A stretch of DNA of 34,227 nt from a virus: positions 14,201 to 48,427 of IMG/VR virus record IMGVR_UViG_3300030106_006063; one strand, written 5' to 3'. This document shows positions 1-34,227 of this stretch, piece after piece. The notes below the pieces were generated by a model. It did not search any database. It saw nothing but the letters and a program-made list of their open reading frames with translations, and had not been told where the DNA came from. The translations under genes were made by a program, and so were the position numbers. The first letter of the stretch is position 1; each line of letters begins with the position of its first letter.

Positions 1-1
1 C

Positions 2-106
2 GACCAGCCCGAAATACTCAACCACATTCACGGCGGGAAGAACGCGGCCAAAGCACCCACGGGTACGAGCCAACAGTTTTTGCATACGCTTGTCATGTGC
101 CGGTAG
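2..106 (+). CDS. C-terminal end of an unknown upstream protein (partial)
   Basis: An open frame runs from the window edge to TAG at 104-106 and gives 34 residues, ending TSQQFLHTLVMCR. It is cut by the window start, so its length and family cannot be seen. It lies 54 nt ahead of the Shine-Dalgarno-supported start of the next gene on the same strand. It therefore probably belongs to the same structural operon, for example an adaptor, head-tail or fibre-base protein, but that is inference from position only. A chance open frame of this length is possible. Confidence 0.5.
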   Translation, partial: DQPEILNHIHGGKNAAKAPTGTSQQFLHTLVMCR

Positions 107-160
107 ATGGGCTTACGAAGGATTGAACACAAAGCTGGCCGCAGGCGGGAGGATCAGGTC

Positions 161-715
161 ATGACTAGAGATGATGACTTGGCCCCTATCGTTGCGGATG
201 GGACTAATCCGCAGATGATTCGCAGAGCATTTGAGCGTTTGAACAAGCGCGTCGATGTTCTGCGTGGAACCATTGATAGCACAACAGCTAGCTTCTCGAT
301 CACCGTAACCGGCTTGCAGGTTGGCACTTTGAGTGGAGTCTTGAAGGCGAGTGGCGGCACAGTTTCTGTGGCAACCTCTGGGACGGATTATCAAGCTGCG
401 ATTACTGGTTTAACAGAAGAAACAAGCCCCGCTGGAACCAGCTTCGTTGGGCTGCATACAGGTTCAGCGTATAAGAAAACAAAGCTTACTGACATTTGGT
501 CAGCGGGCTTTACCCAGCAGTCTCATATTGTTGACGCGGTCACCAGCCATACAGTTACCGATCCTGCTGATAGTCCTGCTTCGGCAGACGCACTTAGAGA
601 TGACTTGGTGACAAACACGATCCCATCAATTGAAAGTCAACTAAACGCTCTTGGCGTTAAAATAAACGCAGTTATAACTGCTCTCGAAAACTCAGGCATT
701 ACAGCAACATCGTAG
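161..715 (+). CDS. Fibre-like phage structural protein, 184 aa
   Basis: I chose the ATG at 161 because GGGAGG lies at 147-152 with 8-nt spacing. The in-frame ATG at 107 directly follows a stop and has no Shine-Dalgarno. The N-terminus is polar (MTRDDDLAPIVADGTNP). The middle is rich in Thr, Ser and Gly, as in beta-structured fibre proteins. The C-terminus, from about residue 140, has a heptad-like pattern (DDLVTNTIPSIESQLNALG) ending GITATS, typical of trimeric phage fibre or tail proteins with a short coiled coil. It sits 8 nt ahead of another fibre-type gene. The role as a tail-fibre or virion decoration component is inferred from composition and neighbours. I recognise no catalytic motif. 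Confidence 0.7.
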   Translation: MTRDDDLAPIVADGTNPQMIRRAFERLNKRVDVLRGTIDSTTASFSITVTGLQVGTLSGVLKASGGTVSVATSGTDYQAAITGLTEETSPAGTSFVGLHTGSAYKKTKLTDIWSAGFTQQSHIVDAVTSHTVTDPADSPASADALRDDLVTNTIPSIESQLNALGVKINAVITALENSGITATS

Positions 716-723
716 GTAGAACA

Positions 724-1503
724 ATGACAAAAATATCTGCATTACCACAAGCAACCACCGCTGCATCAGCCGACGAGTTTGTCATGGTTCAGTCGGGGAC
801 TACCAAGAGGGTAGCTGCATCTGTGTTAACTTCTGACGTTGCTAAGTTCGGCGAGTTGTACCAAGAGGTTGCAACAAGCAAGTACACAGCAGCTCCTGCC
901 AGCATTGGCTCTGACCCTACATCCAACCGTATTACGATGAGTGACACATCCGACATGTATGTTGGAAGGCCGCTGAGGTATACCTACAACTCAGTTGTTT
1001 ATTATGGAATTGTCAGCGCGATAAGTGGAAGTTCCTACATCGATATTGCTGGAGCAACACTCAATACTACTCAGGCACTTACCAAGCTCGAAATCGGTCA
1101 CAGGAATGCTGTCGTTCAAATGCCATTTTTCATATCTGGTGTGTACGGAAATGGAACAGTTGCAACGCTTTTAGCAACGGACATGAATGCATATGTTCGG
1201 TGGAAAGAAAGCCCAGCAGCTTTAGCTTCCTTCGATGTAACTCATAAAACAGCAGATACCGGCGGTAGTCAGCCGAAGATTCAGGTTTATCTCAACGGAA
1301 ATGCTGTAAGCACTCAAAACACCAATCAGGGTCCAGCTGTCAGCGGTACGCCAGGGACATGGACGGCCAACAGTGCAGTTGCGATCAATACATCGAACTA
1401 CTCAATAACCTTCGATCAGTCGATTGAAATTGGAGTGACGGCAGGAACCAATTCAAACGCTGAAAACTTAAGCGGCAACCTTGTATTTGTTCTCAAAGGC
1501 TAG
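724..1503 (+). CDS. Tail fibre or receptor-binding-type protein, 259 aa
   Basis: The N-terminus (KISALPQATTAASADEFV, then VQSGTTKRVAASVL) is the short repeat-like head often seen at the start of phage tail fibre and tail spike proteins, where it docks the protein to the virion. The rest is rich in Thr, Ser, Gly and Asn with little charge, consistent with beta-sandwich or beta-helix structure. The C-terminal half (about residues 135-259) looks like a compact beta domain. The start at 724 follows a purine-rich stretch just after the previous stop. The gene lies directly before two DNRLRE-like genes, so a host-contact role is likely. The ligand cannot be inferred. Confidence 0.75.
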   Translation: MTKISALPQATTAASADEFVMVQSGTTKRVAASVLTSDVAKFGELYQEVATSKYTAAPASIGSDPTSNRITMSDTSDMYVGRPLRYTYNSVVYYGIVSAISGSSYIDIAGATLNTTQALTKLEIGHRNAVVQMPFFISGVYGNGTVATLLATDMNAYVRWKESPAALASFDVTHKTADTGGSQPKIQVYLNGNAVSTQNTNQGPAVSGTPGTWTANSAVAINTSNYSITFDQSIEIGVTAGTNSNAENLSGNLVFVLKG

Positions 1504-1505
1504 AC

Positions 1506-2144
1506 ATGTTTAAAAACGGCATTCCCCCAACAATAAACTGGTCTTCCGGCGGCGGTGGCGGCGGTGGTGAAACTACTTACGCCGTAGCAGCAAGTGCAGA
1601 TGATGGAGTATTTACTGCCACTAATCAGTCGTCTTCTTTCCCATCTGGTTTTATTGTTCTCGGTAACAGTGCAACCGATGCAAAAACTCTTCGGGAGCGA
1701 GATGAAGACTTCGGGATGTACACCTACACAAAAGCATTCTTTAGGTTTCAGAACATCAATATTTCACAAGGCGCAACGATTCAAAGTGCATATCTAAAAG
1801 TCGTTTACTATTCAGGAACCGGAACGACTGACTTGAAAATAGTCGGCACAGACGCTGACAATGCGTCAGCACCAACTCACGCTAGCGATGGAGCCACATC
1901 ACTTCACACTTCCGCTGTAGTTAGTTGGTCAAATCCATCGACGCACAGCACAAATTATCAGACTTCACCTGACATAAAAACGGTGATTCAAGAGATTGTG
2001 GATCGAGGCAGTTGGGCATCAGGCAATGCGATGATGATTCAGACTTATTACGACAGTGGAGGGTCTACGAAGCAAGAGAGAAAGGCACGCACATATGATT
2101 ACAGCAGTGCTGCGTATCCAGCAAAATTAGTAATCACGATCTAG
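1506..2144 (+). CDS. DNRLRE-like virion surface protein, copy 1, 212 aa
   Basis: After a short head (MFKNGIPPTINWSS) and a Gly-rich linker at residues 15-21 comes one domain of about 190 residues. It has the hallmarks of DNRLRE-type beta-sandwich domains: a strand with FFRFQNINISQGATIQSAYL, a VVSWSNP strand, SPDIKTVIQEIVDRGSWASG and a final KLVITI strand. Such domains occur in bacterial cell-surface and carbohydrate-associated proteins. In a phage structural block it is probably a receptor- or glycan-binding appendage. It is a paralogue of the next gene. The AAAGG at about 1496-1500 gives a workable ribosome site. Domain assignment is by motif memory; ligand unknown. Confidence 0.75.
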   Translation: MFKNGIPPTINWSSGGGGGGGETTYAVAASADDGVFTATNQSSSFPSGFIVLGNSATDAKTLRERDEDFGMYTYTKAFFRFQNINISQGATIQSAYLKVVYYSGTGTTDLKIVGTDADNASAPTHASDGATSLHTSAVVSWSNPSTHSTNYQTSPDIKTVIQEIVDRGSWASGNAMMIQTYYDSGGSTKQERKARTYDYSSAAYPAKLVITI

Positions 2145-2153
2145 GAAGTAGCG

Positions 2154-2795
2154 ATGATTAAAACTGGAATACCCCCAATTTACGGTTGGTCGCAGAGTGG
2201 TGTTACACAAATCTTTCAGCCGACAGATAGCGATCAAGATGGAACGTGGACCAAAACGAATTTCTCAGGGCATAGTCCTCCTTCGGGTTCAGACAATTAC
2301 AACAGTGATGGCAGCGGTGGTTCAACTGGAATAGCTGGCGTGACTAGGTATCCAGATAGCGACGATGGGTCAGTGTGGAAAAAGGCATGGTTTCGTTTTA
2401 CAAATGTTTCCGTAGCTCAAGGAGCGACTATAAAAAATGCGTACCTAAAAGTAATTATTAGCGCAGCATCAGGAAATGATGTGGCGACGATTGTCGGAGC
2501 AGACTTAGATAACGTGTCTCAACCGTCAGGAGGTGGCGGCGCGCATTCATTGCACACATCTGCGTCTGTTGCGTGGTCAAACCCCACCGCAAGTGGGACT
2601 AATTACGTCAGCAGCCCAGACATCAAAACCATTGTGCAGGAGATTGTTAATCGATCCGGTTGGTCGAGCGGCAACGCAATGATGATTCAGGTTTACTACC
2701 AGAGTTCAGTTACGGGCGATCAAAGTAGGAGTTTTTTGCAGTGGGACACAAACAGCAACACATCTCAAGCAGCAAAGTTAGAAATAAGCACCTAA
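2154..2795 (+). CDS. DNRLRE-like virion surface protein, copy 2, 213 aa
   Basis: It shares the layout of the preceding gene: head MIKTGIPPIYGWSQ, then WFRFTNVSVAQGATIKNAYL, SVAWSNP, SPDIKTIVQEIVNRSGWSSG and NAMMIQVYY near the C-terminus. The two genes are therefore a tandem duplication that has diverged mostly in the N-terminal third and in loops. AGGAAG at 2143-2148 overlaps the upstream stop and gives a clear ribosome site, so the pair is co-translated. As for copy 1, a beta-sandwich host-surface binding role is likely, and the pair may give two specificities. Confidence 0.75.
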   Translation: MIKTGIPPIYGWSQSGVTQIFQPTDSDQDGTWTKTNFSGHSPPSGSDNYNSDGSGGSTGIAGVTRYPDSDDGSVWKKAWFRFTNVSVAQGATIKNAYLKVIISAASGNDVATIVGADLDNVSQPSGGGGAHSLHTSASVAWSNPTASGTNYVSSPDIKTIVQEIVNRSGWSSGNAMMIQVYYQSSVTGDQSRSFLQWDTNSNTSQAAKLEIST

Positions 2796-2902
2796 CCTAG
2801 CAACCTACCCCCCCTCTGTGGCTGCTGGTTTTTCGGTGGAAATCTGGGTGCGAAAGTGCCATGATGCGGCTTTATCCGCCACCCAAATCAAGAGATAGTG
2901 CC

Positions 2903-3766
2903 ATGGTAGGGTACAACACAACGCGAAATTACTCTCGCGACGACGATGGGAACATCCTTGGGTATTACGACACTTCGCCTCGGTATGGTGGCGGCACAAA
3001 CTTCACAGGCTACATCAACGGTGAGAGGTTTACCGACCGAGTGCTGTATGAGGAAGCTTTGAAAGGTGGCGGAGCAGGAAATCGCCAAGCCAGAAACCTC
3101 GAAACCCTAATCAATCAATACCAGCTAGCAATGGATGAGGCCAATGCCGCCAACCAAGCGAGGTATGAGCAGGGAATGGGGATGTACGATGACCTCATTT
3201 CCAGCAGCCAAGAGGGCTTCGACCAGCGTCTTGCTGATCTCACTCAGATGACGGACGCCGATTTGGATGCAATTATCGGTGGGTATCAGGATCGCTACCA
3301 AACGGGCATGGATATTTTGCAGGGGCGAGCGATGGACTCGATGCGTGGCCGAGATCGTCGTCGCGCGCGTGCTTTGGCTGCTGATCGAAATCCCGTTAAT
3401 TTGCGAGCAAATCCTGAACTAGCGGGTGCTGTGGCTGGTTCTCTCCAGCAGGGTACTAATCGCGATTTTAACGAAGAGGACGCTGCTGCCGAGGACGCAA
3501 TGAGAAGACGGCGGTTTGCCAATTACCGTGCAATGACCGGCGAACAGCGAAGGGCTGAAGATCAGTATCGACAGCAGCGAACAGCGATGATCAATGCTGC
3601 CAAAGAGCAGCAATCTAGAGCAATGCAAGATTTGCCTAAGCAGCAAATTGGTTTTGTGCAGCGACGACAAGACCTTGCTCCAACGCTCGACAATATTGCT
3701 GACATCGCAATCGCTTCCGGCACGGCAATGGGTGACTACAACATCCCGCTTTTCAAGACTCTTTAA
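2903..3766 (+). CDS. Probable internal virion (ejection) protein, 287 aa
   Basis: No known domain can be named. The N-terminus (GYNTTRNYSRDDDGNILGYY) is polar. Residues from about 60 onward are rich in Gln, Arg, Ala, Met and Asp and strongly helical, with runs such as QRRAEDQYRQQRTAMINAAK. This resembles small internal core or ejection proteins of podoviruses. It is the first of three such genes leading to the giant polyprotein, the usual place for ejection proteins. Two starts are possible: ATG 2903 behind a purine-rich AAGAGA, or the ATG pair at 2861/2864, which would add 14 residues. I favour 2903 slightly. Confidence 0.7.
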   Translation: MVGYNTTRNYSRDDDGNILGYYDTSPRYGGGTNFTGYINGERFTDRVLYEEALKGGGAGNRQARNLETLINQYQLAMDEANAANQARYEQGMGMYDDLISSSQEGFDQRLADLTQMTDADLDAIIGGYQDRYQTGMDILQGRAMDSMRGRDRRRARALAADRNPVNLRANPELAGAVAGSLQQGTNRDFNEEDAAAEDAMRRRRFANYRAMTGEQRRAEDQYRQQRTAMINAAKEQQSRAMQDLPKQQIGFVQRRQDLAPTLDNIADIAIASGTAMGDYNIPLFKTL

Positions 3767-3784
3767 ATTGAGCCGAGGCTTGCA

Positions 3785-5194
3785 ATGCTTTTCAATTACC
3801 AGTTGCCTATGGGCCAAGAACCCGAGGGTGAGCAGTTCAATCCTTTGCCAACGCTAAATAACAACGCCAGCGTTGATTCTGGAATGAGCCTCTATCCATC
3901 TGCTCAGTCCTATGATTCTCCATCAAATTTTATAGGGCAGGGTCCGGTGCAGCTTGGCGCAGCACAGCGTCAGCGATTAAATCGACAATACGATGGTTTG
4001 ATGAGCCAAGTAGGCCAGCAAGCCGTCAGCAGCGGCTTGTACAACACAACTGTGCCAATCACCCAAGAGCAGGCTGTTGAGCGAGCTAGAGGGCAAGCAT
4101 TGACTGGTTTTGAGGGTCAGTTGATGGACGAAGAAATGGGTGCGTACACTGGCATGACTGGAGATGCGTTGCTTTCTGAGTTGCAAAGTCGATTATCGCA
4201 AACAAGCGAAATTGATGCGGCCACATCTCAAGGAATCGTGGACAACATTAGTAACGTGCTTGATCAGATTGCTTTCCTTGAGGCGAAAAACGAGAAAGGG
4301 CCGAACCTCGACAAGCTCCGAGAGATCGTTTCGCTACTGGGGCAGTCGATGGCAGAAACCAACGGTGTTCCTTCAGTTGTGTTTCCAAATCTCGGTGGTG
4401 GCGACGATGATGAGGAGAGCAGTCCCAAATTTAGAGATTCACCTGGAATCGGAGAAAATCCGTTTCAGCCCGACTACGAAACCATAGCGGGTGTAATGGA
4501 CTCAGTTGCCGCAAGCAATGCAAATGTACGGGAAGGTGACATAAAGGGCGACCTCGGTCTAAGGTCCAACAAGTCAGCCGGTACTGGCAGCGGTGGCGGA
4601 TCAAACGCTGGCGGTGGCATCGGTTCTGGCGGAGCTGGTTCAGTCGGGAGTGTCGGTAGCAGTCCAAGCGGGAGTAGCTCGTCACCAACCACATCTGTTG
4701 GGCCGTCTTACCCCAGTGCCGCCGCTGGCACTCTCTCGAATCCGGCAGCTCAAGAAGAGGCTGCAAACGCTGGCTTGAAACTTGGCGTTGGTGACAGTGG
4801 ATTGCCTGCCGTAGTACCACCTAATCCAGCCGATTTTGACTCAGGCGACAGTTACGCAGCGGCGTTGAAATCATACCAGCAGTTTAGTGAGAAGTATCCT
4901 GAATTTGCTCAGGGCGCTTTTCAATTTGATGATTATTACGACGACTCCAACCTAGATGCTGATGCCAACCCAATTAGTACCCCTGATCGAGAAATCCGCA
5001 GCGACTTGCCGCTTGCACCTGGAGAAATTTCCAAGAAACTTCCAGATTCAGATTATTGGGACCGTACAGACGACGACATGGAAGAGCGAAAGAAAAAAAT
5101 CAAGCAATGGAAGAAGCAATACCCTGGCACTCCTTACGGTTACGACCCCGAAGAGTGGCGAAGGATTATGGCAGACGACTACGACACTGATTGA
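3785..5194 (+). CDS. Probable internal virion protein with Gly/Ser linker, 469 aa
   Basis: The N-terminal half (residues 1-200) is Gln-rich and helical (RQRLNRQYDGLMSQVGQQAV). Residues about 255-312 form a disordered Gly/Ser/Thr linker. The C-terminal third is acidic and ends with a charged helix (DDMEERKKKIKQWKKQ) and an acidic tail. GAGG just upstream and the ATG at 3785 fit as start. There is no enzymatic motif. Its position between two other Gln-rich helical proteins, just ahead of the polyvalent protein, makes a DNA-ejection or internal core component the best guess. A head-assembly or scaffolding role is an alternative. Confidence 0.7.
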   Translation: MLFNYQLPMGQEPEGEQFNPLPTLNNNASVDSGMSLYPSAQSYDSPSNFIGQGPVQLGAAQRQRLNRQYDGLMSQVGQQAVSSGLYNTTVPITQEQAVERARGQALTGFEGQLMDEEMGAYTGMTGDALLSELQSRLSQTSEIDAATSQGIVDNISNVLDQIAFLEAKNEKGPNLDKLREIVSLLGQSMAETNGVPSVVFPNLGGGDDDEESSPKFRDSPGIGENPFQPDYETIAGVMDSVAASNANVREGDIKGDLGLRSNKSAGTGSGGGSNAGGGIGSGGAGSVGSVGSSPSGSSSSPTTSVGPSYPSAAAGTLSNPAAQEEAANAGLKLGVGDSGLPAVVPPNPADFDSGDSYAAALKSYQQFSEKYPEFAQGAFQFDDYYDDSNLDADANPISTPDREIRSDLPLAPGEISKKLPDSDYWDRTDDDMEERKKKIKQWKKQYPGTPYGYDPEEWRRIMADDYDTD

Positions 5195-5204
5195 GAGTTA
5201 AAAA

Positions 5205-6980
5205 ATGGCAATAACAATTAACTACGGGCCGTCAGCAGCAGCTTTGGGTAGTGTCGCTTTCGATGCAGGCCGTGGCATTGAGAAACGCCGCCGCCAAGAG
5301 TCTGATCGCGAGTATGGTTTGCGCGCACAGTCTCAAGCCTTTGCGATGCAGCAAGCCGCGTTGCAAGAGAAGGCTCGTCGTCGCCAAGAGCAGCGGTTGA
5401 TGCAACAGCAGATGTTTGATCAGCAGCGTCAGCGAGCAGTTTTTCAATCTGGTCTGCAACAGCAAATGTTTAATCAGCAGCGGCAGATCGCTGATTACAA
5501 CAAGGGGATGCGTGACCTTTACCAGAGGACAGCGTCCCAGACTCCCGGCTTGCTGGGGTTAAGTGAGGATCAGGTTCTCGGCAGGAGGCCGGGGCAGCTG
5601 AGTGCCTATAACCAGCAGATGCTTGATTTAGAAAACGTGCGGATGTCGCGAAACGTCCTCATGAATTCTTTGAAAGAACTCAGAGAAGCAGATTCCAAGG
5701 GACGACTAAACGCTGCTGGCAAGGCTGAGTTAGCGAGGTTTAATTCTGCTTATACAAAGTCAATGCAGGAAGTGTCAGGTTTTTCTCCTCGCGAGCAACT
5801 GCAAGTGTTTGATCAGTTGCGGAACCAAGCAGACGTAATTGCAATGGGGCCAAACTTTACTCAGCAGCAGTTAGGCCCTGCAGAGAGCTTTGCAAAACAA
5901 CGGCTTTTTACCGGAGAACAGCTAGGTGTTCCTGGCGACAACAGTTACTACTACTTCGATAGCAAAGGCGAGCCACAGGCATGGAGTGGTTTGCAAGGCT
6001 CCGGCACAAGTATGTCAGATGCCGACCTGCAGCAACTGCTGGAAGGCGAAGATTCTCAGCCGTCTTTGCAATCGAAAACTCAGGCTGAAGGCGAAGATGC
6101 GCAACGCACAAAAATACTTGACCGCATTTACCAGTCTAGTCAGGGCGGGCGAGCAAACTTAACCCCTCAAGGTCAAGCGATTTTCGACGAGTATCAAGCT
6201 TCCGTTCTTTATTTGCAAAACCTAAAAGACGCAAGAGACAATCCAACTAAGCCACTTAATGAAGCTCAAAAAGCCGCATTGGATAGTATGATTGCAGATG
6301 CTGAGAGTAGGGTAAAAGAGAATCAACTCGACATGGCGCAACTTGCCAAGCTGCAAAGCGCAGGAGCGATGCAAAGTCCAGCTCCAGCAGCAACGCCACA
6401 GGCTCCAGCAGCCGCTACTAGTCAAAACCTGCCAACTATTCCTTACAGCCCAAGAATCGCTGCAGCAGCTTTTTTGACAAACGAAGATGTAGCGGGAGCA
6501 GATCTGTCTGAAGGGCAAATGCGACAACTGCGAGTGGCAGTTCAGTACGACAATTTGCCACTTCCCGCCAAAGAGCGGGTAAAGCAAAGTCTGCGCGACC
6601 CAAAAAACAAAGACCTGCCACCTGCATTAGTAGCTCAGTATGCGGCCTTAGGAAAACACGACATCCGAGAGGTTGCGAAGAAAGCCAAGAACAGCAAGAA
6701 CAGCAATGTTTTTAATGAATCTATCCAAACAAGCCAGTTTATGGATATGCGACCACTTTCATTAGATGAGGTGGTAAAGCTTTACGTGGATGGCGGCAGT
6801 ACTGGCAAGTTCTTGCCCGAAGCTTGGTACGACCCTGCTACGGGTGACGTAGGTAAAAAACAGCAGTTTCTAAAAAACATGGAAGGCAAGTTGTCGCCTG
6901 AAAACCAGACGCTGCGAGATTTCATTAAGAAACAGCAAGATCGACAGCTGCAGGGCATAGGCCCTCAATACGTAAAGTAA
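5205..6980 (+). CDS. Probable internal virion protein, coiled-coil, 591 aa
   Basis: Residues about 25-110 form a long Gln/Arg-rich helix with a near-repeat (QQQMFDQQRQ then QQQMFNQQRQ), likely coiled coil. The remainder is mainly helical, with an Ala/Pro/Gln-rich flexible stretch near residues 385-405 (SAGAMQSPAPAATPQ). The C-terminal domain (about 420-591) is more globular. It starts 10 nt after the previous stop and precedes the 3961-aa gene by 47 nt. The set of three helical proteins plus a giant one parallels the internal-core genes of T7-like phages by order, not by detectable sequence motifs. Function is inferred. Confidence 0.7.
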   Translation: MAITINYGPSAAALGSVAFDAGRGIEKRRRQESDREYGLRAQSQAFAMQQAALQEKARRRQEQRLMQQQMFDQQRQRAVFQSGLQQQMFNQQRQIADYNKGMRDLYQRTASQTPGLLGLSEDQVLGRRPGQLSAYNQQMLDLENVRMSRNVLMNSLKELREADSKGRLNAAGKAELARFNSAYTKSMQEVSGFSPREQLQVFDQLRNQADVIAMGPNFTQQQLGPAESFAKQRLFTGEQLGVPGDNSYYYFDSKGEPQAWSGLQGSGTSMSDADLQQLLEGEDSQPSLQSKTQAEGEDAQRTKILDRIYQSSQGGRANLTPQGQAIFDEYQASVLYLQNLKDARDNPTKPLNEAQKAALDSMIADAESRVKENQLDMAQLAKLQSAGAMQSPAPAATPQAPAAATSQNLPTIPYSPRIAAAAFLTNEDVAGADLSEGQMRQLRVAVQYDNLPLPAKERVKQSLRDPKNKDLPPALVAQYAALGKHDIREVAKKAKNSKNSNVFNESIQTSQFMDMRPLSLDEVVKLYVDGGSTGKFLPEAWYDPATGDVGKKQQFLKNMEGKLSPENQTLRDFIKKQQDRQLQGIGPQYVK

Positions 6981-6995
6981 ATATACGTTTTCTTC
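6970..6995 (+). terminator. Weak hairpin plus T-tract over the stop codon before the giant gene
   Basis: ACGTA (6970-6974) can pair with TACGT (6984-6988) around a 9-nt loop that holds the TAA stop (6978-6980). A T-rich run follows directly (TTTTCTT). The stem is only 5 bp, so at most an attenuator-like terminator that lowers transcription into the giant gene. Confidence 0.25.
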
Positions 6996-7027
6996 GTAAA
7001 CTCAAGTTTTGTTAATAAGGTGCAAAA

Positions 7028-10000
7028 ATGCCGCTTACAGATGCGGAACGCAAGCAACAGGAATACGAAGAAACAATTCGCAAGGCGGCGCAAAACGCTG
7101 TTTTAAAAAAAACAGATCCAACCGCTGAAGAATTTCTTCGGTCATACTTTCGCAACGCGGCTGTTGCTAGGCTTGCGAGGGCTGATGCTGAAGATCGCGA
7201 AACTTCAGGTCTTGTTGCTGAACAATTTGCCCGTGGAATGTACCAGCCGATTACAGGCCTTGCTGCTAGAGCTGCAGGTTTTCTGCCAGAGCAGACGAAA
7301 AGAAGGCTTCGTGGATCTGGGGCAATTCCATACGGTGATGCTGAAACAGTGCAAGCTGTTGAAGGTGCGTTTCAATCTGCAGCGTATGAGCGTTACCCAG
7401 AGGGGAAGTTGGGGGGCGCACTCAAGATCGGCATGGCGGTTGGACAACAGCTTCCAGCTATGATCGGAGCGGGCATGACAGGTGGCTTGCCTGCTCTTGT
7501 CACCTATTACGGAACAACCAGTGCCAACGAAAGCTACTCTGAGGCAAAAAATAAAGGGATTGATGATGCAACAGCTCTTAAATACGCAGCGGTGGCAGGA
7601 GCGACAGAGGTTGCCGTAACATCTGCGTTTGCCGGAGCAGGGAAATTACTAGCTGGATCGAAGGTTGCTCCAGCAGGGCTGGGTGGTGCTGAGCGGGTTG
7701 CTGCTAGTTATGGAAGCAAAGCCAAAGAAACAAGCGAGGGGGTCTTGAAGGCGTTACTTCCTAAAACCCAAACTCTGGCTGATTACGGATCAGAGGTGGT
7801 GGAAGAGGTGGTGATCGAAACGATTAACAACCTTGCCCGCGCGGGTTTTGAAGTAGACATGGAGGCAGCAGATAGAGAAAGAATGGTAGAGTCTGCTTGG
7901 CAAGCGGCTCTGCAAGCTGTGGCGATGACTGGTGCATTAAAGACTCCTAAGTACATGGCTGATGTTGGTGGTCAGATCAGGGACAAGGTGCAGAGAAAAG
8001 GCTTTTACACTGACGAGGTAACAGACGGCAGCGAAATCATAGACGCAGCCAAGTCGCCGGATCCTGCTCCTGAGCAGCAAGCTGCCCAGCAGGAATCCCC
8101 ACAACAGCAACCTGAAGCTGAATTTGACCCACTGCAGATTGCATCAGACTTTCTTAACAACAACCGAACAGATGTTGACTCTCCAGATTTTCAAGCAGCT
8201 AAAAGTGTATTCGCACAAAATGAAAATCCCGATGCTCAGGAATTTGCCAAGCAGTTAGAAAAAAAAGAGTTTGAGATACGTGCAATCTTAGCTGCAGCAA
8301 AGAACGCAACGCAGCCTGCTGCTGAGCCTCAAACAGCTCCCGATGCAACTGCCGATCCAGCAGCTACACCTGAGCCAGAAGTCGCTGAACCGTTAAGTGC
8401 AGAGGAGCAGTTCGTACAAGACGGTACGGTTCCAGGGGGCATGCTTGATGCGATAGCTACGAAGATATCGCAGGGAGAGGAGCTAACTGGCTTTGAACAA
8501 GATGTTCGCAATGCCAATAGCGAAGATGTAAACAGAATATTGGAAGAGAGAAAAGCAGCTGCTGCTCCAACATCTGCACAGGAGCCAGAAGTAACTCCCC
8601 CCGAAACGCCACCGACAGATCCGTTTGAAACAGTAGTAAAAGGCTTTGAAGAAGCAATTGGTGAAGGCCGCACGTTCAACGAAACAGAAAAATTGCAACG
8701 CGCGCAGTTTGAAGCTGGCGATGATTCGTCTATAACCCAAGGGTTCGCAAATCGTGCTTTTAATCAAGCCGTTGCAAATATAAAAGCAAGAACAGAACAA
8801 GGAGCAGAAGATGGAGAAGAAGAAGCTGGGCAAGAAGCAGCAAGACAGCCAAGAGTTGATAGAGCAAACCCAAACAATCGTCCGGAGGTTGCAAATGTTG
8901 GTAGACCGGGAAAAGAAGGCACGCTCAACCTTGCAGACGGAAAAACAACAAAAGTCCGATATTACGTAGTTGAGGCCGATGACCTCACTCCATCACATGA
9001 TGCAAGAAGAAATTACCGAAGTAATCTTTTAGAGGGAGAGGAAGAAAACGAGCGTGCGTACGGTGACACTGATCAGGGTCGAGCTTCTCGGGAAACAGTA
9101 CGAAATATCGCTCAGGTAGACCCAAGCAAGGTGGAGCTGCTCACTTCCGACAACCCAACCGCAACTGATGGGCCTCCCATGGTTGAAGCACTTGGTTTGG
9201 TTCTCGGTGGCAATGCACGCGCCATGGGCATGCAGCTTGCGTATAGCAACGAAGATAACCCGGAGGCTGCTGCACGACTTAAAAAGCAGATGGTAGATTC
9301 CGCAGCAAAATTCGGGATAAACCCCGACGATGTTGAGCGTATGGATCAGCCGATCATTGTTCGCGAATTATTAGAGGCAGATTCCTTTGCCAACCTAAGT
9401 CGCCTGCTTAATGAAAACCTAACCACTGCAAAACCAGCAGAGACAGAGGCAGTGTCGAGAGGCAAAGCAGTTTCTGTCGATACTGCCAGAGCAATTGGCT
9501 CAGCAATGCAGTCACAGGGCGACGAGTTTCTCTCGATGCGAGATGTTCTCGGCAATGCAAAAATTGCTGGCAAGATAATAGACCTTCTTAGGAGTGATGG
9601 TGCGTGGACTAATGCAGATAGCACAAGGTATCTGAATGCACAAGGAAACCTTAACGAGGACGGCAAGAATGTAATCGAAGCTATGCTGGTGGGCAGGGTT
9701 ATCGATGACCCTGCGATTGCAGGTGCAGCACCGCCGGTGGTAAAGCAAAAGCTTTTGTTTGCAATGGGTGCGATAACGGCAATGAGTGCCGATGAAACGC
9801 ACGGAAAACGCTTTGGGGAAATACTTAAAACAGCAATAGAAGCTTATCCCGAATACAAAGCATCGGGCCAATCTGCATCAGAGTTTTTCTTAAAGCAGCA
9901 AAGTTTAATTGAGTTTGCTGGGCAAGGTGATCCATCTGTCATGGCTGTTGCAGATGCTCTCGAAAAGCTTCCTTTGCGCAAGTTTAGAGGTGCAATGAAG

Positions 10001-13000
10001 GAGCTAGCCACTGCACTAAACATTAATGATCAGGGCCAAATGGGCTTCTTCGATGATGGCTCAACAGAAACAGATGTTGATACTGCAATTGCTCAGCAGT
10101 ACGCCGAACGAACACAACAACCAACCATTGGGCGAAAGAAAGGAAAACCAGATGAACAACCATTGGGGGATAAGCGAAAACCTGACAGTACCGATAGCAG
10201 AGGGCCAGACGCAGATCAGCCGAGCGGAGTACGAAGACCTGCTGGTAGAGCAGATGAACAAAAGACTGGACGCGGAAGTGATCCAGAACGTGTGGATGGA
10301 CCTGACGGGGGAACTGATAGACCTGGACGAACCGGGGGAGATGATACTGCGGATACCACAGATGCGGATGGTGCTGGGGTGGGAGGACAGCGACGATCTG
10401 AGCCAAGAGATGCAGATCGACCCGAAGCAGGTGGGACGACCGGGGCCGATGGAGGAGGACAGCCTCCTGTCGATGGTGAACAACGCGGATCGGGTGAGGT
10501 AGATGAAGAGTCTGGTCTTTCTAGCGATGCAATGGAAAGCATCAGACAAAAAATGAAAGCGAAGTTTGCAGAAGATAAACCACAGGAGAAACAACCAAAG
10601 AAAAAACGTGGAGTCCAAAAGAAGAGCAGCGAAAAGCAGCCAAAGCCAATCTCGCAAGAAAAAGCTAAAGCACAGCAAGATGTGGACGACGCTGCGCAAA
10701 AGTTAATTGACTTGGTGAGAGGCTCAGACATTCCGAGTGATACAACAGACATGCTAGCTGGTCTTCCAGCAGACCAATTAATTGATGCTGCAGTCGAATA
10801 CGTGTCGGCACAGCTCAAATTAAAAGCAATTACGTTTAGGGAATTTGCACTTCTTGCGATTGAAAAATTTGGCGATGCAATAGAAGCATTAGCACCATAC
10901 CTAGAAGCTGCGTGGCGGGTCGCACGAGAGATGGGTATGACAAAAGAAAAAGCAGGCAAGATCTTAGATTTCCGAGAAGCAGCACAGTCTCGTCCAACTG
11001 CCGCTGCGTCACCTGCACAGCCAACCGGCGATGAGTTTCAGGTTGTTTACAGCCCTTCGTCTAAGGCTGGGGCATTCGGCACGCTTCTCCCGAAGAACCA
11101 CGAGGATGCTGTAAACAAGGCTCTCGCTGAGCTTGCCGAAAAGCATGGGTCAGTTGATCAATTTGTTGGCGACAGGCTTGGTTTTACTCCAGAGGAAATG
11201 AAAGATGGTCGCTTATCCGGCGAGCAGATAGATGCCGTTGCACTGGCGATTGCAGCCCATGAAGGAAACCGTGCGTACATCAATGGTGATCAAACCGGAA
11301 TAGGAAAAGGTCGCGTTGCTGCAGCCATGATTCGTTACGCGCAGCACCACCTAAAGAAGGTTCCTACGTTCTTTACGATTGATCCACCGCTATTTGCCAA
11401 CATGATGGAGGACTTGGAAGCAATAGGCGTTAAAAACGTGAAGCCGTTGATGGTCAACGCAATCACAGGTTCAAAGGCGATTAAGCTGCCTGACGGAACA
11501 ACCTTAAGCCAGGAGCGGGAAGATTCTGATAATAAGCTTACGCAAGTTGCCGAATCCCTTGCTAAAGGAAATGCTGCAAAAGCAGATGGAGAAACGTACA
11601 ACGTCATTTTTGCAACGTATTCACAGTTGAGTCCAGCACCAGACGGTGAGTACAAGCGAGTCGCGTTGCTTCGCAGTATTGCAAAGAGCAGCTTTATGAT
11701 ATTGGACGAAAGCCACAAGGCTGGCGGTAGTGCTGCTTCAGGAGCTGACAGCAGAGATGGCTCGCCTACTTTAGCTGGCAACATGCGTAGAATTCTTGCC
11801 AACGCATTCGGTGCTTATTTCTCAAGTGCAACTTGGTCTAAGTCTCCAGCCACAACTGACCTATATGCCCTGACGGGCATGGCAGCTGCTACTTACAACA
11901 ATGCTGCATTGCTTGCAGAAACTATTCGCGCAGGTGGCGTCCCACTGCAGCAGGTAAACTCGCAGATGGCTGTTGAGAACGGCACGATGATGCGAAGAGA
12001 GCGTGATTTCACAGGAATAGAGTTTTCGCCACAGGTGGTTGAGGTTGACTTAGACCCAATCGACAAAACAGCGGAAATACTGTCAGCAATAAATGCCTTT
12101 GACCAAGAAAAGAAAAAAGTCACAAAGCGGCTGCATCGCCACCGCAACAGGATGAACGAAAGTCTGCCGAAAGGCCAGACGATCACTAAGGTTAGTGACA
12201 CGAGGTTCACGCAAAGATTAAACGATGTTTCGTCAGCACTGTTGCTTGCGCTTAAGGCTGAAGCAACAGCAGATGCAGCGATTGATTCACTGGACAATGG
12301 AGAATCGCCGGTTATCTATATCGACAATACTTTTGAGTCAATGCTTGTTGAGTACGCAAAAAGCAAAGGCATAGAAGTAGGTGAGGAAATTGACATTACT
12401 TACAAAGACTTCCTTCTTGATTATCTCGAAAAAGCAAGGACGGTGACCTACACTCGCGAGGTTGCAAATGAAGAAGGACAGATAAAAACAGTTAAAGAGA
12501 AAAAAAGATTACCAGACGACGATCTGCCGGAAGCGATGCTTCGTCAGTTTAAAAAAGCAAAAGAGCTGATCGAAAAAAGCGACATTGACCTACCTGCTTC
12601 ACCCATCGATGCGATCAGAAAAAAACTAGAGGACAACAATCGCAGCGTGGCAGAAATAACTGGGCGTAAAAATGTCATCAATTACATTGACGGTAAGCCA
12701 AGGTTGAGCAAGCGACCTGCGGCGGAAACAGGACCACAGGGCATAAACAATAGTATCAATGGTTTTAACAGTAAGAAAATCGATGTTCTTATCATTAACG
12801 AAAAAGGGGCCACTGGCGTAAACATGCACGCTAGTGAGCAATTTGAGAATCAGCAAAAGCGAAGGATGATCATTGCTCAAGCAGCGAAGAATATTGACAC
12901 GTTCATGCAATCACTAGGCCGTGTTAATCGAACAGGCCAAGTGGTTAAACCCGCTTACAACCTGATCATGACAAACGCACCAGCTGAGACTCGCCCAGCC

Positions 13001-16000
13001 TCGATGCTTGTCCAGAAACTTGCTGGGTTAAACGCAAACGTAACAGCTTCAGACCAAGGCAGTGTCTCATTCGACACGCCGAACATCTACAACAGGATTG
13101 GTGACAACATCGTCGCCGAGTATGTCGCTGAACGCCCATCTCTCAACGATGAGTTGGGTGGACTTGTTAGGGTCAACAGGAACAACCAGCCCAAAAAAAC
13201 AGAGGGTGTTGCGTTAAAGGTAAGCGGTCGAATGATAATGATGCCGCGTGCGGAGCAGGACGCATTTTGGGAGGCCGTCACCTTTGCATTTAACGAGCAA
13301 ATTGCTGCTCTTGATGCAATCAACAAAAACCCCTTGTCTGTCAAAACAGTTGACATGCAAGCAGAAACCTTAGAGACACTGCAAATTTTTGAGGGCGAAG
13401 CAGACGCGAGCAACGTGTATGAACGCCCAGCGTTTTTGGAAAAGGTGAGTTCTGAAAAGCAAGGCGAACCATATTCGTCTAATGAGGTCACCGAATCCGT
13501 ACATAAGTTTTATGGTCATGATCCGCAAGGAAGAGCAACGCTGCAAGGCTCTTCCAATCAGTGGCTCGACAAGACAATGCAACAAGTTGAGTCGCAGGTT
13601 GAGCAGAAGCTTGGTGAAATCAAAGACCCCGCCTCACGCAAAAAACAGGGAAGGCATCAAAGTGACCAACTGCAAAAGTTGCGGGAACTGCTGTATAAGT
13701 TTGCTCCTGGTAAAAACATCATGTACGTGGAAGGCGAATTTCTTGAAGGCCAAGTTAACTCACTCACTGATGGCGTAGTGCTTTCTCTAACACACAAGTC
13801 CAAGTCAGGCTTTGCGACAGCTAGGTCTGGTTGGTTTGCAGAGATTGCTTTAGCCAGCCCTGACAAAGTAATCAGCGTTCCGTTGTCTAGGCTCATATCG
13901 TCTGAGCCGGATCAAGATTTTGCGGTTCTTTCGGGCGACGGAAAGTTTATGGAGCAACGTGTGCTTGATCGCTTTGATGAGCCATCGTCCAGCAACAAAG
14001 AGGTTCGGTACATTGCCACTGGAAACCTGCTCGCTGCGTTTGCGCTTGTAAAAGACGAACAGGGCAGGGTTACTTTTTACACAGACAAAGAGGGCAATCA
14101 AAAAACCGGCATCTTGTTGCCTCGCAAATTTGTCTTCGCAGATTGGCAAAAGAAACAGCCGATAGCAGCATCGACTGTTTCTGATGTGCGGGCGATACTT
14201 GCCTTGGATGGTTTTCTTAAAACACCTGATGGCATTGTCACAATCACTGCACCGAACAAGTTCTCTGCGCTGCAGGTTAGTTTCAAAAATGACCAGATGC
14301 GAAGCAGGGCTTACCTCGAAGACAAAGGCATTACAGATGCTGCCAAGCAGGACTACGAGCCTTACGGCAGTGGGTACGTAAAGGTCACTGTCAGAAAGCG
14401 AGCAGATCAAGATGCTCTCATACAACATCTGCTTGATGCATATGGCGTAGTTTCGCCAAAGCAATCAGCAAACGAAAAAGCTACGTGGACTGACGAAAAG
14501 ATGACAGTCCCGTCTATGGAGCCGGATGCGAAGCAGAAGAGGCTTGGTGGCAAGAGAGGTCCGAAGACAACACAACAACAGCAAAAGCGTCTTGGGGCAA
14601 GAAAAGCTGTTACCGAGGAAGGTAAGGCTTTGCTGAACGAAATCGCTAACGATGGCGACAAGCGTGAAGTTGGCATGCCGAGTATTGCTAGATTTTTGAT
14701 TGAAGCTTTCGAGGGCATTCCCTTCTTCACAAGAAGCCAAACAACAGCCAAGTCGCCTGCCTTGTTTCGCGATCAAGGCTCAGCAATCTTCACGCGATCA
14801 TCTGACTTCAGTGGCAACCTGCATGAGGCGGGTCACGCGATGTACGCAATGCTCACTGACACGAACCCTTTGTGGTTGTTTGAGAAGATGAACGACATGG
14901 CAGACCTTGCTGCCAAAAACATGGAAGACGGTCTCGCTAGTGCGCCCACCGCCAAGGAAGGATTTGCAGAGTTCGTAAGGTTGTTTGTAACTGACCCAGC
15001 GAGCCTTGACCCTGCGTTGAAGCGAGAAGTTGAGAACATGATCGCTAAGGTAGACGTTCAGGCTTTAAACGTCTTGCGTGATGCAGCAATTGCTCATGCT
15101 CGTCACATAAGCAGGCCGGAAGCAGAGCAGGACATTGCAAATAGAAACGATGCTGCTATGCAATCTAGCAAGCTAGACAAGTTTATGCAGGGTGCGAAGA
15201 TTGGTGCTGTGCATATATTTGGCGAGGGAAATGTCCCGCACATGATAATGCAACAACTTTACGCAAAAGCCACTGGAACAAACGCTGCTGAGATGGCAGA
15301 CCCGACTCCGCTCTCTAGGCTGATGCGGTCTGTTTTCAAAAGACGCAGCGCACAACAGCAGAGAAATGCAGAAGAAGTCGCAGCGGAAATGGAAAACATG
15401 CACGACACTCCCGCTGACTTAGATCGTGCGCATGCAGATAGACTTCGCGCTCCCGCTGAGATTGGTCAGGCGTTGCAAGGCTCAAAAAGCTTCCAAGGCA
15501 TCGCTGTGATGCTCGGCGACAATGGGTTTGCAAATCTCGATGATGGAGATTTAAACAAGCTGCGTCGTGCTGGGTTCAGCATTCCAGAAAGAGCTGACTT
15601 TGCTAGGCAAGGACAAGAGCAAGTTTTGCACGACAAGTCGCTTCAACAAATCATGGACTCCATCCCAGATAGCGAGTATGCAGAATTTGAGCAAGCCGCA
15701 ATGGACCGTGCAGCAGTTGAACGATGGGAGAAAAACCAGCAAGAGTATCCGGGCAGAAATGATCCTGCGACCCCTCATAGGCATCCTGCTGCATTGAAGA
15801 AGTCAGTGGACGAGGCATTCGCAGAAAACCCTCATTGGGAACAAGCGGCTGCTGATATCAAAAAGTTTATGGATCAATCACTTCTTCTTTCCTTGCTTTC
15901 AGGAACTAAGTCTGCTGACGAACTAGCAAAGATCATTACTGAATACAAATACTACGTACCTCTGCAAAGGCAGCAGGGCGATGTTGGAGCCGGATCGCGA

Positions 16001-18913
16001 GGCAGCATAAGTGCTTCTGATCCTAACTTTGGGATTTACCGTGCGTATGGCTCGCTCCGTCCATACTTGAATATTGAGAACTCCGTAATCAATCGAATTA
16101 CGCGGGCAATTGGTGACTACCACACAAACGCTGTTAACCGAGCTGTTTTAGAGTTCTCTCGCTCTATCGCAAATAATCGCGCATTTCCATTTGATGTGCG
16201 CAAAGACGCTGAGCAAATGATGATACCGCTCAAGAAAGACATAGCGGTAGCAGCAAAAATACCCAAAGAGGAAATGGTAAAAATCGCTGCAAACTTTGCT
16301 AACAGGCAAATCCTTACGGATTCCGGCGTAAATGTTGATGGGCTTAAGGACAGCGAACTGGAAGCAAAGTTTGAGGAAACAAATAAGTCGCAGTTCTTTA
16401 TAAAACCAGAGAACATAAACTTCGAGGTACTTGGTCGCACAGAGTACAGGCAAGTTCGGCCTAACATGCCAAGTGTTCAAGGCGTTTTTGAAAATGGCAA
16501 GCTGACTTATTACCTAGTTAACGATCCGTTAATGAACATGTTCATGCGAATGAGCGTTGGTGACTCGCGTACTGGAAAAGGTGGTAATGCGTTATTGAAG
16601 TTCATCACGAGATCGTTTAACGAAGTCGCTAAGCCCTGGAAAGAACAATACACACGCACGCTAGGGTTTTTAGTAAACAACTTAATTCGCGATGCACAAA
16701 CAGCAATGGTGAATCACCCCGACATCGACGCGAACAAGTTTGTTCCTTACATGTTCCAAGCTCAAGCTCTAATGGCGCAGCTTGGAATTGGCAAAGGAGC
16801 TGAGTTCGCTGACATGGCGAACAAGGCTGCAGAGTATAGGGCAAGCTATGTTGATGCAGCAGATGCTCCTGCAAACAAAAAGCTGCTTAAGTCGTTTGTG
16901 AATCTGATAACAGATGGAATTTATAGAGAAGGTTTTCTTGGACAAAGCACAGGCGAGAAGGTGACGAGCCTGTTTGGTATTGCAAGTTCAATAGTGCTGA
17001 AGCCTATGGACATCATCACGACCTTGACAGGCTTAAAGAAAGCTTCGGATTTTACCGAATCGTTAACGCGAAAAGGTGCGTTCATCGTTGCTAAGAAAAA
17101 AGGCTTGTCTGATGCTAAAGCGAGAGAAAGGTTTGATAAGATTTCTGGGAACTTCGCACAAAGGCAGTACAACCGCAGTGCCGCCGAGCTGGTAAAAGGC
17201 ATGGGCTTTCTGAATCCAAACCTGCAAATCTTATCGCAGCTAGTGGTGTCAGTCACGCCTTGGAACCCAGCTAAGCGTCACAAGCTAAACGCCTACATGG
17301 TAGCTAGCTTGGTTGGCGTAGGCATCGCTTCAAAGATAGCAGAGATAATGCTTTCAGAAATGCTTGAGGACGACGACGAAAGATACGACAGGCTTTTGAG
17401 AGCAGCCGAAACCCCTGAGCAAGAAAAGCTCCGAAGCATGGCAATACCGCAACCTTGGGGCGGAACTCTCCGGCTTCCTTACGACAATAACATTACGGGT
17501 GCAATCGTTTCGTACGCAGCAAATACTTTTGGCGAGTGGTACTACGGAAGCGATTTCATTGCCGATTTGCGTGGAGAGAAAGCAGTCAAGACTGACGTGG
17601 ATTCCGCAGAAAGGCGTTGGGAGTTGCTAAAAAAATCGGCTGGCTCTGTTGGCTTCAACATTGGTTCTTTCTTACCCCCTAGGGTTGGAACAGCTGTTGA
17701 ATTATCAGCGAACGAAAATTTTTACCTAGGGAGTGAAATCGTCCCACAAAACCTATTGGACCGCAATTTAGGCAACGATCACATGGCGTTTTACAACTCA
17801 ACGCCTGAGCTGTATGTATGGGCTTCTAATAAGTTGAGAAGCATGCCGTTCTTTGAGCCATCTGTATCGCCGCTGACTATCCAGCATGGCTTCCGTGGGC
17901 TGACTCACAGTTTCTACGACGACACTATTAAGTATTTAGACAAAGTAAAACGTGGCGGTGTTGACCACCTCAAAGACAACCCGTTTACACGAGGCTTGCA
18001 AAACCGAGATCCTCGCGGCTTCTACTCTAGAAGCGTGCAGCGAGTGATGGACGATGTCGCGGAAGGCAGGAAGATAGAGCTTGAGCTTAAAGACAACAAA
18101 GGCTTAAGCAATGAGCAAAAGGCGACACAAAGGAAAAAGCTCAAAGAGCTGCAGGAAATCATGGCTGTTGGTAAGCAGCTTGAAGAGTTGCGAGCGGAGG
18201 CGAGGCTGTACGCGATGGATGATGAATTACGCGACCCTGTAAAAGAAGCAGAAATAAGCAGGAAGATGTCTGACATTGCACGAGGATTTATCATGGATGA
18301 TAAGCGTGACATCAGCTACATGAATGCTTACTTCGACGAGCAGATGGATAAGGTTACTCCTTACCAGCCAACCAAGAACAAGGCTTACAAAGACGGCAAG
18401 GGATCCCCGACTCTGACGATGAAGCCTGTCCGTCCCGGCATAGCTAGACCAGCAGCAGGTTCAGTTGGAAATGCACAGGCAAAAGCACAATGGAAAAAAT
18501 ACGACGAAGATTTCACCGCGTACAAAAAGTCAAGCAAGAAGTTAGCAAGCTTTCAGCTGGACATGGATCTTGCTCGTGAGTTTACCGTTGACTACATGAA
18601 ATGGCTGGCAAACAACACGGATCAACCTGGCGTTCCTGAGAAGATTGATGAGATTTTGAAGAGCGAAGATCTGTTGAAAATTGTTGACCCTAACAATGAG
18701 CCATACATTCCGAGGGCAAGAAAAGGTGTGGATCGAGTCAAACAGTTGCGTGAATACTTGGAGGCTAAAAAAACTCGAAAGCGAGCAATCGCTCAGGCAC
18801 AGCAGTTGTACCAAGTTCGCAAAGCTATTCTTAAGCAGCGTGATTTTCAAAAGGCTGCAGCCGAGCAGCAGGAATTAGAGAGGCTGCAAGAGGTGAACCC
18901 AGCAGCTAATTGA
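7028..18913 (+). CDS. Giant polyvalent virion protein: ParB-like, SF2 helicase, zincin and LPD38-like domains, 3961 aa
   Basis: The largest gene, about a third of the window. Residues 125-210 and 255-305 are Ala/Gly-rich amphipathic or hydrophobic helices, possibly membrane-active. Residues about 340-620 are disordered. A DdrB/ParB-like domain follows (VVEADDLTPSHD near 647; GGNAR 727-731). After a Gly/Asp/Arg linker (about 1030-1160) comes a Strawberry-notch/DarB-type helicase: Walker A GDQTGIGKGR 1420-1429, DESH 1560-1563, SSAT 1599-1602, motif VI QSLGRVNRTGQ 1961-1971. A zincin motif HEAGH lies at 2599-2603 with possible third ligand E2644 or E2648. An LPD38-like region (NNLIRDAQTA from 3217) and charged coiled coils finish it. 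This matches the polyvalent proteins of phages and conjugative elements, injected with DNA to protect it or subvert the host. AAGG at 7017-7020 supports the start. There is no methyltransferase domain, unlike P1 DarB. Confidence 0.9.
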   Translation: MPLTDAERKQQEYEETIRKAAQNAVLKKTDPTAEEFLRSYFRNAAVARLARADAEDRETSGLVAEQFARGMYQPITGLAARAAGFLPEQTKRRLRGSGAIPYGDAETVQAVEGAFQSAAYERYPEGKLGGALKIGMAVGQQLPAMIGAGMTGGLPALVTYYGTTSANESYSEAKNKGIDDATALKYAAVAGATEVAVTSAFAGAGKLLAGSKVAPAGLGGAERVAASYGSKAKETSEGVLKALLPKTQTLADYGSEVVEEVVIETINNLARAGFEVDMEAADRERMVESAWQAALQAVAMTGALKTPKYMADVGGQIRDKVQRKGFYTDEVTDGSEIIDAAKSPDPAPEQQAAQQESPQQQPEAEFDPLQIASDFLNNNRTDVDSPDFQAAKSVFAQNENPDAQEFAKQLEKKEFEIRAILAAAKNATQPAAEPQTAPDATADPAATPEPEVAEPLSAEEQFVQDGTVPGGMLDAIATKISQGEELTGFEQDVRNANSEDVNRILEERKAAAAPTSAQEPEVTPPETPPTDPFETVVKGFEEAIGEGRTFNETEKLQRAQFEAGDDSSITQGFANRAFNQAVANIKARTEQGAEDGEEEAGQEAARQPRVDRANPNNRPEVANVGRPGKEGTLNLADGKTTKVRYYVVEADDLTPSHDARRNYRSNLLEGEEENERAYGDTDQGRASRETVRNIAQVDPSKVELLTSDNPTATDGPPMVEALGLVLGGNARAMGMQLAYSNEDNPEAAARLKKQMVDSAAKFGINPDDVERMDQPIIVRELLEADSFANLSRLLNENLTTAKPAETEAVSRGKAVSVDTARAIGSAMQSQGDEFLSMRDVLGNAKIAGKIIDLLRSDGAWTNADSTRYLNAQGNLNEDGKNVIEAMLVGRVIDDPAIAGAAPPVVKQKLLFAMGAITAMSADETHGKRFGEILKTAIEAYPEYKASGQSASEFFLKQQSLIEFAGQGDPSVMAVADALEKLPLRKFRGAMKELATALNINDQGQMGFFDDGSTETDVDTAIAQQYAERTQQPTIGRKKGKPDEQPLGDKRKPDSTDSRGPDADQPSGVRRPAGRADEQKTGRGSDPERVDGPDGGTDRPGRTGGDDTADTTDADGAGVGGQRRSEPRDADRPEAGGTTGADGGGQPPVDGEQRGSGEVDEESGLSSDAMESIRQKMKAKFAEDKPQEKQPKKKRGVQKKSSEKQPKPISQEKAKAQQDVDDAAQKLIDLVRGSDIPSDTTDMLAGLPADQLIDAAVEYVSAQLKLKAITFREFALLAIEKFGDAIEALAPYLEAAWRVAREMGMTKEKAGKILDFREAAQSRPTAAASPAQPTGDEFQVVYSPSSKAGAFGTLLPKNHEDAVNKALAELAEKHGSVDQFVGDRLGFTPEEMKDGRLSGEQIDAVALAIAAHEGNRAYINGDQTGIGKGRVAAAMIRYAQHHLKKVPTFFTIDPPLFANMMEDLEAIGVKNVKPLMVNAITGSKAIKLPDGTTLSQEREDSDNKLTQVAESLAKGNAAKADGETYNVIFATYSQLSPAPDGEYKRVALLRSIAKSSFMILDESHKAGGSAASGADSRDGSPTLAGNMRRILANAFGAYFSSATWSKSPATTDLYALTGMAAATYNNAALLAETIRAGGVPLQQVNSQMAVENGTMMRRERDFTGIEFSPQVVEVDLDPIDKTAEILSAINAFDQEKKKVTKRLHRHRNRMNESLPKGQTITKVSDTRFTQRLNDVSSALLLALKAEATADAAIDSLDNGESPVIYIDNTFESMLVEYAKSKGIEVGEEIDITYKDFLLDYLEKARTVTYTREVANEEGQIKTVKEKKRLPDDDLPEAMLRQFKKAKELIEKSDIDLPASPIDAIRKKLEDNNRSVAEITGRKNVINYIDGKPRLSKRPAAETGPQGINNSINGFNSKKIDVLIINEKGATGVNMHASEQFENQQKRRMIIAQAAKNIDTFMQSLGRVNRTGQVVKPAYNLIMTNAPAETRPASMLVQKLAGLNANVTASDQGSVSFDTPNIYNRIGDNIVAEYVAERPSLNDELGGLVRVNRNNQPKKTEGVALKVSGRMIMMPRAEQDAFWEAVTFAFNEQIAALDAINKNPLSVKTVDMQAETLETLQIFEGEADASNVYERPAFLEKVSSEKQGEPYSSNEVTESVHKFYGHDPQGRATLQGSSNQWLDKTMQQVESQVEQKLGEIKDPASRKKQGRHQSDQLQKLRELLYKFAPGKNIMYVEGEFLEGQVNSLTDGVVLSLTHKSKSGFATARSGWFAEIALASPDKVISVPLSRLISSEPDQDFAVLSGDGKFMEQRVLDRFDEPSSSNKEVRYIATGNLLAAFALVKDEQGRVTFYTDKEGNQKTGILLPRKFVFADWQKKQPIAASTVSDVRAILALDGFLKTPDGIVTITAPNKFSALQVSFKNDQMRSRAYLEDKGITDAAKQDYEPYGSGYVKVTVRKRADQDALIQHLLDAYGVVSPKQSANEKATWTDEKMTVPSMEPDAKQKRLGGKRGPKTTQQQQKRLGARKAVTEEGKALLNEIANDGDKREVGMPSIARFLIEAFEGIPFFTRSQTTAKSPALFRDQGSAIFTRSSDFSGNLHEAGHAMYAMLTDTNPLWLFEKMNDMADLAAKNMEDGLASAPTAKEGFAEFVRLFVTDPASLDPALKREVENMIAKVDVQALNVLRDAAIAHARHISRPEAEQDIANRNDAAMQSSKLDKFMQGAKIGAVHIFGEGNVPHMIMQQLYAKATGTNAAEMADPTPLSRLMRSVFKRRSAQQQRNAEEVAAEMENMHDTPADLDRAHADRLRAPAEIGQALQGSKSFQGIAVMLGDNGFANLDDGDLNKLRRAGFSIPERADFARQGQEQVLHDKSLQQIMDSIPDSEYAEFEQAAMDRAAVERWEKNQQEYPGRNDPATPHRHPAALKKSVDEAFAENPHWEQAAADIKKFMDQSLLLSLLSGTKSADELAKIITEYKYYVPLQRQQGDVGAGSRGSISASDPNFGIYRAYGSLRPYLNIENSVINRITRAIGDYHTNAVNRAVLEFSRSIANNRAFPFDVRKDAEQMMIPLKKDIAVAAKIPKEEMVKIAANFANRQILTDSGVNVDGLKDSELEAKFEETNKSQFFIKPENINFEVLGRTEYRQVRPNMPSVQGVFENGKLTYYLVNDPLMNMFMRMSVGDSRTGKGGNALLKFITRSFNEVAKPWKEQYTRTLGFLVNNLIRDAQTAMVNHPDIDANKFVPYMFQAQALMAQLGIGKGAEFADMANKAAEYRASYVDAADAPANKKLLKSFVNLITDGIYREGFLGQSTGEKVTSLFGIASSIVLKPMDIITTLTGLKKASDFTESLTRKGAFIVAKKKGLSDAKARERFDKISGNFAQRQYNRSAAELVKGMGFLNPNLQILSQLVVSVTPWNPAKRHKLNAYMVASLVGVGIASKIAEIMLSEMLEDDDERYDRLLRAAETPEQEKLRSMAIPQPWGGTLRLPYDNNITGAIVSYAANTFGEWYYGSDFIADLRGEKAVKTDVDSAERRWELLKKSAGSVGFNIGSFLPPRVGTAVELSANENFYLGSEIVPQNLLDRNLGNDHMAFYNSTPELYVWASNKLRSMPFFEPSVSPLTIQHGFRGLTHSFYDDTIKYLDKVKRGGVDHLKDNPFTRGLQNRDPRGFYSRSVQRVMDDVAEGRKIELELKDNKGLSNEQKATQRKKLKELQEIMAVGKQLEELRAEARLYAMDDELRDPVKEAEISRKMSDIARGFIMDDKRDISYMNAYFDEQMDKVTPYQPTKNKAYKDGKGSPTLTMKPVRPGIARPAAGSVGNAQAKAQWKKYDEDFTAYKKSSKKLASFQLDMDLAREFTVDYMKWLANNTDQPGVPEKIDEILKSEDLLKIVDPNNEPYIPRARKGVDRVKQLREYLEAKKTRKRAIAQAQQLYQVRKAILKQRDFQKAAAEQQELERLQEVNPAAN
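10152..10502 (+). CDS. Candidate nested ORF (+1 frame) inside the giant gene, 116 aa
   Basis: Within the disordered linker of the giant protein, the +1 frame is open from ATG 10152, with AAAGGA ending at 10144 (7-nt spacing), to TAG 10502. Its product looks more protein-like than the host frame there. It has alternating hydrophobic and charged residues such as QNVWMDLTGELIDLDEPGE and LRIPQMRMVLGWEDSDDL. The main frame is a monotonous Asp/Gly/Arg/Pro/Thr linker. Open shifted frames do arise easily from GAT-GGA-type repeats, so it may be a by-product. I recognise no homologue. Confidence 0.22.
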   Translation: MNNHWGISENLTVPIAEGQTQISRAEYEDLLVEQMNKRLDAEVIQNVWMDLTGELIDLDEPGEMILRIPQMRMVLGWEDSDDLSQEMQIDPKQVGRPGPMEEDSLLSMVNNADRVR

Positions 18914-18922
18914 TTTATTCTC

Positions 18923-18949
18923 GTGCAACTGACACAATAGCAGTTGCAC
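18923..18949 (+). terminator. Perfect 9-bp inverted repeat between giant gene and nuclease gene
   Basis: GTGCAACTG (18923-18931) pairs perfectly with CAGTTGCAC (18941-18949) around a 9-nt loop, starting 9 nt after the giant gene's TGA. No T-tract follows; the next bases are AAGGAG, the ribosome site of the nuclease gene. It may be a processing or RNA-stability hairpin, or a repressor-type operator rather than an intrinsic terminator. It lies exactly at the junction between the structural and membrane/nuclease modules. Confidence 0.45.
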
Positions 18950-18961
18950 AAGGAGCCGCTG

Positions 18962-19384
18962 ATGCCTGAAGACAACTATTACAGGGATGCTGAACTATTG
19001 CGGGTGATCGACGGCGATACCTTTGTGCTGAGCATTGATCTAGGTTTCGGGATTTGGGTTCGTCAGCACGTAAGGCTGGCTGGCCTCGATACACCTGAAG
19101 TTCGCGGAACGGAGCGTTTGGCCGGAAAGTTTGTGGCCGAGAAGATTTCGGAGTGGCTCAGCGGGCGAGTGAGTTGCGTACTAGCGTCGAAACAATTCTC
19201 AACCGGAAAGTACGGGCGTTGCCTCGGTGAGATTTATTTTGGCGACCTGTCAATTAATCAGTGGCTGCTTGAGCAGGGACTTGCGTGGCAGACAGATTCG
19301 AGCGGAAGAGTTGCTGCTCGCGATGTATCCCATTTGCACATTCCCCCTGGCATCAAGCAACAAGTGAGGGAGGCTCAGGCATGA
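18962..19384 (+). CDS. Thermonuclease (Snase-like) family protein, 140 aa
   Basis: This is a staphylococcal-nuclease-fold enzyme predicted to cleave DNA or RNA with Ca2+. The catalytic pattern is intact: VIDGDTF with D17/D19, RLAGLDTPE with R38, D43 and E46, and GKYGR with R86 (equivalent to R87 of the Staphylococcus enzyme). The length is about that of the core domain, with no visible signal peptide. The ATG at 18962 follows AGGAG (18951-18955, 6-nt spacing); an upstream TTG at 18944 lies inside a hairpin and is not needed. It leads a run of overlapping small membrane-protein genes. Degradation of host nucleic acid is plausible. Confidence 0.88.
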   Translation: MPEDNYYRDAELLRVIDGDTFVLSIDLGFGIWVRQHVRLAGLDTPEVRGTERLAGKFVAEKISEWLSGRVSCVLASKQFSTGKYGRCLGEIYFGDLSINQWLLEQGLAWQTDSSGRVAARDVSHLHIPPGIKQQVREAQA

Positions 19385-19683
19385 TAAATAGCAAAGAGCA
19401 GCGAGTAGAGGCTCGCAGGATCGCGAGGGAAGAGTATCTCGCAGCTGCAGCCGTGTTTTTGACCCCATCTAAGCACGCTGAGGCACTGAAGGAGCAGGCT
19501 GTTGAAGCCACACGCAGGCGTTTGAAACAAAACAGGCGATACAAGAGCTTGGTCGGAAGCTTGCTCTTAGCAGTACTGATGAAAGTCGTAATGAAGCTCA
19601 TCGAGCAATGGATCGAGGAAAACCTTTTCTCGGCGAGTGAAGTTCCAGAAGAGTACCAAAAATCGGAGCATGGTTATGAATGA
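19381..19683 (+). CDS. Small single-span membrane protein, 100 aa
   Basis: The ATG overlaps the nuclease stop (ATGA), with GGGAGG upstream, so translation is coupled. Residues 1-55 are highly charged and helical (EQRVEARRIAREEYLAAAA). One hydrophobic segment lies at about 56-76 (SLVGSLLLAVLMKVVMKLI), followed by an acidic tail. I recognise no family. The predicted topology is one membrane anchor with a cytoplasmic amphipathic helix. Together with the next gene it may form a holin or membrane-remodelling set, but that is inferred only from size and context. Confidence 0.75.
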   Translation: MINSKEQRVEARRIAREEYLAAAAVFLTPSKHAEALKEQAVEATRRRLKQNRRYKSLVGSLLLAVLMKVVMKLIEQWIEENLFSASEVPEEYQKSEHGYE

Positions 19684-20080
19684 GATTAGCTCGAACCGCG
19701 CGTTCAGGATTATTATCGGGAGCTTCGTGATCGTGGCTGCCTGGAAATTGTGGCGCGCTAATTTCTTCGCAGCCTTCATGGCAGAGGATAGTGAAGGCTT
19801 CAGTGATCCAGCGTTGGTGACGCTGGTTGTGAGCGTTCTGCTGAGTAGTCTGGAGTTGGTTGGCATACTTGCGATCTTCCTCTGTACATCGATTTTGGCT
19901 CCGGTAATTAACCCCCTTGCTGACATGGCAGGAGAGCTAAAAAACAAGCTCAGGGACAATTTGTCCCTAGGCCAAAACGAAAAGCCGCAAGTCCTTGATA
20001 CCAATAAACTTGCAGCAGTGCTTCAAGGCCTAAAAAACAGATTAGATGACATCGAAAAAAAGGTGTCAGGAGATGATTGA
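19676..20080 (+). CDS. Two-span membrane protein with C-terminal coiled coil, 134 aa
   Basis: The start at 19676 is chosen because GGAG lies 7 nt upstream and it overlaps the previous gene by only 8 nt; upstream ATGs in this frame lie within that gene without a site. Hydrophobic segments lie at about residues 9-26 and 46-77. The C-terminal 50 residues are charged and heptad-like (LAAVLQGLKNRLDDIEKKV). Two spans plus a charged tail resemble class II holins, but the second segment is long and the size is larger than usual. The holin role is a guess. Confidence 0.72.
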   Translation: MNEISSNRAFRIIIGSFVIVAAWKLWRANFFAAFMAEDSEGFSDPALVTLVVSVLLSSLELVGILAIFLCTSILAPVINPLADMAGELKNKLRDNLSLGQNEKPQVLDTNKLAAVLQGLKNRLDDIEKKVSGDD

Positions 20081-20492
20081 TATCACCTCAGAGAAGGGGC
20101 CAAGAACACGGTTTCCGACACTTGTGATTGTGGTGTTGCTAGCAGCGTATTGGTTTTGGGTTGGCAGAAACGAGCCAACGCCAACGCCAGTGCTGCCGAA
20201 GCTGCAAAGGGTTGTGTTTGTGACCTGCCCAGAGGCCTCTACGCGGCAGGAAATCATCAGCAGCAGCCAAGTTATCGACTCGATCCTAGACGCGCTTAGC
20301 GTGGATCGTAGGACCGTTCTGGCTGACAGTGAGCCGGAAGAGGAATGGCTTGAGGAAGCACTCGTCATCGGATCGGGCCAGTGTCCCTGCGTTGTTTTCT
20401 GTCGAGCAGATGGATCGTTCGACGCTGTGCCTACCCCCGAAAGCATCGAGGAGATGAAAGGTCTGATTAGAGAGCGAACCAATGGACTTTGA
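20073..20492 (+). CDS. Membrane-anchored small protein, 139 aa
   Basis: One hydrophobic segment (residues 14-30, PTLVIVVLLAAYWFWVG) follows a basic/polar N-terminus, then a Pro/Thr linker and a soluble domain of about 95 residues. An N-in/C-out anchor is likely, which would place the domain in the periplasm. The domain has alternating beta and alpha character (LQRVVFVTCPEAS; a CPC motif in GQCPCVVFCRADG), giving a faint thioredoxin-like impression, but I cannot support that fold. It overlaps its upstream neighbour by 8 nt and its downstream one by 11 nt, so it is part of a tightly coupled cassette with the papain-like peptidase. Confidence 0.7.
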   Translation: MIDITSEKGPRTRFPTLVIVVLLAAYWFWVGRNEPTPTPVLPKLQRVVFVTCPEASTRQEIISSSQVIDSILDALSVDRRTVLADSEPEEEWLEEALVIGSGQCPCVVFCRADGSFDAVPTPESIEEMKGLIRERTNGL

Positions 20493-21231
20493 ATTCGGTT
20501 TTACTGGCTATGAACCACGCGATTATCAAGAGGTTCCGTTTGGCTCAGTGTTTGATTCGGCTGAGTATCAGATCGAATTGTTAGACCGTAAGCATTGGTG
20601 GGAGCTTTGGCGGGAGAGTGAGGCAGCAGAAAGCACTCCAGCCCACCGACATAAGAAACACTGCCAGATTTTTAGCCAGGGGGCTTTCCCTTTTTGTTGG
20701 GGTTGGGCAGCTAGCAATGCCGTGATGAATCTTCAATCACTACGATTAGATCAGCCACGCTTGCTCAATGGACACTCCACCGCCTGTTGGCGAACGGGAT
20801 ACAAAAAACGCGGAGGCTATGGGGCCGAGGCGTGCAAAGCTGTGAGTGACTTTGGTGTGGCGGAGTTCGATCTTTGGCCTGAATATTCCATGAACAAAAA
20901 GCTCGCAAAGAGCCGTAAAGTGCTGGAAAACGCGGCAAAAAACAAACTTGTTAGTTTTTACGAGCTACCGCGACCGACCGGCGATTGGGTTGTTAGCTCG
21001 CTGCTCCAGGGCTACCCCGTTGTCAGTTGCTTCAGCTGGTGGCGACATGCTGTGCTTGCGGTCGGGTTGCGATTCAAATCACAGCAAGCTGCTGAACGCG
21101 GAGAGTATGAGCTACTCGTAGCAAACAGCTGGGGTGAACGCTGGGGCGACGGTGGCTATGGGTGGCTTACTGGTTCAAAAAGGTTCCCAACGGAGGCGTT
21201 GGTTGCTACAGACTTAAGGTTGAGAAAATGA
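20482..21231 (+). CDS. Papain-like (C1 family) cysteine peptidase, 249 aa
   Basis: Papain catalytic features appear in order: oxyanion Gln Q66 and nucleophile C72 (SQGAFPFCWGWAAS) with exactly the papain Q19-C25 spacing, H189 in WWRHAVLAVG, and N215 in the hallmark block VANSWGERWGDGGYGWL. The usual GSCWAF is altered to FPFCWGW. The H-to-N gap is 26 residues, longer than in papain. There is no signal peptide or long pro-region; about 60 N-terminal residues precede the active-site Cys. Phages rarely encode C1 peptidases; CHAP or NlpC/P60 enzymes are the common Cys hydrolases. Lying between membrane-protein genes, it could act in lysis, virion maturation or attack on host proteins. The substrate is unknown. 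Confidence 0.88.
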   Translation: MDFEFGFTGYEPRDYQEVPFGSVFDSAEYQIELLDRKHWWELWRESEAAESTPAHRHKKHCQIFSQGAFPFCWGWAASNAVMNLQSLRLDQPRLLNGHSTACWRTGYKKRGGYGAEACKAVSDFGVAEFDLWPEYSMNKKLAKSRKVLENAAKNKLVSFYELPRPTGDWVVSSLLQGYPVVSCFSWWRHAVLAVGLRFKSQQAAERGEYELLVANSWGERWGDGGYGWLTGSKRFPTEALVATDLRLRK

Positions 21232-21569
21232 GAATCACGAAAACCATGTTGATCGAAGTTTGCCTTGGCCTCGTAGCGTTGCTTGCTGTCTGTCTTGTTC
21301 TCGCGTGGGCATCGCAGGGCGTCTCACGCAAACAGATTCAAGATCACACTGAGCGCATGGTTGAGCCTATCGTTCCAGAGCTAGTTGCGCCGCAGGAACC
21401 AATTGGCAATGACGTAAACAAGAAAAACAAAATTTCTCCTGATTCAACATCTGCTGATTTAGGGGGAAATGACACACAAGCAGAAAAAACTTTCAAGAAT
21501 TCAACGCGAAGGGTTGGAATCCTACGCCGCATGCTATATCGTCGTAGCCGTGCAACTATCACGGAGTAA
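21228..21569 (+). CDS. N-terminally anchored small protein, 113 aa
   Basis: The ATG overlaps the peptidase stop (ATGA), with AAGG about 8 nt upstream. A hydrophobic segment at residues 7-29 (MLIEVCLGLVALLAVCLVLAWA) follows MRITKT, giving an N-in anchor. The rest is polar and flexible, with a basic C-terminus (RRVGILRRMLYRRSRA). The layout resembles inner-membrane spanin or accessory lysis proteins, but there is no detectable coiled coil and no partner lipoprotein (lipobox) in the overlapping frames, so I do not claim a spanin. It is the last gene of the membrane/peptidase cassette. Confidence 0.7.
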   Translation: MRITKTMLIEVCLGLVALLAVCLVLAWASQGVSRKQIQDHTERMVEPIVPELVAPQEPIGNDVNKKNKISPDSTSADLGGNDTQAEKTFKNSTRRVGILRRMLYRRSRATITE

Positions 21570-21617
21570 GTTGCAACAGCAAAACAGGAACGGTTTGCTG
21601 AACTCCGCACGATGCGG
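21551..21617 (+). terminator. Two hairpins in the gap between the membrane and recombination modules
   Basis: TGCAACT (21551-21557) pairs with AGTTGCA (21569-21575); the stop codon TAA of the upstream gene (21567-21569) lies at its 3' edge. A second hairpin CCGCA (21605-21609) and TGCGG (21613-21617) with a 3-nt loop lies 23 nt before the exonuclease ATG. Neither is followed by a T-tract. They may act in termination with Rho, in mRNA stability, or to control exonuclease translation. Confidence 0.35.
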
Positions 21618-21639
21618 TGTTAAAGATGGAGTTAAGGCG

Positions 21640-22290
21640 ATGGGAGATTTTGCGGAGCAAGGTAGTGCCGAGTGGTTTGCTGAGCGGCTCGGTATTCCTA
21701 CTGGATCTAAGTCCGGCCTTCTTATTGGTAAGGGCCGAAGTGCTGAGTTTACAAACACAGCAATTACTTATCAGACGCAGCTGGTCTGTGAGCGGTTGAC
21801 AGGGCTGATGGCCGAATCAATCGACAACAAATATACGCAGCACGGCCATGCCAACGAGCCGCTTGCTCGTCAGCTATTCGACTTCCACAACGACGATGGA
21901 TTTGTTGTCGAGGAATGTGGATTCATTCGCCATCCCGAAATTGATAATTTCGGCAGCTCGCCAGACGGGCTGATTGACGGTGGCTGCATTGAAATTAAAT
22001 GCCCCTACACGGTAGCAAACCACATCCTGACTATCGAATCAGGTCAGGTACTTAACGCTGACTATGGCTGGCAAATACAAAGTCATATGGCTGTCACCGG
22101 CACTGACTTTTGCAAGTACATCTCTTTCCATCCTGATGTACCAACTGAGCTTCAGTTGTGCGTAATCCACGTTACACGCGACGACGAGATGCAAGACAAG
22201 CTTGCGGATCGTATTCCGAGGTTTAACGAGCAAATTGACGAAAGAGTGCAGGAAATAAGAAGCAAGGTGGGGGAATTAGTAGATGCCTAG
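21640..22290 (+). CDS. YqaJ/lambda-exonuclease-type recombination nuclease, 216 aa
   Basis: The PD-(D/E)XK fold of viral recombination exonucleases is clear: E73 in GHANEPLARQLF, D109 in SSPDGL, E118 and K120 in IEIKCP, and YGWQIQSHM (Q145, Q147). These enzymes degrade one strand of duplex DNA from an end so that an annealing protein can pair the exposed single strand. I chose ATG 21640, 8 nt after GGAG. The same frame is open back to an ATG at 21469, but that would overlap the preceding gene by 101 nt. The next two genes (annealing protein, SbcC-like ATPase) complete the module. Confidence 0.9.
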   Translation: MGDFAEQGSAEWFAERLGIPTGSKSGLLIGKGRSAEFTNTAITYQTQLVCERLTGLMAESIDNKYTQHGHANEPLARQLFDFHNDDGFVVEECGFIRHPEIDNFGSSPDGLIDGGCIEIKCPYTVANHILTIESGQVLNADYGWQIQSHMAVTGTDFCKYISFHPDVPTELQLCVIHVTRDDEMQDKLADRIPRFNEQIDERVQEIRSKVGELVDA

Positions 22291-22930
22291 AAAGACATTT
22301 GTTGGCGATGATAAGCTGGCGATTTGGAATGCTGTAAAGCACACCGATCCTAAGTATGTAAAAAGCGTTCCGATGGGGCGGCGGTCTTTTTCCGCAATTG
22401 ACGGCCAGTATCAAATTGAGCAAGCAACGATCCTGTGGGGACCGTATGGCTCAACGTGGGGAATGCGCGAACTTGAATTTAAGACAGTGGAGATTCCTGG
22501 CGTAGCTAGGGATGGGGCTTACACACAAACTCGTGCGACACTGCACTGCGTTTTCTTTTACCCACGCCAAAACCAAGAGTGTTGTTTTGAAATAATTAAC
22601 GACATCGAGTGGAAAGGCGACGACACTTTGAAGCGGTTGCAGACAAACACACGGTCAAAGGCCTTGAGTTGGCTTGGCTTTGGCAACGATGTGTTTTCTA
22701 ACAAGCACGCTGACTCATTGTTCGTTAAAGATTTAGAGACAAAGTTCGGCGAAGAGGACGCTGTATGCGTAAACATCTTGTCAAAGATACGTGTCGCTAA
22801 AACCAAGAAGCAGTTGTCTGCTTATAAAGGTCGCCTAACTCAAATGATAGCTGAGCAAACTCTTTCGGTGCTGAGCGGAGAGCAGCTGCTTGCCGCATGC
22901 AGTGACCGGCTTGCGGAGATCGACGAATGA
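22283..22930 (+). CDS. Probable single-strand annealing recombinase, 215 aa
   Basis: It overlaps the exonuclease by 8 nt. Conserved-looking blocks are FSAIDGQYQIEQATILWGP and GSTWGMRELEF in the first third, then SKALSWLGFGNDVF. These are the blocks I associate with phage proteins next to YqaJ-type exonucleases that resemble Rad52/ERF/RecT annealing proteins. Such proteins form rings or filaments on single-stranded DNA and pair it with complementary strands. Exact family cannot be fixed without a profile search. Operon order (exonuclease, this, ATPase) strongly supports a recombination role. Confidence 0.65.
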   Translation: MPRKTFVGDDKLAIWNAVKHTDPKYVKSVPMGRRSFSAIDGQYQIEQATILWGPYGSTWGMRELEFKTVEIPGVARDGAYTQTRATLHCVFFYPRQNQECCFEIINDIEWKGDDTLKRLQTNTRSKALSWLGFGNDVFSNKHADSLFVKDLETKFGEEDAVCVNILSKIRVAKTKKQLSAYKGRLTQMIAEQTLSVLSGEQLLAACSDRLAEIDE

Positions 22931-24255
22931 AAATGCTCCGCATGTACATCAAAGATATCTTCGGTGTCAAAGAAATTGATTTAGACACAGCTGGCCTTTA
23001 CTTCATTGGCTGTGGTGGCGCAAACGCAGCGGGAAAAACTAGCGTTTGCCACGCTCTTTTACTTGCTCTTTGCAAGAAACGCGACCTCGATTTCGACACA
23101 AAAAATGTCATCCGTGAGGGTGAGACAGAAGGCCGGGTCGTTGTTGAACTGACAGGTGATGAGGAGTTGATGGAGGATGATCGCATCACTGTCGAGCTTG
23201 TCTACACTAGAAAAAGCGACAACCGAATCCACGAGGAAATTAACGTCTTCGATTCAGTCGGCGACTCCAGCCCTGAACCAAGGACGCTATTAGATCGCCT
23301 TTTCAAAATGCGGGCGATGGATCCGTTGAGTTGGTATCAGAAGAGCGAAGAAGAGCAGCACAAGACCTTGGCAGACTTGGCGGGCATCGACCTTGAGGCT
23401 TTCGACGCTGACTACAGCGAAACCTTCGAGAAGCGAACCGGAGTAGGGCGGGACGGAAAGCAGCTCGCTGGCGAGTTAGCAGGGCTGAAGGAATATAAAA
23501 ACGTGCCTGCTGAAAAGGTCAGCATTACTGATTTGATGGCAGAAATGGAGCAGGCCCAGCTCGTCATGCACGCCAGGACTGAGCTAAATAATCAGATCGC
23601 CAGCAAAAAAGATGCAATCAGTTTTTATTCGGAACGAATTGCAAAGGCAGAGGCTGAAATTAAGACTTTGAAAAAAGAGATCAAAGAGTGGACTGGGCAG
23701 GTCGCAAAGATTAACGATCAAAGAACAGTGGCAGAGGAAGAGCTAGCCAAGACATCGTGCCAGTCTAGTCGAATCAATGAGTTGCGTGCTGATATTGCTT
23801 CCGCTGACGCTACAAACAAGCGGATCGAACTGAAAAAAAAGCGAGACAAAGTAGAGTCGCACTTGAATGAAGCTCGCGAGGTCTACAGGTTGATGAGCGA
23901 CAGGTTGCAAGAAATCAAACGCGAGAAGCATGCAGCCGTTGCAGAAGCATCGTTGCCTGTGGACGGCTTGCAACTGACAGAGAACGGGGTGCTGTTAAAC
24001 GGCTTGCCATTTTCGCAAGCATCAACAATGCAACGCATCATGACAAGCACACGCATCGCGATGGCCGCAAACCCAACGCTTCGGCTGCTGGTTTGCAAGC
24101 ACGGTTCAGAACTGGATGTTTTTGCATTGCAGGCCCTGGAGCAACTTTGCCGAGAGCAAAAATTTCAAATGTTAGTTGAAATTGTAACTCGATCAAACGC
24201 TGATCGTGATGTGTGTTCATTGGTTTTAGATGGCGGTGAAGCGGTAGTGATATAG
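22927..24255 (+). CDS. SbcC/Rad50-like phage ATPase with coiled coil, 442 aa
   Basis: The start overlaps the previous stop (ATGA). The Walker A motif sits at about residues 29-39 (GCGGANAAGKTSV), directly after the N-terminal strands, as in RecF/SbcC/SMC proteins. Residues about 180-335 are a charged coiled coil (EIKTLKKEIKEWTGQVAKI). The C-terminal ATPase half has PFSQASTMQRIMTS in place of the ABC signature and LLVCKHGSELD in place of a clear Walker B, so the acidic dyad looks degenerate. Such compact SMC-like ATPases usually work with a nuclease in DNA-end processing; here the adjacent exonuclease is the obvious partner. Confidence 0.8.
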   Translation: MKMLRMYIKDIFGVKEIDLDTAGLYFIGCGGANAAGKTSVCHALLLALCKKRDLDFDTKNVIREGETEGRVVVELTGDEELMEDDRITVELVYTRKSDNRIHEEINVFDSVGDSSPEPRTLLDRLFKMRAMDPLSWYQKSEEEQHKTLADLAGIDLEAFDADYSETFEKRTGVGRDGKQLAGELAGLKEYKNVPAEKVSITDLMAEMEQAQLVMHARTELNNQIASKKDAISFYSERIAKAEAEIKTLKKEIKEWTGQVAKINDQRTVAEEELAKTSCQSSRINELRADIASADATNKRIELKKKRDKVESHLNEAREVYRLMSDRLQEIKREKHAAVAEASLPVDGLQLTENGVLLNGLPFSQASTMQRIMTSTRIAMAANPTLRLLVCKHGSELDVFALQALEQLCREQKFQMLVEIVTRSNADRDVCSLVLDGGEAVVI

Positions 24256-24277
24256 GACAAGGAAGAGCAAGGAGGTC

Positions 24278-24296
24278 GGCCAAGGAGGGCCTTTTT
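24278..24296 (+). terminator. Possible intrinsic terminator after the recombination module
   Basis: GGCC (24278-24281) and GGCC (24288-24291) can form a short GC stem, followed at once by TTTTT (24292-24296), in the 65-nt gap between the ATPase and ParB-like genes. The stem is only 4 bp, so efficiency is doubtful. Confidence 0.35.
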
Positions 24297-24320
24297 GCAA
24301 CTTACTCAGGATAAGTGGTA

Positions 24321-25166
24321 ATGAAAATTCAAAGCACAAAATTTCGTGACGTAATTGACCCATTGAGCGACGAGGAACGCACAGGCCTTGAGGCAGACAT
24401 CATTGCTAATGGTGGCCCCAACGATCCTGTGTGGCTGTGGGGTGTTCACATTGTGGACGGCCATCATCGTTACGACATCTGTACCCTGCACGATTTGCCT
24501 TATCAAACAATCCAAGTCTTCGAGGATGTTATTGACGAGTCAGAGGTGCGTGGTCGCATACAAATGCTCGCGGCTAACCAACGCAACCTCACCGCTGAGC
24601 AAGAGCGAAAGTATCGCGTAAAGGCTGTTTACGCTTTGAGCGAAACGCGAGAATCCTACAAGGCAATCGAAGAGGTTGCGAAGTCTTCTGGCATAAATCC
24701 AAAAACCGTTCGCCGCGATTTAAAGAGGCACGAGGCTGGGCAAAGCCTCGCACCAGAACTGCAGGGCGCAGACTTTGTTTACAAGCGAATCGACCCAGAC
24801 ACCCTTGAACTGATGGCGAAACTGGAGCCGGAAGTACAGGTAGAGATTGCAGAACGCAACGGGTACGAGGCAAACAAAATCGCACAGGACGTAGTCGCTC
24901 AAAAGACGGTCAAAGGATCGCCGGTTTACGATGCTGCGAAAGCTCGAAACAAGCAGAGAAGGAAGAAGACACACGCAAAGCGAGAGACTCGCGGCGTGCT
25001 GCAAGGCTTAGTTAATGACTTAGCTGAACTTAAGAAATCCGCAAACAAAGTGCGCAAAGCAATCGGCGTGACTGATGGCGGATGGTCACGCATGGAAACA
25101 GCTATCGATTCGGTAGGAATTCAAATTCAACAGTGGAGGGAGACACTTGAAAATGACAAGTCGTGA
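24321..25166 (+). CDS. ParB-like DNA-binding protein, 281 aa
   Basis: The N-terminal ParB/Srx-fold domain shows VHIVDGHHRYDIC (residues 42-54), the variant of the ParB 'GERR' box often seen in phage ParB-like nucleases, followed by AANQRNLTAEQ. A helix-turn-helix lies at about 112-135 (EEVAKSSGINPKTVRRDL). The C-terminal half is charged and helical (basic stretch near 210-225). AGGA at 24308-24311 places the start at ATG 24321 (9 nt); a GTG two codons earlier is too close. Roles could be partition, transcription control or DNA nicking. No parA is visible. The giant virion protein carries a second, distantly related ParB-type domain. Confidence 0.8.
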   Translation: MKIQSTKFRDVIDPLSDEERTGLEADIIANGGPNDPVWLWGVHIVDGHHRYDICTLHDLPYQTIQVFEDVIDESEVRGRIQMLAANQRNLTAEQERKYRVKAVYALSETRESYKAIEEVAKSSGINPKTVRRDLKRHEAGQSLAPELQGADFVYKRIDPDTLELMAKLEPEVQVEIAERNGYEANKIAQDVVAQKTVKGSPVYDAAKARNKQRRKKTHAKRETRGVLQGLVNDLAELKKSANKVRKAIGVTDGGWSRMETAIDSVGIQIQQWRETLENDKS

Positions 25167-25404
25167 AAACTATGAATGGCACAAGGCACGTATCCGCGAG
25201 GCAGAGAACTTTGTTGAGCTGAACGAGGCTGCTGTTGACATTGCCTACGACAAGTGGGAGCAGGAGCCGTGGACAAAGAACGAAGATTGGCTCAACGAAC
25301 TAAAAAACGAATACAAGGAAAAGTCGAATGGATTCGGTGACAAACAGGATCGGGGACTTTCAACTGAGCGAAGGCCTTTGGGATCCGCAGGTAAAAGTTC
25401 TTAA
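25153..25404 (+). CDS. Small acidic/helical protein, 83 aa
   Basis: The ATG at 25153 follows GGAGGGAG with 10-nt spacing and overlaps the ParB-like gene by 14 nt; a TTG at 25147 is too close to the site. The protein is charged and helical (HKARIREAENFVELNEAAV) with several Trp. Its last 26 codons overlap the helicase gene. No family recognised. As the gene is sandwiched between ParB and helicase, an accessory replication role is possible but unsupported. Confidence 0.65.
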   Translation: MTSRENYEWHKARIREAENFVELNEAAVDIAYDKWEQEPWTKNEDWLNELKNEYKEKSNGFGDKQDRGLSTERRPLGSAGKSS

Positions 25405-26956
25405 AAGCACTTTTGATCAAATGGAACCGGGGAAGCGGCTTATTGTTCGTGCCGGAACTGGGTGCGGAAAAACAAGAATGGCAATGGAGCTGTTCCTCTA
25501 CGCCCAGAGCAAAGGCGTTGGTGGCGTTTTTTACGTCAATCGAAAGCTCCTGCTGCCTCAGACGCTTTCGCAGATGGAAGCTGCTGGCTTGCCATGTGCT
25601 GTACGAGCTGCTGAGTACGAGCATTACTTTGACGCTGACATGCCGTTTCAGGTTTCGTCAGCCCCAAGCGAGCAGCAAAGAGTTTTTAAGTCTGGCAAGT
25701 GGAATATTCATGATGTTGGCGAAGGCGGGATCGTTGTTATCGACGAAGCCCACATACAAAAAACAGCGACAGTAAAGAAGCTGTTGTACTACTACATGAA
25801 TCGAGGCGCGATCATCATTCTTCTTAGTGCTACGCCAATCGCGATGAAGGACTGGGCCGATGACATCGTTATTGACCCATCGATAAAGGAATGGCAGGAG
25901 GCTGGAGCTATTGTGCCAGCGGTAACGCTGACAGTTTCACAACCTGATCTATCTAAGGTTAAGCGGGAGAAAAGTGGGGAATTTAAGCTTAAAGATAAAC
26001 GCATTCGGAAGATTTTTACACAGCACGTTGTCGCAGATTGTGTCGAAAATGTAGCGAAGAACTACGACGGGTCGCCTTGCCTTATTTACGGCCCTGATGT
26101 CCCCGGCAGCAGATTCCTTGCCCAGCAGTGTACCAAGCGCGGGATGAAAGTAGCACACGTTGATGCTACCGAAGCGATGATCGGGGACAAGACTTACCAG
26201 CTCACGCCTAGTGTGTGGGAAGACATAAGCAGCATGGTCAAAGGTGGCGATCTGATGGGCTTGTCGTGCCGATTCAAGCTGCGAGAGGGCGTTGACATTC
26301 CGTCTACTAGCTTGGTCGTAACGGCCTGCCCCATAGGCAGCTTAGCGAGCTACTTGCAGATTTGCGGTCGCGGCATGAGGTCATCGCCCGGCAAGACAAA
26401 AATGGTGCTTCAAGATCACGGTGGTGTGTATCACACGCACGGTTCGCCAAATGTCAATCGCGATTGGCGGTCGATTTGGAAGATGAGCCACGGGGTGGCA
26501 TCGAGCCTATATCAAACTGAAATAAAAGAAGGTCGCGAGCCGGAACCGATTCGTTGCCCAAGCCCGCCGGTGGGCTGCGGTGCTGAACGCAGGCACGGTC
26601 GAAAGTGCCACGTGTGTGGTTTTGAGCATCCTCGTTCAGTGCGAGTAGTCATCAGCGAACCCGGCGAGTTACAGGAAGTCCACGGCAACATGATTAAAAA
26701 GACTCGCCGCGTTATGCGAAGTGATACAGAGGCAAAGTGGACGCGAATGTTTTACGCATTCCGCAACAACCCAAACAACACTCGCACCTTTGCCCAAATG
26801 GAGGCCTTTTACTTTCGGGAAAATAATTATCGACCAGTAATCGACGGCACGCTCCCCTTCATGCCTCGTTACGCACACGATTGGAAACTACCAGTCAGTG
26901 ATGTGCCGATGCATCGGTTAACAGGACGCAACAAAGAGGAGGTGACTACGCGATGA
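25328..26956 (+). CDS. SF2 DEAD/DEAH-box helicase with zinc ribbon, 542 aa
   Basis: Superfamily 2 motifs are intact: Walker A GTGCGKT (43-49), VVIDEAH with DEAH 139-142, SAT 167-169 and motif VI QICGRGMR (344-351). A Cys cluster at about 408-431 (CPSPPVGCG then CHVCGF) suggests a zinc ribbon after the helicase core. The overall plan resembles UvsW-like or type-III restriction/ComF-like phage helicases used in replication-fork or recombination branch handling. AAGGA about 8 nt upstream supports ATG 25328; the start lies inside the preceding small gene. It is predicted to be the main replication helicase-type enzyme of the window. Confidence 0.9.
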   Translation: MDSVTNRIGDFQLSEGLWDPQVKVLKSTFDQMEPGKRLIVRAGTGCGKTRMAMELFLYAQSKGVGGVFYVNRKLLLPQTLSQMEAAGLPCAVRAAEYEHYFDADMPFQVSSAPSEQQRVFKSGKWNIHDVGEGGIVVIDEAHIQKTATVKKLLYYYMNRGAIIILLSATPIAMKDWADDIVIDPSIKEWQEAGAIVPAVTLTVSQPDLSKVKREKSGEFKLKDKRIRKIFTQHVVADCVENVAKNYDGSPCLIYGPDVPGSRFLAQQCTKRGMKVAHVDATEAMIGDKTYQLTPSVWEDISSMVKGGDLMGLSCRFKLREGVDIPSTSLVVTACPIGSLASYLQICGRGMRSSPGKTKMVLQDHGGVYHTHGSPNVNRDWRSIWKMSHGVASSLYQTEIKEGREPEPIRCPSPPVGCGAERRHGRKCHVCGFEHPRSVRVVISEPGELQEVHGNMIKKTRRVMRSDTEAKWTRMFYAFRNNPNNTRTFAQMEAFYFRENNYRPVIDGTLPFMPRYAHDWKLPVSDVPMHRLTGRNKEEVTTR

Positions 26957-27384
26957 GTCACACACCTCAGCAGATGAGATCGTTCCGCAACAACCGACTT
27001 GAATTGATTCTATTGGGCATGGCTCTTGCCAAAGAGGGTGACCGCGAACGTATCGTCAAGTCTGTTAATAAAGAGAACATGCAATCGCCGCTCGTGCGCC
27101 AGTGCTTGGAATCGCTCGAAACGATGCAGCCGGTTGATGTGACGATCATCAAAGACATTTTACGCAACTGGGGCGTGCCAGTTGGTGACAGTCTTACAGA
27201 CGCAATGGTTGCCTCTGTGAATTTGAGCAACAGCAGGCGACTAGTTGCGGAAGCAGTTGCTCTTGTGTCAGTGGAAAACGAAGAGACTGTTTCATCGCTC
27301 ATCGAAGAAATGCAAGGTTGCATTGATCAGTTGAAAAAAACAACCGAAGGAGCGAGGCATGCTGAAGCTACTACAGCGACTTAA
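26953..27384 (+). CDS. Small helical protein, possibly DnaB N-domain-like, 143 aa
   Basis: The start overlaps the helicase stop (ATGA) behind GGAGGTG. The helical pattern (NRLELILLGMALAKEGD, QSPLVRQCLESL, VDVTIIKDILRNWGV) recalls the N-terminal domain of DnaB-type replicative helicases: a first helix, a 'gets replaced' segment, then 'vd...l...L...gv'. No P-loop is present, so if real this is a stand-alone domain or primase/loader partner. The likeness is weak; it could equally be an unrelated small helicase cofactor. Confidence 0.7.
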   Translation: MSHTPQQMRSFRNNRLELILLGMALAKEGDRERIVKSVNKENMQSPLVRQCLESLETMQPVDVTIIKDILRNWGVPVGDSLTDAMVASVNLSNSRRLVAEAVALVSVENEETVSSLIEEMQGCIDQLKKTTEGARHAEATTAT

Positions 27385-27643
27385 CAACTTCCTATTTGGT
27401 GACGAGACAACTGTACCGGATGAGGGGAAGTTCTTACTGATCGGTGGGCCAGCTCACTTACAAATTCGTTACGCATATTTTACTGCTGAAATCATCGACG
27501 ATGAGTCGGGGATCTACAGGCGTGACTTCATCGGCTTCATCGACGGCCCCACGTTTCATCAGGTTTACATTTACGAACACACAACGCGCGGCGAAGCAAT
27601 CGATTTGTTGCTCAATCGGAGGCGAAATGGCGAGAAAGGTTGA
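27359..27643 (+). CDS. Hypothetical protein, 94 aa
   Basis: AAGGAG (27347-27352) 6 nt before ATG 27359 gives a strong start; the gene overlaps its upstream neighbour by 26 nt and the HNH gene by 17 nt. The product is a compact mixed alpha/beta protein (FLLIGGPAHLQIRYAYFTAEI, then FIGFIDGPTFHQVYIY). I recognise no motif. Its place in the replication/nuclease run suggests an accessory DNA-metabolism protein, no more than that. Confidence 0.7.
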   Translation: MLKLLQRLNNFLFGDETTVPDEGKFLLIGGPAHLQIRYAYFTAEIIDDESGIYRRDFIGFIDGPTFHQVYIYEHTTRGEAIDLLLNRRRNGEKG

Positions 27644-28010
27644 ACGCACGCGAGCGAATGGCGAGTGGACAGAGGCTAGGTATTTCGGCTTCATTCGATC
27701 ATCGCTGAGACAAGCAAGCAGACGGTATCCACCTATTGCAAGACAGGCATTGGATGCAGCAAAGAGAAAAAACGAAAGCGAAAACAAAAGACTCAAGTGG
27801 GAGTACCAATGCTGCGTCTGCGGCGAGTGGTTCGCTCGAAAAGAAGTCCAGGTAGATCACATCATTCCCTGCGGATCACTGAGATGCTGGGACGATCTAA
27901 CTGGATTTACGAAACGACTATTTACTGAGCCTGATGGCCTGCGAATCACGTGCAAAGCTTGTCATCAGAAAATTACCAACGAAGCACGCAATAGGAAAAG
28001 AGATGAGTAA
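27627..28010 (+). CDS. HNH endonuclease, 127 aa
   Basis: A strong CGGAGG site (27618-27623) fixes ATG 27627. The zinc-binding betabetaalpha-metal core is complete: CCVCGEWF (C62/C63, C65), the catalytic block VQVDHIIPCGSL with D77-H78, and CKACHQK (C109, C112, H113). The basic N-terminal half (residues 1-55) probably binds DNA. Small phage HNH enzymes serve as homing endonucleases, as partners of terminase, or in recombination. There is no intron or interrupted gene around it, so a packaging or DNA-processing role is at least as likely as homing. Confidence 0.88.
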   Translation: MARKVERTRANGEWTEARYFGFIRSSLRQASRRYPPIARQALDAAKRKNESENKRLKWEYQCCVCGEWFARKEVQVDHIIPCGSLRCWDDLTGFTKRLFTEPDGLRITCKACHQKITNEARNRKRDE

Positions 28011-28245
28011 CTACATCCCCAAGCCCAATACTGGAAGTCTTTTTCGTAATGACAAGGCCAGTGATACTCACCCCGATTATCGAGGCAGCTTGATGGTCGA
28101 GGGGTTCGGTGACTTATGGCTGAGCGCTTGGATCAACGAAAAGCCGGATGGAAGTAAGTACATGAGCATCAAGTGCAATGCTAAGGAGGAACAGGCCAAA
28201 CCAGCACAGAGCAATTCTGCGTCAAGCGAGCCTGATCCCTTTTAG
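28003..28245 (+). CDS. Small conserved-type phage protein, 80 aa
   Basis: It overlaps the HNH gene by 8 nt with AGGAAAAG upstream. The pattern (TGSLFRNDKASDTHPDYRGS, FGDLWLSAWINEKPDGSKYM) is one I have seen in short proteins of many phages, in which a beta-rich module with 'PDYRG' and 'lsaWi' is followed by a disordered tail (here SNSASSEPDPF). The acidic disordered end resembles the C-terminal tips of single-strand binding proteins, so an SSB-like or SSB-mimic role is possible. That is inference from the tail and context only. Confidence 0.7.
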   Translation: MSNYIPKPNTGSLFRNDKASDTHPDYRGSLMVEGFGDLWLSAWINEKPDGSKYMSIKCNAKEEQAKPAQSNSASSEPDPF

Positions 28246-28258
28246 TTGTGGATGCGCG

Positions 28259-28444
28259 ATGAACGTGGCTATGTGGCGTGAACGGAAGGATCAGAAACGC
28301 CACGGCTGGCTTTACACAGACTGTGTCAGGTGCGGTCGCTTTCTCGGAAGGCGACCCGTTGAGGTTGAGGATGAGAAGGCAAAGCAAGAAGCATCGCCAA
28401 CGATGTTTAGAGGCGAAGCCAACCCGCGAGGCTATGATTCGTGA
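28259..28444 (+). CDS. Tiny CxxC zinc-knuckle-like protein, 61 aa
   Basis: A short ORF with YTDCVRCGRFLG (C22, C25) and many charged residues. One CxxC pair cannot bind zinc alone, so a dimer or a structural half-site is implied. It overlaps the next gene by 74 nt, which is large for this window, and its ribosome site is weak (GTGGATG). It may be real, since phages carry many such mini-proteins between DNA-processing genes, but is the least certain gene of this block. ATG 28271 is an alternative start. Confidence 0.5.
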   Translation: MNVAMWRERKDQKRHGWLYTDCVRCGRFLGRRPVEVEDEKAKQEASPTMFRGEANPRGYDS

Positions 28445-28985
28445 GGTTGGCAAGTGCGAAAATTGCGGTCGGTCACCCGGCCACCGCAAAGGTGTCATGC
28501 CGCAGCTCGCGCAGCTGTGCGTACACGAGATCGCGAACGGCGCGTACCGAATGCAAGCCTTAGACAAGCGGTGGGCGACCCTTGTGCTTTGTTACCAATG
28601 CAATGGGGGGCCGTTCGATTGGAAAGGCGATTGGCCCGAATCGCGACAGCTGGCGTTGCTGCTTTGGCGGCGACCGCAAGACTTTGATTTGAAAGCATAC
28701 AACTACTTAATTAATCCACGCGCACCGCGAAGAATCGAAAGAGAAGACATTGAGATGCACTTAGAACAACAATTCCTAAGCGTGACCGAGGCGGCATCCA
28801 GACTGCAAGTGGATCGCCGCACCGTTAACTCGTGGATTGAAAGCAAGAAACTTAAAGCAGTCGATGCAAGTCCAGATGATTCGTCGCGAAAGCTGTGGAG
28901 AATTCATATTTGGGACTTCATGGAATTCTTAAAAACCCGTGCAACTGACGCAGCGGCATCTGGACAAGGCGGCGACAACGGGTAA
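28371..28985 (+). CDS. HNH-like zinc domain fused to an excisionase-type HTH, 204 aa
   Basis: ATG 28371 follows GAGG with good spacing. The N-terminal part has an HNH-like zinc arrangement: CENCGRS (C29, C32), VHEIANG (H52) and LCYQCNGG (C74, C77), with a basic lead (MRRQSKKHRQR). The C-terminal part (about 135-188) is a winged-helix excisionase/MerR-type motif: LSVTEAASRLQVDRRTVNSW, then LWRIHIWDFMEFL. It lies 40 nt ahead of the integrase, where an excisionase or directionality factor would be expected. Whether the zinc part is catalytic is uncertain, since it lacks an obvious DH pair. An HNH-Xis fusion would be unusual. Confidence 0.75.
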   Translation: MRRQSKKHRQRCLEAKPTREAMIREVGKCENCGRSPGHRKGVMPQLAQLCVHEIANGAYRMQALDKRWATLVLCYQCNGGPFDWKGDWPESRQLALLLWRRPQDFDLKAYNYLINPRAPRRIEREDIEMHLEQQFLSVTEAASRLQVDRRTVNSWIESKKLKAVDASPDDSSRKLWRIHIWDFMEFLKTRATDAAASGQGGDNG

Positions 28986-29025
28986 GTTGAGTGCAACCAT
29001 AACACGCATTGAGGTGTGAATAGAA

Positions 29026-29772
29026 ATGTATAGAGACTTAGACTTTAAAGTGCTGACGTTACAGGAAATTCATCGAGTGTTGGCTGCATTGCAAGTACGC
29101 CGCACACACCGCAGCGAATTAATCAGCGGCAATGGATGGATCAACCTGATTGTTTTCCGCCTTAGCTGCTGCTGCGGATTGAGATCTAAAGAAATCCAGC
29201 ATCTGCGATTGAGCGATCTCAAACTAGAAGGTGATCGCCCGTTTATTCGCGTGAGAGAAGGTGCGACGAAGGGGAGCGGAAGAGGACGCCGGGTTCCTTT
29301 ATGGTGGGATGAAAGCACTCTCTCAGATCTCACTGAATGGAAGCTGTACCGGCTGGCGACCGAAGACCCTCACGCCAGGGTAGTTCGTGCCAAAAACCAA
29401 ACGCACGATATGATTCAGCGGAACAAGCTTTTCAATCGCTGGAAGAATTGCTTGAAGGTTTTGGGGGCAGAGCGTCAAAGCTCGCTCACTATCCACTGTG
29501 GTCGTCACACATTCATCAGCGTATCGCTTCACATGGGCAAGTCGCTTGTTGAAGTGCAGCGAGCTGCAGGTCATGCGTCGATCCTGACAACACAAATTTA
29601 CTTGCATCTGATCCCGTCAAACGAACGGACTAACATTTTTTCACTGGAGCAGAAACATGGCGAAGAAGAGAACAACGCGGAAACGTCAGACAAAAACAAC
29701 GCAGAAAGTGGAAGAAGCATCTACTCCCCAAGAGCAGCCTTTGCCAGTGGAAGAAGAGCAGCAGCCACGTGA
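29026..29772 (+). CDS. Tyrosine recombinase (phage integrase), 248 aa
   Basis: The tyrosine-recombinase catalytic set is complete: R53 (CGLRSKEIQHLRL), K82 (EGATKGSGRGRRVPLW), H157xxR160 (HCGRHTFIS), H183 (AAGHASILTTQ) and nucleophile Y192 (IYLHL), with the canonical 9-residue H-to-Y gap. It lacks the N-terminal SAM-like core-binding domain of most phage integrases (only about 35 residues precede the catalytic domain), so it may rely on a partner or bind short arms. GAGGTG (29011-29016) supports the start. The last 39 codons (about 116 nt) overlap the next gene in another frame and look like an unconserved tail, perhaps because an earlier stop was lost. Confidence 0.93.
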   Translation: MYRDLDFKVLTLQEIHRVLAALQVRRTHRSELISGNGWINLIVFRLSCCCGLRSKEIQHLRLSDLKLEGDRPFIRVREGATKGSGRGRRVPLWWDESTLSDLTEWKLYRLATEDPHARVVRAKNQTHDMIQRNKLFNRWKNCLKVLGAERQSSLTIHCGRHTFISVSLHMGKSLVEVQRAAGHASILTTQIYLHLIPSNERTNIFSLEQKHGEEENNAETSDKNNAESGRSIYSPRAAFASGRRAAAT

Positions 29773-30070
29773 AGAAATTGACAACTTGTCAATTGCTGCA
29801 GAAACAGAAACGCAGCCTGACCTTGATCCCGGCCAAACACATGTAATGCTGACTTGCGGAGACGATACTCGCACATCGACTTACGACAATGTCTTGGTAG
29901 CTGACGCAGCAGAGCAGCTTGCTGCAACTTACGTTCTGTCACTTAAAGCGTTCCCAGCGCATGACACGCCAATCATGGTCAAAGCAATCACGACAGATGC
30001 TGTGTTCGGCCCGTTCCTTGTTGACTGCTCTTTAGTAGTAGAAGCAAAAAGTTTAAGGGGTATGAACTGA
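29657..30070 (+). CDS. Hypothetical protein with basic head and acidic linker, 137 aa
   Basis: GGAG (29646-29649) gives a proper start 7 nt downstream. Residues 1-15 are Lys/Arg/Thr-rich (MAKKRTTRKRQTKTTQ), 18-57 are Glu/Gln/Pro-rich and disordered, and 60-137 form a small beta-rich domain (TYDNVLVADAAEQLAATYVL). No family recognised. It overlaps the integrase tail by 116 nt and the next gene by 1 nt (TGATG). The DNA-tail-plus-domain layout is common in phage nucleoid- or regulator-type proteins, but the function is unknown. Confidence 0.65.
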   Translation: MAKKRTTRKRQTKTTQKVEEASTPQEQPLPVEEEQQPREEIDNLSIAAETETQPDLDPGQTHVMLTCGDDTRTSTYDNVLVADAAEQLAATYVLSLKAFPAHDTPIMVKAITTDAVFGPFLVDCSLVVEAKSLRGMN

Positions 30071-30306
30071 TGCATGCAAACGATCACAGCCCTGCCGCTG
30101 CCGGATATCGCGCGCAAATCTCGAAGATACGTAGCGTGGTCATGCGAGCCATGGATCAACGCAAACCTCTCAGGTTTCAGTGGCGAGATGAAAATGGAAT
30201 TTTGAGAGCTGAAGATCACATCCCAGCCAAGCCGGTGGGGCGTATGGGGATCACAACGAATAACGGAGTAACGATAGCTTTCGAGGCTATTGAGAAAGTT
30301 TCTTGA
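30070..30306 (+). CDS. Hypothetical small protein, 78 aa
   Basis: The start overlaps the previous stop (TGATG), so it is translationally coupled. Residues about 25-60 (AMDQRKPLRFQWRDENGILR) look basic and beta-rich. I recognise no motif. The stop codon (30304-30306) lies in the stem of an inverted repeat, which may end this transcript segment. Confidence 0.65.
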   Translation: MHANDHSPAAAGYRAQISKIRSVVMRAMDQRKPLRFQWRDENGILRAEDHIPAKPVGRMGITTNNGVTIAFEAIEKVS

Positions 30307-30332
30307 GCATGCGTTTTTAGACGCTAGCTCAA
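30303..30332 (+). terminator. Imperfect inverted repeat overlapping a stop codon
   Basis: TTGAGC (30303-30308) pairs with GCTCAA (30327-30332) and GCGT (30311-30314) with ACGC (30321-30324), separated by a 2-nt internal mismatch (AT/TA) and closed by the loop TTTTAG. The TGA of the upstream gene is inside the 5' arm. No T-tract follows on the + side (A-run instead). It could be a terminator, an operator, or an integrase arm-type site. Confidence 0.4.
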
Positions 30333-30338
30333 AAACAA

Positions 30339-30441
30339 TTCCGGTCGATGGACGGTGATCGCAAAAGCAAATGAAAGGGAACTGATACCGTGGGAAGTTC
30401 AACATCCCTTGATCATTCGGGTTCGATTCCCGAGCCGGAAA
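30339..30441 (+). other. tRNA T-arm and acceptor-like sequence; candidate attP core
   Basis: 30417-30433 is a perfect T-arm: stem TCGGG/CCCGA with loop TTCGATT, containing the invariant TTC and A positions of tRNAs. The next 7 bases, GCCGGAA (30434-30440), would be the acceptor 3' strand, and TTCCGGT (30339-30345) upstream pairs with them at 7/7 positions (one G-T). No normal anticodon arm lies between, and the span is 103 nt, so it is not a standard tRNA. Phages that integrate in tRNA genes carry just such a tRNA 3' end as attP. The integrase gene ends 600 nt upstream. The + strand also codes here if the methyltransferase starts at GTG 30390. Confidence 0.4.
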
Positions 30442-30449
30442 TTTTAACG

Positions 30450-31274
30450 ATGGGTAGCCTGTTCGCAGGCATAGGTGGATTGGAGTATGGGTTTGAGTCA
30501 CATCCGTCCAAACGCTTTCGCACTGCATGGCAAGTGGAGTGCAACGCTTACGCGACCCGCGTTCTTGAGAAGCATTGGCCGACAGTATTGCGCCACGATG
30601 ACGTATGTACTTGGCCGACTCCGACTACTCCACCAGTTGACATTTTGCTTGCAGGATTTCCTTGTCAGGACATTTCTTTTAATGGAAAAGGGGCTGGGCT
30701 AGATGGGAAACGAAGCGGATTATTCTGGGAAACAATGCGTATCGTTCGCGAAATGGGACCACGCTGGATCGTATTGGAAAACGTACCAGCCTTGCTTGCT
30801 CCAGGGCGAGGAATGGAAAGAGTTCTCGGATCGCTTGCCAGCCTCCGGTACGATGCGGAATGGTCAACTGTTTCAGCATCGGAAGTGGGTGCGCCGCACA
30901 AACGCAACCGCCTCTTTATCATCGCGTGGAAATACGAGGTCATGGGGAACCCCCCGCTTTTCAGAGTACAAGGACTGCGGTCCTTTGGGGAGCAAGTCGC
31001 AAGTTCACATGATCAAAAGGAGCTACCTCTGCGCACAGGTGAAACAATATCCGCCAGCGACAGACCCAACGGCGAAGCTTTCACCAGATTGGACCGAGTG
31101 GTTGATGGGTTTTCCCATTGGGTACACGAACCTCCAGTAGCAAGAGTTTCTTCGGGCGTTGTGAAGCGGGCTGATCGCATCAAATGTCTCGGAAACGCGG
31201 TAGTGCCGCAAGTGGCACAGGTGGTGGCTGAACGGCTTTTGCAAATACACGACGCACGTTGCGTCAAGTTTTAG
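30450..31274 (+). CDS. C5-cytosine DNA methyltransferase, 274 aa
   Basis: It transfers a methyl group from S-adenosylmethionine to C5 of cytosine. Motif I is at residues 1-15 (MGSLFAGIGGLEYGF), motif IV has the catalytic Cys C72 (GFPCQDISF), motif VI VLENV ends at 112, motif VIII has HKRNRLF (R152, R154), and motifs IX-X end the protein (IKCLGNAVVPQVAQ). I chose ATG 30450, where motif I begins, as in small phage enzymes; GTG 30390 would add 20 residues. Residues 160-220, the target-recognition region, look weakly conserved. A second, overlapping frame runs through the same DNA (30703-31140). Likely purpose: guarding phage DNA from host restriction. No partner restriction enzyme is visible. 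Confidence 0.92.
   Translation: MGSLFAGIGGLEYGFESHPSKRFRTAWQVECNAYATRVLEKHWPTVLRHDDVCTWPTPTTPPVDILLAGFPCQDISFNGKGAGLDGKRSGLFWETMRIVREMGPRWIVLENVPALLAPGRGMERVLGSLASLRYDAEWSTVSASEVGAPHKRNRLFIIAWKYEVMGNPPLFRVQGLRSFGEQVASSHDQKELPLRTGETISASDRPNGEAFTRLDRVVDGFSHWVHEPPVARVSSGVVKRADRIKCLGNAVVPQVAQVVAERLLQIHDARCVKF
30703..31140 (+). CDS. Overprinted +1-frame ORF inside the methyltransferase, 145 aa
   Basis: The frame runs from ATG 30703 (AAAAGGGG at 30686-30693, 9-nt spacing) to TAG 31140, entirely within the methyltransferase gene. It encodes motifs I recognise from a phage and prophage protein family often found with C5 methyltransferases: SDRLPASGTMRNGQLF, KWVRRT, WGTPRFSEYKDCGPLGS and a C-terminal LSPDWTEWLMGFPIGYTNL. 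The same bases code, one base out, for methyltransferase motifs VI-VIII and the region before motif IX. Both products look conserved, so this is either a real overlapping gene or the footprint of an ancient frame change. Function of the family is not known to me. Confidence 0.5.
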   Translation: MGNEADYSGKQCVSFAKWDHAGSYWKTYQPCLLQGEEWKEFSDRLPASGTMRNGQLFQHRKWVRRTNATASLSSRGNTRSWGTPRFSEYKDCGPLGSKSQVHMIKRSYLCAQVKQYPPATDPTAKLSPDWTEWLMGFPIGYTNLQ

Positions 31275-31293
31275 TTCTGAAAAAGGATTTAAG

Positions 31294-31647
31294 ATGACTG
31301 GTTTTGTTTTGGCAGCAGGCTTGTTTTTTGGTTTTGGTTTTGGCGAGAAGCAAAAAACTAGGAGTTGCCGCGTTGGTAATTGTGAGGTTACGCGAACCGT
31401 TACCATCAAGAAAGAAAAGCTGAGTGACGAGGAAGCGACGAAGGAGGAGGCTCGACAGATGAGCTTGCTGAAAAGGATGCATGTCTTCCGCACACCGCGT
31501 GGCTGCTTTGAGGGCTGCGGAATTAGCCGCAACCCTGAGCCGCCGACATGCAAACCGTGTCGCAAGATGCGGTTAGTCGCTGACTCAATCGTCGAGCGTG
31601 ACGGATGGTTCTACCGCTGCCGTCTTTGGCGACCATTGGCAAAGTGA
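31294..31647 (+). CDS. Cys-rich protein with signal-like N-terminus, 117 aa
   Basis: AAGGA a few bases upstream supports ATG 31294. Residues 1-17 (MTGFVLAAGLFFGFGFG) are hydrophobic and could be a signal or anchor. The rest is Cys- and Arg-rich: seven Cys at 25, 30, 71, 75, 86, 89 and 109, with CFEGCG and CKPC. It may bind metal or form disulfides in an exported protein. The 'RTPRGCFEGCGIS ... GWFYRCRLWR' pattern faintly recalls exported proteins of planctomycetes; that is memory, not a tested match. It overlaps the next gene by 4 nt (GTGA). Confidence 0.65.
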   Translation: MTGFVLAAGLFFGFGFGEKQKTRSCRVGNCEVTRTVTIKKEKLSDEEATKEEARQMSLLKRMHVFRTPRGCFEGCGISRNPEPPTCKPCRKMRLVADSIVERDGWFYRCRLWRPLAK

Positions 31648-32153
31648 TTGTCGAGTTAACAAAGGTTGAGATGTTTAGTGCGGCGCAGGCTGGTTGCTTG
31701 CGCCGCATTAACGCTTTGTGTAAAGATCTGCCAGAACCTTACGGCACGCCCGAAACGGGATTGTTTGACAACGATGTCGAATCATGTGGTGCAGAGATGG
31801 CAGTGGCGAAAGCGTTTGGCATGTACTGGAATACATACCCTGGCGAGTTTCGAGAGCTGCCGGGTGATGTCGCCAACCTTGAAGTGCGATCAACAAAGCA
31901 TGTGAACGGTTGCTTGATCGTTCACAACAGAGACAAGGACGATAGACCCTTCGTTCTGGTCAGAGGATCCATGCCACGATACGAGGTTGCTGGGTGGATG
32001 ATGGGCAAAGATGCGAAGCAAAGCAAATGGATCCGTAAGATCCGTAAACGCTCAGCGTTCTTTGTCCCAGCCGATCAACTGCACTCGCTTGCAGATCTGA
32101 AAGTAATTCCACAAAAAATAGAGATTGCTCCTTCTGCAACTGCTGGAGAGTAA
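31644..32153 (+). CDS. Conserved-type phage protein of unknown function, 169 aa
   Basis: I chose the GTG at 31644, which overlaps the upstream stop (GTGA), since the N-terminus VIVELTKVEMFSAAQAG matches the usual start of a phage protein family I recognise by pattern (also ESCGAEMAVAKAFGMYW, LEVRSTKH, FVLVRGSMPRYEVAGWMMG, AFFVPADQL). ATG 31671 behind AAAGG is the alternative and ATG 31605 is less likely. Relatives are about 150-170 aa and of unknown function; the fold looks alpha/beta and nuclease-like at best, without clear catalytic residues that I can name. Confidence 0.75.
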   Translation: MIVELTKVEMFSAAQAGCLRRINALCKDLPEPYGTPETGLFDNDVESCGAEMAVAKAFGMYWNTYPGEFRELPGDVANLEVRSTKHVNGCLIVHNRDKDDRPFVLVRGSMPRYEVAGWMMGKDAKQSKWIRKIRKRSAFFVPADQLHSLADLKVIPQKIEIAPSATAGE

Positions 32154-32518
32154 GTTAAAACCAGCACTGCAGGCTTGGCCTGTCTTGACGCTCTTGTCGC
32201 CAGCGTAAACAGCGACACATGCAGCCCTAGGAGCAGGGGCTAGCCGCTGCTGAGAACCAGCACCGTATCTTCTTCGCCAAAGAATTCTGCCACAAAGACT
32301 GATAGCTTCCGGTGGATGCCGGTTGCCAGCAAATAATCAGCAGGGGTGGGCCTTGGGTAGCGCCGAGGACGAGAGTGACCTTCCAATTGGAAATCTGGAC
32401 CGTAGGGACTTGTTGCGCTTGAACCTGCTTCGCAGGAGTCATTGAGGGGGTTGTGTGAGAATGTGTTTGCGGGCAACGCTGAAACTTGAACAATGAGATG
32501 CAGCCAGAAGGAGCTGCC
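32154..32518 (+). other. Non-coding stretch with serial hairpins, 365 nt
   Basis: This is the longest gap in the window. It holds no convincing ORF on either strand; two minus-strand frames (78 and 97 aa) lack ribosome sites. It contains several short strong stem-loops: CAGGC/GCCTG (32170-32182), TGTCGC/GCGACA (32195-32217), AGCCC/GGGCT (32223-32241) next to the palindrome GGCTAGCC (32238-32245), and CCTGC/GCAGG (32424-32436). It could be a structured RNA, a regulatory leader for the phosphatase gene, or an origin or packaging signal. I see no clear -35/-10 promoter in it. Confidence 0.5.
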
Positions 32519-33199
32519 ATGCGAGTTTTAGTGATACCGGATTTGCACTCACCAGCGATTGAGCCGCGTAGTTTTGACTTCGTAAGGAGTGTTCAGGACT
32601 ACTACCAGACTGATCGCGTTGTTTTCATCGGTGACATCGTTGATTCTCACCAATTGAGCTTTCACGATAGCGAGCCAAGTGCGCCGAGTGCGGTAGATGA
32701 ATACGAGCAGGCTATGGCACAGCTAGAGCCTTGGTTCAAGCACTTTCCCAAAGCCGACTTCTTAATTGGAAATCATGATGCCATCGTCCATCGACGAGCG
32801 TTTTCTGCTGGTCTGCCGGAGCGTTTCATCAAAGACATCGCAACGCTGCTGTCTTTGCCAAAGAAGTGGAAAGTCACGCCACGGTATGGGGCGGCGCAGA
32901 TAGACGATGTGTTGTACTTTCACGGCGAAGTAGGGCCACAAGGCCAAGGCATCCCAGCTCACAGACACGCCCTGCAGCAGATGCAATCCGTTGTCCAGGG
33001 GCATCTGCACCAATCAGCAGGCGTTATCTTCAGCCGCACGAGCCGGGGTAAGCAGATCTTCGGCATGCAGGTTGGCTCTCTCTGTGACCCAGATGCCATC
33101 AATTTCTCATACTCAAAGAAATATGCCAAAGGCAGTCCATTGGGCTGTGGGGTTGTTCTGGACGGCGAGATGGCGATTTTCGAGGCGATGCCGTCATGA
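32519..33199 (+). CDS. Calcineurin-like metallophosphoesterase, 226 aa
   Basis: AAGGAG 6 nt upstream sets ATG 32519. Metal-binding motifs are in the standard order: D8xH10 (IPDLHSP), GD (38-39), GNHD (84-87), H135 (YFHGE) and GHLH (161-164). The fold binds two metals and hydrolyses phosphate mono- or diesters. Phage members of this fold act as protein phosphatases, nucleotide phosphatases or DNA-end processing enzymes; the substrate cannot be told from sequence. It overlaps the mini-zincin gene by 4 nt (ATGA). No kinase or ligase lies nearby to suggest nucleic-acid end repair. Confidence 0.88.
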   Translation: MRVLVIPDLHSPAIEPRSFDFVRSVQDYYQTDRVVFIGDIVDSHQLSFHDSEPSAPSAVDEYEQAMAQLEPWFKHFPKADFLIGNHDAIVHRRAFSAGLPERFIKDIATLLSLPKKWKVTPRYGAAQIDDVLYFHGEVGPQGQGIPAHRHALQQMQSVVQGHLHQSAGVIFSRTSRGKQIFGMQVGSLCDPDAINFSYSKKYAKGSPLGCGVVLDGEMAIFEAMPS

Positions 33200-33513
33200 G
33201 CGATCTGCCAAAAACAATCGACAACATAAAGCTCGGTGGCCGCGCGTGGCGACTCACCTTTGTCACGGCACGAGAGCTGCCACCTGATTGCTGGGGTGAT
33301 TGCCGGGTCGATACGCCCAAGGATGAGATTAGGGTGCGAGACTCACACACGCTGAGCGACCAGCATTTCCTTGACACACTGATACATGAGCTTTTGCACG
33401 GTATCTGGTTTACGGGGTTGTCAGAAGAAATTGTTGAGACATCTGCAACAGAAATAGCTCGTGTTTTGCTGCGATCTGGGCGAATATCGGTCAATCGGCA
33501 CAACGATTCCTGA
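33196..33513 (+). CDS. Minimal zincin metalloprotease-like protein, 105 aa
   Basis: The start overlaps the phosphatase stop (ATGA). An HExxH motif (LIHELLHGI, H64-E65-H68) follows a beta-rich N-terminal half, with a downstream acidic helix LSEEIVETSATEIARVL that can supply the third zinc ligand (near E77-E81). The order is beta strands, zinc helix, then E-helix, as in SprT/ImmA-type or gluzincin-like mini peptidases. At 105 aa it is close to the smallest workable zincin. A role in cleaving a host factor or phage repressor is possible but not shown. Its TGA (33511-33513) lies within the loop of a 9-bp hairpin. Confidence 0.78.
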   Translation: MSDLPKTIDNIKLGGRAWRLTFVTARELPPDCWGDCRVDTPKDEIRVRDSHTLSDQHFLDTLIHELLHGIWFTGLSEEIVETSATEIARVLLRSGRISVNRHNDS

Positions 33514-33522
33514 AATCGTTGT
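33500..33522 (+). terminator. 9-bp hairpin with the stop codon in its loop
   Basis: ACAACGATT (33500-33508) pairs perfectly with AATCGTTGT (33514-33522). The loop CCTGA contains the TGA (33511-33513) of the zincin gene, and TTCTCGTTCCC follows the stem. The stem is A/T-rich, but the position and the T-rich end make it a fair terminator candidate for the long + strand run. Confidence 0.55.
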
Positions 33523-33570
33523 TTCTCGTTCCCAAAATCGGTAATGAAAATCGCGGTTTGTGTCATTTTG

Positions 33571-33588
33571 GATACAAAAGATACAAAA
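33571..33588 (+). repeat. Tandem 9-bp direct repeats, possible operator
   Basis: GATACAAAA is repeated head to tail (33571-33579 and 33580-33588) in the 172-nt gap ahead of the lysine-rich HTH-like gene. The gap also contains AAAATCG twice (33534-33540 and 33557-33563). Such close direct repeats are typical of regulator binding sites or iterons. I cannot assign a protein. Confidence 0.35.
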
Positions 33589-33685
33589 GGCTGCAAAGCC
33601 GCACTTACTTTGAATAAGATTTACTAGTACATTCTGAGCGACAAAAGATTTTGTCCCCAACAGACTGACGGAACAAGACAAACAG

Positions 33686-33979
33686 ATGGCGAAGAAAGCT
33701 AAAAAAGCGAAAGCTCCCGCAGATAAAGCTGCAACCAATGCAGCTCGCAAGTACGGCGAGCAGGAACGCTATTACTACGACTACGATGATCTGGCAAAGA
33801 TCACCGGGAAGAGTCGAAACGCTCTTTACCAAGCGACAGCGAGAGGCACGCTCGATCCGTCAGATTTCGAAGCGGTGCTGTACTTTGTGGCACGGCACGC
33901 CACGCTGGATCGGAAGAAGAAATTTGTCGAGTACATCTTGGATCCTAGCAGCGGCGCGAACCCCGCGAAAAAGAAGTAG
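33686..33979 (+). CDS. Lysine-rich HTH-like small protein, 97 aa
   Basis: A basic head (MAKKAKKAKAPADKAATNAA) and basic tail (GANPAKKK) flank a likely helix-turn-helix: DLAKITGKSRNALYQATARG, then PSDFEAVLYFVARH. The type is AlpA/MerR-like or a small transcription/packaging regulator. A terminase small subunit, also an HTH protein of this size, is possible, but no large subunit is recognisable on the + side. Its start is supported only by a weak purine-rich site (GGAACAAG). Lysine tails suggest non-specific DNA contact. Confidence 0.7.
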   Translation: MAKKAKKAKAPADKAATNAARKYGEQERYYYDYDDLAKITGKSRNALYQATARGTLDPSDFEAVLYFVARHATLDRKKKFVEYILDPSSGANPAKKK

Positions 33980-33981
33980 AG

Positions 33982-34128
33982 CTACCGCCTTTCCGCCCTG
34001 CAGGCGGCGCAATCATCTTCATTGTTGTCTTGCGATTTCCGCTGCGCAAGTAGCTTCTCGCATGCGGCAATGACTTCGCGCAAACGCTGCGACGTTAGCC
34101 CGCTCAAAATCTCTAGAAGGTAATTCAT
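33982..34128 (-). CDS. Minus-strand 48-aa small helical protein
   Basis: On the minus strand, ATG at 34128-34126 follows GAGGCGG and runs to TAG at 33984-33982. The product (MNYLLEILSGLTSQRLREVI, then EKLLAQRKS, then a CAAC pair near the C-terminus) is amphipathic and helical. The ATG overlaps the stop of another minus-strand gene (ATGA), the usual phage arrangement for coupled genes. It ends 2 nt from the end of the convergent + strand gene. No family recognised. Confidence 0.55.
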   Translation of the reverse strand: MNYLLEILSGLTSQRLREVIAACEKLLAQRKSQDNNEDDCAACRAERR

Positions 34129-34227
34129 CCGCCTCGCCCGCTTTGGTTTCTATTGTTGCCTGTGATCATTGCCCGCTCTCCGCCTCGCTTGCTGTAATGG
34201 CTGGCTGTGGTGGCTGGCTCGTGGAGT
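34125..34227 (-). CDS. C-terminal end of a minus-strand gene (partial)
   Basis: On the minus strand, the frame ending at TGA 34127-34125 is open to the window edge (33 residues). It ends with a basic, Gly/Asn/Arg-rich tail (ITGNNRNQSGRGG). The 4-nt overlap with the 48-aa gene supports it. Such basic tails are common at the ends of DNA-handling phage proteins, for example terminases, but that is not evidence of identity. It marks a change of transcription direction. Confidence 0.5.
   Translation of the reverse strand, partial: LHEPATTASHYSKRGGERAMITGNNRNQSGRGG

Follow-up and report, generated by a model that had tools for sequence, protein, structure and literature searches.

A papain-type cysteine peptidase gene within an overlapping membrane-protein cassette of a probable planctomycete virus, and its possible part in host lysis

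The gene cassette and its surroundings

The stretch of DNA analyzed here (below, the window) is 34,227 nucleotides long and corresponds to bases 14201-48427 of IMG/VR virus record IMGVR_UViG_3300030106_006063, which has 48,427 bases in all. The 14.2 kb ahead of the window carry the end of a portal gene, a scaffold-like gene, a capsid gene and tail genes, and since the record starts inside the portal gene it is incomplete. The genes that concern us are as follows, in window coordinates:

7028-18913, + strand: polyvalent protein, 3961 aa (PF18763, PF13872, PF13871); the last large gene ahead of the cassette
18962-19384, + strand: staphylococcal-nuclease-type endonuclease (PF00565, E 5e-10; phrog_452 endonuclease, E 2e-27)
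19381-19683, + strand: membrane protein 1, 100 aa, with a single hydrophobic segment; overlaps the nuclease gene by 4 bases
19670-20080, + strand: membrane protein 2, 136 aa, hydrophobic segments and then a C-terminal coiled-coil-like tail
20073-20492, + strand: anchored partner protein, 139 aa, N-terminal membrane anchor and a Cys-containing domain of ~95 aa
20482-21231, + strand: peptidase C1 (papain-like), 249 aa
21228-21569, + strand: membrane protein 3, 113 aa, single N-terminal transmembrane (TM) segment; last gene of the operon
21640-22290, + strand: YqaJ/RecE-type exonuclease (PF09588, E 1e-17; phrog_149, E 4e-41)

Six of these genes, from 18962 to 21569, overlap or touch one another and form an operon that runs from the nuclease (ATG start with AAGGAG ahead of it) through three membrane proteins and C1 to a fourth membrane protein. 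The partner gene lies directly upstream of C1 and overlaps it by 11 bases, and the gene for membrane protein 3 overlaps the end of C1 by 4 bases (ATGA). The original prediction, made from the sequence of the window, placed the C1 gene at exactly these coordinates and coupled it to a nuclease and four small membrane proteins; the PF00565 match of the nuclease and the single overlapping run of genes agree with it. Each of the four small proteins that adjoin C1 has at least one hydrophobic segment, and none of them matched a holin or spanin in PHROG or Pfam. Membrane protein 1 had no match of any kind in these two collections, and membrane protein 2 had none above cut-off and is holin-like in size only.

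The cassette has the same orientation as the virion genes and is situated between the giant polyvalent virion-type gene and YqaJ/RecE-type recombination genes. The cassette is bounded by a recombination module whose first gene is that of the YqaJ exonuclease (the longest ORF there starts at 21469). In the polyvalent protein a ddrB-ParB domain is combined with a strawberry-notch-type helicase and with HEAGH, a metalloprotease-like motif; it has a homologue in the related contig G015 over residues 2535-3833, and the proteins that occupy this position in relatives range from 1825 to 4485 aa. A tail-type virion protein gene (L008:12228-14300) that precedes the window in the record, and whose final 100 bases overlap the window start, encodes dockerin type I repeats (PF00404, E 2e-6), an uncommon feature in a structural protein of a phage. 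The original prediction saw no classic endolysin, and Pfam and PHROG revealed no peptidoglycan hydrolase in the scanned ORFs of the incomplete 48.4-kb record; the scanned ORFs of four relatives gave none either. No prohead protease was recognized in the record.

Relatives of the virus and its probable host

The capsid protein is common to 13 other contigs, and the longer of these also have much of the head and tail module in common. The C1 gene is absent from the capsid-sharing relatives that were searched, including the closest ones, G011 and G015, and among these phages it is therefore, to judge by partial contigs, an accessory gene. Searches of IMG/VR with the neighboring membrane protein, YqaJ, SMC-like and polyvalent proteins returned either nothing or G015 only. 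In G011 the place of the C1 cassette, after the polyvalent gene, is occupied by genes for a ClpP-family protein and for a Trypsin_2 protease whose start is leader-like (L073:721-1290 and L072:18752-19402).

A prophage in the Planctomycetota genome G403 has homologues of the capsid protein (E 1.9e-71) and of the portal, adaptor and tail proteins, and the host of the virus is therefore, on this sequence evidence, most likely a planctomycete. Downstream of its polyvalent gene the same prophage carries two genes with hydrophobic starts (L102:2503-3841). One of them (L102:3203-3841) looked papain-like by eye from its Cys/His/Asn pattern and was rejected, as it had no Pfam or PDB match and an hhalign probability of 1.3%.

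The C1 peptidase

The only Pfam match of the C1 protein is PF00112 Peptidase_C1 (22.2 bits against a cut-off of 20.7, E 1.6e-4), and that scan found no peptidoglycan-cleaving or wall-binding domain in it. A sequence search of the PDB gave cathepsin L and papain chains at E values of about 3e-5 to 1e-4, with cathepsin L the best (E 2.8e-5) and papain aligned at residues 63-227. An AF2 model built with 31 homologues in the alignment (pLDDT 68.8, pTM 0.74) was matched by Foldseek to cathepsin K and xylellain with probability 1.00 and TM scores (target) of up to 0.67; the input alignment consisted of C1 proteins, so this model is not fully independent of the sequence evidence. When the model was compared with a viral structure library its top neighbor came from a phage and carries the annotation "Peptidoglycan binding-like"; a lower-ranked match is annotated "N acetylmuramidase".

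Residues Q66, C72, H189 and N215 occur in this order and are invariant in all 12 aligned members of the subfamily (below), as well as in a 7-sequence viral alignment. Both the papain fold and this residue set had been proposed in the original prediction, at these same positions, and both are borne out: the fold is predicted from Pfam, PDB and model comparisons alike, and the catalytic residues are kept in all homologues. We looked for a hydrophobic leader, a signal peptide and TM segments in the C1 protein and saw none. It matched no PHROG family (phrog_16701 included) and had no direct match among phage or plasmid records; its closest homologues reach at best 28-30% identity. Its defining features, then, place the product of ORF 20482-21231 in peptidase family C1, as an intact member and a predicted enzyme.

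A C1 subfamily in Planctomycetota

When 392 Planctomycetota genomes were searched, a single full-length C1 relative came up, in genome G216 (E 3.8e-23). The window protein and this G216 prophage protein are identical at 67 of 237 positions (28%, E 4e-26), their similarity is full-length, and they have in common the motifs GYxxRGGxGxEAxK...DFG...WP and WxRH. With a subfamily profile built from these two sequences, members were found in 13 of 398 genomes of the Planctomycetota class to which G216 belongs and in none of 398 Pseudomonadota genomes.

Are these bacterial genes parts of proviruses? Five of the loci (in G216, G663, G436, G735 and G568) lie at most 12 kb from portal, capsid or terminase genes on the same strand, as follows: G216 has a portal gene 8 kb away and a capsid gene, G663 a portal gene 6 kb away, G735 and G568 a terminase gene 9-10 kb away, and G436 a relative of the G216 capsid gene 12 kb away. 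Given 22 matches to the portal and terminase families in about 85 Mb, chance would place about 0.07 of 11 loci within 12 kb of one, and 4 were observed by those two families. For the remaining 6 of these 11 bacterial loci a phage context is not proven, and two of them (L121 and L122) have host-like neighbors. The G216 prophage carries both C1 and the partner gene, yet its portal and capsid are unrelated to those of the window virus. Judged by these gene neighborhoods, the same type of protease recurs in planctomycete proviruses.

Genes that accompany C1

In 10 of 12 C1 loci a secreted or anchored partner gene is directly upstream of C1, overlapping it or within about 160 bases. The partner proteins have an N-terminal hydrophobic start that by eye is signal-like or lipobox-like, and a C-terminal domain of ~100 aa; pairwise similarities of these domains to the G216 member have z values of 7.5 to 22.9. 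The partner in the window resembles the domain of only one of them, L128 (z 6.3, 1 of 300 shuffles), which in turn links to the remaining partners at z 7.5; a profile of the remaining partner domains fails to detect the window's partner. We regard it as a likely homologue of the planctomycete partner family, in the same position and joined to the family through this single intermediate. Two other assignments were discarded. A thioredoxin fold read by eye in the window's partner found no PDB match and an hhalign value of 0.5% against the downstream thioredoxins (the single-sequence AF2 model of this protein is poor, pLDDT 51), and a partner-like protein of G403 has no similarity to the family.

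Directly downstream of C1, 5 of the 12 loci have a gene whose secreted product contains a thioredoxin motif (WCxxC). That of G216 encodes a Trypsin_2 protease (PF13365, E 1.5e-10) with WCGPC after it, and its weak match to Thioredoxin stays under the cut-off; that of L125, to which L126 is near-identical, weakly matches DegQ-type proteases; that of L127 matches thioredoxin chains (E 0.0012); and that of L128 has the thioredoxin motif only. With 5 of 12 loci, the thioredoxin gene is not a defining feature of all subfamily members. The window cassette has no thioredoxin gene downstream of C1, where the next genes are those for a single-TM protein and YqaJ.

C1 peptidases in other phages

Among 50,697 phage records, 30 have a gene that matched one C1 query and 8 a gene that matched another. 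The original prediction had called the C1 signature rare in phages, and by these counts it is uncommon and not unique. In five other phages or phage contigs C1 adjoins lysis genes, and in a sixth phage it is fused into the endolysin. The latter is Alicyclobacillus phage MMB025, in which one protein annotated as an endolysin combines C1, an Rv2525c-type glycoside hydrolase and PG_binding_1. The gene order is GH25 endolysin, C1 and a holin-family protein in Thermoanaerobacterium phage THSA-485A, and lysin A genes, C1, holin, two membrane proteins and lysin B in Gordonia phage Lilbeanie. The other three are IMG/VR contig L005, where a small TM protein, C1 and an Amidase_2 lysin follow one another and the same Cu_amine_oxidN1 domain ends both enzymes; L002, where C1 is followed by a holin (phrog_36209, E 2e-34); and L003, where three small membrane proteins precede C1 and an M15 peptidase follows it.

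C1 genes also occur away from lysis genes, in BillNye, Sycamore, Shady, XacN1, RAS14, FLC9 and contig L006. In the jumbo phages FLC9, XacN1 and RAS14 (L084, L088 and L090) a lone C1 gene is on the strand opposite to its neighbors, with a phosphatase gene adjoining in two of them, and there C1 probably has a different role. Contig L006, a 17.5-kb viral contig, has two tandem C1 genes (L006:6322-8041) inside its head-tail region.

Possible functions of the C1 peptidase

Since this type of C1 gene recurs in planctomycete proviruses and C1 genes are found in the lysis gene sets of unrelated phages, it probably helps to break open the host envelope. We favor, with reasonable though not high confidence, the reading that C1 is a lysis-associated envelope protease of a Planctomycetota virus, encoded in a late, envelope-directed lysis cassette. 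Under this reading the leaderless C1 protein would be made in the cytoplasm and held inside until the small, putatively holin-like membrane proteins open the inner membrane, whereupon the released protease would cut envelope protein or peptide alongside its membrane-anchored partner; we infer all three of its premises, namely the activity of C1, a holin function for the membrane proteins and a substrate located in the envelope. Also in its favor are the place of the operon between virion and recombination genes, the link to planctomycete hosts, the partner gene upstream of C1 in 10 of 12 loci, the thioredoxin-motif gene downstream in 5 and the top viral structural neighbor with its "Peptidoglycan binding-like" annotation. 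C1 would not be a classical endolysin, because it has no peptidoglycan-hydrolase or wall-binding domain. The lack of a wall-binding domain, and that of any holin or spanin family match among the window's membrane proteins, count against the lysis reading, as do the seven phages and contigs with C1 away from lysis genes, the closest relatives without C1, the lack of a thioredoxin gene in the window, the single intermediate that joins the window's partner to its family and the 6 bacterial loci whose phage context is not proven. The original prediction had offered three roles, lysis, host shutoff and virion maturation, each as a new use of the fold. Lysis has gained support from the C1 genes in other phages' lysis modules and the other two have found no positive evidence; with five such modules and one endolysin fusion known, a lysis role is also less unprecedented than was claimed.

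A protein without a leader peptide or TM segment could instead act in the cytoplasm as a host-takeover protease that degrades specific host proteins (e.g. RNA polymerase subunits, proteases or defense proteins), and the recombination module that adjoins the cassette and the jumbo-phage C1 genes that stand alone outside lysis regions are both in keeping with this. We consider it unlikely, however, as the gene overlaps its neighbors within a run holding four membrane-protein genes, the G216 and G663 loci are close to virion genes, and the secreted or anchored partners of the sister loci, with their frequent secreted thioredoxin or trypsin-like protease, point to the envelope. Those secreted partners also do not fit a protease of virion maturation or processing that would cut the 3961-aa polyvalent protein or head proteins. 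Such a role would agree with the position of C1 a few genes downstream of the polyvalent gene, with a record in which no prohead protease is recognized, and with the two proteases that follow the polyvalent gene of G011; but G011 and G015 share the head genes and have no C1, and the G216 prophage has C1 and its partner with an unrelated portal and capsid, so that C1 is not conserved with head genes and we think this role improbable.

Membrane and secreted partners might also accompany an envelope protease that serves some other purpose, such as superinfection exclusion, receptor removal or cargo expressed by the provirus. The L121 and L122 loci have no phage genes nearby, and the C1/partner pair may thus also serve cells; in the window, however, the cassette comes immediately after the virion genes and on their strand, and C1 is linked to lysis modules in unrelated phages, and we give this explanation a small chance. 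It is very hard to credit that C1 is a captured host gene without function or a decaying pseudogene: the want of any close homologue would allow it, but the frame is open, it is part of a coupled, overlapping operon, and its catalytic residues are invariant across 12 divergent members.

Lysis of planctomycete hosts

To our knowledge, phage lysis of Planctomycetota, bacteria with little peptidoglycan, has hardly been studied. The recurrent cassette of a papain-type protease and secreted partners, with thioredoxins in some lineages, provides concrete candidate genes and could reveal a protein-degrading route to lysis. A cysteine-rich, disulfide-linked protein envelope has been reported for some planctomycetes, and it is conceivable, though we rather doubt it, that Planctomycetota phages lyse their hosts at least partly by proteolysis, and not by hydrolysis of peptidoglycan alone, with C1 dismantling a disulfide-stabilized protein envelope after small membrane proteins release it. 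In several lineages a secreted thioredoxin or trypsin-thioredoxin fusion might join C1 in this breakdown, and, speculatively, C1 with the thioredoxin or trypsin-like protease of the sister cassettes would suit an envelope held together by disulfides. A point against the envelope-protease reading as a whole is that planctomycetes do have some peptidoglycan, later work having found it at low abundance in several species (PMC5814848).

Comparison with known systems

The window protein has in common with family C1 (PF00112; papain, cathepsins and bacterial xylellain) the Gln-Cys-His-Asn set, the fold and the NSWGxxWGxxGYxW block, and differs from its members in being short (249 aa) and in having no recognizable propeptide or signal peptide; the region ahead of the catalytic His is shortened, and identity to solved C1 members is about 20%. 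The Planctomycetota proviral cassettes (G216, G663, G436, G735 and G568) have the same C1 subfamily amid phage neighbors and, in most cases, an anchored or secreted upstream partner gene, at the place where the window has its likely homologue; some of them add a secreted thioredoxin or trypsin-thioredoxin gene, which the window does not have. The phrog_16701 "peptidase" C1 proteins of THSA-485A, Lilbeanie and MMB025 are likewise phage-encoded and lie beside or are fused to lysis enzymes, whereas the window C1 is of a different subfamily and has no classic endolysin or named holin alongside.

The open-licence literature that we found gives no account of papain-type C1 peptidases recurring among the lysis genes of several unrelated phages, and no C1 peptidase appears there as a recurrent lysis-module member apart from the C39-like N5 of mycobacteriophage lysins. 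CHAP and NlpC/P60 endolysins are papain-like superfamily enzymes that serve phage lysis (PMC10318531); they belong to other families and cut peptidoglycan, and the window C1 matches neither of them. Of the published precedents found, the closest is N5 in mycobacteriophage Lysin A, a papain-type, C39-like cysteine peptidase that also takes part in phage lysis (Payne and Hatfull, PMC3314691); N5 is a domain within a modular endolysin, whereas the window enzyme is a stand-alone C1 peptidase.
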